NCBI GenBank assembly: GCA_015056045.1
Contig: SVGZ01000009.1
Coordinates: forward strand, 1-64,000
Source of the DNA: Clostridiales bacterium
GTDB taxonomy: Bacteria > Bacillota > Clostridia > Christensenellales > Christensenellaceae
Direction of reading: 5' to 3'
Length of the DNA stretch: 64,000 nucleotides
In this document: piece after piece, positions 1 to 64,000 of the stretch
Position numbering within the stretch: the stretch's first letter is position 1
Layout of the letters: each line of letters opens with the position of its first letter
Program-made: the position numbers and the translations under genes
Notes under the pieces: model-generated
The model's input: only the letters and a program-made list of their open reading frames with translations
Databases searched by the model: none
What the model was told of the DNA's origin: nothing

Positions 1-298
1 TTTTTAGATATACAAAATATTCATCCAGTTTAATATAGTTTTTGTCAAAGCAAGGATCAACATGATATAGTTTCTTCAACTAACGGATAAAAATTTATAT
101 TCAACAAACCAATAAATTCACGATAAATATTTAATATTTTAACCTCTTTACCAGTCAAAAATCCAAGAGCCCCTTCACAAGCTTTATTCTCTTTTCGCTT
201 GTCATACTCAACTATACGAATTAAAGAAGGTAAAACAAAACTTGAATCCAAAACATCTTCTTTATAGTGTGGATCCAACTCCACCCCTGCAACAGTTG
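1..298. other. AT-rich flank of uncertain origin
   Basis: This stretch is visibly richer in A and T than the genes that follow. Its edge coincides with the point (about 298) where the E2 protein stops matching its family. A 13-bp perfect dyad with a 1-bp centre lies at 288-300, exactly at the junction. A minus-strand reading frame from a GTG at 284 down to 57 (75 codons, not recognised) stays open upstream across the junction in a frame different from E2, so it may be a gene fragment. The segment could be an insertion, a deletion scar or an assembly chimera. Nothing else is identifiable in it. Confidence 0.5.
57..284 (-). CDS. possible ORF fragment, unrecognised
   Basis: A 75-codon minus-strand frame begins at a GTG and has AT-rich codon use unlike its neighbours. 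Its translation shows no motif I recognise. The frame stays open upstream through the E2 junction, so the GTG may not be a true start and the piece may be the end of a longer foreign gene cut at about 298. No convincing ribosome binding site precedes the GTG. Confidence 0.2.
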   Translation of the reverse strand: MELDPHYKEDVLDSSFVLPSLIRIVEYDKRKENKACEGALGFLTGKEVKILNIYREFIGLLNINFYPLVEETISC

Positions 299-1333
299 CA
301 TACCCTTCATCGGGATGATGGTTTCACCGCGCTTTGTGCCAACTGCTTCTGCAGCGGCCTTTCTCTCTTCGACCTTATCAGCCAGCATTGCGAGAACGTC
401 ATCTTTAACGATCTTGCCATGGGAACCTGTGCCTGTAACGGTCTTGAGGTCAACGCCTTTATCTTCTGCGATCTTCTTAGCCAAGGGTGTAACCTTGATG
501 GGTTCATATGCTAAGACGTCTCTTTCGATGATCATGCCCATCGGGCCGGAACCCGGAATATCGAACAGATTATAGCCTTTTTCGTTTGCACGGAGCTTTG
601 CTCTGGGGCTGAAGAATACTCTTTCGCCTTCTTTTCTTGCAACTGCCTGAGCCGGAGCAGCAGCTTTCGGTGCTTCAACAGCAGCAGGAGCATCAGCTGC
701 AGCCTGTGCAGCAGGAGCATCAGCAGCCAGCATAGAGGAATAATCTTCGCCTTCGGGACCGATAATCGCGATCATTTCTGTGATCGGAACGACTTCGCCT
801 TCACCGCGAACGATCTTAAGGAGCTTACCGGAAGCATTTGCGTCGATGGTGATCGTCAGCTTGTCTGTTTCCATTTCGAATAAGGGCTGACCAGCAACAA
901 CGTCGCCGCCTTCAGCAACGAGCCACTTAATGATCGTACCTTCTGTCATCTGGAGACCCTGTTTGGGAAGGATGACTTTTGTCAGGTTTGGGTTTACTGC
1001 AACCGGTGCAGCGGGTGCTGCAGCAGGAGCTGCCGGAGCGGCTTCTTTAACTTCTTCTTTAACTTCAGCTTTTGCTTCTTCGGGAATAGCTTCGCCTTCT
1101 TCACCGATATAAGCGATCGTTTCTGTGATCGGAACGACTTCACCTTCACCACGGACGATCTTAAGGAGTTTACCCGTTACGTTCGCATCGATCGTAATCG
1201 TCAGCTTATCCGTTTCCATTTCGAATAAGGGCTGACCGGCAACACAATCTCCGCCTTCCGGGACGAGCCACTTAATGATCGTGCCTTCGGTCATTTGCAG
1301 ACCCTGTTTAGGCATAATTACATTAGTTGCCAT
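221..1333 (-). pseudogene. E2 dihydrolipoyl acyltransferase, catalytic domain missing
   Basis: This is the lipoyl-bearing E2 core of a 2-oxoacid or acetoin dehydrogenase type complex. Two nearly identical lipoyl domains (about residues 3-76 and 118-191) carry the attachment lysines K43 and K158 in METDK motifs. They are joined by an Ala/Pro/Glu linker. Two peripheral-subunit-binding domains follow (about 240-275 and 281-317), where one is usual. The acyltransferase domain opens normally with GETIIPMKGM at residues 336-345. The next 25 residues do not match, and the frame stops, so about 220 residues including the HxxxDG active site are absent. The break coincides with the start of AT-rich DNA. 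A complete E2 and the expected E3 would lie beyond this window or have been lost. It is the last visible gene of the minus-strand operon, 12 bp after the E1 beta gene. Confidence 0.85.
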
Positions 1334-1345
1334 TCGAGTTTCTCC

Positions 1346-2326
1346 TTATAAGTATAATGTTTTCTTAACAGCTGCAACGATGTCTTCGACCTGCGGAACA
1401 ACTGCGTTTTCGAGTGTGAGGTTGAACGGAAGCGGGCACTGTTTTGCACCGAGTCTTACCGGAGCTGCATCGAGATACGGGAATGCTTCTTCAACGACCT
1501 GAGCAACAACTTCTGTGCCGAAGCCGAGTGTCTTTGTTGCTTCATGTACGGTAACGAGGCGGCCTGTTTTCTTGACGCTGTTAACAACTGTTTCTGTATC
1601 GAAGGGAACGATTGTTCTCGGGTCGATAACTTCGCAGGAGATACCTTCTTTTGCGAGGATTTCAGCAGCCTGGAGAGCTTTGCCTACATAGAGGTGTGTA
1701 CCAACGATTGTAACATCCTTGCCTTCTCTCTTGATGTCAGCTTTGCCGAAGGGAATTGCAAATTCCGGATCATCCGGAACTTCGCCCTTTGTAGCATAGA
1801 GAGCTTTGTGTTCGAAGAACATAACGGGGTTGTTATCGCGGATAGCTGTACGGAGGAGACCTGCAGCTTCAGCCGGTGTGGAAGGCATAGCAACCTTAAG
1901 ACCCGGGAAGTGCATGAAGATAGCTTCGAGAGACTGGCTGTGTGTAGCAGCATTGCCTCTGCCAACACCCTGCTGACCTCTGATGACGAGCGGAACTGTA
2001 CCGTGACCACCGAAGATATATCTTGTCTTAGCAGCCTGGTTGATGATCTGATCCATTGCGCAGAATGTGAAGTCCATGTACATGAGTTCAACGATCGGGC
2101 GCATACCGGCGCAAGCAGCACCAACACCAAGACCTACGATTCCTGCTTCGGAAATAGGTGTGTTCTTAATTCTTTCTTTGCCGTATTTGTCCAGGAGGCC
2201 TCTTGTGCAGCCGAAAATACCGCCCTGTTCTGCAATGTCTTCACCCATTACGAAAACGCGGGAGTCTTTTGCCATTTCCTGATCAATAACGTCTCTAATA
2301 GCAACAGCATATGTTTTAATAGACAT
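1346..2326 (-). CDS. E1 beta subunit of TPP-dependent 2-oxoacid/acetoin dehydrogenase
   Basis: The 326-residue protein has the normal length and layout of E1 beta: an N-terminal pyrimidine-binding transketolase fold (about 1-180) with the MGEDIAEQGGIFG and GLGVGAACAGMRPIVE segments, then a C-terminal transketolase domain (about 195-320). With the alpha subunit it forms the alpha2beta2 enzyme that decarboxylates or cleaves the substrate on TPP and acylates the E2 lipoyl arm. Sequence alone cannot separate pyruvate, branched-chain 2-oxoacid or acetoin use. It lies 19 bp after the alpha gene and 12 bp before E2 in one operon. Confidence 0.9.
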   Translation of the reverse strand: MSIKTYAVAIRDVIDQEMAKDSRVFVMGEDIAEQGGIFGCTRGLLDKYGKERIKNTPISEAGIVGLGVGAACAGMRPIVELMYMDFTFCAMDQIINQAAKTRYIFGGHGTVPLVIRGQQGVGRGNAATHSQSLEAIFMHFPGLKVAMPSTPAEAAGLLRTAIRDNNPVMFFEHKALYATKGEVPDDPEFAIPFGKADIKREGKDVTIVGTHLYVGKALQAAEILAKEGISCEVIDPRTIVPFDTETVVNSVKKTGRLVTVHEATKTLGFGTEVVAQVVEEAFPYLDAAPVRLGAKQCPLPFNLTLENAVVPQVEDIVAAVKKTLYL

Positions 2327-2345
2327 TCTAAATTCCCCCTGTTAA

Positions 2346-3302
2346 TCAGTCAGCAAATACGTCGTCCATGACGTGAGCCGGATCCGGTTCCGGGCTGTTG
2401 ATAGCGAATTCGGATGCTTCTGCAGCTTCTTTTGCAGTAGCTTCTTCGATCTCTGTCAGTTCAGCTTCTGTAAGGATCTCATTTTCAAGCAGGTACTGTC
2501 TGAAGCGCTTGATGGGGCATTTTTCCATCCAGGAAGCAACTTCTTCTCTTGTACGGTAAACCTGCGGGTCGCCTGTCCAGTGACCCATCCAACGGTATGT
2601 TTTGCATTCGATAAGAGACGGACCTTCGCCTGCGAGTGCTCTTTCCTGAGCTGCTCTGAAAGCTTCGTCGATTGCGAATACGTCGTTGCCATCTACGACA
2701 ACACCGGGGATGTTGTAACCAGCGCCGCGTTCAGCGATATCGGAAACGCTTGTGCTTTCCTTAACAGGCATTGTGAGGCCGTAACCGTTGTTTTCGCAAA
2801 CAAAGATTACCGGGAGCTTCCAGATAGCTGCCATGTTGAGCGCTTCGTGGAAAGTACCTTCGTTGGAAGCACCGTCACCGAAGAAGGCAACTGCAACGTT
2901 CTTTTTGCCGGAAAGTTTGATAGCAAGAGCGCCGCCTGTAGCGATCGGGATACCGCCGCCTACGATAGCGTTTGCACCGAGGTTGCCCTTGGAAAGGTCT
3001 GCGATATGCATGGAACCGCCGCGGCCTTTGCAGTAACCGGTAGCTTTGCCCATGAGTTCAGCCATAGCGAGGTCGAGTCTTGCACCTTTAGCGATGCAGT
3101 GGCCATGGCCTCTGTGTGTGCTGGCGATGTAGTCTTCATCGGAAAGGTTGGAGCAGATCGTGGAAGCGATTGCTTCTTCACCGATATAAAGATGAACAGA
3201 ACCACGAAGTTTATTGCTTTCGAAAAGTCTTAAAGCTTCTTCTTCAAATTTTCTGATTTGGTTCATGGTCTTATAGATCCAAACCATACGTTCTTTTTCC
3301 AT
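2346..3302 (-). CDS. E1 alpha subunit of TPP-dependent 2-oxoacid/acetoin dehydrogenase
   Basis: A 318-residue E1 alpha. The TPP and magnesium site is visible as the GDG...NN motif (FFGDGASNEG then CENNGYG). The active-site loop contains STHRGHGHC, and the C-terminal half has MGHWTGDPQVYR. The short length and the latter motif resemble the acetoin dehydrogenase (AcoA) branch of the family more than classic pyruvate dehydrogenase, but this is an impression, not a tree. It sits between the acid-CoA ligase pair and E1 beta in the same operon, so the E1/E2 product acyl-CoA is probably the shared intermediate with the ligase and the acylating aldehyde dehydrogenase. Confidence 0.88.
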   Translation of the reverse strand: MEKERMVWIYKTMNQIRKFEEEALRLFESNKLRGSVHLYIGEEAIASTICSNLSDEDYIASTHRGHGHCIAKGARLDLAMAELMGKATGYCKGRGGSMHIADLSKGNLGANAIVGGGIPIATGGALAIKLSGKKNVAVAFFGDGASNEGTFHEALNMAAIWKLPVIFVCENNGYGLTMPVKESTSVSDIAERGAGYNIPGVVVDGNDVFAIDEAFRAAQERALAGEGPSLIECKTYRWMGHWTGDPQVYRTREEVASWMEKCPIKRFRQYLLENEILTEAELTEIEEATAKEAAEASEFAINSPEPDPAHVMDDVFAD

Positions 3303-3323
3303 AAATATCTCCTTTTATATAAC

Positions 3324-4193
3324 TTACAGGATCTCTTTCAGGATCTCAACAACATGTGCGGAGCTCTCTGCAATGTAGCAGCCTGCTGCTCTTAATGCAG
3401 CTTCCTTGCTTGCAGCGCTGCCTGTGCCGTCTGCGGAAACGATAGCACCGGCATGACCCATGCTTCTGCCCTTAGGTGCATTTTTACCAGCGATAAGAGC
3501 AACGACAGGTTTTGTAACGTGCTTTTTGATGTATTCTGCAGCAAGTTCTTCTTCACTGCCGCCGATTTCACCGATAAGAACGATCGCTTTTGTATCCGGG
3601 TCAGCTTCGAAATCCGGGAGAAGGTCTACGAACATGGATCCGGGGATCATGTCGCCGCCTACGCCGATAGCTGTGGACTGGCCGATACCTGCATTGGACA
3701 TAAGGAAGATCGTTTCATAACCGTTTGTTGCGGAACGGGTCATGAGGCCGACATTGCCGGGTTTGAAGATCGCATGCGGCATGAAGCCTGCTTTTGTCTT
3801 ACCGGGGGAAATGATGCCAAAGGAGTTGGGTCCGAAAAGTCTGACACCTTTAACTCTTGCCAGATAGTAGCAATACATCATGTCATGTACCGGAACGTGT
3901 TCTGCGATTGTCATGACTGTCGGGATACCTGCGTCGATAGCTTCTTCAACGCTGTTTCTCATGAACTTTGCGGGAACGAAGATAACGGTAGCGTTTGCAT
4001 TGGTTGCATCAAGCGCTTCTCTTACGGTATTGAATACCGGAACGCCTAAAACTTCCTGTCCGCCTTTACCGGGTGTAACGCCGCCAACAACATTTGCACC
4101 GTAAGCGAGCATCTGTTCTGTGTGGAAACGGCCTTCTCTGCCGGTAATACCCTGTACGATCAAACGAGTGTTTTCATCAAGAATAATACTCAT
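3324..4193 (-). CDS. succinyl-CoA-synthetase-like ligase, alpha subunit
   Basis: The 289-residue protein has the SucD layout: an N-terminal CoA-binding Rossmann domain (GITGREGRFHTEQM) and a ligase domain with IVLIGEIGGS and the phosphohistidine motif GHAGAI, with His247 matching the active-site histidine of the family. The loop that reads SRSGTLTYE in ordinary succinyl-CoA synthetases is SRSATNGYE-like here (TRSATNGYE, about residues 152-160), which points to another acid substrate. With the beta subunit it should interconvert acyl-CoA + NDP + Pi and acid + CoA + NTP. The neighbours (acylating aldehyde dehydrogenase, E1/E2) suggest energy conservation from an acyl-CoA rather than a TCA-cycle role. 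The real substrate is unknown. Confidence 0.85.
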   Translation of the reverse strand: MSIILDENTRLIVQGITGREGRFHTEQMLAYGANVVGGVTPGKGGQEVLGVPVFNTVREALDATNANATVIFVPAKFMRNSVEEAIDAGIPTVMTIAEHVPVHDMMYCYYLARVKGVRLFGPNSFGIISPGKTKAGFMPHAIFKPGNVGLMTRSATNGYETIFLMSNAGIGQSTAIGVGGDMIPGSMFVDLLPDFEADPDTKAIVLIGEIGGSEEELAAEYIKKHVTKPVVALIAGKNAPKGRSMGHAGAIVSADGTGSAASKEAALRAAGCYIAESSAHVVEILKEIL

Positions 4194-4206
4194 CTAAATT
4201 TCCTCC

Positions 4207-5355
4207 TTACTGACGGAGATCCCAAAGTGCTTCAACAGCTTCCGGGATACCGTTGACAAGGGTTACTCTGTCGGAGATCGTGTTGATGATCTCAATACCC
4301 TTATCTTTGTTTGTGCCTTCCATACGGATGATGACTTTCTTGTTTGCCGGCTGTTCAGCAAGAGCGAGCTTAACACCGCCGCAGACTTCGTCGCAGCGTG
4401 TAATGCCGCCGAAGAGGCAGATGAACAGTGTATGAACCTTCGGGTTGGAATACATAATTCTTACTGCTTCCTTGATTCTTTCAGCTGTAGCGCCACCGCC
4501 AAGGTCAAGACCACTGCCGCACTTCATACCTCTCTTGGAAATGAGGTCGATGCAGCTCATCATAAGGCCGGAGCCGTTGGACATAATGCCGATATCGCCT
4601 TCATCTTCAAGCGGTACATAGTGGAAACGGAAGGAACGTGCTTCTTTGACGAGTTCTTCTTCCTGGAGCTTATCTCTGAACTCGAGAATATCCGGGAGTT
4701 TATAAAGAGCGCTGTCATCGATGCTTACTTTGCCGTCAAGAGCAATGAGTGTATCATCAGCATTGACGCCAACGGGGTTGATTTCGATCAGCATGCAGTG
4801 ATATTCGAAGAAAGCTTTATAGAGCTTTTCAACCATAGCTTTTAACTGATCTTTGAATTTTTTATCTGCACCGGTCTTGTCCATAGCGTATTCGATAACA
4901 TAATCTTTAACGCCTGTGAAGATGTCGATCGGAATTTTTGCGATCTTATCGGGCTGTTCTTTTGCGACCTGTTCGATATCCATGCCGCCAACCGGGGAGA
5001 AAATAAGAAGCGGAGACTTTGTCAGTCTGTCAAGCATGATGGAAAGGTACCATTCGTCAACCGGGTTTGCCTTTTCAACGATCATGAGCTGCTTGGCAAT
5101 GTGACCGCGAATATTCATGTATAAGATTTCTTTTGCACGATCGGAAGCTTCTTCGGGTGTATCTGCAAATTTGATACCGCCGGCTTTGCCTCTTCCGCCG
5201 ATCTGTACCTGTGCCTTAACAACAACAGGATAAGAAAGGTTTGCTTCTACGATCTTTTCTGCGATGCCTTCCGCGCTGTCGATTACGGTGTTCTTCATGA
5301 TCGGAACATCGTATTTAGCGAAGATTTCTTGTGCTTTATATTCAAGAAGATCCAC
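4207..5355 (-). CDS. succinyl-CoA-synthetase-like ligase, beta subunit
   Basis: A 382-residue SucC homologue with an N-terminal ATP-grasp domain (QVQIGGRGKAGG glycine-rich loop at about residues 50-61; the metal-binding segment LIEINPVGVN) and a C-terminal flavodoxin-like ligase domain with LFGGITRCDEV. The stretch normally reading MVNGAGLAMATMD is MSNGSGLMMSCID, and the nearby GGEPANFLD is replaced. It is therefore a divergent member, like the alpha partner 13 bp downstream. Homologous pairs are known to act on acids other than succinate, for example malate and sulfoacetate. The RBS (AGGAGG-like, just upstream of 5355) is strong. A 95-bp gap with a stem-loop (5407-5433) separates it from the aldehyde dehydrogenase gene. 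Confidence 0.87.
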   Translation of the reverse strand: MDLLEYKAQEIFAKYDVPIMKNTVIDSAEGIAEKIVEANLSYPVVVKAQVQIGGRGKAGGIKFADTPEEASDRAKEILYMNIRGHIAKQLMIVEKANPVDEWYLSIMLDRLTKSPLLIFSPVGGMDIEQVAKEQPDKIAKIPIDIFTGVKDYVIEYAMDKTGADKKFKDQLKAMVEKLYKAFFEYHCMLIEINPVGVNADDTLIALDGKVSIDDSALYKLPDILEFRDKLQEEELVKEARSFRFHYVPLEDEGDIGIMSNGSGLMMSCIDLISKRGMKCGSGLDLGGGATAERIKEAVRIMYSNPKVHTLFICLFGGITRCDEVCGGVKLALAEQPANKKVIIRMEGTNKDKGIEIINTISDRVTLVNGIPEAVEALWDLRQ

Positions 5356-5406
5356 AACTAACCTCCTAAAAATAAGTTATTGTAATTTTGTGGAATTTAC
5401 AAGCCA

Positions 5407-5433
5407 TAGGAGCGGCATTACACCACTCCTACG
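5407..5433 (-). other. intra-operon stem-loop
   Basis: A GTAGGAG / CTCCTAT stem with a 13-nt loop lies in the 94-bp gap between the aldehyde dehydrogenase and the ligase beta gene. No U-tract follows it, so it is more likely an mRNA processing or stability element than a terminator. Confidence 0.35.
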
Positions 5434-5449
5434 GACTTTATTTAATCAA

Positions 5450-6817
5450 TTAGAGAGCCCAGATCTCTTCATCAGAGGGCTGGCTCCAACCTTCTTTTTC
5501 GTATGCAACTCTTGTAATGTTGTAGAGATGATAGTAAGAGAGGTTTTCGCTGATGGAGTTGTTGCCCCAGCTGCCGCATCCGAGTGTTGTTGTCGGGGAA
5601 AGCGAGTTGGAGAATGCACCGCCGTTCTGTGTAGCGCAGCTCTGGTTGATGAGAACACGGCTTACAGGGAGAACTTCGCCAGCGTATTCGATGTGAGCCT
5701 TGTTATTGGACTGGATCGATACGGAGTGGCCTTTGCCTTCAACATTGAGGTTTGCATAAGCGATCTCAACAGCTTCTTCCCATGTATCATAAGCATAAGC
5801 GCTCATGAGCGGGCACATCTTTTCTTTGCTGAAGTAATCATCTTTGCCATAGCCGGAAGCCTTGACGATGATGAGCTTTGTGCCTTCGGGAATAGCGATG
5901 CCTGCTGCTGCTGCGAGCTGTGCAACGGGCTGACCAACGAGGTCTTTGTTCATAACGCCGCCGGGGAATACTGTGTTGCGGATAGCTTCAACTTCTGCAG
6001 CATCTTCTGTGTAGTAAGCACCCTGAGCAACGAATTCGTCGATGATAGCTTTGTAATCTTCTTTCGGAGCGATGATCGTCTGGTCGCCGGAGCAGATGAT
6101 ACCGTTGTCGAAGATACGGGAAGCGATGATCTTGGAAACAGATGTCTTGATGTCGATATCTTTGTCAAGGATACCCTGAACGTTGCCTGCGCCTACGCCA
6201 TAGCTGGGCTTGCCGCTGGAATATGCGGATTTAACAACACCGGGGCCGCCTGTTGCGAGAACGACGTCAACACTCTTCATGAGCATTGTGGAAAGTTCGA
6301 TTGTGGGTTCTTCGATGTAGAGGAAAATATCCTTCGGTACGCCGAGTTTTTCGAATTCTGCATCATAGAGTTCTTTGATAGCTTTTGTGCATTTCTTGGA
6401 ACGCGGATGGGGGCTGATGATGATTGTGTTGCGGCCCTTTACAGCGAACATAGCGTTGCACATGGGTGTAACGATCGGGTTTGTGCAGGGTGTAGCTGCG
6501 CCGATAACGCCCATCGGCTTAGCAACTTCGACGATACCTTCATCTTCGAGTCTGCGGATGATGCCAACGGATTTCTTGCCTTTGAGGTGATTCCAGATGA
6601 TTCTGGATTTGCCCTTATTCTTAGCAACCTTGTTTTCATATACGCCCATACGGGATTCTTCTACAGCCATTTTTGCAAGGGGCTCTGCGTTATCATAAAT
6701 AACTTTTGCCATTGCATAGCAGATAGCATCGACCTGTTCCTGTGTATAGGTCTCAACGATTTTCTGTGCTGCTCTCGAACGAGCGATAAGATCATTCAGA
6801 TATGCCTGATTATCCAT
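5450..6817 (-). CDS. CoA-acylating aldehyde dehydrogenase
   Basis: A 455-residue enzyme of the ALDH superfamily branch that includes EutE, C. kluyveri SucD and SauS. It catalyses aldehyde + CoA + NAD(P)+ to acyl-CoA + NAD(P)H. The catalytic cysteine is C242 in NGIICSGDQT, and the cofactor-site segments PMGVIGAATPCTNP (101-114) and ATGGPGVVKSAY (188-199) are intact. The absence of a catalytic glutamate region of the hydrolytic ALDH type agrees with acylating chemistry. Next to an acid-CoA ligase pair it forms an aldehyde, acyl-CoA, acid + ATP module. The same pairing is known in sulfoacetate metabolism (SauS with a SucCD-like ligase). Substrate not determined; acetaldehyde, succinic semialdehyde, lactaldehyde and sulfoacetaldehyde are all possible. 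Confidence 0.87.
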   Translation of the reverse strand: MDNQAYLNDLIARSRAAQKIVETYTQEQVDAICYAMAKVIYDNAEPLAKMAVEESRMGVYENKVAKNKGKSRIIWNHLKGKKSVGIIRRLEDEGIVEVAKPMGVIGAATPCTNPIVTPMCNAMFAVKGRNTIIISPHPRSKKCTKAIKELYDAEFEKLGVPKDIFLYIEEPTIELSTMLMKSVDVVLATGGPGVVKSAYSSGKPSYGVGAGNVQGILDKDIDIKTSVSKIIASRIFDNGIICSGDQTIIAPKEDYKAIIDEFVAQGAYYTEDAAEVEAIRNTVFPGGVMNKDLVGQPVAQLAAAAGIAIPEGTKLIIVKASGYGKDDYFSKEKMCPLMSAYAYDTWEEAVEIAYANLNVEGKGHSVSIQSNNKAHIEYAGEVLPVSRVLINQSCATQNGGAFSNSLSPTTTLGCGSWGNNSISENLSYYHLYNITRVAYEKEGWSQPSDEEIWAL

Positions 6818-6845
6818 TTTTAATCTCCTTTTTTAAAAATGAGCT

Positions 6846-8018
6846 TTAAATTCTTGCTGTTCCGGAGTTTATAGCAGCCTCCGATACTGCTTTAGAAACG
6901 GCTTCTTTTACTCTCGAGTCAAAAGGTGAAGGAATAACGCGATCTGCGGCTAATTCTTCATCTGTAATGACACCGGCCAAAGCATAAGCTGCCGCTATCT
7001 TCATTTCATCGTTGATGTCCTTTGCGCGGACATCGAAAACGCCTCTGAAAAGACCTGGGAAAACAAGAGTGTTGTTGATCTGATTCGGACAATCGCTTCT
7101 GCCTGTCCCTACGACTGCTGCACCGGCTTCTTTTGCAAGCTCGGGCATAATCTCCGGGATAGGGTTAGCCATGGCGAAAACGACTGGTTTCTCATTCATC
7201 AGGCGGATCATATCGGCTGTAACCGTTCCGGGACCCGAAACACCGATGAAGATATCTGCACCTTTCAGCGCATTTGCGATATCGCCTTTTACCATTCCTC
7301 TGTTGGAAATGGCGGCCATTTCGGTTTTGATCCAGTTCAAGCCTTCTCTGCCTTCATAAATCGTTCCCTTGGAATCGCAAAGGATGACGTCTTTTAAGCC
7401 AAGCGCCATAAGCAGCTTTGTGCAGGCAATACCCGCAGCACCGGCACCGGCAACAACGCATTTCTGGTCTTCGAGCTTTCTGCCGAGAAGCCTCATCGCA
7501 TTGATGATGCCTGCCGCAGTAACGATCGCCGTACCATGCTGATCGTCGTGGAAGATCGGAATATCACAGCATTCTTTCAGTTTGTTTTCGATCTCGAAAC
7601 AACGCGGAGCTGCAATATCTTCAAGGTTGACACCGCCGAAACTGCCGCTCAGCAGCTGAACTGTGCGGACGATCTCATCCACATCGTGTGTTTTGATGCA
7701 AAGCGGGATCGCATCAACATCACCGAAAGCTTTGAACAGGACGCATTTGCCTTCCATGACGGGCATACCGGCTTCAGGACCGATATCGCCAAGTCCAAGC
7801 ACTGCCGAACCATCCGTTACGACCGCAACTGTATTCCAGCGGCGTGTATAATCGTAACTCTTGCTGACATCCTTGTGAATCTCCATACAGGGGGCTGCTA
7901 CGCCCGGTGTATAAGCTACGGATAGATCATTTTTGTTTGAAAGTGGCATCCTCGGTTGTAATTCTATTTTGCCTTTCCATTCAGCATGCTTTTCCAAACT
8001 CAATTTCGTATAATCCAT
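6846..8018 (-). CDS. malic enzyme (NAD(P)-dependent, decarboxylating)
   Basis: The 390-residue protein has the short bacterial malic enzyme layout: an N-terminal domain with SVAYTPGVAAPC (about 33-44) and VTDGSAVLGLGDIGPEAGMPVMEGK (in part, 68-92), the FHDDQHGTA metal/substrate motif near residue 155, and a C-terminal Rossmann domain with VAGAGAAGIAC. It converts malate to pyruvate + CO2 with NAD(P)H. It is the first gene behind the operator-promoter at 8057-8100 and has a GAGGTG ribosome binding site. Its product pyruvate would be a natural substrate for the E1/E2 complex, but a role on a malate analogue in this cluster cannot be excluded. Confidence 0.9.
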   Translation of the reverse strand: MDYTKLSLEKHAEWKGKIELQPRMPLSNKNDLSVAYTPGVAAPCMEIHKDVSKSYDYTRRWNTVAVVTDGSAVLGLGDIGPEAGMPVMEGKCVLFKAFGDVDAIPLCIKTHDVDEIVRTVQLLSGSFGGVNLEDIAAPRCFEIENKLKECCDIPIFHDDQHGTAIVTAAGIINAMRLLGRKLEDQKCVVAGAGAAGIACTKLLMALGLKDVILCDSKGTIYEGREGLNWIKTEMAAISNRGMVKGDIANALKGADIFIGVSGPGTVTADMIRLMNEKPVVFAMANPIPEIMPELAKEAGAAVVGTGRSDCPNQINNTLVFPGLFRGVFDVRAKDINDEMKIAAAYALAGVITDEELAADRVIPSPFDSRVKEAVSKAVSEAAINSGTARI

Positions 8019-8056
8019 TTTGACACCTCACTTAAGATCAAAAAGATTGGTTGAAT

Positions 8057-8070
8057 ATTGGTCTAACCAT
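8057..8070 (-). promoter_or_regulatory. FadR/GntR-type operator at malic enzyme operon
   Basis: The palindrome TGGTCTAACCA (8059-8069) exactly fits the TGGT-N3-ACCA consensus of FadR-subfamily GntR regulators. It lies immediately downstream of the predicted -10 box, where a bound repressor would block initiation. The cognate regulator is most likely the GntR protein at 9172-9882; that pairing is inferred. Confidence 0.7.
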
Positions 8071-8100
8071 ATGATAACACAATTATTCAGTCCTTTTCAA
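8071..8100 (-). promoter_or_regulatory. promoter of malic enzyme-E2 operon
   Basis: A minus-strand -35 TTGAAA (8095-8100) and -10 TATCAT (8071-8076) are separated by 18 bp. They point at the malic enzyme gene, with the operator palindrome between the -10 box and the gene. Confidence 0.6.
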
Positions 8101-8150
8101 GGAAAATAATGTTATATTTGTTTTGTAATTCTCAGTATAATTCTTTCCGA

Positions 8151-8897
8151 TTAGTCCATCAGGATGCCGCCGTTGACATCGATGCAGGCGCCTGTGATGT
8201 ATCTTGCCATATCGCTTGCAAGGAAGACGAATACGTCAGCAACTTCTTCAGGTGTGCCGATTCTGCCAAGCGGAACACTTTCGGGTTTATAATCGAATGT
8301 AGCGTCTGTCATACCGGTTTTGATAAGGCCCGGTGCGATGCTGTTGACTGTGATCTGGTCAGCTGCAGCAGCTTTTGCAAGGGACTTCGTTAAGGTAAGC
8401 ATAGCGCCTTTGGAGCTGGAATATGCCATATCAGCATTGATACCGCCGCTCTTGCCAGCCTGGGAAGCCATGTTGATGATTCTGCCGGATTTATGGGGCT
8501 GCATTGCATTAACAGCTTCTCTGCCGAAAAGGAATGCACCCTTGATATTAACGTTCATGGTAAGATCCCAACGCTTCATTGTGAGGTCATTCATCGGGAT
8601 AGCAGCGCAAAGACCTGCGTTGTTTAAAAGAATATCAAGCTGGGGCTGTTTTTCAGCAAAATACTTGAAAACATTTTTAACATCTTCTTCATTGGAAACG
8701 TCTGCGCGGATTGCATCGCAAACTTCTCTGCCAGCTTCTTCATTGATCATAGCAGCTGTTTTCTTTGCACCTTCGATATCGACATCAACGATAAGAAGAT
8801 ACTTAGCGCCCTCTCTTACAGCAGCGCGAACACATGCAGCGCCAATACCGCCGGCGCATCCTGTCATAATGGCCGTCTTTCCTTCAAGAAGTTTCAT
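8151..8897 (-). CDS. short-chain dehydrogenase/reductase
   Basis: A classic 248-residue SDR with the nucleotide-binding TGCAGGIG motif (12-19), the LNNAG motif (91-95) and the catalytic triad S145, Y159, K163. It oxidises or reduces a hydroxyl/carbonyl with NAD(P)H. The family also contains 3-oxoacyl-ACP reductases, sugar-alcohol and diacetyl/acetoin reductases, so the substrate is open. It is transcribed from its own promoter (8948-8976), divergently from the GntR gene, and sits upstream of the malic enzyme operon on the same strand. This arrangement suggests it performs the first oxidation or a final reduction of the pathway. Confidence 0.88.
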   Translation of the reverse strand: MKLLEGKTAIMTGCAGGIGAACVRAAVREGAKYLLIVDVDIEGAKKTAAMINEEAGREVCDAIRADVSNEEDVKNVFKYFAEKQPQLDILLNNAGLCAAIPMNDLTMKRWDLTMNVNIKGAFLFGREAVNAMQPHKSGRIINMASQAGKSGGINADMAYSSSKGAMLTLTKSLAKAAAADQITVNSIAPGLIKTGMTDATFDYKPESVPLGRIGTPEEVADVFVFLASDMARYITGACIDVNGGILMD

Positions 8898-8947
8898 ATA
8901 ATCCTCCTAATATTCAAATAGAATTTAGAACATTTTTTACTAAATAC

Positions 8948-8976
8948 AGTATAACAGTATCGCTCTTCTTTGTAAA
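8948..8976 (-). promoter_or_regulatory. promoter of SDR gene
   Basis: A minus-strand -35 TTTACA (8971-8976) and -10 TATACT (8948-8953) have a 17-bp spacer. A partial FadR-like dyad (CAGTATAACAG, 8947-8957) overlaps the -10 box. Confidence 0.6.
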
Positions 8977-9015
8977 CAATTTCGTTTATTTTTTTATAAA
9001 CAAAAATTTTCAAAA

Positions 9016-9054
9016 TTGGTATTATGCCGATTTTTTCGGGCTTTTTTATACCAA
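9016..9054. repeat. inverted repeat in the SDR/GntR divergent control region
   Basis: TTGGTAT (9016-9022) and ATACCAA (9048-9054) form an inverted repeat 25 bp apart. A second CCAAA-ending copy of the right arm context (TTTTTTAAACCAAA) occurs at about 9075-9088. These could be distal regulator half-sites in the 274-bp divergent control region. Confidence 0.4.
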
Positions 9055-9099
9055 ATCTTGTGTCATCGGAATTTTTTAAACCAAAAATTTGCTATTATT

Positions 9100-9140
9100 T
9101 AGTCATACCATTAGACATTTTGAAAAATCAATGCTATAAT
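9100..9140 (+). promoter_or_regulatory. GntR promoter with adjacent FadR-like operator
   Basis: -35 TTAGAC (9111-9116) and -10 TATAAT (9135-9140) are spaced by 18 bp. The site TAGTCATACCA (9100-9110) fits the looser TNGTNNNACNA pattern of the FadR subfamily and abuts the -35 box, consistent with autoregulation. Confidence 0.55.
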
Positions 9141-9171
9141 ACCTTTAACAACTTTTGTGAGGTATTATTAT

Positions 9172-9882
9172 ATGCTTACACCGCTTAAAAAAACAAAGCT
9201 TTACGAGGAAATTTCCAAGCAGATCATTTCCCTTATTAATTCCGGTGAATTAAAACCCGGCGATAAACTTCCGCCCGAAAGATCTCTGGCTGAACAGCTC
9301 AACGTCAGCAGAACGGCTATCCGCGAAGCACTCCGTGCGCTTGAAAGCATGGGCTACATCGAATCCAAAGTCGGCGGCGGTACTTTCGTTCGCGAAATTT
9401 CTCTTGAAAATATTATCTCCCCTGTTTCGGCTATGTTCCAGCAAGATGAATCTCTCTTAAAAGACCTTATTGCGGTTCGTCTTCTCCTCGAAACAGAGAT
9501 GGCTTCCCTTGCCGCAAAGAATATCACGCCCGAAAAAGCCCTGAAGATCGAAGAAGCGATCGTTCTTATGCGTAAAGAAGTTGCCAAAGGCGAGATTGGT
9601 CTGCGCGGTGATAACAGCTTCCATGCTGCTCTTGCCGAAGCAAGCGGCAACTCTGCTATGAGCCTTATTTCCGATATGTGCATGGAACTTTTATCTAAAA
9701 CAAGGCTCGCAACACTCGAACTTGAAAATCAGCCCGAACAGTCTCTTTCCGAGCATATCATGATCTATGAAGCCGTTATTGCCGGCGATTCCAGACTTGC
9801 TGCAAAGAGAATGAAGGAACACCTTAATAACGCCAATAAAAATCTTTCCAAGCGCAAAAGCAAACAGAGCCAGGAAAAATAA
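9172..9882 (+). CDS. GntR-family regulator, FadR (FCD) subfamily
   Basis: An N-terminal winged HTH (about residues 5-72; KPGDKLPPERSLAEQLNVSR, TAIREALRALE) is followed by an all-helical FCD ligand-binding domain (about 90-215) containing the metal-site type pattern RLLLE...D..FH.AL......H..I. I chose the ATG at 9172 because GTGAGG stands 9 bp before it; the upstream GTG at 9157 is part of that ribosome binding site. FCD regulators usually bind the organic acid, sugar acid or acyl-CoA of the pathway they control. The divergent SDR and the operator at 8057 indicate that it controls the whole E2-to-SDR cluster. The AlaX-like gene starts 3 bp after its stop. Confidence 0.9.
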   Translation: MLTPLKKTKLYEEISKQIISLINSGELKPGDKLPPERSLAEQLNVSRTAIREALRALESMGYIESKVGGGTFVREISLENIISPVSAMFQQDESLLKDLIAVRLLLETEMASLAAKNITPEKALKIEEAIVLMRKEVAKGEIGLRGDNSFHAALAEASGNSAMSLISDMCMELLSKTRLATLELENQPEQSLSEHIMIYEAVIAGDSRLAAKRMKEHLNNANKNLSKRKSKQSQEK

Positions 9883-9885
9883 TCT

Positions 9886-11055
9886 ATGACAGAGAAATTA
9901 TTTGAGATCTCTCCCTATATGAAAAGCTGCGATGCGCTTGTCCTTGCCTGCGAGGCAAAGGGAGACCATTATCTTATCGAGCTTGATCAAAGCTGTATGT
10001 TTCCCGAAGGAGGCGGGCAGCCTTCTGACATCGGAACAATGAACGATGCTGTTGTTTTTCATGTTTCCGAACAAGGCGGCAGAATTCTTCACGAATGCGA
10101 AAAAGCATTTTTGGTCGGCGAAAAAGTCCATATCGAGATCGATTTTGAACATCGCTTCCGCTATATGCAGCTGCATACCGCTGAGCATATTGTTTCCGGC
10201 GTTATTTATAACGAATATAAGTTTATGAACGTCGGTTTTCATATGCATGATGCCGTTGCCACGATCGATATTGCAGGAAACATCGACCGCGAAATGGCTG
10301 CACATATCGAAAAGCTTGCTAATAAAGCCGTATGGGATAACCTCACAACAGAGATCCTCTACCCCGAAGATATGACAAAAGTCGAAGCAAGAAAATACCC
10401 CGAAACAAATGAGCCAATCCGTCTTGTCCGCATTCCCGGCATAGACAGCTGCGGCTGCTGCGGTGTTCACGTTATGCATTCCGGGGAAATCGGCCTCATC
10501 AAACTTTTAAGCGTCGAAAAACATCGCGGCGGTACTAGAATGACGCTTGTCTGCGGCGAGAAAGCGCTTTCTGATTATGCCGGCAAACATGAAACGGTCA
10601 TGTACAATGCAGCGCGTTTTTCCGTCAAACCCGAAGGACTGACCGCAGCGATCGACAAACAGGCGGCTGATATGGAAGCACTCAAGCGCAAGCTTTATGA
10701 AACGACCGAAAAACTCTATGCTTTCCGCTGTGAAAGAATCGCAGCCGAAACAACTAAAAACTTCAGTGTTGTTTTTGAAGACGGCATGTCTGCCGATGAA
10801 CTCAGGCGCTTTGCGGCAAAGCTTTCCGAAAAAATTGGTATTGCCTGCGTATTGACCGAAGACAACGGAAGCCTCCGCTATGCTTTTATTGCAGATAAAG
10901 CAAAAACCGATTTTGATCTTCGTCCGCTGACAAAAGACTTGAATCAGGCTTTTTCCGGTAAAGGCGGCGGAAAACCCGAAATCTGTCAGGGATTTTTGAA
11001 TAGCGGCAGCAAAGAGGAAGTACAGAAATTCCTCGAAGAAAAACTGAACGGATAA
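9886..11055 (+). CDS. alaX: alanyl-tRNA editing protein, AlaX-L type
   Basis: The 389-residue protein corresponds to the editing and C-Ala/DHHA1 parts of alanyl-tRNA synthetase without the catalytic core. The zinc-binding editing motifs are intact: HTAEH with H97 and H101, and CCGVH with C191 and H195. A coiled coil at about 245-285 and a DHHA1 domain with the GKGGGKPEICQG motif near the end complete it. It hydrolyses Ser-tRNA(Ala) or Gly-tRNA(Ala). It is translationally coupled to the GntR regulator (3-bp gap), which is an odd operon partner. The gene ends at a bidirectional terminator. Confidence 0.9.
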   Translation: MTEKLFEISPYMKSCDALVLACEAKGDHYLIELDQSCMFPEGGGQPSDIGTMNDAVVFHVSEQGGRILHECEKAFLVGEKVHIEIDFEHRFRYMQLHTAEHIVSGVIYNEYKFMNVGFHMHDAVATIDIAGNIDREMAAHIEKLANKAVWDNLTTEILYPEDMTKVEARKYPETNEPIRLVRIPGIDSCGCCGVHVMHSGEIGLIKLLSVEKHRGGTRMTLVCGEKALSDYAGKHETVMYNAARFSVKPEGLTAAIDKQAADMEALKRKLYETTEKLYAFRCERIAAETTKNFSVVFEDGMSADELRRFAAKLSEKIGIACVLTEDNGSLRYAFIADKAKTDFDLRPLTKDLNQAFSGKGGGKPEICQGFLNSGSKEEVQKFLEEKLNG

Positions 11056-11060
11056 AAAAG

Positions 11061-11090
11061 AAAGTCATTCCACGATCGGAATGACTTTTT
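11061..11090. terminator. bidirectional terminator
   Basis: An 11-bp stem AAAGTCATTCC / GGAATGACTTT with a 6-nt loop is flanked by A and T runs, between the convergent alaX and nnr genes. Confidence 0.85.
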
Positions 11091-11092
11091 CT

Positions 11093-12619
11093 TTATGTTG
11101 TACTGATAAACCCGAGGATCTTATTTTCCATAACATGGCCTAAAAGCTCGATGGTATCGCGCGCTTTTGCGGAATACTCTCCTTTTCTTTTTGCGGCAAG
11201 GCTGCCAGCTTCTCCGCAGAAATATGCAGCAGAATAAGCGGCTTCGATAGATTTTAAACCTTGCGCCAAAAGCGAACCGATAAGACCCGTCAGAACATCT
11301 CCGCTGCCGCCTTTTGCCATTGCAGGGCTTCCTGCACCGACAAGATAGACTTCGTTTCCATCCGTAATAACGGAAGCTGCACCTTTCAGCAAAATGACGA
11401 TCCCATATTCTTTTGCCGCTGTTTTTGCCGCACTGACAGGATCAGCCAAAACTTCCCTCATCGAGATACCAAAAAGCCTTGAAAACTCTTTCGGATGCGG
11501 TGTAATGACAAGATTCTCTTTTCCACGAAGATCCTCCGCCGTGAGATTATTCAACGCATCGGCATCAAAAACTTTCGGATGATTTTGATCAAGTAATTTC
11601 AGAAGGATATTTCTGATTTCTTCATTTTGCCCAAGACCGGGACCTGCTGCAAGCGCTGTTGCTGTTTCACAAAGCGCATACGGGAAATCTTCTTCCGCAA
11701 GATGATACGTTCCCGATACAACGCAAGTCGCTTCCGTGACCTGTTCCTGTACGATTCGCAAAGCCGTTTCGGGGCAGATAACCTTTGTCAAACCCGAACC
11801 GCCAGCTACAGAAGCAGAAGCCGATAAAACCGCTGCACCTGCCATGCCTTTACTGCCGACAACAAGCGCCAAAGAACCATAACTACCCTTATGCGTATTG
11901 CGCTTTCTTTTTGGCATGACGAGCGTATCGACATAATACATATCCGCCTCTTGATCACCATCAAGACCGATCGGGCAAACGACAACCTCACCGCACATTT
12001 CCGCACCGGGATATAAAATATGGGCAGGTTTTCTGTATTGGAACGTGATCGTCTTATACGCACGGACAGCATTGCTGTACTGCCCTGTTTTTCCGAAAAC
12101 GCCCGAAGGAATATCCACAGCAAAAACTTTTTTGCCAAGTCCATTGATCCTCTCGATCGCCTTCAGATAGATGCCTGCCGGTTCACGGGAAAGACCCGTT
12201 CCAAAAATCGCATCGATAACGAGATGACAATCCTGAACTTTTTCAAAAACCTCTTCAAGATTATCTTCGGTCAGGCTGATATAGGTATCTTTATAATTTC
12301 TAATGAAGTTACGATTTATTTCTGCATCCTGCGGGAGTTCCCTTTCCGTAAGAGAGATACAGACAACAGAAAAACCGTGCGTTAAGAGAATACGTGCCGC
12401 TGCATAGCCATCACCGCCGTTATTACCTCCACCGCAAAAGACCGCAGCTTTACCGCCTGCAGGGAATTCTTTCATGATCTCCTGCGCAATTCCGCTTGCA
12501 GCCCTTTCCATGAGGATAATACCCGGGATGTGCATTTCATCCATCATATAGCGGTCGATTTTTCCGCTTGTTTCGGGAAACATGACTTTTTCGATTTTAT
12601 TCTTCAAATCCATCATCAT
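11093..12619 (-). CDS. nnrD: bifunctional NAD(P)HX epimerase/dehydratase
   Basis: A fusion of the YjeF N-terminal epimerase domain (about residues 10-215; CGGGNNGGDGYAAARIL dinucleotide loop) and the ADP-dependent NAD(P)HX dehydratase domain (about 225-500; GPGLGQNEE and MAKGGSGDVLTGLIGSLLAQ). It repairs hydrated NADH and NADPH. The 508-residue length is normal for the fused form. Its start overlaps the end of recX by 23 bp, so the two are co-transcribed with the wall protein gene upstream. Three ATG codons in a row make the exact start uncertain by a few bases. Confidence 0.95.
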   Translation of the reverse strand: MMMDLKNKIEKVMFPETSGKIDRYMMDEMHIPGIILMERAASGIAQEIMKEFPAGGKAAVFCGGGNNGGDGYAAARILLTHGFSVVCISLTERELPQDAEINRNFIRNYKDTYISLTEDNLEEVFEKVQDCHLVIDAIFGTGLSREPAGIYLKAIERINGLGKKVFAVDIPSGVFGKTGQYSNAVRAYKTITFQYRKPAHILYPGAEMCGEVVVCPIGLDGDQEADMYYVDTLVMPKRKRNTHKGSYGSLALVVGSKGMAGAAVLSASASVAGGSGLTKVICPETALRIVQEQVTEATCVVSGTYHLAEEDFPYALCETATALAAGPGLGQNEEIRNILLKLLDQNHPKVFDADALNNLTAEDLRGKENLVITPHPKEFSRLFGISMREVLADPVSAAKTAAKEYGIVILLKGAASVITDGNEVYLVGAGSPAMAKGGSGDVLTGLIGSLLAQGLKSIEAAYSAAYFCGEAGSLAAKRKGEYSAKARDTIELLGHVMENKILGFISTT

Positions 12620-13217
12620 AATCTACCTTCAGCAAATGGGAAACCTTTCCCCATTCAAAGCCTTTACGCATAAGCGCTTCATACATTTTTTGCTTCTTTT
12701 TGCGTTCATCAAGTCCGGCATATTTCCGGTTCAACTTTTCAAGCAAAGTTCTTGCCGCCTCTTCCTGTGAATCCGAAACGCTTTTTGCCGCTTCTTTAGC
12801 AATATTTGCGGAAACACCCTTTTGCCTGAGCTTGTTTTCGATCATCTTTACGCCATACTTTTTGGCATTCTGCTCTGCATAAAGGCGCGCATATTCACCA
12901 TCATCAATATAGCGATATTCCGAAAGCTTTTCGATCGCATAATCGATGCTTTCTTCGTCAGCGCCTTTTTCTTTGAGCTTATCCTTGACCTGTTTTGTCG
13001 TTTTCATCCCATAGCCAAGGTAATTTGCTGCTTTTTCAAGGGCACGCTGTTTGCCGTCATCGGAAAGGATCTCTGTGATTTTTTCATCATCAAGCATCAT
13101 TCCCTTATACAGCATATGTTTGGCAACGGTATCTTCTTTTAAAACAAGCTTTGCACCATCGTCAAGCTCAACATGAATATAGATCTTCGCTTTCCTGATA
13201 AGAAGGATCTTTTTCAT
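12597..13217 (-). CDS. recX: regulatory protein RecX
   Basis: The 206-residue RecX has three helical repeats; hallmark segments are ALEKAANYLGYGMKT, the YRYIDDGEYARLYAEQ segment and MIENKLRQKGV. RecX modulates RecA filament extension. The N-terminal ~50 residues form an extra strand-rich domain often seen in Clostridia homologues. It overlaps the upstream wall-protein gene by 4 bp and the nnr gene by 23 bp, so it sits in the middle of a three-gene operon without recA nearby. Confidence 0.9.
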   Translation of the reverse strand: MKKILLIRKAKIYIHVELDDGAKLVLKEDTVAKHMLYKGMMLDDEKITEILSDDGKQRALEKAANYLGYGMKTTKQVKDKLKEKGADEESIDYAIEKLSEYRYIDDGEYARLYAEQNAKKYGVKMIENKLRQKGVSANIAKEAAKSVSDSQEEAARTLLEKLNRKYAGLDERKKKQKMYEALMRKGFEWGKVSHLLKVDYDDGFEE

Positions 13218-13951
13218 GCAAGACCTGCCGCACGTTCAATATTTTGGTTATGTTCTGCATCGGCAGCTGTGCCGATATCGGATTTGCTGTTGTTGAAATA
13301 CAGACAGAGAGAGCCTTCCATATCATTTCCGGGAATCACATCGTTGGCATTCGGCATTCCAAATAACGATGCGGCATAAAGCTCCCCTTCTATCTCCGCA
13401 ACAAAGGCACGCTTTTCCCATGTATAGCCCTTGAAGCACTTTAAGAATTTTTCTTTATCGGCACTGCTCGCAATTTCGACATCGGCATGGTTCGTTCCGC
13501 CGGTTCTTGTCACATAAAACGAAATGCTCGTATTGAAATCGATGATTTTGATCGTCGTGCCAACGGGAAAAAGCGGATCAAGCTTTGCCCAGGAAGAAAG
13601 CCAGCCATATTCACAGGTTTTTGTCGTTCCCGGACCATATACTCGAGGGAGACTCTTATTAACGGGAACACGCTTTGCATCAAGCCTAAAAAGCGCACTC
13701 CATGCATCATCGCCAACGATACCATCTGCACTGAGATCGTTTGCTCTTTGAAACTCCGCAACACCGTTATAGGTCATATCGGAGTAATTTCCCGTTGCAC
13801 GGAAAGACACATAACCAAGCTCGCGCAATCTGTTCTGCAGGATAAAGACTTCTTCACCCTTTGAACCTCTCGAAAGCGAAACACTTGCGAAAACCGAAAC
13901 CGACATGCTGATAATAAAAACTGCCAAAAGCAAACAAATGATCTTTTTCAT
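13214..13951 (-). CDS. secreted peptidoglycan-binding protein
   Basis: A signal peptide (MKKIICLLLAVFIISMSVSVFA) is followed by a peptidoglycan-binding 1 domain (about residues 27-90; LSRGSKGEEVFILQNRLREL, GIVGDDAWSALF). The C-terminal ~125 residues carry the NHADVE, FKGYTWEKR and LFGMPNAN segments. This is a conserved but functionally uncharacterised domain that I recall from other Clostridia, where it follows the same wall-binding module. It probably acts in the wall or spore cortex. First gene of the operon with recX and nnr. Confidence 0.8.
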   Translation of the reverse strand: MKKIICLLLAVFIISMSVSVFASVSLSRGSKGEEVFILQNRLRELGYVSFRATGNYSDMTYNGVAEFQRANDLSADGIVGDDAWSALFRLDAKRVPVNKSLPRVYGPGTTKTCEYGWLSSWAKLDPLFPVGTTIKIIDFNTSISFYVTRTGGTNHADVEIASSADKEKFLKCFKGYTWEKRAFVAEIEGELYAASLFGMPNANDVIPGNDMEGSLCLYFNNSKSDIGTAADAEHNQNIERAAGLA

Positions 13952-13971
13952 AAAACCTCTTTTCCTGCATC

Positions 13972-14001
13972 ATTTTATCACAGAAAGTGTTGTGCAGGCA
14001 A
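13972..14001 (-). promoter_or_regulatory. promoter of wall protein-recX-nnr operon
   Basis: Minus-strand -35 TTGCCT (13996-14001) and -10 TAAAAT (13972-13977) with an 18-bp spacer. Confidence 0.5.
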
Positions 14002-14041
14002 ATCGCCAAAAAACTACATATATAATTTTACCACAAATCCT

Positions 14042-14070
14042 TTGCTGACTTCAAATATACGATGTATAAT
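14042..14070 (+). promoter_or_regulatory. promoter of PfkB-kinase gene
   Basis: -35 TTGCTG (14042-14047) and -10 TATAAT (14065-14070) with a 17-bp spacer, 30 bp before the start codon. Confidence 0.6.
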
Positions 14071-14099
14071 AAACGTAACAAATCTGTGAAAGGGCTGCT

Positions 14100-15017
14100 A
14101 TGTTCCGCATTTTTTACGCAAATCCGACGATCGATAAAACCGTTCGTTTTCATGAGTTTCATATCGGCGCGACAAACCGACCTTACGAGATCAACAGTAT
14201 TGGTGCAGGAAAGCCGTTAAATTTGGCTTCAACTTTGAAAAAACTGAATGCAGAGCTTTTTCTGCACGGCTTTTTATTTTCCGGAAATGCGCAGATGATT
14301 GAAGAACGCCTTAACAACGAAAGAATTTCCTATTCGTTAAAATCTTATCCCGGTATGGCACGCATCAACACAAAGCTTTTTGATGCATCATGTTCTGTCG
14401 TCACAGAGATCAACGAATATGGCGATTCACTTGACGAAAACGCAGCGGAAGAAGTGATCACAGCTTATCTGCATTCGCTGAAAAGTGAAGATATTGCGGT
14501 ACTTGCGGGAAGTGTTTCCAAAGGACTTCCGAAAGATTGTTATGCAAGGATCGCAGCTTTTTGCAGCGAAAACAGCATCCCCTTTTTTATCGATGCCGAA
14601 GGGGAAAGCCTCCGCACAGCACTTTCCTATGAGCCGCTTCTCATCAAACCGAATGCTTATGAGTTTTCGCTTTTATGCGGAAAAGAGATACTTTCTGCGG
14701 ATGATGTACTGCCTGTTCTCCCTTTGTTTAAAGACAAAGCAAGAAATATCTGTGTTTCTTTGGGGGATATGGGCGCAGTATATTTTGACGGAAAAGACGC
14801 TTATTTTGCGGAGGCTTTACCGCTTAATATCAAAACGACCGTTGGTGCAGGTGATGCCATGGCTGCAGGTCTGCTCTTTGGTTTATCAAATGGGTATTCT
14901 TCTTTAGAAATCCTAAAGCTTGGCATGGCTTGTTCAGCGGCGCAGATCGAAGCCAATGTACAACCCATTGCCAATTATATGGGCAAGATATTCGTTCGGA
15001 AAGTTTTTTGTATTTGA
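14100..15017 (+). CDS. PfkB-family sugar kinase (1-phosphofructokinase-like)
   Basis: The 305-residue ribokinase-fold protein begins with the family opening ANPTIDKTVRF, has the GAGKPLNLA substrate-loop variant (normally GGKGxNVA), and ends with the ATP/catalytic motif TTVGAGDAMAAG containing the general base Asp. It phosphorylates a sugar or sugar phosphate; FruK and LacC are the closest groups by pattern. It is monocistronic with its own promoter and has no PTS gene next to it. The altered N-terminal substrate motif means the substrate should not be assumed to be fructose 1-phosphate. Confidence 0.8.
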   Translation: MFRIFYANPTIDKTVRFHEFHIGATNRPYEINSIGAGKPLNLASTLKKLNAELFLHGFLFSGNAQMIEERLNNERISYSLKSYPGMARINTKLFDASCSVVTEINEYGDSLDENAAEEVITAYLHSLKSEDIAVLAGSVSKGLPKDCYARIAAFCSENSIPFFIDAEGESLRTALSYEPLLIKPNAYEFSLLCGKEILSADDVLPVLPLFKDKARNICVSLGDMGAVYFDGKDAYFAEALPLNIKTTVGAGDAMAAGLLFGLSNGYSSLEILKLGMACSAAQIEANVQPIANYMGKIFVRKVFCI

Positions 15018-15042
15018 CTTTTTTCTTCCTCTGTGCTATGAT
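15014..15042 (+). promoter_or_regulatory. promoter of tRNA-Leu(CAA)
   Basis: -35 TTGACT (15014-15019) and -10 TATGAT (15037-15042) with a 17-bp spacer. The -35 box overlaps the stop codon of the kinase gene. Confidence 0.7.
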
Positions 15043-15058
15043 TTTCTTGCTTAAATAA

Positions 15059-15145
15059 GCCGGCGTGATGGAATTGGCAGACGTAGTGGACTCAAAATCC
15101 ACCGGTAGCGATACCGTGCCGGTTCGAGTCCGGCCGCCGGCACCA
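15059..15145 (+). tRNA. tRNA-Leu (anticodon CAA)
   Basis: The 7-bp acceptor stem GCCGGCG/CGCCGGC, a long variable arm typical of class II tRNAs, the GGTTCGAGTCC T-arm and an encoded CCA are all present. The anticodon loop CTCAAAA gives CAA, which reads UUG. Confidence 0.97.
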
Positions 15146-15630
15146 AATTTCGCAATATACTTTTTTGTATGTTGCGATTTTTATTTCCCGTCTAATATTT
15201 TTCATATTTGCGCAGCATCCAGTATCGCAATATACCTTTGTATGCTGCTTTTTTTATTTTTCCGTCAGAAAACACTATCATTCTTACCATTTTTACAACA
15301 CTGCAATCCATATCACAATTTTTACATATACTTTTACAACTATTAAAGCAAAATTGCACACAAAGCCAATTGACTTATCAAAACAGAAAAAGTAAACTGA
15401 ATCTATAAGATATCCACAGTTTAACGGAAGAATGCTTGCAAAAGCCGGCATATGGCAAAAACAGGAAAGTCAAGAAAGACAATACCATAAACGCTCTGAT
15501 CCTGCGCGACACTCGAGTCTCTCGGTAATACACTTCTGCCGTTATCACTTTCAAAACGGAAGCGTATCATTAACCAAAAGAAATCATATGCACCCAGAGC
15601 TAAAAATCACTTTTAATAAGGAGGCCTGTT
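15146..15630. other. 485-bp gene-free stretch before the GH78 gene
   Basis: It holds the tRNA terminator, a second related hairpin, and a promoter (-35 TTGACT 15370-15375, -10 TAAACT 15393-15398, 17-bp spacer), leaving a leader of about 230 nt before the GH78 start at 15631. The leader (15405-15625) has coding-like composition in short frames broken by stops, so it could be a gene remnant. I recognise no domain and no riboswitch in it. Confidence 0.5.
15150..15182 (+). terminator. terminator after tRNA-Leu
   Basis: An 11-bp stem (TCGCAATATAC / GTATGTTGCGA, one G-T pair) with a T6 loop is followed by a T run. A decayed second copy with a GCAGCAT/ATGCTGC stem and T7 run follows at about 15212-15254. 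Confidence 0.75.
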
Positions 15631-17871
15631 ATGTTATCAAAAGAAATGTTCATTTCCGCAAGCAAAGAATACAACACTTTTGAAAAGAATGTACCGGCGT
15701 ATTATTTTCGCAAGAGTTACTTCTCTCCCCAAACAGAACGTGTGAAAATCTCCATCGCCGTCTGCGGATTGTATCAGCTCTATTTCAACGGAAAATGCAT
15801 CACTAAAGGCTTTTTAGCTCCTTATATCAGCAATACCGATGACTTTATTTATTATGACGAATATGAGGTCATGCTGGATGAAGGTGAAAATGTTTTCGGC
15901 GTTATACTTGGAAATGGTTTCCAAAACAATCCCGGCGGGCATATCTGGGATTTTGATAAATCGGCTTTCAGAAGCGCTCCCATGTTTGCATTGACCGTTG
16001 AAAACGACAATGATCTTTTACTGAGCAGCATTGACGGATTTAAGATAAAAGATTCACCCATAAGAAGTGATGATTATCGTTTTGGTGAAAGCTATGATGC
16101 CAATTACGAGATCGAAGGATGGTGCGATAAAGCTTTTGATGATTCGGATTGGACGCCTGCTCTTTGTGTCACTGCACCGAAGGGCGAGCTCCGTATGGCA
16201 GATATTGCACCGATCGTCAAACAGAAGGAAATCTTGCCCATTGCTATTTTTTCCTGTGAAGACGGCAGCTATATTTATGATTTCGGCGAATGTAATGCCG
16301 GTATTTGCCGCTTGCGGATCAACGGAACAAAAGCACAGAAAATTGAAATGCGCCATGCTGATTCCCTCATAGACGGTGATCTGAACCTTGCTCAGGTTTG
16401 GTTCGTCCGTGAAACTTGGGATCGGGATAAGGATATTGTACACAGGGATACATATATTTGTGCGGGCAATGGCACAGAAGAATATCAGCCTGTATTTACC
16501 TATCATGGCTTCAGATATGTCAAGGTCAGCGGTATTACAGAACAACAGGCGACAAAAGATCTGCTCACTTTCTGTGTTTACCATACACATCTTCACAAGC
16601 TCGGCGGTTTTTCCTGTTCGGATGAAGTTGCGGCAAAACTGTATGAGGTGACCATGCGCAGCATTCTTGCCAATTTCCATCATTTCCCAACAGATTGCCC
16701 TCAGCGTGAAAAGAATGGATGGACTGCTGATGCAGCACTTAGCTGTGAAACTGCTCTTTTGAACTTTGACCCTGAGAGAAACTATCGGGAATGGATGCGA
16801 AACATCTGTAAAGCACAGCGCGAAGATGGTGCTTTACCGGGTATTGTTCCAACAGGCGGCTGGGGTTTTGAATGGGGAAACGGACCGGCATGGGATTGTG
16901 TATTGGCGGAACTTCCCTATTACACCTATATCTATCGCGGAAAGGCAGATATGATCCGTGATTCTGTACCAGCATATCTTTCCTATCTGCATTATTTAAG
17001 AAGTCGCACAGATGAAAACGGACTTTTGTGCATCGGTCTTGGGGATTGGTGTCATGTTGGCGGTATTCAGCCAAAAGCACCGCTCATTCTTACCGATTCG
17101 ATCATGGCGATGAATATTGCCAATAAAATCGCCTTCATGCTTGATGTTATTGAGCGGCATGAAGAAGCTTCATTTGCACACAACGAAGCACGGCATTATA
17201 GAAAAGCTATCAGAGATAACCTTATCGATTACAACACCATGATCGCACAAGGCAGCTGTCAGAGCAGCCAGGCAATGTGTTTATACTACGGCATCTACTG
17301 CGAAACAGAAAAAAAGGCAGCTTTTGAAAAGCTTTTGGAAATGATCCACGCGATGGACGACCATATCGATGTCGGCGTTCTTGGCGGCAGAGTTATTTTC
17401 CATGTTCTCAGCGAATTCGGATACAGTGATCTTGCGTATTATATGATCACTCGTGATGACTATCCTTCCTACGGAAACTGGTTAAAACGTGGTGCAACAA
17501 CGCTTTGGGAAGATTTCTTCCCCGATAAAGTTTCTTCGATGAACCATCATTTCTGGGGTGATATCTGCGCATGGTTTGTCAAACGCATCGTTGGCCTGCA
17601 GCTGAATCCCGATAAGCACAATATCAATACACTGAAAATAAAACCGGCATTTATCCGCAAACTCGATCATGCGTCTGCTTATCACGATCTGCCTTCCGGA
17701 AGGATATCTGTATCGTGGAAACGGGAAGATCAGCATATTCTTCTTGAGGTCAGCATTCCCAAAAACGTCGATGCAGCAGCAGAATTAGATTCTGCGTATT
17801 GCTTTGAAGATGGCACACAATACAAATCTGTTTCCAGTGGAACTTATAAAATCATAACCAACAACATCTGA
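15631..17871 (+). CDS. alpha-L-rhamnosidase, GH78 family
   Basis: A 746-residue GH78 enzyme without a signal peptide, so it acts in the cytoplasm on imported rhamnosides. N-terminal beta-sandwich domains (about 1-330; YQLYFNGKCIT, YDVxL-type region, GESYDA) precede the (alpha/alpha)6 barrel, whose hallmark motif DCPQREKNGWTADA starts at D355. The usual DERLGW form is shortened to EKNGW, a family variant. A C-terminal beta domain follows WGDICAWFVKRIVGLQ. It releases L-rhamnose, which the rhaA/rhaB/aldolase operon at 24813-28601 would degrade. An AAGGAGG ribosome binding site precedes the ATG at 15631. It ends at a strong hairpin. Confidence 0.9.
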   Translation: MLSKEMFISASKEYNTFEKNVPAYYFRKSYFSPQTERVKISIAVCGLYQLYFNGKCITKGFLAPYISNTDDFIYYDEYEVMLDEGENVFGVILGNGFQNNPGGHIWDFDKSAFRSAPMFALTVENDNDLLLSSIDGFKIKDSPIRSDDYRFGESYDANYEIEGWCDKAFDDSDWTPALCVTAPKGELRMADIAPIVKQKEILPIAIFSCEDGSYIYDFGECNAGICRLRINGTKAQKIEMRHADSLIDGDLNLAQVWFVRETWDRDKDIVHRDTYICAGNGTEEYQPVFTYHGFRYVKVSGITEQQATKDLLTFCVYHTHLHKLGGFSCSDEVAAKLYEVTMRSILANFHHFPTDCPQREKNGWTADAALSCETALLNFDPERNYREWMRNICKAQREDGALPGIVPTGGWGFEWGNGPAWDCVLAELPYYTYIYRGKADMIRDSVPAYLSYLHYLRSRTDENGLLCIGLGDWCHVGGIQPKAPLILTDSIMAMNIANKIAFMLDVIERHEEASFAHNEARHYRKAIRDNLIDYNTMIAQGSCQSSQAMCLYYGIYCETEKKAAFEKLLEMIHAMDDHIDVGVLGGRVIFHVLSEFGYSDLAYYMITRDDYPSYGNWLKRGATTLWEDFFPDKVSSMNHHFWGDICAWFVKRIVGLQLNPDKHNINTLKIKPAFIRKLDHASAYHDLPSGRISVSWKREDQHILLEVSIPKNVDAAAELDSAYCFEDGTQYKSVSSGTYKIITNNI

Positions 17872-17885
17872 ATGGATAAAATGCA

Positions 17886-17920
17886 AAACAGCCGACAGTA
17901 CATACTATCGGCTGTTTTTA
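17886..17920. terminator. bidirectional terminator
   Basis: A long inverted repeat AAACAGCCGA-CAGTA / TACTATCGGCTGTTT followed by T5 separates the convergent GH78 gene and the gene at 17921. Confidence 0.85.
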
Positions 17921-19060
17921 TTAGTCAAAATCTTCCTCTTTTAAAAAAAGATCGTCATTCCCAAATCTATTATTGTATTCCTTAATATATGCAGATTTTG
18001 ACCCATATTTTGCCCATAAATTCCAACCACCAGCGCCTTCCGGGTTTTCATCCGGTACAATAACGATCGTAACGTCGAGCATTTTTCGGTTATTACCCCG
18101 CGGAATAAATCGAATCGTGATATTTCTTTCGCTTTCCAATTCAACTATCTTGATCAAAGGCAGTTTTTCACTGACTTTTGGCATGATCTTAAAAGAAGGA
18201 TCATGATAAGCATATACCCAATTTCCGTTTGGGAGCATTGTTTTATGAAGCTCGATGGGTATGAAAGTGTTTTCTTTATTTTTCGTCTTTACAAGCGACA
18301 CTTCATCAAATCGGATCTCCTCATTTTCTACAAACGGCCCTGCAAAATAAAGTGAAAAGCCTTTGGAAGCTCCTCCGATATTGGTAAAACTGACTGCTTC
18401 AGGTTTTCCATCACAGAAAGGCATGACGGAATACGAAGATGGTATCAGCTTTGTTTTTTTTTTCGTTATTTCGTTATCCTGCAGCTTAAAATACAATACG
18501 GAAACAATGGTATCTGCCATTTCGCCAGTATCTTCGGCTGAGGCTCTGCTGTATTTTGCAGGCAAAGACAAGCATTCTTCGATCCGGTCAAGAACTTCTT
18601 CCGCAAAAACATACTCCGCCTTTAAGGACTCTTTAAACCTTGAAAAATCATTGACCTTACTTTTCCATGCATTGATACCCATTCTTCTGCGGATACCTGT
18701 ACCGGCTGCACTGCCTGTATTTGCCCATGCATTTATATTTTCATTCTTATTGATCAGATTTAAATAGAGATAATCGCTGTCAAAACAGGATATGCCTAAA
18801 ACATCCGTATCAAGCTTCCCGGAGATCATATCAGCGAAATCGGTAAATTGAACCGGATCTTCAAAAGCAAAATAATCCGAATACACAGAATACCAGTCCG
18901 ATCGTTCATGTGCAGCGATCAAAAACACAAGATCAGCTTCCGCTTCGTCTTTTACAGGCACATATTTTTCAGCAAGCATTTTATTTGTCACACTTGCCAT
19001 CATTTTATCAAGTGCTATCTCTTTCTTTCGGATATGCAAATTGGAAAACCAGCTGCCCAT
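17921..19060 (-). CDS. conserved protein of unknown function
   Basis: The 379-residue protein is soluble by sequence, with no signal peptide or membrane segment. It opens with MGSWFSNLHIRK, an opening I associate with an uncharacterised Firmicutes family. It is acidic and ends in a run of acidic residues (LKEEDFD). Visible modules are an N-terminal region with a repeated YSDYF/FDSDYLYLNL aromatic pattern, a basic central stretch (GIRRRMGINAW), and a strand-rich C-terminal half (220-360) resembling a beta-sandwich. It is monocistronic between a terminator and the divergent MerR gene. I assign no function. Confidence 0.75.
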   Translation of the reverse strand: MGSWFSNLHIRKKEIALDKMMASVTNKMLAEKYVPVKDEAEADLVFLIAAHERSDWYSVYSDYFAFEDPVQFTDFADMISGKLDTDVLGISCFDSDYLYLNLINKNENINAWANTGSAAGTGIRRRMGINAWKSKVNDFSRFKESLKAEYVFAEEVLDRIEECLSLPAKYSRASAEDTGEMADTIVSVLYFKLQDNEITKKKTKLIPSSYSVMPFCDGKPEAVSFTNIGGASKGFSLYFAGPFVENEEIRFDEVSLVKTKNKENTFIPIELHKTMLPNGNWVYAYHDPSFKIMPKVSEKLPLIKIVELESERNITIRFIPRGNNRKMLDVTIVIVPDENPEGAGGWNLWAKYGSKSAYIKEYNNRFGNDDLFLKEEDFD

Positions 19061-19138
19061 TTCATCACCTCATATAAATATATTAACACATAGTTTAACT
19101 GTGGACCAGAAATATATCAATATTTTGCAAGAAAACCC

Positions 19139-19169
19139 TTGACTCTCCTCTTCCGTCATGGTTTATGAT
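19139..19169 (+). promoter_or_regulatory. MerR-type promoter with 19-bp spacer
   Basis: -35 TTGACT (19139-19144) and -10 TATGAT (19164-19169) are separated by 19 bp, the over-long spacing typical of promoters activated by MerR-family proteins. This suggests autoregulation. Confidence 0.65.
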
Positions 19170-19186
19170 ACAATCATGGAGGTGAG

Positions 19187-19918
19187 ATGATGTATTCTGT
19201 TAAAGAAGTAAAAAAGATGCTCGGTATCAGCGCGCGTACCCTGCATTATTATGACGAGATCGGACTTTTGAAACCGGCAGAAAAAAGCGAAGCCGGTTAC
19301 CGCAAATACAGCGGGAAAAATATCGAGGAACTCCGATATATCCTTTTATTCCGTGAATTGGGCTTCAGCCTTTTGGAGATCAGCAGTTTGCTCAAAAAAG
19401 ATGACAAGGAGAAACTTGAAATTTTGCGCATTCAAACGGAAAAACTGGAACAAAAGAAAGCGCATCTCGAACATCTGATCACGCTTTCCAAAGGAATTTC
19501 ATTTATAGGAGTAAAACACATAGATATGAAAAATTTTGATGTGAAAAAAATCGATGATTATAGCGAACAGGCAAAAGCGCTTTATGGCAAAACAGAAGCT
19601 TACCGCGAATTTGAAGAAAAAGAGAAAAACCGCACGGAAAGTGACAATGAAGCTTTAAGCGAAGAGATGATGGATATTTTCCGCAGATTTGGTGAGATCA
19701 AAGAGTCGCATCCTGCAGATTCCAAAGAAGCACAGGCTCTCGTTTACGAGCTTCAGAGCTTTATCACGAAGCATTTTTATAACTGTACAAAAGACATCCT
19801 CCGCGGCTTGGGAAAGCTTTACAGCGGCGGAGGTGCTATTACGGATAACATTGACAAAGCCGGCGGTATTGGAACAGCCGATTATTCAGCTGAAGCTATC
19901 GAAATATTCTGTAAATAA
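19187..19918 (+). CDS. MerR-family regulator with TipAS-like sensor domain
   Basis: An N-terminal MerR winged HTH (about residues 2-72; YSVKEVKKMLGISARTLHYY, DEIGLLKP) is followed by a dimerisation coiled coil (75-100) and a C-terminal TipAS-like domain (about 125-243; QSFITKHFYNCTKDILRGLG, YSAEAIEIFC). TipA-type proteins trap thiopeptides and other amphipathic ligands and activate resistance genes or themselves. The gene is monocistronic, its promoter has a 19-bp spacer, and no obvious exporter lies next to it unless the AI-2E permease downstream counts. GGAGGTG precedes the ATG. Confidence 0.88.
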   Translation: MMYSVKEVKKMLGISARTLHYYDEIGLLKPAEKSEAGYRKYSGKNIEELRYILLFRELGFSLLEISSLLKKDDKEKLEILRIQTEKLEQKKAHLEHLITLSKGISFIGVKHIDMKNFDVKKIDDYSEQAKALYGKTEAYREFEEKEKNRTESDNEALSEEMMDIFRRFGEIKESHPADSKEAQALVYELQSFITKHFYNCTKDILRGLGKLYSGGGAITDNIDKAGGIGTADYSAEAIEIFCK

Positions 19919-19923
19919 GAAAG

Positions 19924-19950
19924 AATCCTGCCTTTACGGCAGGACTTTTT
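19924..19950. terminator. bidirectional terminator
   Basis: TCCTGCC / GGCAGGA stem with a 5-nt loop and a T6 run, between the convergent MerR and AI-2E genes. Confidence 0.8.
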
Positions 19951-21065
19951 TATAGATCGAGATTCTTTTCTTTCAGTTTTCGGTTCGTATTTTCGCGGAC
20001 AAGCGTATAGATAACAGCTGTCAGCGGAATGAAGAAGATGATACCGGCAAGCCCGAATAAGTTGCCGCCAAGAAGTGCTGCGATGAGAGTCCACAAAGGA
20101 GACAAACCGACGGAATTACCCACGACATGCGGATAGATGAACTGGTTTTCGATGAACTGCACGATCATATAGACCGCAACCGCCAAAATGACCTTTTCCG
20201 GACTGACAAGAAGGACAAGAAATGCACCTACGATACAGGAAACAAATGCACCAATATACGGGATAAAGGCACAAAAAGCCGTAAAAATGGCGATGATCTC
20301 TGCATACGGCAAACCAAAAAGCGTAAAAGCGATAAAAATCAAAATACCCAGAATGATCGCCTCAATACATTGACCGGATAAAAACTTTGCATAACTGTCT
20401 TTGGCAAGCTTACCGATATGGCAGAGCTTATTTGCCGTTGGATATTTCAGGTTGGCGTATAATATCTTTTTTGTCTGCTGTGCAAGAGTATCCCGACTTA
20501 ACAGGACATAAACCGCAATAATAAACGCCAAAATAAAGGTCACAACACCGGAAACCGTGGAAAAAGCTGCACCGGCAACAGAGCTTAACAGCTGTGTCAA
20601 TTTTGTCGGCAAGCTGGATTCCATAATATCGATTTCGGCAAATTTTTCCGTAATGATCGAAGGATCGATATTCTGTTCGCGGAGGAATTCCATCCATATA
20701 GGCCAGTTTTTCTTAACCAATTCGATAATGCCGCGGATAGATTCCATCAATCGCGGGATCAGCAAAGCAAAAGTTGCATAGACAATAAGCCCGATCGAAA
20801 GCAGGGTAAGGAAGAAAGCGACCTTATGCCGTGTTTCTTTTTTTATATTCCATTTCAGCTTTGCACAAAGCCAGCTCAACAGCTTTTCAAAGCCGTTAAC
20901 CGGAACATTTAAAACAAAGGCAATGACAAGTCCCAATATGATCGGCAAAAAGATATTGAGAATTCCGCTGAGGATATCCGAAAATACCTGCAGATTCATC
21001 AATGCTGCATATAAAATGACGCCAAATGCGACTATCAAAACAGTTTGCTTAACCTTTTTATCCAT
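19950..21065 (-). CDS. AI-2E family transporter (PerM-like)
   Basis: A 371-residue polytopic membrane protein with the family layout: two N-terminal helices (about 7-55), a pair around 70-95, an amphipathic cytoplasmic stretch with RLMESIRGIIELVKK, then five helices with the conserved FALFGLPYAEIIA and PYIGAFVSCIVG segments and the FIENQFIYPHVVG, GLSPLWTLIAALLGG signature near the C-terminus. Family members export small molecules or sodium; the autoinducer name is not a function assignment. It faces the MerR gene and is not in its operon. Confidence 0.87.
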   Translation of the reverse strand: MDKKVKQTVLIVAFGVILYAALMNLQVFSDILSGILNIFLPIILGLVIAFVLNVPVNGFEKLLSWLCAKLKWNIKKETRHKVAFFLTLLSIGLIVYATFALLIPRLMESIRGIIELVKKNWPIWMEFLREQNIDPSIITEKFAEIDIMESSLPTKLTQLLSSVAGAAFSTVSGVVTFILAFIIAVYVLLSRDTLAQQTKKILYANLKYPTANKLCHIGKLAKDSYAKFLSGQCIEAIILGILIFIAFTLFGLPYAEIIAIFTAFCAFIPYIGAFVSCIVGAFLVLLVSPEKVILAVAVYMIVQFIENQFIYPHVVGNSVGLSPLWTLIAALLGGNLFGLAGIIFFIPLTAVIYTLVRENTNRKLKEKNLDL

Positions 21066-21201
21066 ATCTGACCTTCCTTATTAAGAGAGATTCATCCTTA
21101 AAATTATCATAACACTTTTATTATGAATGTACTGTTAACATTATCATATTTCCCGAAATGTATCTTTTTCACTCACAGCAAAACAAATTCTTATAAAAAT
21201 A

Positions 21202-21230
21202 TTGACAAGTTCCCTATGTTATTTTATTAT
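21202..21230 (+). promoter_or_regulatory. promoter of FMN riboswitch-ribU
   Basis: -35 TTGACA (21202-21207) and -10 TATTAT (21225-21230) with a 17-bp spacer, 10 bp upstream of the aptamer. Confidence 0.75.
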
Positions 21231-21239
21231 CATTACATG

Positions 21240-21345
21240 ATCTTCGGGGCAGGGTGCAATTCCCTACCGGCGGTAAAGCCCGCGAGCCTTTTGGCAGACA
21301 TGGTGTGATTCCATGGCCGACAGTAAAGTCTGGATGAGAGAAGAT
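21240..21345 (+). ncRNA. FMN riboswitch (RFN element)
   Basis: The conserved aptamer blocks are all present: the closing stem ATCTTC/GAAGAT, GGGGCAGGGTG, ATTCCCTACCGGCGGTAAAG, CCCGCGAGC, and GACAGTAAAGTCTGGATGAGAG. It senses FMN and controls ribU. Just after it, CCTGCGAA (21357-21364) can pair with TTCGGAGG (21370-21377), which hides the ribosome binding site. No strong terminator with a long U run follows, so control is probably at translation initiation; this last point is inference. Confidence 0.95.
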
Positions 21346-21386
21346 GCGCTTTTTTGCCTGCGAAGAATTTTCGGAGGTATTTTTTT

Positions 21387-21929
21387 ATGAACAAAAAGAC
21401 ATACAAGCTCGTTGTTATGGCAATGTTGACGGCATTGGGTTATGTATTCATCCTCTTCATCCGCACGCCGATCTTCCCTTCTGCGCCGTATCTGGTTTAC
21501 GATGCAGGCGATGTACCGATCATTTTGGGAACACTGATGTTTGGCCCTTTGGAAGGCCTTGCGATGACGGCAGTTCTTTCCTTCCTGCAGATGATCTTCC
21601 TTAGCACAGACGGTTTCATCGGCTTTATCATGCATGTTGCGGCAACGGGAATGCTTGTTATGGTTTCCGGTCTTCTTTATAAAAAACACAAGACAAAAAA
21701 GCACGCGATCATCGGTCTGATCCTTGGCAGCATTGGTATGATGCTCATCATGGTCCCGATCAACTACCTCGTACAGGTTTTCTATTACGGGCAGCCGTCA
21801 AGCTTCATTATTCCGCTTCTGCCGACGATTGCCGCTTTCAATGCAATCAAGGCATTTGGCAATTCGCTGATCGTCATTCTGATCTACAAACCGCTTTCAA
21901 GGTTTATCAAAGGCAAAATGGCTAAATAA
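21387..21929 (+). CDS. ribU: riboflavin ECF transporter S component RibU
   Basis: A 180-residue protein with about six membrane helices. It has the S-component signature near its N-terminus (LVVMAMLTALGYVF) and the family motif around YLVYDAGDVPIIL and GPLEGLAMTAVLSFLQ. It binds riboflavin and works with the shared EcfA1A2T module, which is not in this window. The ATG at 21387 is chosen because GGAGG lies at 21373-21377; upstream in-frame codons belong to the leader. The FMN riboswitch confirms the substrate. Confidence 0.95.
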   Translation: MNKKTYKLVVMAMLTALGYVFILFIRTPIFPSAPYLVYDAGDVPIILGTLMFGPLEGLAMTAVLSFLQMIFLSTDGFIGFIMHVAATGMLVMVSGLLYKKHKTKKHAIIGLILGSIGMMLIMVPINYLVQVFYYGQPSSFIIPLLPTIAAFNAIKAFGNSLIVILIYKPLSRFIKGKMAK

Positions 21930-21938
21930 AAAAATTGA

Positions 21939-21967
21939 ACCGCAGCACATACGCTGCGGTTTTTCTT
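21939..21967. terminator. bidirectional terminator
   Basis: ACCGCAGC / GCTGCGGT stem with a 6-nt loop followed by T5, between convergent ribU and the radical SAM gene. Confidence 0.85.
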
Positions 21968-22999
21968 TTATTGTTTTGGTAAAAAACAGCCCGGATCGGC
22001 TTTGTAGAAATTTCCATAAGCAGCATATGCCTGACATTTAGCACCGCCTTTGCAATAATAGGCAAACTTACAATCTCTGCAATCATTCGGGATCGTGTTC
22101 TTACGCAAAGATCTTAAAACGTCACTTTCAAAGTAGATCTTTTCCAGTGTGCTGTCAAAAACATTTCCGCATATGATAGGCATCCTTCTGCAGGGCATAA
22201 CCCGACCAAACTCATCCACTGTGATCAGGCTCTTTCCGGCACTACACGAATAGATCTTCCCTTCCGTTCCTAAAAACTGCAAAGCACGATCTGCGGTAAC
22301 TTTCGTTTTCGGATAGCAATGTTTTTTGAGCCAATTCCCTTGGGCCTTTTTTATCGCCTTCAGGTAATCCTGCAAATGCTCTTTTGTAATGGTCTGCAAT
22401 TCTTCTCCATGGCCAATTGCCACCATTCTGTCCGTCCACAATTTCGATATGCCGTATTTCCTGCATTGCGATGCAACATGCGGCAGATACTTATAATTGT
22501 TGTAATTTGCCGTAAAGCTGATGTATGTACGAATACCGCTTTCTTCAAGTATCCTTGCTGTTTTGAACGTCCTGTCATAATCCCCATGAGCGCGCAACGA
22601 ATCATGCATTTCTCTGTTCCCGTCGATACTTAACTGCACAAAAGAAACATGATTGTCTTTCAGTGTTTCAATGCGTTTTTCATGAAGAAAGCTTCCGTTC
22701 GAGAGAATACCAAAGGAAATCTCTTCTTTAAAAGCGCCCAAATATGCCAAAATCTGATCGATATCTTCGCGGATAAACGGTTCACCACCGGTAATATTGA
22801 TATGTGCCTTTTTATCGATCCCATGGATTTGATTATAGCGCTTTCGCAAAACAACAAATTGATCGATGACTTTAAAAATCGTTTTCGTGTTCAGCGGCTC
22901 AATGTCGCCTTCGTTTCGATAACAATGCTTACACCGCAAGTTACAGCGACCTGTAATATGAAACTGCAGCAATAATCGGCTTGTATTGTCGCAAAACAT
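21968..22999 (-). CDS. radical SAM/SPASM-type enzyme
   Basis: Starting at the ATG at 22999 the protein has 343 residues. The radical SAM cluster motif is C19-x3-C23-x2-C26 (CNLRCKHC), followed by the NITGGEPF SAM-binding segment. The C-terminal ~100 residues have SPASM-like auxiliary-cluster cysteines (YSCSAGKS, VMPCRRMPIICG, DCRDCKFAYYC, GGAKC, PGCF). SPASM enzymes modify peptides or proteins, often ribosomal peptides. The start lies 2 nt after the stop of a membrane protein with a CxxC-repeat tail, so translation is coupled and that tail is the obvious candidate substrate. A GTG at 23032 inside the upstream gene is possible but would give an unlikely Trp-rich extension. Confidence 0.88.
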   Translation of the reverse strand: MFCDNTSRLLLQFHITGRCNLRCKHCYRNEGDIEPLNTKTIFKVIDQFVVLRKRYNQIHGIDKKAHINITGGEPFIREDIDQILAYLGAFKEEISFGILSNGSFLHEKRIETLKDNHVSFVQLSIDGNREMHDSLRAHGDYDRTFKTARILEESGIRTYISFTANYNNYKYLPHVASQCRKYGISKLWTDRMVAIGHGEELQTITKEHLQDYLKAIKKAQGNWLKKHCYPKTKVTADRALQFLGTEGKIYSCSAGKSLITVDEFGRVMPCRRMPIICGNVFDSTLEKIYFESDVLRSLRKNTIPNDCRDCKFAYYCKGGAKCQAYAAYGNFYKADPGCFLPKQ

Positions 23000-23001
23000 G
23001 A

Positions 23002-24321
23002 TCAATCTCCACAACCGCCACAGCCACCACAACCGCCGCAGCTGCTGCAGCCGGAGCAGGCACTGCAGCCGCTTCCGTCATTTCTTGCTGCTTGCGCAGC
23101 AGCCAACGCAGCTACTTCCGCAAGTTCAACAGCAATTACTGCATCAAGAATACTCATACTTCCATCATGACATGTCACAGTTTTGTTAGATGAAAAATCT
23201 TCATAAGTCGCATATGCTCTTAAAAGATCGCGTTTTTCCGCTTCTGCCATGCTATTTTCGGTAAAAGTTGCTGCTTTTAGTTTTTCTTCTAAATCGGGCA
23301 TCTTGTTCCTTTTTGTATCAATAATGATATTGGTAAACGAGTCAGAAATCTCCGAAAGAATAAACTTTTTTCGCAATGCAAAGCAGATAGCAAGAAGAAC
23401 TGCCGAAATAATAAAACCGCTCCCAGCCAAATTCACTATTTCCTTCCCGTTATGCATGCCCATAATGAGTTTTGTTACACCGAGGTAATACGCAAGCATG
23501 ATCGCAGCTAAAGTCATAATCTCTATTCGTCTGCAAATCTTTTTCATCAGATCTGCGGTATGCAAACCGCCGGCACTTTGTATAATCGGTCCCGGAATAA
23601 CATGATGAATAATATCTACGACTGTCGTTTCTTCCTCTTTTGCCTCTTTATGCTGCAAAAAAGCGATGATCTTTTGGGTCTGCGGATTACGGCTGCAATA
23701 GTTTTCGCGATCTTCCTGTGATAAATTAGGATTTATGGATACTACGGTTTTTTCCGCTGTTTCTTCATCTTCTTTAATCTGCGTAAATCTAACGATCCTA
23801 TCCAGCTTTGCTTTTGTCAGATAATAACCTGTCATTCTGTAACGGTTGAATCCCCGCAAAATCATGAGATCGCTGTCTGTGTATTGCAAATCAACAAGAT
23901 TCTTTCCGTATTTCGCAGCAAAGGATTTCACAACAATGAGCTGCACGAAAAACGCAGTAATATAAAGAACGATTAGGTATTTTAACCAAATTCCGACGAA
24001 ATCTTTTCCCGGTATTGCCCTGATAAACTCAGGAATATTATTTTTCGCCAAAAACCACATGATATAATAGAAAATCGCTGTAATGATAACTCTCTTTTTA
24101 TTTTCAAGCAGCTGTCTGTACAGAGCGATAAAATAGACCGCCATAACGATCGCCTGCAGAATAATGCCGATTTCACCGTTGATCCAAGAGCTGATTATGA
24201 TAATAATGAGCGCGATTATTGTGTACCGAAAGATTGATGACTCTTCTTTTTCCGAACCGCAAACTCTGCATTTTTTCGTATAATCAGGTATTCTGTGTCC
24301 GCATTCAGAACAATATTTCAT
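23002..24321 (-). CDS. zinc-ribbon membrane protein with Cys/Gly-rich C-terminal tail
   Basis: The 439-residue protein starts with a zinc ribbon (C4, C7, C18, C21). About four membrane helices follow (30-47, 50-68, 76-93, 111-132), then a ~130-residue soluble region, two more helices (267-287, 297-318), and a ~115-residue C-terminal region. It ends in an Ala-rich helix (ELAEVAALAAAQAARN) followed by seven cysteines spaced exactly every third residue between Gly and Ser, up to the last residues. Such tails resemble substrates of peptide-modifying enzymes, and a radical SAM/SPASM gene follows after 2 nt. The tail could instead bind metal. No family name assigned with confidence. Confidence 0.85.
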   Translation of the reverse strand: MKYCSECGHRIPDYTKKCRVCGSEKEESSIFRYTIIALIIIIISSWINGEIGIILQAIVMAVYFIALYRQLLENKKRVIITAIFYYIMWFLAKNNIPEFIRAIPGKDFVGIWLKYLIVLYITAFFVQLIVVKSFAAKYGKNLVDLQYTDSDLMILRGFNRYRMTGYYLTKAKLDRIVRFTQIKEDEETAEKTVVSINPNLSQEDRENYCSRNPQTQKIIAFLQHKEAKEEETTVVDIIHHVIPGPIIQSAGGLHTADLMKKICRRIEIMTLAAIMLAYYLGVTKLIMGMHNGKEIVNLAGSGFIISAVLLAICFALRKKFILSEISDSFTNIIIDTKRNKMPDLEEKLKAATFTENSMAEAEKRDLLRAYATYEDFSSNKTVTCHDGSMSILDAVIAVELAEVAALAAAQAARNDGSGCSACSGCSSCGGCGGCGGCGD

Positions 24322-24392
24322 ATTATGCTCCGCTTAAATTTGTATTTTGCTAAATGAGTGATTCGGCATATATACCAATGCCTTATATTCTT

Positions 24393-24422
24393 ATTGTAAG
24401 CATTGACTCTGTTTCGTGTCAA
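24393..24422 (-). promoter_or_regulatory. promoter of Cys-tail protein-radical SAM operon
   Basis: Minus-strand -35 TTGACA (24417-24422) and -10 TACAAT (24393-24398) with an 18-bp spacer. Confidence 0.6.
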
Positions 24423-24440
24423 TTATTTATATATAACAAA

Positions 24441-24467
24441 AGAACCGTAACCCTTAGTTACGGTTCT
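24441..24467. terminator. terminator after tRNA-Leu(GAG)
   Basis: An 11-bp perfect stem AGAACCGTAAC / GTTACGGTTCT with a 5-nt loop, followed on the minus strand by TTTGTT. Confidence 0.8.
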
Positions 24468-24471
24468 TATT

Positions 24472-24555
24472 TGGTGCGGCTGACCGGACTTGAACCGGTA
24501 CGGTTGTCCCATACGCCCCTCAAACGTACGCGTCTGCCTGTTCCGCCACAGCCGC
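24472..24555 (-). tRNA. tRNA-Leu (anticodon GAG)
   Basis: Acceptor stem GCGGCTG with its 3' complement and encoded CCA, TTCAAGTCC T-loop, long variable arm. The anticodon loop TTGAGGG gives GAG, reading CUC and CUU. Confidence 0.96.
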
Positions 24556-24567
24556 TCAACAATTGTT

Positions 24568-24596
24568 ATTATACTCACCTGCCCCACTAATGTCAA
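24568..24596 (-). promoter_or_regulatory. promoter of tRNA-Leu(GAG)
   Basis: Consensus minus-strand -35 TTGACA (24591-24596) and -10 TATAAT (24568-24573) with a 17-bp spacer. Confidence 0.85.
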
Positions 24597-24776
24597 CACT
24601 TTTTTGAAAAATATTTTGAAATGTATTTTTCATAATGATTTGAAAACAGCCATTTTTCCCGATCTAATGGGCTTTTTTGCATATTGTTCCTGCATTTTTC
24701 GGGTCAGAAAAACCAAAAAGATAGATGAAATCATGGATTATTTTCGATATTTTCTATAATTTTTTCAAAAAAATAA

Positions 24777-24803
24777 AAGGCGCTCCAAAAAAGAACGCCT
24801 TTA
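24777..24803 (-). terminator. terminator of the rhamnose operon
   Basis: AAGGCGTTC / GGAGCGCCTT-type stem (one G-T pair) with a T6 loop, followed on the minus strand by TTTATTTTTTT. The 170 bp between here and the tRNA promoter are AT-rich and hold nothing else recognisable. Confidence 0.8.
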
Positions 24804-24812
24804 TTCGCAAGC

Positions 24813-25823
24813 TTATTTCATCTGTGCGGCTCTGTATTTTTCCATATCCCAGTTGTTGATGTACTTAACAGCGTCGTCACCCATGAAGTTGATTTCTTTG
24901 CCCATACGAGCGTTTTCAGCGAATACATAAGCAACACCGGCAAGTGTTTCTTCGATTGTGATGGCTTCTACGGGGTTTTCTGTGTTGTAGCGAACTTCTT
25001 CATCGGTGAAGATGAACTTTTCGGGTTTGCCTGTATAAACGATCTGATCCGGGTAAAGCGGCCAGCCAAAGATCTTATCGCGGAAGTCTTTGTCTGCAAG
25101 CTTTTCACGGAGCCAGGGTGTTGCGGAAGCAAAACCAACTTCAGCTTTCTCAACTTTGCAAAGCGGGAATTCGCCAAGGTTGCCGCCTTTGATCAGAGCC
25201 TGATTTGCCTTTTCGTGGATCTCAACTGCTTCTTCATAGGAATCAGCGTGAACGATGATGCCATGGTTCTGCATGAGGATTACCTGAATATCGGGGTTAG
25301 CTGTAACCATGTCTTTGATGACAACGGTCAGGAAGTAACCGGGAGACATTTCCGGAATAAGACCAACAACGAGGCCTGCATCTTCGAGGTATTTCTTTGC
25401 AACTTCCATACCGTCTTTCTGGCAGGTATAAACGTTTGCATAGACGGAATGAGAATGAGCAACGAACTTCTTCAGTACGGAATGGAAACCTGCTTCAACG
25501 CTGGGTTTGCGTACGGGTTCGCCGTTGATGGGCTTAACGCTGTCGAGAGCAACTTTGCCGATCTCAGCATTGTAATCTTTGCCGGGAACGTCTTTTTCTA
25601 CTTCTTCAACGTATTTGATGACTTCGTTGTAACGAACTGCTGCGAAGCAATCGTTGACAGCCATGTTCTTTAAGTATGTGCCGCTGGCTTTAACCGGCAT
25701 GATACCGCCTTCGAGCTTAACAGATGTATTACCACCGCCGCCCTGGATATATGCCTGGTTTTCACCGATGATATGCGACATTTCAACAAGACCCTGTAAG
25801 TCTTTCATATCCTGTGCATTCAT
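24813..25823 (-). CDS. class II aldolase, probable rhamnulose-1-phosphate aldolase
   Basis: A 336-residue class II aldolase/adducin fold protein. Visible are GGGGNTSVK (28-36), the zinc ligands in HSHSVYANV (about 122-130) and QNHGIIVHA (about 185-193), and the catalytic acid region around KPSVEAGFH. It would cleave L-rhamnulose 1-phosphate to DHAP and L-lactaldehyde. It is longer than E. coli RhaD (274 residues) and resembles the aldolase half of the bifunctional aldolase-dehydrogenase RhaEW, but the dehydrogenase half is absent. It is the third gene after rhaA and rhaB. No lactaldehyde reductase or dehydrogenase gene lies in the operon. Confidence 0.85.
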   Translation of the reverse strand: MNAQDMKDLQGLVEMSHIIGENQAYIQGGGGNTSVKLEGGIMPVKASGTYLKNMAVNDCFAAVRYNEVIKYVEEVEKDVPGKDYNAEIGKVALDSVKPINGEPVRKPSVEAGFHSVLKKFVAHSHSVYANVYTCQKDGMEVAKKYLEDAGLVVGLIPEMSPGYFLTVVIKDMVTANPDIQVILMQNHGIIVHADSYEEAVEIHEKANQALIKGGNLGEFPLCKVEKAEVGFASATPWLREKLADKDFRDKIFGWPLYPDQIVYTGKPEKFIFTDEEVRYNTENPVEAITIEETLAGVAYVFAENARMGKEINFMGDDAVKYINNWDMEKYRAAQMK

Positions 25824-25878
25824 AATTAAATCTCCTTGATAAAGCAGGGAGGAATATAAGATTCCTCCCCGATTGTTG

Positions 25879-27339
25879 TTATTTTACAATTTTGCAGAAT
25901 CTTGCGTAAGCTTCGTCCCATGCTGCGGAATCAACCGGATCATAATAGTATGTATCGAAGGAATTTTCGATTACTTTACGAGCCGCTTTGACATCCTGAA
26001 GTTCACCGGAAGCGATAAGCTGCATTGCAAGGTTGCCAAGAGCGGTTGCTTCGATCGGGCCTGCAACAACTTTTCTGCCGGCAGCGTCTGCTGTCATCTG
26101 GCAAAGCAGTTTGCTCTGTACACCACCGCCGAGGATATTGATAGCCGGGAATTTCTTGCCGGTTGTTTCTTCGGTCTGTTCGGTGAACATACGGAACTTG
26201 AGTGCAAGGCTTTCATCTACGCAGCGGACGATCTCGCCAACTGTCTGCGGAACGTACTGACCTGTCTTTTCGCAGTATTCCTTGATCCTTCTCGGCATAT
26301 TTCCCGGAGGAGCGAAGATCGCATCATCGGGATCGATAAAGCACTTGAAGGGTTCTGCTTCTTTTGCAAGGCTTTCCATCTCGCCAAAACCATAGTCATG
26401 GCCTTCTCTTGTCCACTGTCTGCGGGCTTCAGCAAGGATCCATGTACCCATGATGTTTTTGAGAAGACGGATATCGCCCGTAGCGCCGCCTTCGTTGGAG
26501 AAGTTGTACTTCTTTGCGAGGTCGTTCATGCAGGGTTCAGAGATCTCTGTGCCGAGCAGTGCCCATGTACCGCAGCTGATGTATAAGAAGTCATCATTCT
26601 GTGTGGGTGTTGCAAGGACTGCAGAGCCTGTATCGTGGCCTGCTGTACGGACAACTTTTGCAGCCGGAGCGCCGAGTTCTTCCTGAATTTCCGGAAGCAG
26701 TGTGCCGACGAAATCACCGGCCATGCTGACGGGCAGGAAAAGTCTTTCCGGGATGCCGAGTTTATCTAAAATCTCTTTATCCCATGTGCGCTTCTTTGCA
26801 TCAAGGAGCTGTGTTGTGGAAGCCATGCTGTATTCAGTGTATTTAACACCTGTGAGGAAGTAAGCCAGCAGGTCGGGCATGAAGATGATCTTGTCTGCCT
26901 TTTCGAGGAGCCAGGGCTGGTTCTTCTTTACAGCATAGAGCTGATAGATCGTGTTGAGAGATATAAGCTGAATACCTGTACGATCATAGAGTTCTTCTCT
27001 CGGAATAATGTTGAAAAGCTCTTCCCAATCGTTTGTGCGTGCATCCCTGTAGTGAACGGGATTCTGCAGCAGCTGACCATCTTCATCTACGAATGCGAAG
27101 TCAACGCCCCATGTGTCGATACCGATATAATCGAAACCGCCATCATTGACAGCTTTTGTGATCGCTGTCTTCATTTCGAAGAAAAGGCGAAGGATATCCC
27201 AATACATCGTACCGTTTACGGTTACGGGGTCATTGGTAAATCTGTGGATCTCTTTCATGGAGATCTTTTCGTTTTCGTATGTTGCGAGCATGGCTCTGCC
27301 GCTGGAAGCGCCATAGTCAAATACTAAATATCTGCTCAT
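25879..27339 (-). CDS. rhaB: rhamnulokinase
   Basis: A 486-residue FGGY-family kinase of normal RhaB length. The N-terminal phosphate loop DYGASSGRAM (9-18), the WGVDFAFVD substrate segment (about 78-86), the HDTGSAV motif (about 240) and the GGGVQS adenosine motif (about 400) are visible. It phosphorylates L-rhamnulose at C1. It follows rhaA by 11 bp in the rhamnose operon. Confidence 0.95.
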   Translation of the reverse strand: MSRYLVFDYGASSGRAMLATYENEKISMKEIHRFTNDPVTVNGTMYWDILRLFFEMKTAITKAVNDGGFDYIGIDTWGVDFAFVDEDGQLLQNPVHYRDARTNDWEELFNIIPREELYDRTGIQLISLNTIYQLYAVKKNQPWLLEKADKIIFMPDLLAYFLTGVKYTEYSMASTTQLLDAKKRTWDKEILDKLGIPERLFLPVSMAGDFVGTLLPEIQEELGAPAAKVVRTAGHDTGSAVLATPTQNDDFLYISCGTWALLGTEISEPCMNDLAKKYNFSNEGGATGDIRLLKNIMGTWILAEARRQWTREGHDYGFGEMESLAKEAEPFKCFIDPDDAIFAPPGNMPRRIKEYCEKTGQYVPQTVGEIVRCVDESLALKFRMFTEQTEETTGKKFPAINILGGGVQSKLLCQMTADAAGRKVVAGPIEATALGNLAMQLIASGELQDVKAARKVIENSFDTYYYDPVDSAAWDEAYARFCKIVK

Positions 27340-27350
27340 TTTTACACCGA

Positions 27351-28601
27351 TTAGATTCTCTTGGAGAGAACTTCTGCTTCGTATGCCTTAGCGTCAGCCA
27401 TCCATTCCATGCCAACCGGAACGTTGCGTGTTGCGCAGTAGTAATCCCAAACAGCGCCTAAAGGCATTGTGTTGAGTTCTTCCTGGTAAGCGAGTCTGGA
27501 GGAATTGTCATCAGAATTTTCGAAAGCTTTGAGTGTATCTGTGGGCTCGAGGAGTGCGTTTAAGATAGCCTTCTTAACGTTTCTTACGCCGATTGTCCAA
27601 GCGAAGATTCTGTTGATGGAAGCATCGAACCAGTCTGTGCCGATGAAGACTTTTTCCCAAGCGTTGTTGCGAGCGATTTCTTTGAAGATCTGCTTTGTTT
27701 CGTCGTCGAACTTAACTACATGGTCGGAGTCCCAACGAACCGGACGGCTTACGTGGAGAAGGATGCCCTTAACGAACGGTAAGCAAGCTGTGATCTTTGC
27801 GGAAACGACTTCTGTCGGGTGGAAGTGACCAGCGTCGAGGCAAAGGAGTGTGCCTCTTGTTGCGGAGTAACCCATGTAGAATTCGTGGGAGCCTACTGTG
27901 TAGCTTTCAGCACCGATACCGAATACTTTGGATTCAACTGCAACGAGGTGGTTATCCATCTTTTCAGCCATAACTTCGTCGAGAGCTTCAACGAGTCTTG
28001 CTCTGGGAGCGAGTGTGTCGATCGGAACTTCCTTATCGCCATCGTGTACCCAGAAGTTCATGACAGCCTGTCTGCCGAATTCTTTACCGAAAGCATCGGA
28101 GATTTCTCTGGAGCGTTTTGTATGCTCGATCCAGAATCTGCGGATCTTTTCATCTCTGTTGGAGATGGAATATTCGCCGCTGAGCGGATGAGAGAAGGAT
28201 GTGGAGTTGAAGTCGAGACCGATCTTTTCGCCTTTAGCCCAGTCAATCCAGTTCTGGAAGTGTTCTACTGTGATAGCGTCTCTGTCAACTTTTTTGCCAG
28301 CTGCGAATTCAGCATAGTTTGCATGGAGGCTGAGTGTCTTCGGGCCGGGGATATAGGTGAGCATTTTGCTGGTGTCTTTTCTTAATTCATCAGCTGTTCT
28401 TGCTCTGCCGGGATAGTTACCTGTTGTCTGGATGCCGCCTGTGAGTTCGGATGCACCTTCAAAACCTAAAACGTCATCGCCCTGCCAGCAATGAATGGAA
28501 ACGTTGATCTTGTCGAGCTGAGCCATAACAGCTTCTGTGTCAACGCCGATCGCAGCATAAGCTTCTTTAGCTAATTCATAAGCTTTGTTGATATCTGCCA
28601 T
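27351..28601 (-). CDS. rhaA: L-rhamnose isomerase
   Basis: The 416-residue RhaA interconverts L-rhamnose and L-rhamnulose. Family segments are [12 protein letters not shown] (about 38-49), [10 protein letters not shown] (metal and substrate site, about 182-191), [26 protein letters not shown] and [11 protein letters not shown]. It is the first gene of the rha operon behind a consensus-like promoter. No AraC/LacI/DeoR-type regulator is adjacent. Confidence 0.96.
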
Positions 28602-28662
28602 TTTTCTTTCTCCTATTTTTATTCTGCGGGTAAACCGCTTTTTTACAATTTACTACAAGGAT

Positions 28663-28691
28663 ATTATACAGGCAAAGAAGAAAACTTGCAA
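28663..28691 (-). promoter_or_regulatory. promoter of the rhaA-rhaB-aldolase operon
   Basis: Minus-strand -35 TTGCAA (28686-28691) and -10 TATAAT (28663-28668) with a 17-bp spacer. The leader contains a small GCGGTTTACCCGC hairpin (28625-28637) and no clear operator. Confidence 0.65.
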
Positions 28692-28768
28692 TATATTATT
28701 TATACACTTTGCTTTTTTGATTAACATTTGTGTACAAAATTGCTCTTTATTTGCATAATACCGATGTT

Positions 28769-30610
28769 TTATTTTCTGAAATGCTGATAAATATTTCTTG
28801 CTGTGCGGATGTCTATCCCCTTGACGGCGCAGAGACTGTCGATATCTGCATTTTTGATCCCTTCAATATCGCCGAAATGCTCGATCAATATCTTCTTTCG
28901 CTTATCGCCGATGCCGGAGATCCTGTCAAGTTCGCTTTCGAGGACTCTCTTTTCTCTGAGCGAGCGATGATATGTGATGGCAAAACGATGCGCTTCATCT
29001 CGGATATAGGTCACAAGCCGGAGTTCATCCGATGCACGCGGCAAAACAAGAGATTCACTCATATAGGGCTTGAAAAGCTCTTCATTTCGCTCAGCAAGAC
29101 CGACGATCGGGATATTTTCAAGGCCCATGGATTCGAGAACTTCAACTGCCGTGCTGAGCTGCCCTTTTCCGCCGTCAACGATGATGAGATCCGGCATCAC
29201 GCCGAAACCGTGGTCACTATCCCCTGCCATATAGCCTTCTGTGAGCCTTCTCTTGAGGACTTCCGCCATAGAAGCAAAGTCATTCGGCCCTTCGACCGTT
29301 TTAATGCGGAAACGGCGATACTCTTTTTTATCCGGTTTGCCGTCGGTAAAAACGACCATGGATGCAACGGAATTTGTTCCCTGCGTATTGGAAATATCGA
29401 AACACTCCATGCGCTTCGGGTAAGGGATCCCCAGAACTTCGCCGAGTTTTTTTGCCGCACCGATCGTTCTCGCATATTCTTTCTGCCGGTTTGTTTCGAG
29501 GTGTTTGAGCTCATCCTCCGCATTTTTCTTTGCCATATCGATGAGCTTTTTATTATCACCGCGCTTTGGTTCGGAAATGACGACTTTTGAACCTTTTTTC
29601 TCGCTCAAAAATTGTGCAACAAGCTCCATATCTTCAAATTCGTGGCTGATATGGATCGTTTTCGGGATGCTTTCCGCCGTTTCATAAAACTGCTTGATAA
29701 ATTCGGAAAGTGCCTCTGCTTCGGATTCCGCTTCAGTGAGTTCAAATTTTGAAGCAAGGCTGAGCTTGCCGCTGCGAACAAAAAACGCCTGTATCATCGT
29801 GCGTTTTTCAAAAATTGCTGCTGCAAAGACATCTTTATCGTTGAGGTTAGGCTGACCGGCTTTCTGTCGCTCGGAAATGCGCTCTACTGCTTTTAATTTA
29901 TCCCTGAAAATAGCTGCAAGCTCATAATTGCGCTCATCGGAGGCTTTAAACATCTCTTCCCGAAGCTTTTTTTCGAGCTTTTCGTGCTTTCCCGATAAAA
30001 GATCAACAACATCCCGGACGATCTCTGCATAAGCTTCTTTGGAAATTTTTCCGGCACAAGGCGCACTACATCTGCCCATCTGGTAATTCATGCAGGGGCG
30101 TTCATAGCGCTGCTGTGCTTTTTCAATGTTCTTTTTGCAGCTTCGCATCTGGAAAAGCCTGTACACAGAGTCAAGCATTTCACGGATGATATGCGCCGCC
30201 TGATACGGACCGAAATATTTCGCACCATCGGGAACGACTTTACGGACGATCTCGATACGAGGATAATCTTCGTTTGTATTGATCTTGATATACGGATACT
30301 GCTTATCATCGCGCATCAGGACGTTATAATACGGCTTATACTGCTTGATGAGGTTAGCTTCGAGGATCAGCGCTTCGATCTCCGTATCGGTCATGATATA
30401 TTCGAAATCATCGATCTGCGAGACCATGGCGGCGACTTTTGCCTGTTTGCTGTTCAGTCTGGAAAAATACTGGCGCACACGGTTTGTCAGGTTGCGGGCT
30501 TTGCCGACATAGATGACTTCCCCGTTTTTATCGTGCATCAAATAGACACCCGGCGTTTTCGGGAGTGAAGCGAGTCTCTTTTCGATTTTTTCGTTCAGTA
30601 ATCTTTCCAT
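28769..30610 (-). CDS. uvrC: excinuclease ABC subunit C
   Basis: The 613-residue UvrC of nucleotide excision repair has the N-terminal GIY-YIG nuclease (GVYLMHDKNGEVIYVGKA, about 20-37), the Cys-rich RPCMNYQMGRCSAPC segment, a UVR domain (about 205-240), the RNase-H-like nuclease domain with ECFDISNTQGTN and DGGKGQL, and C-terminal helix-hairpin-helix motifs (ISGIGDKRKKILIEHFG). It starts 3 bp after the PBP gene ends, as the last gene of the cell-division-type cluster. Confidence 0.97.
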   Translation of the reverse strand: MERLLNEKIEKRLASLPKTPGVYLMHDKNGEVIYVGKARNLTNRVRQYFSRLNSKQAKVAAMVSQIDDFEYIMTDTEIEALILEANLIKQYKPYYNVLMRDDKQYPYIKINTNEDYPRIEIVRKVVPDGAKYFGPYQAAHIIREMLDSVYRLFQMRSCKKNIEKAQQRYERPCMNYQMGRCSAPCAGKISKEAYAEIVRDVVDLLSGKHEKLEKKLREEMFKASDERNYELAAIFRDKLKAVERISERQKAGQPNLNDKDVFAAAIFEKRTMIQAFFVRSGKLSLASKFELTEAESEAEALSEFIKQFYETAESIPKTIHISHEFEDMELVAQFLSEKKGSKVVISEPKRGDNKKLIDMAKKNAEDELKHLETNRQKEYARTIGAAKKLGEVLGIPYPKRMECFDISNTQGTNSVASMVVFTDGKPDKKEYRRFRIKTVEGPNDFASMAEVLKRRLTEGYMAGDSDHGFGVMPDLIIVDGGKGQLSTAVEVLESMGLENIPIVGLAERNEELFKPYMSESLVLPRASDELRLVTYIRDEAHRFAITYHRSLREKRVLESELDRISGIGDKRKKILIEHFGDIEGIKNADIDSLCAVKGIDIRTARNIYQHFRK

Positions 30611-30613
30611 AAA

Positions 30614-31996
30614 TTATCCGTTTACGATCTTATTCAAAACTTTCTGTGCCAAAGGCGAAGCATATTTTGAGCCATAACCGGCACCTTCGACGATGACGGA
30701 AATCGCATAAGGGTATTCTTCATCGGCAATATAGCCCGTAAACCACGAATGGTTTTTGATCTCTCCATCGACGGTATATTCGGCCGTGCCTGTTTTCCCG
30801 CAGACGATGACATTTTCAACCGCTGCGGAAGTTGCTGTTCCCATGCGGACGACTCTTTCCATCATGCCGGCAAGAATTTCAGCCGTATTTGCGCTTAAAA
30901 CTTCCCTATAAACCGTCGGCACTGCCTGATGGCTCATACTTCCGTTTGTGGAAACCGCTTTCAAGAGTTTCGGTTCGGGCATGAGCCCCCTGTTGGCAAC
31001 GGCAGAAGTGATCATCGTCATATGCAGCGGTGTAACAAGGTCTTTATATTGCCCAACGCCTGCCCATGCGAGGTCGCTTTCCTTTCCCGAAAGCTCAAAA
31101 TTGCTCTTATACAGCGTGATATCCGAGAAATTGAATTCCTCATTAAAGCCGAATTTCTTTGCCGCTTCAAGGAGTCTTTCTTCGCCAAGCTTAACGGAAA
31201 GCAGCGCAAAATAGGTATTGCAGGAGGAAGTAAACGCCTTTGCCAAGTCTTCTTCGCCATGCGCCGAACCGCCTGCACAGCGAATGAGGACATTATCTAC
31301 CAAAGTTTCCCCTGTACATTCATATTCAAAATCAATACCGGCATCGATCGCAGCGGCTGCCGTGATAATTTTCATTGTCGAACCCGGAGGATACCTTCCC
31401 ATGGTAACACGGTCAACAAGCGCCGTATCGATAAGCTCATCTTCGGCAACAGAAACCGGATCAAAAGAAGGATAATTGGTATGGATGAGAAGTTCACCCG
31501 TCTTATAATTCATGACGACAACGGCGCCGTTTCTTTCGTCAAGGAGTTTATAGGCATATTCCGAAAGCTCGCTGTCTATCGTCAGGTAAACATCGCTGCC
31601 CTTGCCCGTTGAACCCTGAATGACCGCTTCAACACGATCGCCAATACTCTGCGCTTTTCCGTAAAGATATTTGCCGAAACGGGTCTGTGCGCCGATCGTC
31701 ATCCCCGTAACATCGCCAAGGACATGAGCTGTGGAAAGCCTTAATCGCTTTTCATCATCGTAATTTCTTTCATCCCCAACACTCCAGGCGAGTTTTTGAC
31801 CATTTACATCATAGACAGCACCCATATCGACGCTGGATATCGTCTGCTGAAGCCTTGGGTTATAGGGCGTTGCAAACCAGCTTTCGCCATAGGTCAAAAT
31901 CGAATAACCGAGGAAAACGACCAGAACACTGAACAGCGTGATCAGAAAGCCAAGAATGATACGCATATTGTTGCGGAATTTACCGACATCTCTCAT
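30614..31996 (-). CDS. class B penicillin-binding protein
   Basis: A 460-residue transpeptidase with one N-terminal membrane anchor (about 12-32) and a short pedestal. The active site is complete: STMK (SxxK), SCNTY (SxN) and KTGTAEY (KTG). It crosslinks peptidoglycan with the SEDS glycosyltransferase FtsW/RodA encoded immediately upstream (4-bp overlap), a standard SEDS-bPBP pair. The short N-terminal region resembles PbpA-type proteins rather than the larger FtsI/PBP2. Confidence 0.94.
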   Translation of the reverse strand: MRDVGKFRNNMRIILGFLITLFSVLVVFLGYSILTYGESWFATPYNPRLQQTISSVDMGAVYDVNGQKLAWSVGDERNYDDEKRLRLSTAHVLGDVTGMTIGAQTRFGKYLYGKAQSIGDRVEAVIQGSTGKGSDVYLTIDSELSEYAYKLLDERNGAVVVMNYKTGELLIHTNYPSFDPVSVAEDELIDTALVDRVTMGRYPPGSTMKIITAAAAIDAGIDFEYECTGETLVDNVLIRCAGGSAHGEEDLAKAFTSSCNTYFALLSVKLGEERLLEAAKKFGFNEEFNFSDITLYKSNFELSGKESDLAWAGVGQYKDLVTPLHMTMITSAVANRGLMPEPKLLKAVSTNGSMSHQAVPTVYREVLSANTAEILAGMMERVVRMGTATSAAVENVIVCGKTGTAEYTVDGEIKNHSWFTGYIADEEYPYAISVIVEGAGYGSKYASPLAQKVLNKIVNG

Positions 31997-33246
31997 ACGA
32001 TAACACCCTCCATCAGATCAAGCTTTTCTTCATCAATTTCACCGTTTTTGACGGCGATGCCCTCAATAATGCCGAGCATCAGCATAGAATTCATAATGGA
32101 TGTGCCTCCGCTGCTGACGAAAGGCAAAGTAATACCCGTCAGCGGAATCAATTTGATAACGCCGCCGATGATGATGAAGCTCTGCAGCGCAAGCATTGAG
32201 CAGCAGCCGAAAACAAGCAGCGCATCGAAAGTATTCCTTGCATTGATGGCGATTAAGATGCCGCGAACGATCAGAAGAACATAAAACAGAATAACAAAAA
32301 TCGCAACGATAATGCCGAATTCCTCGCCGATCACGGCAAAGATATAGTCCGTTGTCGAAGCAGGAATATAGGAAGGCATCCCAAGACCCAAACCCGTGCC
32401 AAAAAGACCGCCCGATGCCAAAGCCATAAGGCCCTGTACGATCTGATAGCCGCCTTCATAATAAACAGACCACGGGTCACGCCAGACATTGACACGATTC
32501 TGAACGTGCGGAAATAGTTTAGCACAGAGCACCGCACCAAGACCGATACCCATGCAGCCAAGTCCCGTTAAAAAGATTCTTCCCGTTGCAGCAAGGAACA
32601 TGATGATAAACGTTCCGCAGATGAGTAATGCAGCCCCAAGATCTTTTTCAAAAACCAGGATCAATACGCAAAGCCCCGTAAACAAAACGTAGGGAATAAA
32701 TTCGCGGATCGTCGTCTTATTATTCAGGTAAAAAGCAGAAACGAGAATATAGAGAACTTTGGCAAATTCGCTCGGCTGAATGGAAATGCCGCCGATGCTG
32801 ATCCAGTTTTTCGCACCGCCGATCGTCCTGCCGATCAAAGCCGGTGCAATGAGCAAGATCAAAGCAAAAACCATATAGAAAATATAGTATTTTTCAAGCT
32901 GTTTGGCTTTTCTGATGACAAGGATCGCAGCGATCATGATAAAGGTCGATAAAATATAGATCGCAAACTGTTTGATCGCCGCATCGGGATCCATGCGGTA
33001 AAGCATGACCATGCCCAAAGAAAACAAAAACTGCGCCGTCAGAAGAACAAACTGATCCATAAAACGGAAAGCCGAGCGCAGCATATTATATTGCAGAAGG
33101 ATATAGAGCGCCAAAACAAAGCCCCAGACAATCGCACGGACATCAAAGAAGCCTTCACGCAAAGAAAGCAGTCCGAATGCCGTTATGATAAACATCTGAA
33201 GAAGCGTCATGATGAAATAAGTGCTGAATTTTTTAATCGTCATCAC
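31993..33246 (-). CDS. SEDS peptidoglycan glycosyltransferase, FtsW/RodA/SpoVE family
   Basis: A 417-residue protein with about 10-12 membrane helices. SEDS signatures include GGAKNWISIGGISIQPSEFAK (in part around residues 190-205), VFEKDLGAALL with the catalytic Asp, and PFVSSGGTSI near the end. It polymerises lipid II and pairs with the class B PBP that overlaps it by 4 bp. The neighbour upstream is an FHA-domain membrane protein (14-bp overlap), suggesting phospho-dependent control of the pair. Confidence 0.95.
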   Translation of the reverse strand: MMTIKKFSTYFIMTLLQMFIITAFGLLSLREGFFDVRAIVWGFVLALYILLQYNMLRSAFRFMDQFVLLTAQFLFSLGMVMLYRMDPDAAIKQFAIYILSTFIMIAAILVIRKAKQLEKYYIFYMVFALILLIAPALIGRTIGGAKNWISIGGISIQPSEFAKVLYILVSAFYLNNKTTIREFIPYVLFTGLCVLILVFEKDLGAALLICGTFIIMFLAATGRIFLTGLGCMGIGLGAVLCAKLFPHVQNRVNVWRDPWSVYYEGGYQIVQGLMALASGGLFGTGLGLGMPSYIPASTTDYIFAVIGEEFGIIVAIFVILFYVLLIVRGILIAINARNTFDALLVFGCCSMLALQSFIIIGGVIKLIPLTGITLPFVSSGGTSIMNSMLMLGIIEGIAVKNGEIDEEKLDLMEGVIV

Positions 33247-33688
33247 TCTGCTCCTTTATATAGAGGAAAAGCTCGATATCGCCGAATTCAAAATAGTCGC
33301 CATGACGAACGGCTTTTTTTGAGCGGATCTTTCTGCCGTTGACGGTCGTCAGGCCATTGCCCAGAGGTTCAAGGATAAAGCCGTCATTTTCAAGGTAAAG
33401 TTTTGCGTGTTTTTTCTCAACGCCGTTTGCTTTAATCATGATATCCGAAGAAGATGTGCTGCCGATCTGATTATCATCGGTAACACCGATACGAATGCCG
33501 ATAAGATCTTCCGGTCCGTCCGTGATCTCGAGGTAACCCAAAAAACGGCCCAATTCCGCAAGGACGGTCCTTCTGTTTCTGTATTCGCGTATGCTGATAT
33601 AAAACATCCCGATCAGCATCATGCCGATAAGCAGGATAAACCAGTATCGCATAATATAGGAAATGGTCTCAAAAACGGCTTCGTTCAT
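33233..33688 (-). CDS. membrane-anchored FHA domain protein
   Basis: The 151-residue protein has an N-terminal membrane helix (about 10-32) and a C-terminal FHA domain (about 65-145) with the conserved GSTSSSDI, KKHAKLYL and LTTVNG segments that form the phosphothreonine pocket. It likely recruits a phosphoprotein to the SEDS-PBP pair. The operon arrangement resembles FHA-FtsW-PbpA clusters in other Gram-positive bacteria, where Ser/Thr kinases are nearby; none is visible here. Confidence 0.88.
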   Translation of the reverse strand: MNEAVFETISYIMRYWFILLIGMMLIGMFYISIREYRNRRTVLAELGRFLGYLEITDGPEDLIGIRIGVTDDNQIGSTSSSDIMIKANGVEKKHAKLYLENDGFILEPLGNGLTTVNGRKIRSKKAVRHGDYFEFGDIELFLYIKEQSDDD

Positions 33689-33694
33689 AAATAA

Positions 33695-34219
33695 TCAGCG
33701 GATGATCCTCTTTCTGATATTGGAATAATAGAAATCCGATAAAAACGAATAAACAAAATCAAAGACAACAAAAACCGGCTGGATCAGAATAAAGATCAGG
33801 AATTCGGGGATCTTTTTTAAGGCTTCGCCGATAAAAACTTCTTTTGCAAGAAGATAGACGATCAGGAAGCAGGCATTGAAATACAGCAGCTTCAGTACAT
33901 AAGAAATGATCTTGTTGTCGAATTTTTCGATATAGTATTTGCCGATCCCGTAATGCCCGAACAAAAGGACATACGGAAGCGTTGTCAAAAGATCCGGCGT
34001 TAAAAGAAGGGATAAAAGTGCCGCAGCGATATACATGAGAACGGCTGCAGCGGGCTTCCGCTCGACGATAAGGCCGGCAATAAAGAGCGAACTCAGGAAA
34101 TACATCGTCATCCGCATGGCAGGCAAAACTGCTGCAAGGTACAGAGAGATGACCGTCATTGCACAAAACATCGCCGAAAGCGTGATCGTATTGGTTGCTT
34201 TAGGGGCACGATAGCGCAT
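33695..34219 (-). CDS. hypothetical multi-pass membrane protein
   Basis: A 174-residue protein with about five predicted membrane helices (14-35, 40-52, 58-72, 78-92, 108-126, 138-160) and a basic C-terminal end (YYSNIRKRIIR). It is 6 bp upstream of the FHA gene and 12 bp after the J-domain gene, so it belongs to the same operon. No catalytic motif is visible. The layout recalls small S-component-like or MreD-like membrane proteins, but I make no assignment. Confidence 0.8.
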   Translation of the reverse strand: MRYRAPKATNTITLSAMFCAMTVISLYLAAVLPAMRMTMYFLSSLFIAGLIVERKPAAAVLMYIAAALLSLLLTPDLLTTLPYVLLFGHYGIGKYYIEKFDNKIISYVLKLLYFNACFLIVYLLAKEVFIGEALKKIPEFLIFILIQPVFVVFDFVYSFLSDFYYSNIRKRIIR

Positions 34220-34231
34220 GGGAAGCCTCCT

Positions 34232-34837
34232 TTAACAGCAGCGCAGCGTACTGCAAAGGCAATCCGCGCACATGATACCTGTACAGATATCGCAGGCATC
34301 GCAATCGCTTCTCTGCGAAGAACCTGTTCCGTAATAGTTGCGGTAACCGCCGAAGCTGCTGACACTCTGATAAGCCTGTCTGTAGCGCATATTATTCGGG
34401 TCCATGCGAACGGCAAGCTCAAGCTCACGCCTTGCCGCATCAAACCACTGCTGACGCATATAGATGATGCCCTTCAGGTAATGCCACTCTGCATCGCGGT
34501 CTGCCATTCGCTCAAGAATGGCATCTGCTGCTGCGATATTACCGTTATTGATATAGGCATAGACCTGTGCATATTTCGGGTCAGGCTGACCCTGATAGCC
34601 TTCATAATTGCTGTATGCACCGCCGCCATAAGAACCTCCGCTGCTCTTTCCGCTGCGGATCGCCTGAATTTCGTCATAAGCGGCGTTGATCTGTTTGATT
34701 TTTTCCGTCGCACGGGCTTTCTGCACCGGATCCTGAAATTTATCCGGATGATTCTGTTTGACAAGGTTTCTGTATGCTCTTTTTACTTCGTCATCCGAAG
34801 CACTGCTTTCTACGCCAAGGACCTTATAGGGATCCAT
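34232..34837 (-). CDS. J-domain protein with Cys-rich C-terminus
   Basis: The 201-residue protein has an N-terminal J domain (1-62) with the HPD motif (KQNHPDKF), a Gly/Tyr/Ser linker, a TPR-like stretch (about 85-155; WHYLKGIIYMRQQWFDAARRE in part), and a C-terminal tail with seven cysteines (CDACDIC, CADCLC, RCC). The tail may bind metal. The same architecture is widespread in Clostridia. It overlaps the upstream DUF5685 gene by 14 bp. Confidence 0.88.
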   Translation of the reverse strand: MDPYKVLGVESSASDDEVKRAYRNLVKQNHPDKFQDPVQKARATEKIKQINAAYDEIQAIRSGKSSGGSYGGGAYSNYEGYQGQPDPKYAQVYAYINNGNIAAADAILERMADRDAEWHYLKGIIYMRQQWFDAARRELELAVRMDPNNMRYRQAYQSVSSFGGYRNYYGTGSSQRSDCDACDICTGIMCADCLCSTLRCC

Positions 34838-35660
34838 TTTTTCCTCCGTTTAATACTCTTTTTGTTGTCTTATGGATCGAATCCATGATGACATTTTCAA
34901 TGATGCCTTTATTTTTTAACAGTTCGAGCCGTGATAAGGCACGCACAGCCGCATTTGCCGAAGCATAGAGATTGTATTCCGCTGCTGCTTTTGTCGCTTC
35001 TTTATCATCGCCGAATTTTTTCAGAAAAACATTGTAGCGATTCTTTTCCCTGTCGCTTTCCATATCGTCATAGGCATCGACAAGGTATAGCCAGCGACCG
35101 AGAGAATAGCCCATTTCGTATAACGAGATCGCATCGACAGGATCGAGTTCCTGCATGATCAGCCCGAGCATTTTCGCAAAAGTATCGGCGACTTCATCGA
35201 TCTCTGTGCAGCCGCTTTTTTCTTTTTCCGAAAGTTCAGCAATGCCTTCTTCCAGTTTAGCGGCAATTTCCGGGTATTTTTCTTTGGCTTTTTTATAATC
35301 CCTTCTGAACAAAACGGAAGCCGCTTTTGCTGCAGCACTGTTTTCATCCTGCACATCATCGCGGAATTTCCGATATGACAAAAGGATGTTCATCGCCGCA
35401 GCATAATCTGCGCCTTTCCCACGGATAACATAGCGCTTTTTGATGGGATGCGCAATGCAGTTTTCCTGTCTGATCTCTGCCTCATCGCCTGCTATTGCAG
35501 CGGATAAGAGATATAAAAAGACACAATCATAGCTCAAAAGGAAGCGGCTTTTTTCGGAATAGGCTTTCAGAGTTTTGCAAAGACCGCAATAATAGCCCTG
35601 AAAAACATCATATTCACGCATTTTCAGTTCAGGTTTATCGATCGTGATATAGCCAAACAA
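34824..35660 (-). CDS. DUF5685 family protein
   Basis: The 278-residue, mostly helical protein opens with the family sequence MFGYITIDKPELK and FQGYYCGLCKTLK. The Cys-x2-Cys and later CIAHP residues suggest a metal or cluster site, and the aspartate-rich helices (YLVDAYDDMESD) recall diphosphate-binding helical folds. Function unknown. It starts at a TTG (35660) preceded by AAAGGA. It is the first gene of the operon running to uvrC and nearly always precedes the J-domain gene in Clostridia as I recall. Confidence 0.85.
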   Translation of the reverse strand: MFGYITIDKPELKMREYDVFQGYYCGLCKTLKAYSEKSRFLLSYDCVFLYLLSAAIAGDEAEIRQENCIAHPIKKRYVIRGKGADYAAAMNILLSYRKFRDDVQDENSAAAKAASVLFRRDYKKAKEKYPEIAAKLEEGIAELSEKEKSGCTEIDEVADTFAKMLGLIMQELDPVDAISLYEMGYSLGRWLYLVDAYDDMESDREKNRYNVFLKKFGDDKEATKAAAEYNLYASANAAVRALSRLELLKNKGIIENVIMDSIHKTTKRVLNGGKNGSL

Positions 35661-35695
35661 CGCTGCTTTCCTTTCTTTTGCAGATTCTTTATTGT

Positions 35696-35704
35696 ATTAT
35701 AACA
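35696..35704 (-). promoter_or_regulatory. extended -10 promoter of DUF5685 operon
   Basis: Minus-strand TGTTATAAT: a consensus -10 with a TG extension, 36 bp before the TTG start. No good -35 box. Confidence 0.5.
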
Positions 35705-35752
35705 TCCACAGCAGGAAATTTCCCTTATTTCGTGCATTAATTTTCCATTTAT

Positions 35753-35780
35753 TCACATTGATGCCCAAATGACATACTAT
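35753..35780 (+). promoter_or_regulatory. sigma-E-like promoter of cotJ operon
   Basis: CATACTAT (35773-35780) matches the sporulation sigma-E -10 consensus, and TCACATT (35753-35759) is a plausible -35 element 13 bp upstream. No sigma-A promoter is evident, which fits mother-cell expression. Confidence 0.6.
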
Positions 35781-35825
35781 GAAGAGAAGGCATACTTTAT
35801 GCATTCTGAATCTGGAGGTAACAAC

Positions 35826-36062
35826 ATGGAATGTAATGAAGGAAAACCCATTCTCTTTTCCGCACTTTCTTCCGCTTCGGGATATCTGACGGATTTTTCC
35901 GACGGTTCATCCGATGCGGCTATCCTGGCAAAAAGCTACGTCGTGCCGCAGGAATATACCAACATCATGGCACCTGACAGTGCACTGATCGCAGGGACGA
36001 TGTTTTGCGATTTATATAAGCCCTATTATATCATCGAACCCAGAAACTGCGAAAAGCTTTAA
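35826..36062 (+). CDS. cotJA: spore coat associated protein CotJA
   Basis: A 78-residue protein ending in the family signature (SYVVPQEYTNIMAPDSAL, GTMFCDLYKPYY). The ATG at 35826 is chosen because GGAGGT stands 6 bp upstream; the longer frame overlaps the promoter. CotJA is a small spore-coat component made in the mother cell with CotJB and CotJC. cotJB follows after 10 bp. Confidence 0.92.
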   Translation: MECNEGKPILFSALSSASGYLTDFSDGSSDAAILAKSYVVPQEYTNIMAPDSALIAGTMFCDLYKPYYIIEPRNCEKL

Positions 36063-36072
36063 GGAGGATCCC

Positions 36073-36330
36073 ATGGTCAGCAAAGAAGAACTTCTGCAGC
36101 AGATCGCAGAGTGCGAATTTACACTTATCGATATCAACTTATTTTTAGATACACACCCCGAATGCGAACGGGCACTTTCGGATTATAACTGCTATGCACA
36201 GCAGCTTGCCGCATTGAAAAAGATGTATGAGGAAAACTACGGTCCTCTGCACAATTTCGGCAACGACACTTCCGAAGGCAGCTGGAAATGGGTCACACAG
36301 GCTTGGCCCTGGAACGAAATGGAGGGCTGA
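36073..36330 (+). CDS. cotJB: spore coat protein CotJB
   Basis: The 85-residue protein has the CotJB pattern: ELLQQIAECEFTLIDINLFL, DTHPECERALSDYN and the C-terminal WPWNE motif. It has a strong AAGGAGG ribosome binding site and is followed 3 bp later by cotJC. Confidence 0.94.
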   Translation: MVSKEELLQQIAECEFTLIDINLFLDTHPECERALSDYNCYAQQLAALKKMYEENYGPLHNFGNDTSEGSWKWVTQAWPWNEMEG

Positions 36331-36333
36331 TTT

Positions 36334-36882
36334 ATGTTTATTTATGAAAAAAGACTGATTTTTCCCGTTAAGATCAAAAAGCCCGATGTTCGCGTGGCAA
36401 AATATATCGCAACACTTTACGGCGGTGCAAACGGCGAAATTACCGCAAGCCTTTCCTACCTCAATCAGCGCTATTACATGGACGACAAGATCGTATCGGG
36501 TATTCTCACTGACATTGGGACGGAAGAACTTTCTCACGTCGAAATGCTCGGCGCTATGTTGACAGCCTGCCTGAAAAACGCGAGCCGTGACGAGATCATC
36601 AAGCACGGACTTGACAGCTGGTATGTCAACCATGGTACAGCACCCTTCCTTGCCGATTCCGATGGTTACCTTTGGAATGCGGCTTATGTCGGCACAACAG
36701 GCGACCCGATCGCAGACATCACGAACAATATGGCTGCGGAACAGAAAGCAAGAGCCGGTTATGAGGCTGTCCTCCGCCTGACAGACGATCCGGATATCAT
36801 TGCACCGCTTCGCTTCCTCCGCGAACGCGAGATCGTTCATTTCCAGCGCTTCGGCGAAGCTTTGAACAGATTGCAGGGTTAA
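36334..36882 (+). CDS. cotJC: manganese catalase-type coat protein CotJC
   Basis: The 182-residue CotJC has a ferritin-like four-helix fold. Di-metal ligands of the Mn-catalase type are visible in ELSHVEML (about 66-73) and EREIVHFQRFGEAL (about 167-180), with further glutamates in the NMAAEQKARAGYE helix. It is the structural and possibly peroxide-destroying part of the spore coat CotJ layer. It ends at a terminator shared with the convergent lipoprotein gene. Confidence 0.95.
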   Translation: MFIYEKRLIFPVKIKKPDVRVAKYIATLYGGANGEITASLSYLNQRYYMDDKIVSGILTDIGTEELSHVEMLGAMLTACLKNASRDEIIKHGLDSWYVNHGTAPFLADSDGYLWNAAYVGTTGDPIADITNNMAAEQKARAGYEAVLRLTDDPDIIAPLRFLREREIVHFQRFGEALNRLQG

Positions 36883-36896
36883 TTTTTGGCACAAAA

Positions 36897-36928
36897 AAAG
36901 GATCACTTTCGTGATCCTTTTAATTTTT
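36897..36928. terminator. bidirectional terminator after cotJC
   Basis: 10-bp stem AAAGGATCAC / GTGATCCTTT with a TTTC loop and flanking A7 and T runs. Confidence 0.88.
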
Positions 36929-36934
36929 TGCTAA

Positions 36935-38353
36935 TTAGCCGGCAACGGTTACCGCTGTGATGTGCGGGTTAACGCCTTCATACCAGTAGAGGAAGCCTTC
37001 CATATCGATGACATCACCGATCTTGAGGTTCTTAACTGCGTTGTAAACTTCTGTTGTGTTGTCGCACAGATAGCTTTCAACGGTGAACTGATATGTCTGA
37101 CCATTGAGGGAAACGAAGAAATAGAGGTCATCGCCATCCTGACCGGAACCATCCCACTTATAGAGGTAAGCGACTTCGTTGCCATCAGCATCTTTGGAAG
37201 CTTCGACTGTCATACCCTTGAAGGATACGAACTTGTTCTGGTGGTTGATGAGTTCATCTGTGCCGAGAAGAGCTGTAACATCCATAGCTTCTGCTACGAA
37301 ATTGCCGTCGATGATTTCGAATGTAGCATCAACGATTTCAACTTCGCCGGACCATTCAGCTTTGTAGCCTGTTACACGGATCTTTGTGCCGACTGTCAGC
37401 TTTTCATAATCTTCAGCGGAGCAAGCCATGTCATAGAGGAAGTATGCGCCGTCTTCATCCTGAGCGTAAACGGTAGCTTTATCTTCCCACCAGCTCTGTT
37501 TAGCCTGAACGTATGCTTCGATAACAACTTCGGAATCGAGAGCTGCTGCTGCATATTCTGCATAGGACATAACAGCAGGTGCGGAAGCTGTAACGACAAG
37601 AGATGTGATGTGCGGGTTAACGCCTTCATACCAGTAGAGGAAACCTTCCATATCGACAACGTCGCCGACCTTGAGGTTCTTAACAGCATTGTAAACTTCT
37701 GTGGAGCTGTCTGTTAAGTAGCTTTCAACTGTGAAGTTATAAACATTGCCGTTGAGGGAAACGTTGAAGTAAAGGTCATCGCCATCCTGACCGGAACCAT
37801 CCCACTTATAGAGGTAAGCAACTTCGTTGCCGTCTGCATCTGTGGAAGGAGCAACTGTCATACCCTTGAAGGATACGAACTTGTTCTGGTGAGCGATGAG
37901 TTCGTCTGTGCCGAGGAGTTCTGTAACGTCCATAGCTTCTGCGACATAGTTGCCTTCGATGATTTCAAATGTAGCATCAACGATTTCAACTTCGCCGGAC
38001 CATTCAGCTTTGTAGCCCTTGACACGGATCTTTGTGCCGACTGTGAGCTTTTCATAGTCTTCTTCGGAGCAAGCCATGTCATAGAGGAAGTATGCGCCGT
38101 TTTCATCCTGTGCATAAACGGTAGCTTTGTCTTCCCACCAGCTCTGCTTAGCCTGAACGTATGCTTCGATAACAACTTCGGAATCGAGTTCAGCTGCGGC
38201 ATATTCTTCATATGTCATAACAGCAACTTCTTCGGAAGCAGCTTCTGTCGGTTCGGCAGCAGATTCAGAGGGTTTCTCTTCTGTCTTTGCGCAGCCAACA
38301 AGGGCAAACACAAGCATCAGAGCCATGAGTAATGCTGTAAATCTTTTCATCAT
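36935..38353 (-). CDS. lipoprotein made of two tandem OB-fold-like repeats
   Basis: From the ATG pair at 38353 the protein has 472 residues. A lipoprotein signal (MALMLVFALVGC, lipidated Cys) is followed by a Glu/Ala/Ser linker and two repeats of 216 residues each, nearly identical at protein and DNA level (648-bp period). Each starts VMxYxEYAAAxLDSEVV, contains KATVYAQDE and GTKIRVxGYKAEWSGE, and ends in GDVxDMEGFLYWYEGVNPHI. The pattern (short strands, KxGDxVxxxG) resembles OB-fold domains of secreted binding proteins. Ligand unknown. AGGAG precedes the start. It is monocistronic. Confidence 0.85.
   Translation of the reverse strand: MMKRFTALLMALMLVFALVGCAKTEEKPSESAAEPTEAASEEVAVMTYEEYAAAELDSEVVIEAYVQAKQSWWEDKATVYAQDENGAYFLYDMACSEEDYEKLTVGTKIRVKGYKAEWSGEVEIVDATFEIIEGNYVAEAMDVTELLGTDELIAHQNKFVSFKGMTVAPSTDADGNEVAYLYKWDGSGQDGDDLYFNVSLNGNVYNFTVESYLTDSSTEVYNAVKNLKVGDVVDMEGFLYWYEGVNPHITSLVVTASAPAVMSYAEYAAAALDSEVVIEAYVQAKQSWWEDKATVYAQDEDGAYFLYDMACSAEDYEKLTVGTKIRVTGYKAEWSGEVEIVDATFEIIDGNFVAEAMDVTALLGTDELINHQNKFVSFKGMTVEASKDADGNEVAYLYKWDGSGQDGDDLYFFVSLNGQTYQFTVESYLCDNTTEVYNAVKNLKIGDVIDMEGFLYWYEGVNPHITAVTVAG
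36961..38220. repeat. tandem duplication, 648-bp period
   Basis: The coding sequence from about 36961-37608 recurs at about 37609-38220 with long identical blocks, e.g. the block beginning TGTGCGGGTTAACGCC at 36961 and at 37609. The in-frame unit is exactly 216 codons, which indicates a recent duplication or ongoing gene conversion. Confidence 0.9.
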
Positions 38354-38413
38354 TTTTCTCCTTTTAAAATTGTGCAAAGCACAAATTGATGAACGTGATC
38401 AAACACACATAAT

Positions 38414-38441
38414 ATTATACAACGAATTTAAAAAATATCAA
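38414..38441 (-). promoter_or_regulatory. promoter of repeat lipoprotein gene
   Basis: Minus-strand -35 TTGATA (38436-38441) and -10 TATAAT (38414-38419) with a 16-bp spacer. A TTGTGC/GCACAA mini-hairpin lies in the leader. Confidence 0.6.
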
Positions 38442-38455
38442 TTACTGTTAGTTGA

Positions 38456-40054
38456 TTACTTCGCTTTTTTATTCCTGAGGAAATCATAGCCGGCATACAG
38501 GATAATGAGAACCCATGCCGCGGCAATCGATACAAGCAAAGTTACCGCTGTTTTCGGCAATGGACCTAAATCCGTCTTGCCTCGACTGCCGTCTTCAGTG
38601 CCGAGCTGATCGAGCCTATAGAGCGAGCTGACATCATCAAAAAGCTTTTCCATATAAGCTTCATCAACAGTCTGTTTTCTTCTGACAGATTTCGTGACAT
38701 TTTCGATCATCTGCCCCGCTGCATCGCGAAGTGAGGTCGAACCGTTGAAAACAGGTGTTGTAAAGGTATTCTTTGTATTTTCGATGAGGAGCTTCGAAGC
38801 ATCGAGCTTGACATAATAATACATTTCGTCATCTTCGCCCGATCTCGAGAGATAATCCTGATATTCCGCAGAATTCTGTGCCTTTGTCGTAACGGGAACA
38901 TAGCCTTCTGTCTGTGCATAGCCGATCTGGATATCATTCGTCAGCAGATACTGTGCAAAGAGCCAGGATGCCATAACGACCTGCGGGTCTTCCTTGTTAA
39001 AAATGCAGACAGACGGACCCTGAGAGATCATCTTCGGGTTTTCCGGATCATACTGCGGGATCATGCGAACAACCGTTTCAAATTCAACGAGCTTATCTTC
39101 GCTGATATCCGAAAGCGGTGCATTCGTTCCCATCCATGTTGCACCTGCCGTAGAGTCGATCGCAAAGACGCACTGCCCTGCATTGAGGAAGTTTGCCGGA
39201 TAGCTCGAAATCTTGAAGGTCGAAAAAGCCTCTTTTTTAACATGATCAGCAATATTGAAAAGCGTTTCTTTTGTGATGTCGTTGAAGATCTCGATATCAC
39301 CGAAAACGGTCGAATAACCGGCTTCGCGCTGCTTTAAGATCTGGATCATCATGTTATCCGTAGATTTATAGATGAAGGGGATCATGACTTTCTGCCCGTT
39401 CAGGACGAAATTGCCCTGCGCATCTTTTTTGGCAGCAGCATCGGAAACTTCCCAGATGAAATCCCATGTGAGGACATCGGGAACTTCATAACCTAATTTT
39501 TCGACAAAATCTTTATTGATGTAGCAGGCCTCTGTCGAACGCATATACGGCAGCGCATAATAGGCACCGTTGACGCGGCATTCCGATAAAAACTGCGGAA
39601 CGACTTCTTCCACCGTCGGCGAATCAAACTTCAGTTCCGAACCGCCGAGACCGTATTTTTCGTTGGTAAAGAGTGCATCGAGCTCAACGACGCTGTTTTC
39701 ACCTGTTAAATAGGTGGCGATATGGTCAGGATACGTGATGCAGACGTTCGGCGTCGTGTTTGTCTGGATATTGGTGATGACATCGTTATAGATGCGGCCA
39801 TAATCCGTATAAAGGCGAAGATTGACCTTGATATTGGGGTAAAGCTCCTCAAAATCTGCGATCGCCTTTTCATATACACGGGTCTGATTGACGTTGGTAT
39901 CGTTCTTTGCCCAGAAAGTGATCTCATACTCTCTTGTTTCGTCAAAAGCCTCCGGCGCAACAAAGGCATTGGATTCATGCGAACCGTGGCAGCCCGCAAG
40001 GAAAAGCGAAGCAATACTGACAAAAACAAGTAATAAAGCGAGTTTTCTTCTCAT
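38456..40054 (-). CDS. sugar ABC transporter substrate-binding lipoprotein
   Basis: A 532-residue family 1 solute-binding protein. The lipobox is LFLAGC (Cys22), and the domain opens with YEITFWAKNDTN and VYEKAIADFEELYPNIKVN. About 100 residues beyond the normal length form a C-terminal extension that ends in LPKTA, a membrane helix and KKAK. It therefore has both a lipid anchor and a C-terminal membrane segment or sorting-like signal, which is unusual. It overlaps the permease gene by 4 bp and is the last gene of a complete CUT1 importer operon. Confidence 0.9.
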   Translation of the reverse strand: MRRKLALLLVFVSIASLFLAGCHGSHESNAFVAPEAFDETREYEITFWAKNDTNVNQTRVYEKAIADFEELYPNIKVNLRLYTDYGRIYNDVITNIQTNTTPNVCITYPDHIATYLTGENSVVELDALFTNEKYGLGGSELKFDSPTVEEVVPQFLSECRVNGAYYALPYMRSTEACYINKDFVEKLGYEVPDVLTWDFIWEVSDAAAKKDAQGNFVLNGQKVMIPFIYKSTDNMMIQILKQREAGYSTVFGDIEIFNDITKETLFNIADHVKKEAFSTFKISSYPANFLNAGQCVFAIDSTAGATWMGTNAPLSDISEDKLVEFETVVRMIPQYDPENPKMISQGPSVCIFNKEDPQVVMASWLFAQYLLTNDIQIGYAQTEGYVPVTTKAQNSAEYQDYLSRSGEDDEMYYYVKLDASKLLIENTKNTFTTPVFNGSTSLRDAAGQMIENVTKSVRRKQTVDEAYMEKLFDDVSSLYRLDQLGTEDGSRGKTDLGPLPKTAVTLLVSIAAAWVLIILYAGYDFLRNKKAK

Positions 40055-40926
40055 CCTTTTGTACCTCCTCTGGAAACGCCTTCCATGATCTTTTTCCTGA
40101 AGATAAGGAAAAGAATGATAAGCGGTACGGAAATGACAACAACAGCGGCCATCATCGCCGGGATATTTTCCCTGCCGAAGCCGTTTTCGCGGATCTCCTG
40201 AATACCGTTGGAAACGAGGAAATAGAGCTGATCATCCGTAATAAGGCGCGGCCATACATAGGAATTCCAGCATTCGATGACTTTTAAGATCGTGATCGTC
40301 ACGATCGTCGGTTTGCAGATCGGGATCATGACCTTAAAGAGATATTTGAGGTCGGAAGTTCCGTCGATCTTTGCCGCATAATAGAGCTCATCGGGGATCT
40401 GTGCGAAATTTTCCTTCAACAGATAGATATAGAATACCGAAGCGACCGAAGGCAAGATCAGACCCATGAAGGTATTGCGAAGGTTCATATCTGTGATCGT
40501 GACATAGTTTGTGATGATAACGAGTTCGTTGGGGATCATCATCAGCGCAAGGAACAGCGTAAAAGTGATGTTTTTCCCTCTGAATTCGAGCCTTGCAAAA
40601 GCATATGCCGCAAGGACAGTCACGATCAGCATGATCGCCGTTGTGGAAAGCGTAAAGATAAGCGTATTACCGAAATAGCGAGCAAGCGGAACTGCGGAAA
40701 AAGCATCGGCAAAGTTCTGCATGGTCGGCTCTGCGGTATAGAGCTGCGGAATGTATTCGCTGTTATAGGCGCTGTAACTCTTGAAAGAGGTCATAACCAT
40801 CCAGTAAAACGGGAAGAGGACCATGATCGCCCAGACAGTCAGCAAAGTATAAAGAACAGCTTTTGTGATGATGTCCTTTCTTCTTGCGTTTCGTTCGATT
40901 TTTAAATAATCCAGATTCTTTTCCAT
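40051..40926 (-). CDS. sugar ABC transporter permease, MalG type
   Basis: From the ATG at 40926 (GAGGTG upstream) the protein has 291 residues and six membrane helices. The EAA loop is YYAAKIDGTSDLKYLFKVMIPICKP. It is the second permease of the CUT1 carbohydrate importer, encoded 10 bp after the MalF-type gene. Confidence 0.93.
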   Translation of the reverse strand: MEKNLDYLKIERNARRKDIITKAVLYTLLTVWAIMVLFPFYWMVMTSFKSYSAYNSEYIPQLYTAEPTMQNFADAFSAVPLARYFGNTLIFTLSTTAIMLIVTVLAAYAFARLEFRGKNITFTLFLALMMIPNELVIITNYVTITDMNLRNTFMGLILPSVASVFYIYLLKENFAQIPDELYYAAKIDGTSDLKYLFKVMIPICKPTIVTITILKVIECWNSYVWPRLITDDQLYFLVSNGIQEIRENGFGRENIPAMMAAVVVISVPLIILFLIFRKKIMEGVSRGGTKG

Positions 40927-40936
40927 GCTTTTCACC

Positions 40937-41830
40937 TCAGCTGTAATGTACATTCTTCTTGCTGATGAGCAGGTTGATGCAGGTGATCGTCAGGATGATG
41001 ACGAAAAGGATAATCGCGGCTGCAGATGCATACGAAGGGTATCCTCCGCTGTTTCCGTAAAGCATATCATAGATATAGCCGACGATCGTATTCATTTCCG
41101 CTGCATTGAGGTCAGTTCCGAAAAGCGCAACGGCATCGCTGTAGGCTTTGAATGCACCGATAAAGCCGGTGATGATGAGATAAAACATCGTCGGCGAGAT
41201 CATCGGCAGCGTGATTTTTGTGAAAATGCGGAATTTGGATGCACCGTCCACTTTTGCCGCATTATAGAAATCTTCACGTACGGAAGCAAGCGAGCTTGTC
41301 AGCACGAGGATCTTGAACGGCATGACTGCCCAGATCGTATAGAAGCAGAGGACAAACATCTTTGCCCAATAAGGTCCGTCGATAAAATCGATCGGCGAAG
41401 CACCGATCCAGCTTAAGATCAGGTTTGCAAAACCATCTGTATAAGGTGTCTTTTTGAAAAGGATCATAAAGACGAGGCCGACAGCCAAAGTGTTGGTGAC
41501 ATAGGGCAAAAAGTAGATCGTCTGATACAGTTCGCGGAGCTTTCTGATCGAGCTTAAGCCAAGCGAAATGAGAAGCGAAATGCCTGTCGAAAGCGGAACC
41601 GTAATGATGACCAGAATGAATGTATTTTTGACAGCCTGCAGGAAATAGGGATCATGCAGGACATAATCATAGTTATAGCCGCCCACGCCAAAATAGCTCT
41701 GCGATGCGGAGTTATAGCCTTCCTCAAAAGAATAGATGAAAACATCGACCAGCGGATAGACCATAAAAACGCCTAAAAACAGCAGTGCCGGCAAGAGATA
41801 CAGCCAGGCTTTTTTGTTGTTCGTTTCCAT
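40937..41830 (-). CDS. sugar ABC transporter permease, MalF type
   Basis: A 297-residue permease with about six helices. The N-terminal LYLLPALLFLGVFMVYPL and the EAA loop FYNAAKVDGASKFRIFTKITLPM are typical of UgpA/MalF. It pairs with the MalG-type permease; the 10-bp gaps on both sides show a single transcript with the ATPase. Confidence 0.93.
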   Translation of the reverse strand: METNNKKAWLYLLPALLFLGVFMVYPLVDVFIYSFEEGYNSASQSYFGVGGYNYDYVLHDPYFLQAVKNTFILVIITVPLSTGISLLISLGLSSIRKLRELYQTIYFLPYVTNTLAVGLVFMILFKKTPYTDGFANLILSWIGASPIDFIDGPYWAKMFVLCFYTIWAVMPFKILVLTSSLASVREDFYNAAKVDGASKFRIFTKITLPMISPTMFYLIITGFIGAFKAYSDAVALFGTDLNAAEMNTIVGYIYDMLYGNSGGYPSYASAAAIILFVIILTITCINLLISKKNVHYS

Positions 41831-41840
41831 AACTTACCTC

Positions 41841-42932
41841 TTAAAAACGGATGCGTTCTTCGGTTTCCTTGCTGAAAAGGAATACTTTGTTTCTCTTCAG
41901 GTCAAAGCGGACTTTCTTATCGGCAAAATTGACCGTATTTTCGGAGCTGATAATCGAACGGATCTCTGTTCCTTCAAACTGCGGATGCTTCGAAACGACG
42001 GTGATATCTCTGCCCATGACTTCGACTTCATCGAGTTCAAAGGAAAGCGCGCCGTTTTCGGAAAGGATGAAGCCTTCCGGTCTGATCGCCGCATGAACAG
42101 GCTGATCCGGAAGATCGACTTCAAGGACAGCTTCCTCACCGATATAAAGCTTACCTTCTTTGATCTCCGCTTCAAAAACGTTGATCGGCGGAGTTCCGAG
42201 GAATTTGGCAACGAAGAGGTTGATCGGCTCATCATAAACTTCCTGCGGTTTGCCGATCTGCTGGATGACGCCTTCCTTCATGACGACGATCATATCGGAA
42301 ATGCTCATGGCTTCTTCCTGATCGTGCGTAACGAAAACGGTCGTGATCTTTGTTTCGCGCTGAATACGGCGGATCTCTTCTCTTGTCTGCAGCCTCAGGC
42401 GTGCATCGAGGTTGGATAAAGGTTCATCGAGAAGAAGGATGCGGGGCATTTTTACCAAAGCACGGGCAATGGCAACACGCTGCTGCTGTCCGCCGGAAAG
42501 CTCGCTCGGTTTTCTTTCCATGAGCTCTTCAAGCTGAACGAGTTTTGCCGCTTCGAGGGCTTTTTCTTCCATGACTTCTTTCGGGAGTTTAGCATCGCCT
42601 TTCAGGTTCTGCAGCGGGAAAAGAATATTCTGACGGACTGTCATATGCGGGTAAAGCGCATAATTCTGGAATACAAGACCGACGCCTCTGTTTTCCGCGG
42701 GAAGATCGGTTACATCATCATCGCCAAAGAAGATCCTGCCGCTTGTGGGCTTCTGCAGGCCGCTCATGAGGTTCAATGCTGTGCTTTTACCGCAGCCGGA
42801 AGGCCCCAAAAGACCGATCAGCTTACCATCGGGGATCTCAAAATTAAAATTATTGACCGCAATGACATCCTCACGGATCTTTTTATTGCGGTTCGGGAAT
42901 TTTTTTGTCATATCTTTCAGTACAACTTTCAT
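41841..42932 (-). CDS. ugpC: sugar ABC transporter ATPase, MsmX/UgpC type
   Basis: The 363-residue ATPase (ATG at 42932) has Walker A GPSGCGKSTALN, the LSGGQQQRVAIARALV signature, Walker B RILLLDEPLSNLDA and the switch His in VTHDQEEAM. The C-terminal ~125 residues form a MOI/TOBE regulatory domain (IRPEGF, GTEIRS). It energises uptake by the two permeases and binding protein downstream. The substrate is not predicted; the GH78 and rha genes make a rhamnoside or oligosaccharide plausible. Confidence 0.94.
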   Translation of the reverse strand: MKVVLKDMTKKFPNRNKKIREDVIAVNNFNFEIPDGKLIGLLGPSGCGKSTALNLMSGLQKPTSGRIFFGDDDVTDLPAENRGVGLVFQNYALYPHMTVRQNILFPLQNLKGDAKLPKEVMEEKALEAAKLVQLEELMERKPSELSGGQQQRVAIARALVKMPRILLLDEPLSNLDARLRLQTREEIRRIQRETKITTVFVTHDQEEAMSISDMIVVMKEGVIQQIGKPQEVYDEPINLFVAKFLGTPPINVFEAEIKEGKLYIGEEAVLEVDLPDQPVHAAIRPEGFILSENGALSFELDEVEVMGRDITVVSKHPQFEGTEIRSIISSENTVNFADKKVRFDLKRNKVFLFSKETEERIRF

Positions 42933-43016
42933 AATACTTATTTCCTTTCCCAATACGAGAAATTATTTTCCTTTTTGAATCAACATAATGACTCAATTTT
43001 ATTTTAATCCACGAAG

Positions 43017-43050
43017 AAAAAAGAGTCAACGCCCACTTGAGCGTGACTCT
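43017..43050 (-). terminator. terminator, copy 1 of a 34-bp repeat
   Basis: Stem AGAGTCACGC / GCGTTGACTCT-type on the minus strand, followed by T6. It ends the gene at 43063. The whole 34 bp are identical to 44063-44096. Confidence 0.8.
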
Positions 43051-43062
43051 TCAAATCTCATA

Positions 43063-43854
43063 TTACATTTCCCATCCGACTTTTTCTTTTATTTCTGCAA
43101 GTTCGTATTGATAATTATAGAAATCCTCTGTTTCTATATAATCGATGAATTCAACTTCATTTTCAGAATTCTTTTGAAAAGTTACAATAAAAGATCTCAG
43201 TATTTCACTTTCGCTGGCATAATCGCTCTCATCGAACTTTCTATAAAATAAAAAATGGAATAAATACTTTCCGGTTTTATCCTGACCAAAGGACTTCCAG
43301 GATACTCTACAATCATCGTACACATTCAGATATTCTCTTAAAAGAGTTGTATGATGTTCTTCCCATTCGCGCTCTTCTTCTGGTAAATTCCAGTCAAAAG
43401 CTTCTATCTCAACCATTTTCTCTTCATTTAGCGGTTTGTTCCAATCGTTCCACACTTTCAATTGTTCAATCATGTCAGGAGATATATCTTCGCGCAAAGC
43501 AGCGCCAATATATGAAAAATTATCATAATAGCTCACATGTTTTTTTCCAAAGAGAAGATTTTCTTCATGCAAATCCTGACAAATACCATAAGCATATGCC
43601 ATTCCTCCATTATAATTAAAATACGGATTATATGACGCAGAAGCTTCGAAAGAAAACAGAATTCTTCCATAGTCATCTTTTTCAATAATATCAATACCTA
43701 CTTCATGACTAAAGGCACCATAACCTGCTGTAAAATGCTTCATTATGATCGTAGCTAAATTTGTTTGATAATTTTCACGTACAATCACGCAACTACTAAC
43801 TGCCATCAATAAAAAAATACAAATTATGAGTATGATAAAACTCTTTTTACGCAT
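43063..43854 (-). CDS. hypothetical AT-rich secreted/lipoprotein
   Basis: The 263-residue protein has an N-terminal signal with a lipobox-like end (IFLLMAVSSC, Cys22), so it is probably a lipoprotein. The rest is rich in Tyr, Phe, Asp and Glu with no recognised domain. Codon use is clearly more AT-rich than the flanking genes. It lies inside a 1.05-kb segment bounded by identical terminator repeats, which suggests acquisition as a cassette. Confidence 0.75.
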   Translation of the reverse strand: MRKKSFIILIICIFLLMAVSSCVIVRENYQTNLATIIMKHFTAGYGAFSHEVGIDIIEKDDYGRILFSFEASASYNPYFNYNGGMAYAYGICQDLHEENLLFGKKHVSYYDNFSYIGAALREDISPDMIEQLKVWNDWNKPLNEEKMVEIEAFDWNLPEEEREWEEHHTTLLREYLNVYDDCRVSWKSFGQDKTGKYLFHFLFYRKFDESDYASESEILRSFIVTFQKNSENEVEFIDYIETEDFYNYQYELAEIKEKVGWEM

Positions 43855-43868
43855 ATATGTTTCCTCTC

Positions 43869-44027
43869 TTATTTAACTAAAGAAACCAGCAAAAAAGTAT
43901 GCCCATGCTGTCGTGAATGCTTTCTATTTCCGACTGCTGCCATGATAATAATAAGGATAATAATATATAGCAGTATTCCCTTATCTAAAAAACCTCCTGT
44001 TATTCCATCATTTTTCTCCTGATACAA
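43869..44027 (-). CDS. possible small membrane protein
   Basis: A 52-codon frame reads ...GFLDKGILLYIIILIIIMAA... as one membrane helix, then a His/Arg-rich tail. The start is doubtful: TTG at 44027 has no good ribosome binding site, and the well-placed ATG at 44011 (AGGAG upstream) hits a stop after three codons in another frame. It could be a frameshifted remnant. Confidence 0.25.
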   Translation of the reverse strand: MYQEKNDGITGGFLDKGILLYIIILIIIMAAVGNRKHSRQHGHTFLLVSLVK

Positions 44028-44062
44028 TTTTATGATAAACTATTCATGTTTCCCTGTCAACA

Positions 44063-44096
44063 AAAAAAGAGTCAACGCCCACTTGAGCGTGACTCT
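44063..44096 (-). terminator. terminator, copy 2 of a 34-bp repeat
   Basis: Identical to 43017-43050. It terminates the VWA-protein gene ending at 44104. Confidence 0.8.
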
Positions 44097-44103
44097 ATTT
44101 TCT

Positions 44104-44745
44104 TTACCAATTCCTGCCGCGGATCCTGATATCCTCGTCGATGCTGTCTTTCCAGCTTTCATCGATGTCATTGCCCATGCGGACATTGCTGATCGTTTCA
44201 TTCAGCACGGTGTAATTGAGTGCAATGCCTTTGGCATCATTATTGAAATCGACCGCACGGCTTGGCGCAATGCCGAATCTGCCGGCTTCTTTTGCCGCAT
44301 CGATATTTGCCCCAAGGAAAAGGAATTCCCAACCGTATTTCGTCTGCTGGCGTCCGATGCGCTTTTTGACCATGTCGTAGTCATATTCGCAGCTTGCATT
44401 TTCCATGCCATCCGTTGTGATGATGAAGAGCGTCTTTTCGGGGACATCTTCCCTTCTTGCGTATTTGTGGATGATGCCGATATGGTGGATCGCTCTGCCG
44501 ACTGCATCGAGAAGCGCTGTCGAACCTCTTGCGTAATACTCTTTTTCGGTAAGCGGTTTTACCTGTTCGATCGGCACACGATCGTGGATGACTTCCATCC
44601 TGTCATCAAAAAGAACCGTGGAAACGAGCGCCTCGCCTGCTTCCTGTTTCTGCTTTTCGATCATGGCGTTGAAACCTCCGATCGTGTCCTTTTCTCTGCC
44701 GCTCATCGAGCCGCTTCTGTCTAAGATAAATACCAATTCTGTCAT
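44104..44745 (-). CDS. VWA domain protein (TerY-like)
   Basis: The 213-residue protein is a single von Willebrand A domain. The metal-ion-dependent adhesion site is complete: DRSGSMSG near the N-terminus (about 8-15), a Thr in ARGSTALLDA (about 72-81) and TTDGMENAS (about 110-118). Similar stand-alone VWA proteins are cytoplasmic and linked to tellurite-resistance-type or chaperone modules; the macro-domain gene is next to it on the same strand. Function unknown. Confidence 0.88.
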   Translation of the reverse strand: MTELVFILDRSGSMSGREKDTIGGFNAMIEKQKQEAGEALVSTVLFDDRMEVIHDRVPIEQVKPLTEKEYYARGSTALLDAVGRAIHHIGIIHKYARREDVPEKTLFIITTDGMENASCEYDYDMVKKRIGRQQTKYGWEFLFLGANIDAAKEAGRFGIAPSRAVDFNNDAKGIALNYTVLNETISNVRMGNDIDESWKDSIDEDIRIRGRNW

Positions 44746-44823
44746 GTTTTTTGCTCCTTTGCTTTGTTATGGCTTTATTATAGCCGGCAAAAGATATGGC
44801 AAGGTCGCATGACAGGCGACATT

Positions 44824-45846
44824 TTAAGAAGCGCCTAAAAGTGTCTGGTCAAAGGCAAAAAGTGTTTCGTTTATTTCATAGATATTATAATTCTCGTTCT
44901 TGATGAAAAATTCGACGATCAGATCGCGTTTGCTGCTGCGTGATAAGGCAAAACCGGCTTTTTCAAGGAGTGCTTTCGTTCCCTCGAGGTCAAGTTCAAG
45001 CGCAACGGCAAAAGCCAGAACCGTCGATTTGGAAGGTCTGTAATCGGGGTTATTGCGGATCTTGGAAAAGTGCTTGCGGTCTATATTGGCTTTGTTATAG
45101 ATGACGGAATCTTTTTCGCCCGTCAGATCGATCAGTTTCAGAAGATATTCGGAAAAGCCGATATCCTGTTCCAAGAGCCAATCTTCAATGTCAACCGATA
45201 CGGATTCATAAAAGAAATCTGCAGATGCATCACATTGCATATCATCGGAAAAAGGCATATTGTTTCGCATCGGCATCGGTGCAGAAACGAAAAATTCCCT
45301 TAATTCAGGCTCTTTTTCCGCAATATAGGCATCATCGATATAGTGCCTGACATCGCTGAAAAGCTTTTCGGAGATGAAGAGGCTTTCCTTTTCATAGACG
45401 ACGAGATAGATCTGCATCTCATTTTCCATAAGGAAACAGCTGATCTCTTCCGTCGCGATGCGCATGGCTAATTTTTTCGGGAAAGCGTTATTGCCTGCGC
45501 CCAAAAAAGGAAAAGCGATCGAGGACATGAAGTTTTCTTTGGCAAGAGCGAGAACATTTCTGTACGTTTTACGGAGAAGGTCTTCTTCGCCGAAAAGACC
45601 GCCCTTCCATCGCGGGCAGACCGCATGGATGACAAAACTCGCCTGCAGATCAAAACCTGCCGTCAAAACTGTGGAGGAAACTGAAAGCTCACCGATCGCT
45701 TTTCTTGCTTCAAAAAGCTTCGGACCTGCCTTTTTATTGACAGCAAGGTCAACGCCTGTGCCGACAACGGCTTTTCTGCTTGCCGGGTTGACGATAGCAT
45801 CGACATCCATATTGGTAATATCGTTTCTGACGATCTCAAAAGGCAT
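44824..45846 (-). CDS. macro domain protein with C-terminal helical domain
   Basis: The ATG at 45846 has AGGAGG upstream and gives 340 residues. Residues 1-155 are a macro domain (VDAIVNPAS, GTGVDLAVN, GLFGEEDLLRKTY, PFLGAGNNAFP), which binds and may hydrolyse ADP-ribose derivatives. After a variable linker, residues 220-340 form a helical domain with IYNKANIDRKHFSKIRNN, resembling a HTH of the lambda-repressor type. This fusion recurs in Firmicutes. The longer open frame upstream reads through tRNA genes and is rejected. A link between ADP-ribose signalling and DNA or protein binding is inferred. Confidence 0.88.
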   Translation of the reverse strand: MPFEIVRNDITNMDVDAIVNPASRKAVVGTGVDLAVNKKAGPKLFEARKAIGELSVSSTVLTAGFDLQASFVIHAVCPRWKGGLFGEEDLLRKTYRNVLALAKENFMSSIAFPFLGAGNNAFPKKLAMRIATEEISCFLMENEMQIYLVVYEKESLFISEKLFSDVRHYIDDAYIAEKEPELREFFVSAPMPMRNNMPFSDDMQCDASADFFYESVSVDIEDWLLEQDIGFSEYLLKLIDLTGEKDSVIYNKANIDRKHFSKIRNNPDYRPSKSTVLAFAVALELDLEGTKALLEKAGFALSRSSKRDLIVEFFIKNENYNIYEINETLFAFDQTLLGAS

Positions 45847-45882
45847 GGTAAATTCCTCCTGTAATTTTTTATAATAAAACAA

Positions 45883-45908
45883 ATCGCTCACCATTTCTGA
45901 TGAGCGAT
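45883..45908 (-). terminator. terminator of the tRNA cluster
   Basis: 8-bp stem ATCGCTCA / TGAGCGAT with a 10-nt loop, followed on the minus strand by TTGTTTTATT. Confidence 0.75.
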
Positions 45909-45911
45909 CTT

Positions 45912-45987
45912 TGGTACACCCTCGGGGGCTCGAACCCCGGACACCCTGATTAAGAGTCAGGTGCTCTACCGACTGAGCTAAGGATGC
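45912..45987 (-). tRNA. tRNA-Lys (anticodon CTT)
   Basis: Cloverleaf with encoded CCA; the anticodon loop CTCTTAA gives CTT, reading AAG. First pair of the acceptor stem is G-T. Confidence 0.95.
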
Positions 45988-45995
45988 ATACCCTC

Positions 45996-46069
<74 letters not shown>

Positions 46070-46070
46070 A

Positions 46071-46145
46071 TGGAGCGGAAGACGAGATTCGAACTCGCGA
46101 CATTTGCCTTGGCAAGGCAACGCTCTACCACTGAGCCACTCCCGC
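46071..46145 (-). tRNA. tRNA-Gly (anticodon GCC)
   Basis: Acceptor GCGGGAG with a 3' CTTCCGC arm (G-T pair), anticodon loop TTGCCAA, encoded CCA; 1 bp from the preceding tRNA gene. Confidence 0.96.
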
Positions 46146-46150
46146 ATAAT

Positions 46151-46235
<85 letters not shown>

Positions 46236-46276
46236 GAATCATTGATTTCGCCGATCTGCGTTCCGGCAACAGTGAT

Positions 46277-46305
46277 ATAATACTAAATCGCGCTCTCTTT
46301 GTCAA
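46277..46305 (-). promoter_or_regulatory. promoter of the four-tRNA operon
   Basis: Minus-strand -35 TTGACA (46300-46305) and -10 TATTAT (46277-46282) with a 17-bp spacer. Confidence 0.85.
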
Positions 46306-46334
46306 GCTTTTTTTCATATTTTTTTAGCATCAAA

Positions 46335-46357
46335 AAAAGCCCGAAGGACCGGACTTT
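46335..46357 (-). terminator. terminator after ribF
   Basis: AAGTCCG / CGGGCTT stem (one U-G pair) followed on the minus strand by T7. It ends the rimP-to-ribF operon. Confidence 0.8.
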
Positions 46358-46369
46358 TCTTTGATTCTG

Positions 46370-47251
46370 TTATTTTAAGATCTCACGAACGGATAAAAGA
46401 TCTTGCTCAAGCTGCGCTTTTAAGGCCTCCGCACCGTTCATTCTGACCTCGGGACGAATGAATTTTACGAAATCGAGCTTCAGCTTTTTGCCGTAAATAT
46501 CTTCGTCAAAATCGTCGATATAGGTCTCGACGCTGACTCTTCCGCTTGAATCGACCGTAGGTCTTACGCCGATATTGCACATTCCGCGGTATCTTTTCCC
46601 GTCAACATTTGCCCAGACGGCATACACACCGTTTTTCGGCAGGCATTTATTTTCGGGAACGGAAATATTTGCCGTCGGGAAACCGATCGTTCTGCCAAAA
46701 CGTGCACCGCCTTCTACTCTGCCCTGTACGCTGTAGAGATGGCCGAGGAGCTTATTTGCAGCTTCGATCTCGCCTTGCATGATATATTCACGGATCTTTG
46801 TCGAGCTGACAGCTTCGCCATCAACCGTGACCTGCGGAACGATGATAACACGCACACCGGCTTTTGCCGCTTCTTCGGAAAGGTATTCCGCTGTGCCTTC
46901 GCCGCCTCTGCCAAAGCGGTAATTATAACCGACAACGATGACACGGCAGCCAAGCTCATGCAGAAGCTCTTTTATAAAAGCATCTTTTGGCGTAACGGAA
47001 AAATCCTTATCGAATTTCCGCATGAAAAGGACATCGATCCCTTCTGCGGAGATATAGTCTCCCTTTTCTTCGGGAGTGAAAAGCTGCTTGACATCTGCAC
47101 CGAAAAAAGATGCCGGAATATTGGAAAACGTGCAGACCATACTGAGCCTGCCGCCGGCATTTTCCTTTAAAGTATCAAGAAGCGCTTTATGGCCGATATG
47201 CAGACCGTCAAAGGTTCCCAATGCCGCTGCACATCCGTCTTTATTTTTCAT
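46370..47251 (-). CDS. ribF: bifunctional riboflavin kinase / FAD synthetase
   Basis: A 293-residue RibF. The N-terminal nucleotidyltransferase has GTFDGLHIGHKALL (12-25) and the VVGYNYRFGRGGEGT segment; the C-terminal flavokinase has GRTIGFPTANI (about 185-195) and VETYIDDFDEDIYG. It makes FMN and FAD. It ends the translation operon, 15 bp after truB, the usual arrangement. Confidence 0.96.
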   Translation of the reverse strand: MKNKDGCAAALGTFDGLHIGHKALLDTLKENAGGRLSMVCTFSNIPASFFGADVKQLFTPEEKGDYISAEGIDVLFMRKFDKDFSVTPKDAFIKELLHELGCRVIVVGYNYRFGRGGEGTAEYLSEEAAKAGVRVIIVPQVTVDGEAVSSTKIREYIMQGEIEAANKLLGHLYSVQGRVEGGARFGRTIGFPTANISVPENKCLPKNGVYAVWANVDGKRYRGMCNIGVRPTVDSSGRVSVETYIDDFDEDIYGKKLKLDFVKFIRPEVRMNGAEALKAQLEQDLLSVREILK

Positions 47252-47266
47252 GATTTTTTCTCCAGA

Positions 47267-48133
47267 TCATTCGTATAAGGGAATGCTTAGGCGCATTTCC
47301 CCATCTTTTTGCAGGCCTACACCGCAAAATTCATTGCCGCAATAGAGCCTGTACATGCCGTTTTTAAGAGATACCGTCGAAGGAAGCCCATTGATGATAG
47401 CTTTTTTTCTGTCTGCACGAAGGCGTGCTTCGGGTAAATCCATGAGGACAGTTTCGCTGCTCTTCAAAAACTGCATATCGCCTGCCTGCATCATTTCCTC
47501 GATCTCTTCGATGCTGTACGCTTCGGAGATCGGTGTGCCTCCGCAGTTACTGCGGATAAGTACGGATGTATGCGCCGGGTAACCCAGTTTTTCCGCAATA
47601 TCAAATAAAAGTGTGCGGATATAGGTTCCCTTGGAGCAGGCTATTTTTAACAGAAAATGGTTTTTCTCTGTTATTCCGAGGTATTCAATGGAAAGGATAT
47701 TGACGATGCGGGGCTTCATCTCCACTTCGATGCCTTTTCTCGCCAGGTCATAAGCTTTTCTGCCGTTGATCTTGATGGCGGAATACATTGGCGGATACTG
47801 TTCGATTTCGCCCGTAAAACCGGGCAAAACAGAAAGAAGCTCTTCTTCGGTCACGTCACATTCCATTTTTTCGGTCACTTTTCCTTCGGCATCGAGCGTA
47901 TCCGTCGAGCAGCCAAAAGCAATTTCTGCGATATATTCTTTATCGTGGTCCATGACATACTGCGAAAGCCTTGTAGCCCTTCCCACGCAGACCGCAAGAA
48001 CACCTGCCGCTGCAGGATCCAATGTACCGGCATGACCGACTTTTTTTGTTCCCAGAATAAACTTGATCCTTCCAAGAACACCACCCGAAGACATTCCCGG
48101 TGGTTTTAATACGCTGATAACGCCCGAATTCAA
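47267..48133 (-). CDS. truB: tRNA pseudouridine-55 synthase
   Basis: The 288-residue TruB has KPPGMSS (9-16 region), the catalytic Asp in GHAGTLDPAAAGVL (about 35-48), and the C-terminal CSKGTYIRTL motif. It makes pseudouridine 55 in the tRNA T-arm. It overlaps nrnA by 4 bp. Confidence 0.97.
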   Translation of the reverse strand: MNSGVISVLKPPGMSSGGVLGRIKFILGTKKVGHAGTLDPAAAGVLAVCVGRATRLSQYVMDHDKEYIAEIAFGCSTDTLDAEGKVTEKMECDVTEEELLSVLPGFTGEIEQYPPMYSAIKINGRKAYDLARKGIEVEMKPRIVNILSIEYLGITEKNHFLLKIACSKGTYIRTLLFDIAEKLGYPAHTSVLIRSNCGGTPISEAYSIEEIEEMMQAGDMQFLKSSETVLMDLPEARLRADRKKAIINGLPSTVSLKNGMYRLYCGNEFCGVGLQKDGEMRLSIPLYE

Positions 48134-49095
48134 ATGAGTTCCTCTGCTTTCATGAGCATTTTTTCCATGACTTCTTCCATTGTTCCGTCAAGCGTGCAGC
48201 CGGCTGCAAAATGATGACCTCCGCCGCCAAAGAAACCTGCCAGCTGAGCGACATCCGCATACTTTTTGCTGCGGAGGCTGACTTTATAACGGGTCTTGTT
48301 GATCTCACGGACAAGCATGGCGATCTCTACGGTATCGATCTCTCTTGCGAAATTGATCAGGCTTTCGCAATCTGCAGGAACAGCACCGCATCCTTCGATC
48401 ATGGCGTAATCTGCATACATGATGGCAATTTTTTCATCGTGATACAGTTTGATCGTATCGATCGCAGCGCCCATGAGCTTTGTTGCGCCAAGACTTCTTT
48501 TATTATAGATCTCTTCGGCGAGCATCTGCACTTCCGCACCGATCGAAACAAGCTCTGCAGCAAGGCGAAGCGTTTCCGGCGTGGTGTTGCTGTAAATAAA
48601 GTTGCCTGTATCGGTCATGATCGCGGCATAAAGCGCGTTGGCTGTTCTGACAGTGATCGGCGCATCCATTTCTTTTAACAGTTCATAGATGAGCTCGCCC
48701 GTTGCGCTTCTTTCCTCTACCCAGTTGATATCGGAAAAACCGGGATTTGTCATATGATGATCGATCGAAATCTTGAGTGGCTGTTTTTTGAAAATGGGCT
48801 CCAAAATCGAACCGACACGGTAATCATCCGCCGTATCGACAGCGATGACGAGGTCAAATTCTTCTTCATCGAGATCTTTTGCTGCGCAGCAGTTCAGGTA
48901 ATCGCGCATGAAGTTATATTTATCCGTAAGGCCTTCGCCTGCACTTGTGCGGACATATTTTCCCTGTCTTTCGAGCTCCATGCCCAAGGCAAACATTGAG
49001 CCAAAGCAGTCCCCATCGGGGCTGACATGCCCGACGATAAGGATTCTCTGGCTCTCTTTTACCGCATCAATAATCTGCTGTATCTGTTTCTTCAT
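48130..49095 (-). CDS. nrnA: DHH-family nanoRNase/pAp phosphatase NrnA
   Basis: From the ATG at 49095 (GAGGAG upstream) 321 residues. DHH motifs: GHVSPDGDCFGS, VDTADDYRVG, the DHH triplet in SIDHHMTN, and DTGNFIYSNT; the DHHA1 C-terminus has GGGGHHFAAG. It degrades short oligoribonucleotides and pAp. It overlaps rbfA by 29 bp. Confidence 0.94.
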   Translation of the reverse strand: MKKQIQQIIDAVKESQRILIVGHVSPDGDCFGSMFALGMELERQGKYVRTSAGEGLTDKYNFMRDYLNCCAAKDLDEEEFDLVIAVDTADDYRVGSILEPIFKKQPLKISIDHHMTNPGFSDINWVEERSATGELIYELLKEMDAPITVRTANALYAAIMTDTGNFIYSNTTPETLRLAAELVSIGAEVQMLAEEIYNKRSLGATKLMGAAIDTIKLYHDEKIAIMYADYAMIEGCGAVPADCESLINFAREIDTVEIAMLVREINKTRYKVSLRSKKYADVAQLAGFFGGGGHHFAAGCTLDGTMEEVMEKMLMKAEELI

Positions 49096-49465
49096 TTGTC
49101 TCCTCGGGATATTCCGGAATATCCTTGACGGCTTCATCAATCAGCTTCGACATATGGATGCTGTATTCGATAGAATTATCCAGAATAAACTTAAGTTCGG
49201 GGATCCTGCGGATGCGGATCATTTTGTTTAATTTACTGCGGAGGAAGCCACCGGCGGAGTTCAGACCTTCGATGGTGCTTAACCGCTTTTCTTCTTCGTC
49301 GTAAACGCTGACATAGACCTTTGCATAGTAAAGGTCCTGCGTGACATCGACCCTTGTGATCCCGAGCATCGGGGATACTCTGGGATCACGGATCTCTTTC
49401 TGAATAATTTCGGAAAGTGCGCGTCTGAACTCTTCATCCAGGCGCTGCGTTCTTCTTTTCGGCAT
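49067..49465 (-). CDS. rbfA: 30S ribosome-binding factor A
   Basis: The 132-residue KH-fold RbfA has the family segments EIIQKEIRDPRV (19-30) and LYYAKVYVSVYD. It assists 16S rRNA 5'-end maturation. It lies 1 bp after infB and overlaps nrnA. Confidence 0.95.
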   Translation of the reverse strand: MPKRRTQRLDEEFRRALSEIIQKEIRDPRVSPMLGITRVDVTQDLYYAKVYVSVYDEEEKRLSTIEGLNSAGGFLRSKLNKMIRIRRIPELKFILDNSIEYSIHMSKLIDEAVKDIPEYPEETNEETDTADY

Positions 49466-49466
49466 A

Positions 49467-52112
49467 TTATAATTCCTTTTCGATCTTTACAACGGCAAAG
49501 GCTTCAAGGATATCGCCTTCTTTGATGTCGTTGTAGTTCTGGAGAGATGCACCGAATTCATAGCCGTTGGCAACTTCACGGACGTCATCTTTGAATCTGC
49601 GCAGAGAATTGAGCTTGCCTTCATAGACAACGACACCATCACGGACAAGTCTGATCTCGGAATTTCTTGTCATCTTACCATCGAGCATATAACCGCCGAT
49701 GATCGTACCAACACCGGAAACCCTGAATGTCTGGCGGACTTCTGCATGGCCCTGAATTTCTTCTTTGAATTCGGGTTCGAGCATACCGGCCATAGCCTTT
49801 GTAACGTCATCGATCGCGTTATAAATGATTCTGTATGTACGGACGTCAACCTTTTCGCGTTCGGCAACAGCCATAACGGATGCTTCGGGGCGTACATTGA
49901 AGCCGATGATGATCGCGTTTGCAGCGGATGCAAGCATGATATCGTTTTCGCTGATCGCACCGACAGCACCGTGGATGACGCGGACGCGTACTTCATCGTT
50001 GCTGATCTTTTCGAGCGACTGACGGACTGCTTCAACAGAACCCTGAACGTCTGCCTTGACGACGATGTTGAGTTCTTTGATATTGCCTTTTTCGATCTGA
50101 GAGAAGAGATCATCGAGCGTGACTTTGCTCATGGATTTCATTCTTTCAGCTTTCTGTCTGTCGATACGTTCCTGAACGACCTGTCTGGAAAGTTTTTCAT
50201 CGACAACATAGAGGGTATCGCCTGCGGAAGGTACTTCGGAGAAACCGATGACCTCTACCGGCTGCGAAGGACCTGCCTTCTTGACGGTTCTGCCCTTATC
50301 ATCGACCATGGCACGGATACGGCCGTAAGCAGTACCGGCAACAACGGTATCGGAAACTTTAAGCGTACCGTTCTGTACGAGGACTGTCGCAACGGGACCT
50401 CTGCCTCTGTCGAGTCTTGCTTCGACGATAGCGCCTTTTGCAAGTCTGTTCGGGTTTGCCTTGAATTCGTTGACGTCTGCAACGAGGAGGATCATTTCGA
50501 GAAGATCCGGAAGACCTTCTTTTGTCTTTGCGGAAAGCGGAACCATAATGGTTTCACCGCCCCATTCTTCGGCAATAAGACCGTATTCGGTGAGTTCCTG
50601 CTTGACCATATCTGCGCTCGAACCGGGGATATCGATCTTGTTGATCGCAACGATGATCGGAACGCCTGCAGCCTTTGCGTGGTTGATGGCTTCGACCGTC
50701 TGCGGCATAACGCCGTCATTGGCAGCAACAACGAGGACTGCAATATCCGTAACGTTTGCACCTCTTGCACGCATGGATGTGAACGCTTCATGTCCGGGCG
50801 TATCGAGGAATGTAATGGAACGGTTGCCGACGTTTACGGTATAAGCACCGATGTGCTGTGTAATACCGCCGGCTTCGCTGGACTGTACGCTTGTCTTTCT
50901 GATCGCGTCAAGAATGGATGTCTTACCATGGTCAACGTGACCCATGATGGTAACGACCGGAGGACGAATAACGAGATCTTCTTCGTTATCTTCTTTATCT
51001 TCGGCGATCATCGCATCTTCTGCGGTCTGTTCGATCTTCTGTTCAAGCTCGATATCGAAATCGGATGCAACAAGGTTTGCTGTATCGAAATCGATCTCGG
51101 AGTTGATATTTGTATTCATCATGCCGAGCATGACGAGCTTTTTGATGATCTGGGCAACGGGCTTGCCGATTTTTTCCGCGAATACCTTGATAGAAACGCT
51201 TTCGCCGTAAATAACGGCTTTTTCGATAACGATCGGTTCAGGCGCTGCAGAATGTGTTTTCTGCTTCTTATCGCCTTTTCTGATCTTTCTGGAACCTGCT
51301 GCAAATTCGTCATCATCAAAGACGCCTCTTTCTTTTAAAGCACCCTTTTTCTGACGTTTTTCTTCGACCTGACGGTCTTTCTGTTTATCGTGCGGGTTTC
51401 TCTGCTGCGGAATAACGGGCATCATACCGCCGCCGGAGTTCTGTCTCGGGCGATCGTTTCTGCGCTGAGGCTGCTGCGGTCTTTCATCGGCATCCTTATC
51501 CTTCATGGGGTTAAAGCCGCCGCGTGCTGCCTGGTTTCTGTTATCCTTACCGGGTCTGCTGTCACGGCTGTCTCTGCCTTCTCTTCCCTGGAAGCCGCCC
51601 TGTTTGTTATCGCGGAAGTTATTCTTGCCCTGCTGCTGACCCTGCTGTTTATTAAAAGGTTTCTGATCACGCTGTTCGCGGAAATCTCTTGCTTCGCGGG
51701 GCTGTCTTGCCGGTCTTTCCTCTGTTTTTTCAGCTTCGGGAGCAGGCTCTGCATGCGCTTTTGCACGGCGTTCTTCGATGCGCTGCTGCTGTTTTTCGTC
51801 GAGGATCTTTGCCTTTTTTACTTCTTCTGCAGCTTTTCTTTCCTGTTCGGCTTTCTTTGCAGCTTCTGCGGCTTCTGCAGCTGCGATCTTTGCATTTTCG
51901 ATCGCCTGCTGTTCGGCTGCTTTTGCTTCTTCTGCCTGTTTTGCCTTCAGTTCGTCACGGGTCTTGATGCGCTCCAAAAGGACGCTCTGCAGCGCCTTGG
52001 CATCGGTGATCTGTTTTCTCGAGGCTTTCTGTGTATTGCCGACTTTCTTATCGACATCTGTCAGATATGCCATGAGATTTTTATTGATATTTAAAATTCT
52101 AAGCTTGCTCAA
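49467..52112 (-). CDS. infB: translation initiation factor IF-2
   Basis: The 881-residue IF-2 has an N-terminal IF2_N helix, a long charged, Gln/Arg/Gly-rich linker (about 60-290), a second IF2_N-like domain ([20 protein letters not shown]), and the G domain with [20 protein letters not shown] and NKID, then the beta-barrel and C2 domain that binds fMet-tRNA. It sits 16 bp after ylxQ. Confidence 0.97.
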
Positions 52113-52128
52113 TATTTTACCTCCGAGA

Positions 52129-52431
52129 CTACGCTGTAATGATCTTTTTTAATTGCTTTGCCATGTTCGGGTCTGTAATACCCACGACATAGACTTCTTT
52201 TTTACCGCTGATGTTTTCGATCAGACCGGGGATATCCGGCTCGATATAGTCTGTCTTATAATACTCGCACATATTCACGGCATCTTTTCTCGATCTTTCG
52301 GAAATTCCGCTGCCGATCACGACAAGGCTCAGACGCCCTTTCATAAGGGCAGCCTTTACGGAATAATTCCCATAGATGACTTTGCCTGCGCGGACAGCCA
52401 TACCGAACATTCCGCTGAATTTAGACTCCAA
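52129..52431 (-). CDS. ylxQ: L7Ae/YlxQ-family RNA-binding protein
   Basis: A 100-residue L7Ae fold protein ([28 protein letters not shown]). Homologues bind kink-turn RNA. It overlaps ylxR by 11 bp and precedes infB, the standard order. Confidence 0.9.
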
Positions 52432-52699
52432 GTTCTCTCCTTAAAATGATACGCTTGATTTCGGAAAGCATCTCTTCTGTCATATTGACCTCGAGCGCAC
52501 GCTGCAGAGCCTTTGTTTTGAAAGCTCTCTCAAGGCACTCAACGCTCGGGCAAAGGTATGCGCCTCTTCCCGGCATTTTCCCGGTCGTATCGACATTCAG
52601 TTCGCCTTCTTTGTTCTTTACGATACGGATGAGCTCTTTTTTGGGTTTGCTTTCCCTGCAGGCAATGCACATCCGCATCGGGATCTTCTTTTGTTTCAA
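52421..52699 (-). CDS. ylxR: YlxR (RNase P modulator) family protein
   Basis: A 92-residue DUF448 protein with MRMCIACRESKPKKELIRIV and the GRGAYLCP motif. It overlaps nusA by 4 bp. Confidence 0.92.
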   Translation of the reverse strand: MKQKKIPMRMCIACRESKPKKELIRIVKNKEGELNVDTTGKMPGRGAYLCPSVECLERAFKTKALQRALEVNMTEEMLSEIKRIILRRELGV

Positions 52700-53808
52700 T
52701 AACCTACATCCTCCGGATCATCAAAAGCTTCATTAAAGAAATCATCATCCAGATCATCGGATTTGAAAACGCTGTCCATCATCTGGCTCTGCGATTTGAT
52801 ATCGATCTTATAGTTGGTAAGTTTTGCAGCGAGTCTTGCGTTCTGGCCTTCTTTGCCGATCGCGAGGGAAAGCTGAGAATCCGGTACGATGACCTTTGCT
52901 TCTCTTGCTTCTTCGTTGATCTGTACCATAACGACTTTTGCCGGTCTTAAAGCATTGGCGATGAATTCCATGGGGTCCATGCTCCAGGGAATAACGTCGA
53001 TGCGTTCCTGACTGAGTTCGCCGACAACTTTCTGGATTCTTGTGCCTCTCGGGCCTACGCAAGCGCCAACGGGATCGATATTTTTATCTTCGGAATAAAC
53101 GGCGATCTTGCTTCTCTGACCTGCTTCTCTGGCAACGGATTTGATAAGAACGGTGTTCTGTGCGATTTCCGGCACTTCGAGCTCAAAAAGACGGCGGACA
53201 AGACCCGGATGAGAACGGGATGTTACGATCTGCGGACCTTTTGCGGTCTTTCTGACTTCGATAACGTAAACCTTGATATACATACCGGGTTCGTATTTTT
53301 CACCGGGGATGACCTCACTCGGCGGAAGGATGCCTTCTGCACGGCCAAGGTCGATATAGACACAGCCGCGTTCAACACGGTTGACGGTACCTGTCATGAT
53401 CTCGTTTGCTTTTTCGATGTAGCGGTCATAGACAACGCTTCTTTCCGCTTCACGGATGCGCTGAACGACGACCTGTTTTGCTGTCTGTGCAGCGATACGG
53501 CCGAATGTCTTGGGTGTGACTTCGAGCTCCAGGACATCGCCTGCTTCATAGACAGGGTTGACTTTTCTTGCATCTTCGAGGCTGATCTCAAGAGCATCGT
53601 CGATAACATCTTCAACAACGGCTCTCTGGGAGAATACGCGGATCTGACCGGTTTCCTGATTGACTTCTACGCGGACGTTCGTAGCAACGTTATAGTTTCT
53701 TTTGTAAGCTGCGATCAGGGCTGTTTCGATCGCTTCAAGGATAACTTCCTTCTTGATCCCTTTTTCATACTCGAGCGCGTCTAATGCTTCAATAAGTTCT
53801 GTATTCAT
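52696..53808 (-). CDS. nusA: transcription termination/antitermination factor NusA
   Basis: The ATG at 53808 follows GGAAGA and gives 370 residues. The N-terminal RNAP-binding domain (1-125), S1 domain (about 130-200; GTVNRVERGCVYIDLG), and two KH domains (about 230-345; GACVGPRGTRIQ, LAIGKEGQNARLAAKLT) are complete. It acts in pausing, termination and antitermination and may control its own operon through the leader hairpin at 54330. Confidence 0.97.
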   Translation of the reverse strand: MNTELIEALDALEYEKGIKKEVILEAIETALIAAYKRNYNVATNVRVEVNQETGQIRVFSQRAVVEDVIDDALEISLEDARKVNPVYEAGDVLELEVTPKTFGRIAAQTAKQVVVQRIREAERSVVYDRYIEKANEIMTGTVNRVERGCVYIDLGRAEGILPPSEVIPGEKYEPGMYIKVYVIEVRKTAKGPQIVTSRSHPGLVRRLFELEVPEIAQNTVLIKSVAREAGQRSKIAVYSEDKNIDPVGACVGPRGTRIQKVVGELSQERIDVIPWSMDPMEFIANALRPAKVVMVQINEEAREAKVIVPDSQLSLAIGKEGQNARLAAKLTNYKIDIKSQSQMMDSVFKSDDLDDDFFNEAFDDPEDVGY

Positions 53809-53832
53809 TTTTCTTCCTTTCACCGGTCCTGA

Positions 53833-54297
53833 TCAAAAATTGATGTGCAGCCTGACGATAGCTGTCTTTTTCTTTGCAAATGTGAGGGCTTTTCCCTCTT
53901 TATCTTCAATTGTGAAATTTTCTTCATCGCTATGGATAAGCTTGCCGGAAAAATCCTTTTTGCCGTCTACCTTGGCAAAAAGCTTGACATCGACATCTCT
54001 TCCCTCTGCCCATGCGAATTCTCTTTCTGTTTTCAGGGCTCTGTCGAGTCCGGGCGAAGAGACGATGAGGATATAGGGATCTGCAACGGGGTTTGCGATA
54101 TCGAGCGGTTCATCGAGCGCACGGGATACTGCCTCGCAATCGTCAAGTGTAACGCCGCCTTCCTTATCTATATATATAATAAGTTCTGCGCCGCTTTCAC
54201 CGTTTTTGTTGAATTCCGTTCCGACATAGGTATAACCGAGCCCGGAAACGATCCCTTCCGCAACAGCTTCTGCTTTTAATTCTTCTTTTAATGCCAC
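53833..54297 (-). CDS. rimP: ribosome maturation factor RimP
   Basis: I chose the GTG at 54297 because AGGAAAGGA lies just upstream and the in-frame ATG codons further up fall inside a terminator-like hairpin. The 154-residue protein has the family core LGYTYVGTEFNKNGES, YIDKEGGVTLDDCEAVSRAL (in part) and YILIVSSPGLDR. It is needed for 30S maturation and is the first gene of the rimP-ribF operon. Confidence 0.92.
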   Translation of the reverse strand: MALKEELKAEAVAEGIVSGLGYTYVGTEFNKNGESGAELIIYIDKEGGVTLDDCEAVSRALDEPLDIANPVADPYILIVSSPGLDRALKTEREFAWAEGRDVDVKLFAKVDGKKDFSGKLIHSDEENFTIEDKEGKALTFAKKKTAIVRLHINF

Positions 54298-54329
54298 AGC
54301 TGATTCCTTTCCTGTTATTGACAAAATAG

Positions 54330-54356
54330 AAAGAGTGGACATCTTGCCCACTCTTT
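54330..54356 (-). terminator. leader hairpin (possible attenuator) before rimP-nusA
   Basis: On the minus strand AAAGAGTGG / CCACTCTTT with an internal loop is followed by an interrupted U tract (CTATTTTG). It lies between the promoter (54382-54410) and the rimP start (54297). A weak intrinsic terminator here would suit NusA-dependent autoregulation. Confidence 0.65.
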
Positions 54357-54381
54357 ACTTTAAGAGTATTTACTTAAATAA

Positions 54382-54410
54382 AGAGTAACACAGAAACACG
54401 CATTTTTCAA
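54382..54410 (-). promoter_or_regulatory. promoter of the rimP-nusA-infB operon
   Basis: Minus-strand -35 TTGAAA (54405-54410) and -10 TACTCT (54382-54387) with a 17-bp spacer. Confidence 0.55.
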
Positions 54411-54430
54411 GCGTTTTCGGCGTTTCATCG

Positions 54431-54452
54431 GGCTTTTTTCGCTAAAAAAGCC
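54431..54452 (-). terminator. terminator after RNase G
   Basis: GGCTTTTTT / AAAAAAGCC hairpin directly after the stop codon at 54453. The U residues lie in the stem and only a weak tract follows. Confidence 0.55.
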
Positions 54453-55985
54453 TTAATAGAAGGTGCATACATCGTGCATGCAGAGCTCCTTGGGATTTGT
54501 CTGTGCGAGTGCGATCACGCGGACATCATGGATATGTGCGGATTTGATCTGCTTCACATAGAAGACTTTTCCCTCATATGGCGGCAGGAGCGCTTCCTTC
54601 ACGGCATTCTTTTCCAGAATGAACTGACCGACGGAAGGTGCGACCTCCACAAGATATGCCGGGGAATCGTTGCGCTTGACTTCGCGCATAACGGCTCTTC
54701 TCACCTTCATCGCAACAGTCAGATCGGAATAGACGCGTCCGCTGCCCTGACAATACGGGCACTGCTTTTCGACAAGTGCAGAGAGCTTCTGACGCATCTT
54801 TTTGCGCGTCATCTCGATCAGGCCAAGCTCCGTCATGCCAAGGACATTGCACTTTGTTCTGTCCTTTTTGCAGGCTTCGGCAAGCTCTGTGATGACTCTC
54901 TGGCGGTTTTCCAGGATCTCCATATCGATGAAGTCGATGACGACGATACCGCCGATATCCCGCAGTCGCAGCTGACGGGCGATCTCTTTTGCGGCTTCGA
55001 TATTGGTTTTGAGGATCGTTTCCTGCAGGTTGTCTTCGCCGATATATTTGCCTGTGTTGACATCGATAACGGTCAGCGCTTCGGTTTCCTCGATGATGAG
55101 ATATGCGCCGCTCTTCAGCCATACCTTGCGGTTAAAGGCTTTTTCGAGCTTGCTTTCGATCTGATAGCGGTCAAAGATCTCTTCATCTTCCGGAACGAGG
55201 TAAACTCTTTCGGAAAGCTCGGGGATCGTGATATCGACAAACGCCTTTACCTTATCGAAATATTCCTTATCGTTGATAAAGAAACGATCGACATCTGCCG
55301 TGAACATATCGCGGATCGAACGGAACAGCAGCGTTTCTTCTGCATGGATGAGCCTCGGCGCAGAAACGAGATTGGCTTTCTGGCGGATCCTTTCCCAAAG
55401 CCTTGCCAGGAAGTTGATCTCCGTCTTGAATTCCTCTTCGGAAAAACCTTCTGCGGCTGTGCGGACGATAACGCCCATGCCTTCGGGTTTGATGCGGGTA
55501 AAGATCTCTTTTAAGCGTTCACGCTCATCTTCATCGACGATCCTGCGGGAAACACCGACATGATCGACAGTCGGCATAAGGACCATCATGCGTCCCGGAA
55601 GTGTGATGTGCGTTGTGATGCGCGCACCTTTCGTTCCGCCGGGCTGCTTTAAGACCTGTACCAATATCTCCTGCCCCTGTTTGAGCATATCCTTGATATT
55701 CGGGATCTTTTCTACTTCTTTTCTTTTGGGCTTTTCGTTCGGGAAATCGAATTCGGAAGGATCTTCGATGATATCCCCTGCATAGAGGAAGGCGTTTTTA
55801 TCCTGACCGATATCGACAAAGGCAGCCTGCATTCCCGGAAGAATGTTTTCTACCTTTCCCTTATAGATGTTCCCGACAAGCCTTTCGTTTCCTCTTGTTT
55901 CGACCTGCACTTCAAGAAGCTCGGTATCTTCCACAAGGGCAACACGGACTTGATACGGATTGACATCCGCAATAATTTCTCTCAT
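54453..55985 (-). CDS. rng: ribonuclease G/E family endoribonuclease
   Basis: The ATG at 55985 begins with MREIIADVNPYQVRVALVED and gives 510 residues. The S1 domain (about 35-120; GNIYKGKVENILPGMQAAFV), the DNase-I-like catalytic core with VIDVNTGKY and IDFIDME (metal-binding Asp residues), and the zinc link CPYCQGSGRVYS are intact. It processes rRNA and mRNA. It is the third gene after the B12-radical SAM and DUF2344 genes, a Clostridia arrangement that usually continues to rplU; here a terminator follows instead. Confidence 0.95.
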   Translation of the reverse strand: MREIIADVNPYQVRVALVEDTELLEVQVETRGNERLVGNIYKGKVENILPGMQAAFVDIGQDKNAFLYAGDIIEDPSEFDFPNEKPKRKEVEKIPNIKDMLKQGQEILVQVLKQPGGTKGARITTHITLPGRMMVLMPTVDHVGVSRRIVDEDERERLKEIFTRIKPEGMGVIVRTAAEGFSEEEFKTEINFLARLWERIRQKANLVSAPRLIHAEETLLFRSIRDMFTADVDRFFINDKEYFDKVKAFVDITIPELSERVYLVPEDEEIFDRYQIESKLEKAFNRKVWLKSGAYLIIEETEALTVIDVNTGKYIGEDNLQETILKTNIEAAKEIARQLRLRDIGGIVVIDFIDMEILENRQRVITELAEACKKDRTKCNVLGMTELGLIEMTRKKMRQKLSALVEKQCPYCQGSGRVYSDLTVAMKVRRAVMREVKRNDSPAYLVEVAPSVGQFILEKNAVKEALLPPYEGKVFYVKQIKSAHIHDVRVIALAQTNPKELCMHDVCTFY

Positions 55986-56091
55986 TAAAACCATCCTTTT
56001 GCAATGCATGAAAAAAGACAAGCCAAGAAAGCCGCCTCTTTTGCAGCAATGCAGTAAACTATAAAACTCTATATAAACAGCCTTATGCTGT

Positions 56092-56736
56092 TTAATTCAA
56101 AATATTTTCCACAAAAAGTGCGGATAAGGGTTTTGCTTCACTGTCGATATTGGTGAAAAGCTCTCTTCTGACGATTCGGATGTTTTCACCCGGTGCAAGG
56201 TATTCCATCAGCGTAAAGGGGCTCAGGGAAGCCTTGGAAGAAAGCGATAAAACGAGCTTTGCATGGTCTTCTTCGATATCTGCATCAAAAACGAGAGAAC
56301 GTGCATCGAGCTCTGTTCCTTTTTTATTCTGCAGCATATAGCTTTCCATCGCCATGAAAGCACGCAGTTTTTCGGCAACGCCTGCACCGAAATAGATGTC
56401 GTATTCTGCGCTTTCGACGGCAGCCATAAGCTTTTTGCCCTTATCTTCGAGCTTGCCGACCGCAGCAATTTTTACATCAGGCGGCATGACACGAGAAAGC
56501 TTTGAAGCGATGTTTTCTTCGCCTTCCTGTGCGGAAAATTCCATATAATCGCCCGTTGTCTCAAGACCGACGGCAAGAGCCTGTGCAAAAGAAAGGATAA
56601 TATGCGGATTGAAGCCCTGCGAATAAACCGCACGAATACCGCTCCTGCGGATCGCACGCGAAAAGACGCGCTGCATATCCAGATGGGAAACGAATTTGCT
56701 CATTCCCGTTCTTTCGAATTTAATACCGATCCTCAT
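56092..56736 (-). CDS. TIGR03936/DUF2344 protein
   Basis: The 214-residue protein has RIGIKFERTGMSKFVSHLDM, the VYSQGFNPHIILSFAQAL segment and a strand-rich C-terminal half. It is partner to the TIGR03960 radical SAM protein 3 bp upstream; in some genomes the two are fused. The pair is thought to modify RNA or ribosome components, but no reaction is proven to my knowledge. Confidence 0.9.
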   Translation of the reverse strand: MRIGIKFERTGMSKFVSHLDMQRVFSRAIRRSGIRAVYSQGFNPHIILSFAQALAVGLETTGDYMEFSAQEGEENIASKLSRVMPPDVKIAAVGKLEDKGKKLMAAVESAEYDIYFGAGVAEKLRAFMAMESYMLQNKKGTELDARSLVFDADIEEDHAKLVLSLSSKASLSPFTLMEYLAPGENIRIVRRELFTNIDSEAKPLSALFVENILN

Positions 56737-56739
56737 ATA

Positions 56740-58578
56740 TCAGCCTTTCTTTTTGATATTGCCGAGTTTCAGGCAGATATCAGCCATACCGCAGGCATTG
56801 CAGCCAAGGCGGCAGTCATCTGTTGTTTTTTCTTCATAAGCGAGCTGCGCTTCTTTTTTTAAGTAATCATCCGAAACAAGGCAGCTGATGTGGCTCCACG
56901 GGAGAACTTCGTCTTTATTTCTTCTGCGGTTCGCATAGAAATGCGGGTCAATGCCCAAAGCCTCGAAAGCTTCTTCGTAGAGGTCATATTTGAAATAATC
57001 CTGCCAGCTGTCAAACATGGCACCGCGTTCGGAAACATAGCTTAACACTTTGCCGAGCCTTCTGTCGCCTGCAGCGAAGATCGCTTCAAGATAGCTGAGT
57101 TTGGATTCGTGGTAGTTATAGGTAACGCCGCGGATGCGGAGCTTTTCTTTCAGATAAGCCTGTTTTTCGCGGAGGACTTCGATGCTGTCCTGCGGTTCCC
57201 ACTGGAAAGGCGTATGCGGCTTCGGGACAAAAGAAGCTGTGCTGACCGTGATCTTGAGACTGCCTTTGCGGAGTTCCTTCGGGACATCATAGAAGACGTG
57301 CGTGATCTTGCGGACGACATCCGCAATACCGTCGAGATCTTCGTAAGTTTCCGTCGGCAAGCCGATCATAAAATAGAGTTTAATCGTCGTCGTGCCGCTT
57401 TCAAAAGCATTTCTGACGCCTTTTAAGATCTCTTCTTCGGTGATGTTTTTGTTGATGACATCACGGAGTCGCTGTGTTCCCGCTTCGGGTGCAAAGGTAA
57501 AGCTGCCCTTTCTTGCGGTCTGCATGCGCTTTGCATATTCCCTGCCGAAAGAGTCGATCCTGAGCGACGGAAGCGAAACGGATACGCCTCTTTCGCCCAA
57601 TGTATCGAGCATTCCGCCGACAAGTTCATCGATCTCGGAATGATCGCCCGAGCTGAGCGAAGACAGCGAAACTTCATCATAACCGGCGTTATCGATCATA
57701 TGGCATGCCTGTTCGATAAGGAGGTCTTTGCTTCTTTCACGAAGAGGTCTGTAAATATAGCCGGCCTGACAGAAACGGCAGCCGCGTGTACAGCCGCGGA
57801 AAATTTCAAGCGTTGCTCTGTCGTGAACCGTTCCGATATAGGGAACGACAGGTTCAATCGGGAAATAGCTCTTATTCATATCGGGCATGAAGCGCTTATA
57901 AACGGGCATCTGCGGGCCTGTGATCTTTGCGACTGTGCCGTCTTCGTTATAAGTAAAATCATACTGCGAAGGAACATAGACTCCGGGGATCATGGCAGCT
58001 TCACGAAGGAAAGCCTCCTTATCCGTATTGCCGGCATCTTTATATTTCACATAAAGATCAATGATTTCGTTATTGACTTCTTCACCTTCGCCGATGACGA
58101 AAAGATCGACGAAATCCGCAAGCGGTTCGGGATTAAAGGTGCAGGTTCCACCGCACATTACGATCGGCAGACCTTTTCTATCCTTTGCCAAAGGCTCGAT
58201 GCCGGCCATTTTCAGCATGGCGATAACGGTCGTATAGCACATTTCATAGGACAGGTTGAAGCCGATGATATCAAATTCGGAAGCAGGCGTGAATGTTTCA
58301 AGGGAATACAGCGGGATGCCTGCCTTTTTCATTTCTTCCTGCATATCCGGGAAAGGCGCAAAGCACTGCTCTGCATAGGTATCCTCTCGCTCGTTCGTCA
58401 GCTTATAGAGGATCTGCGTTCCCAGGTGAGACATGCCCACTTCATATACATCCGGAAAAGCGTACAGAAAACGGACTTTATACGCATCCTTTTTTACTCT
58501 TCCAAGCTCACCGCCGACGTATCTTCCCGGTTTTTCGACCTTGGAAAGAATTGCGGTAAGTGCATTCATATCTATCAA
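56740..58578 (-). CDS. TIGR03960 B12-binding-like radical SAM protein
   Basis: A 612-residue protein with an N-terminal B12-binding-like domain (about 1-190) and a radical SAM core with CTRGCRFC (about residues 265-272), then a C-terminal region ending in a further Cys cluster (CRLGCNACGMADIC). TTG at 58578 has GGAGG 8 bp upstream, so I keep it, although ATG at 58569 is possible. It is the first gene of the operon with DUF2344 and RNase G. Confidence 0.92.
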   Translation of the reverse strand: MIDMNALTAILSKVEKPGRYVGGELGRVKKDAYKVRFLYAFPDVYEVGMSHLGTQILYKLTNEREDTYAEQCFAPFPDMQEEMKKAGIPLYSLETFTPASEFDIIGFNLSYEMCYTTVIAMLKMAGIEPLAKDRKGLPIVMCGGTCTFNPEPLADFVDLFVIGEGEEVNNEIIDLYVKYKDAGNTDKEAFLREAAMIPGVYVPSQYDFTYNEDGTVAKITGPQMPVYKRFMPDMNKSYFPIEPVVPYIGTVHDRATLEIFRGCTRGCRFCQAGYIYRPLRERSKDLLIEQACHMIDNAGYDEVSLSSLSSGDHSEIDELVGGMLDTLGERGVSVSLPSLRIDSFGREYAKRMQTARKGSFTFAPEAGTQRLRDVINKNITEEEILKGVRNAFESGTTTIKLYFMIGLPTETYEDLDGIADVVRKITHVFYDVPKELRKGSLKITVSTASFVPKPHTPFQWEPQDSIEVLREKQAYLKEKLRIRGVTYNYHESKLSYLEAIFAAGDRRLGKVLSYVSERGAMFDSWQDYFKYDLYEEAFEALGIDPHFYANRRRNKDEVLPWSHISCLVSDDYLKKEAQLAYEEKTTDDCRLGCNACGMADICLKLGNIKKKG

Positions 58579-58612
58579 AATAATTTCCTCCGAAATTGAT
58601 CACTTGGCATGT

Positions 58613-58642
58613 TAAAAGCCCAATGCAATTTGCAGAGGGCTT
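58613..58642 (-). other. leader stem-loop upstream of TIGR03960 gene
   Basis: AAAGCCC / GGGCTTT stem closes a 16-nt loop that itself contains TGCAAATTGCA. It is followed on the minus strand by a short T4 run, between the promoter and the TTG start. It may be a weak attenuator. Confidence 0.5.
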
Positions 58643-58667
58643 TACTAACAGACCAACATATAAATGA

Positions 58668-58696
58668 ATTATACACCGTGGAATGTATAAGGTCAA
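58668..58696 (-). promoter_or_regulatory. promoter of TIGR03960-DUF2344-RNase G operon
   Basis: Minus-strand -35 TTGACC (58691-58696) and -10 TATAAT (58668-58673) with a 17-bp spacer. Confidence 0.75.
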
Positions 58697-58732
58697 GTTT
58701 TTTCGATTAAAATGGGAAAACTTTAGCTAAAT

Positions 58733-60073
58733 TTATACAAGATTTTTTCTCTTTGCAAGCTCAGCCGCTTCTTTTCTCGTGCGCACGCCAAGCTTCTGAT
58801 AAAGATTCCCCGTATGAAACTTAACAGTACGCTCCGTAATGTTTAATTTTGCGGCAATTTCATTGTTCCGAAGCTTATCTGCAAGGCATTTCAAGATCAG
58901 CTTTTCCCGTTTGGTAAGATGGATATTCTGCGGATAAAACTTGCGGAAAGCTCTCAGAATTTCCTCGGCAAACGAAACAAGTTTCTGATCATGGCAATTC
59001 TTTATAAATTCCTCTATAATTTCTGCGGTTTCGCTGCCTTCGTCGATAAAGAGCATCTGATAACGATACGGCAAAGCTTTTGCAACAGCATTCCCTATCG
59101 TTTCCGCTGCAGATTCTCTATCATCTGCAAAAAGAAAAATCTTTGCCATCAGGATATCGATACGGATTTGATCGAGCGTTCTTTGGTACAGGTTTGTTAT
59201 GTTCTGCAGACGATAGCATTTCTGCATGGCACTCACATACTTCGCTTTGCCGATCAGCTCACGCACATACGAAATTTCGCTTGTGATGCTGTAAAACTTT
59301 CCCGAAGGAACAGCGCTAAGCTCATAATTCTTTGGTTTTACGCCAAGAAATTCCTGTACAGTTTTTAGATTATTTAAGTTTAGGTTTTTATTATCATTTA
59401 TAAGTCCATTTAAAATCTCTTCGGATGCTTTCAAATCTTCAAAACGTAGGATCTTTGCCAAAAGGATCTTTGCGGATGTGATCAATTCTTCCGTTTCCGC
59501 TTTTCCGATAATCTCTTCGATCAGAGCTGCGGCTTTTTCATGCTTTCCCTGCAGATAAAGTGATTCCGCTGCTGCGAGTTTATAAGCCAAAACACCTTTG
59601 CTTTCATAGAGAAACGAGAAAATCCCTTGCAGGAGCTCCATGCCGGCATCGTCTTCAAAATAACAGGAAAGGTCTTTTATCCCGTTTAACACGCTGAAAT
59701 TTCCGCCTGTTGCGAAGAAAGGAAGTTCCTCACGGATAACGCTTTCTTTGACCTCATCCATGAGAGCTTTTTCGGGCAATTCCTCCGGCTTTGCCAAAAG
59801 AAGGATCCCCATGGCTTTATATTTCTCATATCCTTCCATACGCAGCAATTCCGCAAAACATTTTTCCGCTTCCTTTATTTCAGCGGAAAGCCAATGCAGA
59901 TAAAGCTTTGCAAAAAGCAACACAGGCGATGTATAGATGACAGTATTTGGTACAGGTTTTATTATATCCAAAGCAGCTTCACATTCCATAAGATCCATCC
60001 CCTGCCGCAGGATGTTTTCTATGGTTTTTTCAAGTTCCGACAGCGAAACGTTTTGTTTTTCCGTATTCATCAT
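58733..60073 (-). CDS. LuxR-type transcriptional regulator with helical sensor region
   Basis: The 446-residue protein ends in a LuxR HTH (about 385-446; LTKREKLILKCLADKL, NNEIAAKLNITERTVKFH). The remaining ~380 residues are helical, with TPR-like pairs (AEKCFAELLRMEGYEKYKA, KHEKAAALIEEIIG). It resembles the C-terminal half of MalT-type regulators without the P-loop ATPase. It is divergent from hflX with its own promoter and has no obvious target operon; ligand unknown. Confidence 0.87.
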   Translation of the reverse strand: MMNTEKQNVSLSELEKTIENILRQGMDLMECEAALDIIKPVPNTVIYTSPVLLFAKLYLHWLSAEIKEAEKCFAELLRMEGYEKYKAMGILLLAKPEELPEKALMDEVKESVIREELPFFATGGNFSVLNGIKDLSCYFEDDAGMELLQGIFSFLYESKGVLAYKLAAAESLYLQGKHEKAAALIEEIIGKAETEELITSAKILLAKILRFEDLKASEEILNGLINDNKNLNLNNLKTVQEFLGVKPKNYELSAVPSGKFYSITSEISYVRELIGKAKYVSAMQKCYRLQNITNLYQRTLDQIRIDILMAKIFLFADDRESAAETIGNAVAKALPYRYQMLFIDEGSETAEIIEEFIKNCHDQKLVSFAEEILRAFRKFYPQNIHLTKREKLILKCLADKLRNNEIAAKLNITERTVKFHTGNLYQKLGVRTRKEAAELAKRKNLV

Positions 60074-60108
60074 AAACCTCGGTTCCGGTATTTCTTTCTT
60101 CTCTATAC

Positions 60109-60137
60109 ATCATATCTAAGTACAGGAATTTTGTCCA
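60109..60137 (-). promoter_or_regulatory. promoter of LuxR-type regulator
   Basis: Minus-strand -35 TGGACA (60132-60137) and -10 TATGAT (60109-60114) with a 17-bp spacer. Confidence 0.55.
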
Positions 60138-60182
60138 GTATATTTTCCTTGAAAATGAAATATAGTAATTATCCTTTTTGTA

Positions 60183-60191
60183 TGATATAAT
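60183..60191 (+). promoter_or_regulatory. extended -10 promoter of hflX
   Basis: TGATATAAT: consensus TATAAT (60186-60191) with a TG extension and no good -35 box, 29 bp before the start. Confidence 0.6.
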
Positions 60192-60219
60192 GGTATTACC
60201 TATTATACAGGAGATTTAC

Positions 60220-62004
60220 ATGATCAACGGAAATACGACAGGCGTCAGAAGATACGACCTGGAACAACTTGATAAAATATACGAAATGAAGTTCAGCAGC
60301 GGCGATTTCGCACCGAAAGAACTTCTCGATATCATGGCGGAATACACGGGAAAACTCAACAGAGAGATCTCCGTTTTTCTCGGCAGAAACGGCGCTGTCC
60401 TCGACGTTTCGATCGGCACGAACAGCGATGTACAGATGCCGAGCATCCGCAAACGCAGAGGTACCGTTACTCTTTCGGGCGTTCGCTGCCTGCATACACA
60501 CCCCAACGCAACCTCTATGCTCTCCACCGTCGACTTGGGAACACTTTCTTCCGCAAGAATGGACGCCATGTGTGCGATCAGCGTTCGCGACGGTAAAGCG
60601 ATCAGCTTAACAGCGGCATTTATCGGCGAAGCACTCAATAAACCCGTTATTTACGGGCCTTTTGCGGCAGATAAGATACCGAACAGCAATTTGACCGAAG
60701 AGATCACGCTTGCGACAAGGCGTGTTGCCGAGATCGTCAGCATGACGGATGCTTCCGACAAAAAGGAACGTGCGATTCTCGTCGGACTTAACGCAACGGA
60801 TGCGAGCATGCACGAACTCGCAAGGCTTGCGGAAACGGCAGATGTTGAAGTCGTTTATGTTGACGTGCAAAAACGCCCGAGGGACAGCAGTATGTATATC
60901 GGCAAAGGCAAAGTTCACGAGCTTTCCCAAGTCGCAACTTCCCTCGAAGCAGATACTTTTATTTTTAACGATGATCTTTCGCCTTCCGAACAGAGAAACC
61001 TTGAAGATGCGCTGCACCTGAAAGTTATTGACAGAACGACGCTCATCCTCGATATTTTCGCAAGGCATGCCAAATCCCGTGAAGGCTGCCTGCAGGTCGA
61101 ACTGGCACAGCTCAAATATAACCTGCCGAGGCTCGTCGGTATGTGGACATTCTTCTCCCGTTCCGGTGGCGGAATCGGTACAGTCGGACCCGGCGAAACG
61201 CAGATCGAACTCGACAAACGAATGATCAGGCGACGTATTTTTGAACTTGAACGCGAGATCAAGCGCCTCGAAGCGCAAAGAAAACTCCGCAGAGCATCCC
61301 GTGAACGCAACCGTATGAAGCAGATCGCACTCGTCGGCTATACAAACGCAGGCAAGAGCAGCTTTCTCAATGCCGTTTCCAATGCGGATGTTTTGGCGGT
61401 CGATAAGCTTTTCGCAACGCTTGACCCGGTAACAAGACGCGCAGAATTGCCCTCGGGAAGAACAGCGCTTTTTACGGATACGGTCGGCTTTATCGAAAAA
61501 CTACCGCATGACCTTGTCGATGCTTTCCGCTCTACCCTTGAAGAAGCTTTGCAGGCCGATCTCCTTCTGATCGTTGTCGATATTTCCGATGAAAACCATA
61601 TTCATCAGATGGATGTCGTCAAAGAAGTTTTGGGTTCGCTCGGCGCAGAGGATAAAAACATCCTTTTCGTTTACAACAAATGCGACAGGCTCATCGAAAC
61701 ACCGCAGAACAGCGAAAATGCCTACTTTATTTCCGCAAAAACGGGCGAAGGCATACCGGCGCTTCTGGCCGCGATCGACGAAAAATTTGCACCGCAGTAT
61801 GTTGAGCTGACGGTCGAGCTTGAATACAGCGAAAGCGCTTTGATGGCGCTCATTCAGCGCAACGCAAAGGGCAATGTGGAGATCGATTACGGCGAACGCA
61901 TGAAGATCAGCGCAAACGTTCCGCGCGAAGTGGAAGAAGAGATCATGGAAACGCTCATCCGCAAAGGCCGCATCAAAATCCAGAAAGAAGAAGACTATTA
62001 TTAA
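60220..62004 (+). CDS. hflX: GTPase HflX with N-terminal JAMM-like domain
   Basis: The ATG at 60220 (AGGAG upstream) gives 594 residues, about 170 more than standard HflX. Residues 1-180 are an added domain containing HTHP-x6-S-x2-D (about 97-110), which fits the JAMM metal-site pattern HxH-x7-S-x2-D. The rest is HflX: N-terminal subdomain with MYIGKGKVHEL, coiled coil, GPGETQIE, and the GTPase with GYTNAGKSS (G1), DTVGFI (G3) and NKCD (G4). HflX splits stalled 70S ribosomes. This long form recurs in Clostridia, but the role of the extra domain is not known to me. Confidence 0.93.
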   Translation: MINGNTTGVRRYDLEQLDKIYEMKFSSGDFAPKELLDIMAEYTGKLNREISVFLGRNGAVLDVSIGTNSDVQMPSIRKRRGTVTLSGVRCLHTHPNATSMLSTVDLGTLSSARMDAMCAISVRDGKAISLTAAFIGEALNKPVIYGPFAADKIPNSNLTEEITLATRRVAEIVSMTDASDKKERAILVGLNATDASMHELARLAETADVEVVYVDVQKRPRDSSMYIGKGKVHELSQVATSLEADTFIFNDDLSPSEQRNLEDALHLKVIDRTTLILDIFARHAKSREGCLQVELAQLKYNLPRLVGMWTFFSRSGGGIGTVGPGETQIELDKRMIRRRIFELEREIKRLEAQRKLRRASRERNRMKQIALVGYTNAGKSSFLNAVSNADVLAVDKLFATLDPVTRRAELPSGRTALFTDTVGFIEKLPHDLVDAFRSTLEEALQADLLLIVVDISDENHIHQMDVVKEVLGSLGAEDKNILFVYNKCDRLIETPQNSENAYFISAKTGEGIPALLAAIDEKFAPQYVELTVELEYSESALMALIQRNAKGNVEIDYGERMKISANVPREVEEEIMETLIRKGRIKIQKEEDYY

Positions 62005-62015
62005 GGGAGGCACAA

Positions 62016-62594
62016 ATGAGTTTTCAGACTTTTCAAGAAATGGTTGAACAGATCCCGCAGGAACTCCTCAGCATGACCTTTATTCTGCTTTTGATCCTAT
62101 TTATCCCGCTCTTCCTGTTTTGCATTGCACTGTATTGTTTCCATTCCAATGCGCTTTACACGATCGCTAAGCGCAGAAGGCTCAGGCATTGCTGGATGGC
62201 ATGGTGCCCGATCCTTTCTTCCTATATTCTTGGCGAAATTGCCGATCAGCAGCTTTTGGCTGAAGGTAAAAACGACCGCAATTACCGCATGGTTTACACC
62301 ATCATTCAGATCGTGAATTTTGTTTTCAGCATTGTTTCCCTGCTTGTTTCAGAAGGTTCTTTCGGCAGTTTTGAGGCACTTAATTCGCTCATCAGCATCG
62401 TTCTGATCGTCTGTCAGGCGCTGATTTTTGACAGCATCCTCCGCTCGCTTTACGGACCGCATCACGCAGGGCTGCTCGTCTGCTCCATTTTATTCGGCGC
62501 GATCGTACAGACCTTTGCGCTGTATCTGAAAAAGGAAAGCGACCTTGGCGTACCGACGAATATTCCCAGCGCTTCAAATGTTAACACAATATAA
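62016..62594 (+). CDS. hypothetical membrane protein
   Basis: A 192-residue protein with four or five membrane helices (about 19-45, 62-75, 95-115, 128-148, 155-172). The cytoplasmic motif AKRRRLRHCWMAWCPILSSY-ILG after the first helix is common in a Clostridia family of unknown function. It is 11 bp after hflX with a GGGAGG ribosome binding site, so it is probably co-transcribed. Confidence 0.85.
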   Translation: MSFQTFQEMVEQIPQELLSMTFILLLILFIPLFLFCIALYCFHSNALYTIAKRRRLRHCWMAWCPILSSYILGEIADQQLLAEGKNDRNYRMVYTIIQIVNFVFSIVSLLVSEGSFGSFEALNSLISIVLIVCQALIFDSILRSLYGPHHAGLLVCSILFGAIVQTFALYLKKESDLGVPTNIPSASNVNTI

Positions 62595-62615
62595 ACTTAT
62601 CGTATTTCGATAAAT

Positions 62616-62649
62616 TTTACTTTACTTTTAATAAATACAGTGTTATCCT
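62616..62649 (+). promoter_or_regulatory. promoter of DUF4173-type gene
   Basis: -35 TTTACT (62621-62626) and -10 TATCCT (62644-62649) with a 17-bp spacer and a TG extension. A weak TTATCG/CGATAA hairpin (62598-62615) ends the preceding operon. Confidence 0.5.
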
Positions 62650-62679
62650 CCAAGCAAGAAAATGTTTGGAGGATTTTTT

Positions 62680-64000
62680 ATGACGAACGAAAATCTCAGG
62701 CACGAATGGATCTTTTATGCGGTATTTGCGGCAATGGTTTCTTTCCTGACGGCGGAAATGCTTTTTTCAGGAATGCCTACAGGCGCAGGTTTAAGCCTTG
62801 CCCTGATCCTTTGCGATATACTTCTCTTTTTCCGCGCTTTTTTGCAGGCAAAACCAAAGGGAAAAATACTTTTGCAGGCCGTTTTCCTTGAGCTGCTTTA
62901 TCTTCCCGCAGCGATGTCTTTTGTTTTCTTTAATAATGCGCTGCTTTTGAAGCTCAATTTTGCGCTTGCACTGCTTCTCCTTATCATCAAAGCCAACCTC
63001 CTGTTTGAAACAGGTACGGAGCTGAATGCACTTTGTTATTCGCTGTTTATCAGGCCTTTTCACAAAATCCCCGATTTATGGAAGGAAAAACGGGATGGCA
63101 AAAAGCTCCTGCATATTGCGCTTGGTATCATCATTGCGATCCCTGTTTTGTTCTTCTTTCTTGTTCTTCTCGGGTCATCGGATGCGGTTTTTGAATATTA
63201 CATGGATGAATGGCTCGATTTTGAAAACATCGTGAAATTTTTGCAGAAAGTTCTTTTGGCGGTTGCTTTGTTTATGGCAACGGGAAGCTTTTACCGCTCT
63301 ATGCGCAGGGAAAAGACACCGCAGCCGATCACAAAACCACATGAATACCATGTTTCTGCTGTCCTGATCGGGATACCTCTTGTTTCGCTCAGCATTTTAC
63401 TGCTTCTCTTTTCGGTCGTACAATGCAGTTTCCTGTTTTTCGGGGCAAAACTCCCCGACGGCATTTCGTACAGCGCTTATGCACACAAGGGATTCTTTCA
63501 GCTTTGCTTTGCAGCATTCCTTGTCTATATCATTGTCGCCATCTCACGAATCTTGACCAAAAACACAGAAAAAAAGACAAAACTCTTTTTCCGTTTTCTC
63601 TATACGCTGCTGTTCTTATCCTGTGTGATCCTCTGCATTTCTTCTTTTTACAGGCTCGTTCTTTATGAAAAGGAATTTAATTTCACACGTCTTCGCATTT
63701 ATGTCCAGTTTTTCGTGGCGATGATGGCGGTTTTGAGTATATGCGGCATCATCAAAGTCTGGGCAGAAAAATTCAGGCTGATCAGGGCTGCATTTCTGAT
63801 CTGCTGCACATTCCTCCTTCTGCTGACCTATTTCAACGCCGATGCTTTTATCGCACAGCAAAACGCACTGCACATCACACCCGCAAACAAAGAAGAATCT
63901 TTGGATTATCTTTACAGCCTTTCACTCGATGCGCTGCCTTATTACATTGAGCATGCGGACGAAGATTATCTTAAAAAACTTGAGAAAGGCGAACAGACGA
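62680..64000 (+). CDS. DUF4173/DUF4153-type membrane protein, 3' end outside window
   Basis: An open frame from the ATG at 62680 (TTGGAGGA upstream) runs to the window end, 440 codons so far. It is a polytopic membrane protein with about ten helices. The family signature is visible in SYSAYAHKGFFQLCFAAFLV and the later FTRLRIYVQFFVAMM with a conserved Tyr/Arg pattern. After the last helix a soluble C-terminal region begins (PANKEESLDYLYSL). Function unknown. It has its own promoter. Confidence 0.87.
   Translation, partial: MTNENLRHEWIFYAVFAAMVSFLTAEMLFSGMPTGAGLSLALILCDILLFFRAFLQAKPKGKILLQAVFLELLYLPAAMSFVFFNNALLLKLNFALALLLLIIKANLLFETGTELNALCYSLFIRPFHKIPDLWKEKRDGKKLLHIALGIIIAIPVLFFFLVLLGSSDAVFEYYMDEWLDFENIVKFLQKVLLAVALFMATGSFYRSMRREKTPQPITKPHEYHVSAVLIGIPLVSLSILLLLFSVVQCSFLFFGAKLPDGISYSAYAHKGFFQLCFAAFLVYIIVAISRILTKNTEKKTKLFFRFLYTLLFLSCVILCISSFYRLVLYEKEFNFTRLRIYVQFFVAMMAVLSICGIIKVWAEKFRLIRAAFLICCTFLLLLTYFNADAFIAQQNALHITPANKEESLDYLYSLSLDALPYYIEHADEDYLKKLEKGEQT

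Follow-up and report, generated by a model that had tools for sequence, protein, structure and literature searches.

Radical SAM peptide maturases are known chiefly from small precursors consisting of a leader and a core. DUF2207, TPM/YgcG and TIGR04222 proteins are widespread, and their function is largely unknown. Several maturases, such as SkfB, CteB, AlbA and PapB, share with the enzyme described here a radical SAM domain with a SPASM/twitch fold and a Cys-rich substrate encoded next door. The substrates of sactipeptide and ranthipeptide maturases are small leader-core peptides, unlike the membrane protein at our locus, and the solved structures of these maturases bear an N-terminal RRE (PMC8326336), which our enzyme lacks. 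SbtM, a radical SAM/SPASM enzyme acting on peptide Cys (or Sec), turns Cys into thiooxazole with the loss of four hydrogens (reviewed in PMC11002830), and a precursor peptide is given as its substrate. The radical SAM enzyme of the ACGX system (TIGR04340) belongs, by name, to a system with a Cys-repeat target. The closest described membrane protein system involves unrelated enzymes: in 2025, Cys-tailed TIGR04222 membrane proteins were proposed as substrates of O2-dependent MNIO (DUF692) enzymes, with the tail predicted to be periplasmic (PMC12452194). MNIOs, an aerobic enzyme class, also make the bufferins, copper-binding Cys products that contain thiooxazole (PMC12452194).

The locus analysed here lies in the window, a stretch of 64,000 nucleotides from a gut-type Clostridiales bacterium (contig SVGZ01000009.1), and consists of two genes for which we propose, with a probability of about 75%, in-place maturation: the radical SAM/SPASM enzyme would act on the Cys/Gly/Ser tail of its membrane protein partner, and the tail would stay attached to the membrane (Table 1). 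The gap of 2 nt between the genes, reported in a preliminary description of this DNA, is exact: the membrane protein gene ends with TGA, two bases (TC) follow, and the enzyme gene starts with ATG at 22999. To the right of the pair lies a tRNA-Leu (24472-24555) and to the left, on the opposite strand, the gene of an ECF-transporter S component; before either is reached, the minus strand adds no further gene to the pair. Also near the pair are three adjoining minus-strand genes (24813-28601) which resemble, by eye, a rhamnose-type sugar aldolase, kinase and isomerase. Positions 19187-19918 encode a regulator of the MerR family that has a TipAS domain for antibiotic recognition (Pfam 9.9e-30).

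Table 1. Features of the gene pair (positions in the window)
Feature	Position	Strand	Details and basis
Multi-pass membrane protein, divergent TIGR04222-like, proposed substrate	23002..24321	-	439 aa; ORF and translation, homologues sharing the tail, AF2
Radical SAM/SPASM enzyme, proposed tail maturase	21968..22999	-	343 aa; ORF, Pfam, AF2, Foldseek, clade support 100/99
Zinc-ribbon-like motif (CxxC...CxxC), N-terminal residues 3-24	24250..24315	-	Pfam Zn_Ribbon_1, sub-threshold
Ala-rich, partly charged helix preceding the tail, residues 391-414	23080..23151	-	AF2
Tail with seven Cys, GSGCSACSGCSSCGGCGGCGGCGD (residues 416-439), putative modification site	23005..23076	-	Sequence, homologues, AF2, pattern search
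Radical SAM cluster motif CNLRCKHC, residues 19-26	22922..22945	-	Cys invariant in 48/48 relatives
SPASM region (seven Cys between residues 252 and 338; variant core C-x2-C-x5-C-x5-C)	21986..22246	-	Pfam SPASM

The enzyme matches two Pfam domains, Radical_SAM (2.3e-19) and SPASM (2.7e-07; 31.2 bits against a cut-off of 21.5). Its place in the radical SAM superfamily is indicated by the CxxxCxxC motif, the Pfam match, and an AF2 model (mean pLDDT 89.9, pTM 0.90) whose best Foldseek matches, SuiB, SkfB, PqqE and CteB, are all peptide maturases. The cluster motif and the many SPASM-region cysteines seen at first reading stood up to comparison, as Cys 252, 270, 307, 310, 316, 322 and 338 are each kept in 47-48 of 48 relatives, with the core ending in the variant spacing C-x5-C. 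No RRE (PqqD-like) domain occurs among the Pfam matches of the enzyme, in which only 18 residues precede the cluster motif, and the locus carries neither an RRE domain or gene, the hallmark of leader-dependent RiPPs, nor a conserved extra neighbour.

The membrane protein contains several hydrophobic helices and ends in ...GCSACSGCSSCGGCGGCGGCGD. Its seven tail Cys (residues 419, 422, 425, 428, 431, 434 and 437) are all three residues apart and follow an Ala-rich helix, just as the preliminary description had it. The AF2 model is mostly helical (mean pLDDT 72.8), the tail being modelled as disordered (pLDDT <50), and has no match in the PDB. Among homologues, the helix before the tail is weakly conserved and mostly amphipathic. 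At the N-terminus, Zn_Ribbon_1 reaches 22.0 bits against the Pfam cut-off of 25, and the zinc-ribbon-like motif is kept in some, not all, homologues. The end of the tail is much more constant: all ten sequences compared (the window protein and nine homologues, 23-37% identical to it) finish with the same nine residues, CGGCGGCGD. The Cys and Gly codons of the tail differ synonymously between copies, and the repeat is thus conserved as protein and not as a DNA repeat. In the whole genome of this bacterium, a five-unit Cys-x-x DNA pattern occurs in this tail (in three overlapping registers) and in two other places.

Window-type tails were also sought without reference to the enzyme. Searched for in 391 genomes of the class, a DNA pattern for the tail ending occurs at five sites, in three genomes (reversed control, 0), and all three carry the enzyme, adjoining at least one tail copy. 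The preliminary description had held it against its own proposal should homologues of the membrane protein usually occur apart from the radical SAM gene; every genome found with a window-type tail protein has the enzyme too. Only one window-type enzyme, L016, lacks a tail gene next door, and a tail protein is encoded elsewhere in its genome. Tail genes may be present in several copies, three in tandem at one locus (L017) and three dispersed in another genome (G505). The pair is rare, since a family profile search of 398 genomes of the phylum returned only its own genome. Searches with the membrane protein gave no match in other genomes of its genus and family, none in genome contigs scanned with this single sequence and none in plasmids. 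Two FeoB-type loci (L007, L010) gave weak matches, compositional in look, and were rejected as not homologous.

A much wider distribution emerged on the side of the enzyme. Bacterial and archaeal genomes were searched with an alignment of four enzymes, the best 80 loci were taken, and a tree of 82 enzymes was built, with clade members thus sampled by their similarity to the window enzyme. The latter falls within one clade of 53 (support 100/99), 50 members of which could be labelled with a tail partner: 48 have a Cys-containing, Gly/Ser-tailed membrane protein nearby (three of these tails, in L022, L043 and L057, hold few Cys), one is the L016 case, and one adjoins small Cys peptides (L024). 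For the other three (L030, L058, L081), no tail partner lies within the stretch around the gene. Outside the clade, a tail was found in 1 of 29 loci (L093). On the tree, the tail label requires 5 changes, against 25.1 when shuffled. By a strict automatic rule, tails were scored in 43 of 51 fetched clade loci and in 1 of 29 outside (Fisher p 2.6e-13, uncorrected for relatedness). The pairing is spread over several bacterial phyla, and the enzyme and the tail protein are the only conserved neighbours, accompanied in some loci by a LemA-like or a zinc-ribbon protein.

The arrangement of the two genes varies. In Clostridium ljungdahlii (L019), the tail protein is encoded at 4055-4999 and the enzyme at 5001-6020. 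In betaproteobacterial loci L033, L034 and L036, the tail gene, on the minus strand, converges on the enzyme gene rather than preceding it, and L033 has two tail genes. In a member of Clostridiaceae DTU079 (L011:741-1782), the TIGR04222-type gene by the enzyme is split into two overlapping frames near an A-run, which may reflect an assembly error or a frameshift. LemA-like genes, recognised by eye, adjoin Cys-tailed DUF2207 proteins in six loci (L032:773-1333 and five similar ones). In the Njordarchaeota locus outside the clade (L093:866-2347), a 493-aa protein ending CFGCGGCGSCGGCGGCGGCGG precedes a radical SAM/SPASM enzyme more distant than those of the clade, and the two may have paired independently.

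The clade-wide survey also changed the scope of the proposal, which had been framed around the window protein and now concerns one case of a pairing on three membrane protein families, TIGR04222, DUF2207 and TPM/YgcG. Proteins above the TIGR04222 cut-off accompany the enzyme at L011/L020, L022, L023, L025, L026, L033, L034, L036 and L062, DUF2207 tail proteins for example at L027, L028, L041, L045 and L063, and TPM-domain tail proteins at L035, L050, L057 and L060. Their endings differ: the clostridial TIGR04222-like type closes with CGGCGD or CGGD, the DUF2207 type with CSSCGGGGSW or CSGCGGGGAD and the TPM type with GSGGSSSF. The tails consist of about 42% Gly, 26% Ser and 24% Cys, and a Cys spacing of 3 is the commonest (134 cases), followed by 4 (54). 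TIGR04222 scores are just 9 bits for the window protein and 17 for its nearest relative (L015), against a cut-off of 43 and the 46-118 bits of relatives in the enzyme clade. When the profile of the window family was compared with TIGR04222, the tail dominated the signal; the tail-free profiles shared no more than a short motif, and full TIGR04222 membership was ruled out on this ground. The short common motif and the IPGxxFLGI region suggest that any relation of the window protein to TIGR04222 is a remote one.

If the enzyme acts on Cys, the same anchors should be Cys-free where it is missing. Ordinary DUF2207 and TPM/YgcG proteins, often found with LemA, have like anchors, Gly-rich C-termini and similar last residues (e.g., GGGGSW). 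DUF2207 was detected in 41 of 148 genomes of the class, and 40 regions were fetched. Unlike in the window-type pairs, the sampled DUF2207 tails have no Cys repeat: among 26 readable clostridial Gly tails, 22 contain no Cys and 4 contain one. No clade enzyme was found in the 40 regions, some of which lie on contigs that stop near the gene, so that a more distant enzyme is possible.

These observations bear on two explanations in which the tail is no substrate. A Gly/Cys-rich tail might stand by chance beside an unrelated enzyme, as low-complexity tails evolve fast and can originate by slippage. Such an origin runs against the end CGGCGGCGD, invariant despite synonymous variation, and it is very unlikely, in our view scarcely credible, because the pairing is clade-wide, DUF2207 tails without the enzyme are Cys-poor, and the enzyme-blind pattern and the codons point the same way. 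Alternatively, the tail might remain an unmodified thiol module for metal, Fe-S or redox functions, with the enzyme acting on another molecule or merely borrowing the tail as a partner. CxxC repeats readily bind metal without modification, and the window protein has a zinc-ribbon-like N-terminus. We nevertheless consider this improbable: one enzyme clade tracks the tail over three anchor families, Cys is almost absent from DUF2207 tails without the enzyme, and no other conserved candidate substrate lies nearby. The enzyme-substrate pairing thus appears real and is well supported by association, and the tail is the probable substrate.

The chemistry that the enzyme would perform may be approached through its nearest named relatives. 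At a threshold of 1e-30, NCBIfam models of the ACGX enzyme and SbtM match 48 and 47 of 48 clade members, respectively, PapB 3 and StsB 1; sactipeptide and ranthipeptide maturase models match 1-3 of the 48. Wherever a score is given, clade members remain below the cut-offs of the SbtM and ACGX models. The window enzyme scores 124.9 bits to SbtM (TIGR04082; cut-off 350), 124.1 to ACGX (cut-off 400), 97.5 to PapB (340), 83.4 to StsB (625) and 74.5 to AlbA (850), and because it falls short of these curated cut-offs, we do not assign it to SbtM, ACGX or the sactipeptide and ranthipeptide maturases. For the clade, SbtM ranks with the best-matching NCBIfam models, with differences: its model has 516 positions, of which the window enzyme aligns to 200-516 only, about 200 N-terminal ones being absent. 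A search for SbtM itself gave no signal in 229 Bacillota genomes nor in the named controls, so that SbtM may still occur in these genomes. The ACGX model (341 positions) resembles the window enzyme in length; its best score among the tabulated clade members is about 156 bits, and the window locus has no ACGX repeat or small precursor.

The window enzyme may work like SbtM. Provided that the tail is modified, the published SbtM reaction, in which Cys loses four electrons to become thiooxazole, has a nearly even chance, thioethers are a somewhat weaker candidate and some other chemistry is a clearly smaller possibility. Since SbtM and ACGX are the nearest named relatives, we rate thiooxazole (-4 Da for each Cys) no lower than thioether (-2 Da), which the first reading of this locus had in mind. 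Taken over all readings, cross-links between Cys sulfur and a Gly, Ser or Ala carbon, each with a loss of 2 Da, seem rather unlikely. The thioether makers SkfB and CteB are among the nearest radical SAM/SPASM folds, and the tail offers many evenly spaced donor Cys and Gly, Ser and Ala acceptors; on the other hand, models of thioether maturases pick up no more than 1-3 of the 48 clade enzymes at 1e-30, those of SbtM and ACGX 47-48, and the tails are poor in the Asp, Asn and Thr side-chain acceptors known from ranthipeptides.

Whether the product stays on the membrane is a separate matter. Leader removal is usual for radical SAM RiPPs, and the membrane domain could be regarded as a very large leader whose cleavage would yield the modified tail as a free or exported peptide. 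One clade member gives this idea some substance: in a Poribacteria locus (L024:4461-4916), two small peptides (56-58 aa) with CGCGCG-type repeat ends lie upstream of the enzyme and there is no membrane protein. Nevertheless, no conserved peptidase or exporter occurs within the stretches around 51 loci (a distant gene could serve), and the anchors are large families in their own right, many with ordinary Cys-free tails. Release is thus a remote prospect for the pair as a whole, and maturation in place is favoured. The elements behind this preference that the sequences bear out are the coupling of the genes, its clade-wide recurrence on three anchor families, the conservation of the tail, and the lack of an RRE, conserved peptidase or exporter.

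We envisage that the enzyme binds the flexible C-terminal tail of its partner and oxidises it on the cytosolic side, that nothing is cleaved off, and that the product remains on the membrane; several tail proteins of a genome may share one enzyme, as the L017 and G505 copies suggest. Hydropathy and positive-inside counts predict a cytosolic tail for most DUF2207 and TPM proteins, which would suit a cytosolic Fe-S enzyme. For the TIGR04222 type the same count is ambiguous, the pre-tail helix being sometimes hydrophobic enough for a membrane span. Once modified, the tail would be a Cys-derived module tethered to the membrane; its most plausible purpose, proposed by analogy with the bufferins, would be metal (copper-like) binding. 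The modification in place that the preliminary description put forward is thus upheld by association as regards enzyme-tail coupling and the probable retention of the tail on the membrane protein, the modification itself being inferred.

The preliminary description also knew of no characterised system of this form; a precedent has been proposed. The MNIO/TIGR04222 system resembles ours in its integral membrane protein, an unstructured Gly/Ser/Cys C-terminal tail proposed as a substrate in place, and an adjacent peptide-modifying oxidative enzyme, and Cys tails of TIGR04222 had already been proposed as MNIO substrates (PMC12452194). It differs in that its enzymes use O2, are unrelated to radical SAM and occur mostly in Actinomycetota, and in that radical SAM pairing extends from TIGR04222 to DUF2207 and TPM anchors. 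No MNIO gene (PF05114) was found in the genome of this bacterium (~80% complete) nor in seven clostridial relatives; two proteobacterial genomes with a clade enzyme do contain PF05114. Among open-licence papers, none was found on DUF2207 or TPM with radical SAM, and judged against this literature, the radical SAM version of the Cys-tailed membrane protein system appears to be undescribed. It is conceivable, if speculative and as a whole doubtful, that in many anaerobes the clade is the O2-independent counterpart of MNIO, making thiooxazole-type ligands from the tail Cys of TIGR04222, DUF2207 and TPM proteins and so producing an unreleased membrane-tethered metal-binding brush.

The pairing of one enzyme clade with three kinds of membrane protein points to an undescribed chemical modification, carried out in place, of membrane-bound proteins. 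If this is true, protein tails, besides peptides, would be a regular class of radical SAM substrates, and DUF2207, TPM/YgcG and TIGR04222 proteins would gain, in at least one subset, a testable chemistry. The comparison with MNIO suggests that aerobes and anaerobes, the former with MNIO and the latter with radical SAM enzymes, may reach similar tail Cys chemistry via unrelated enzymes.
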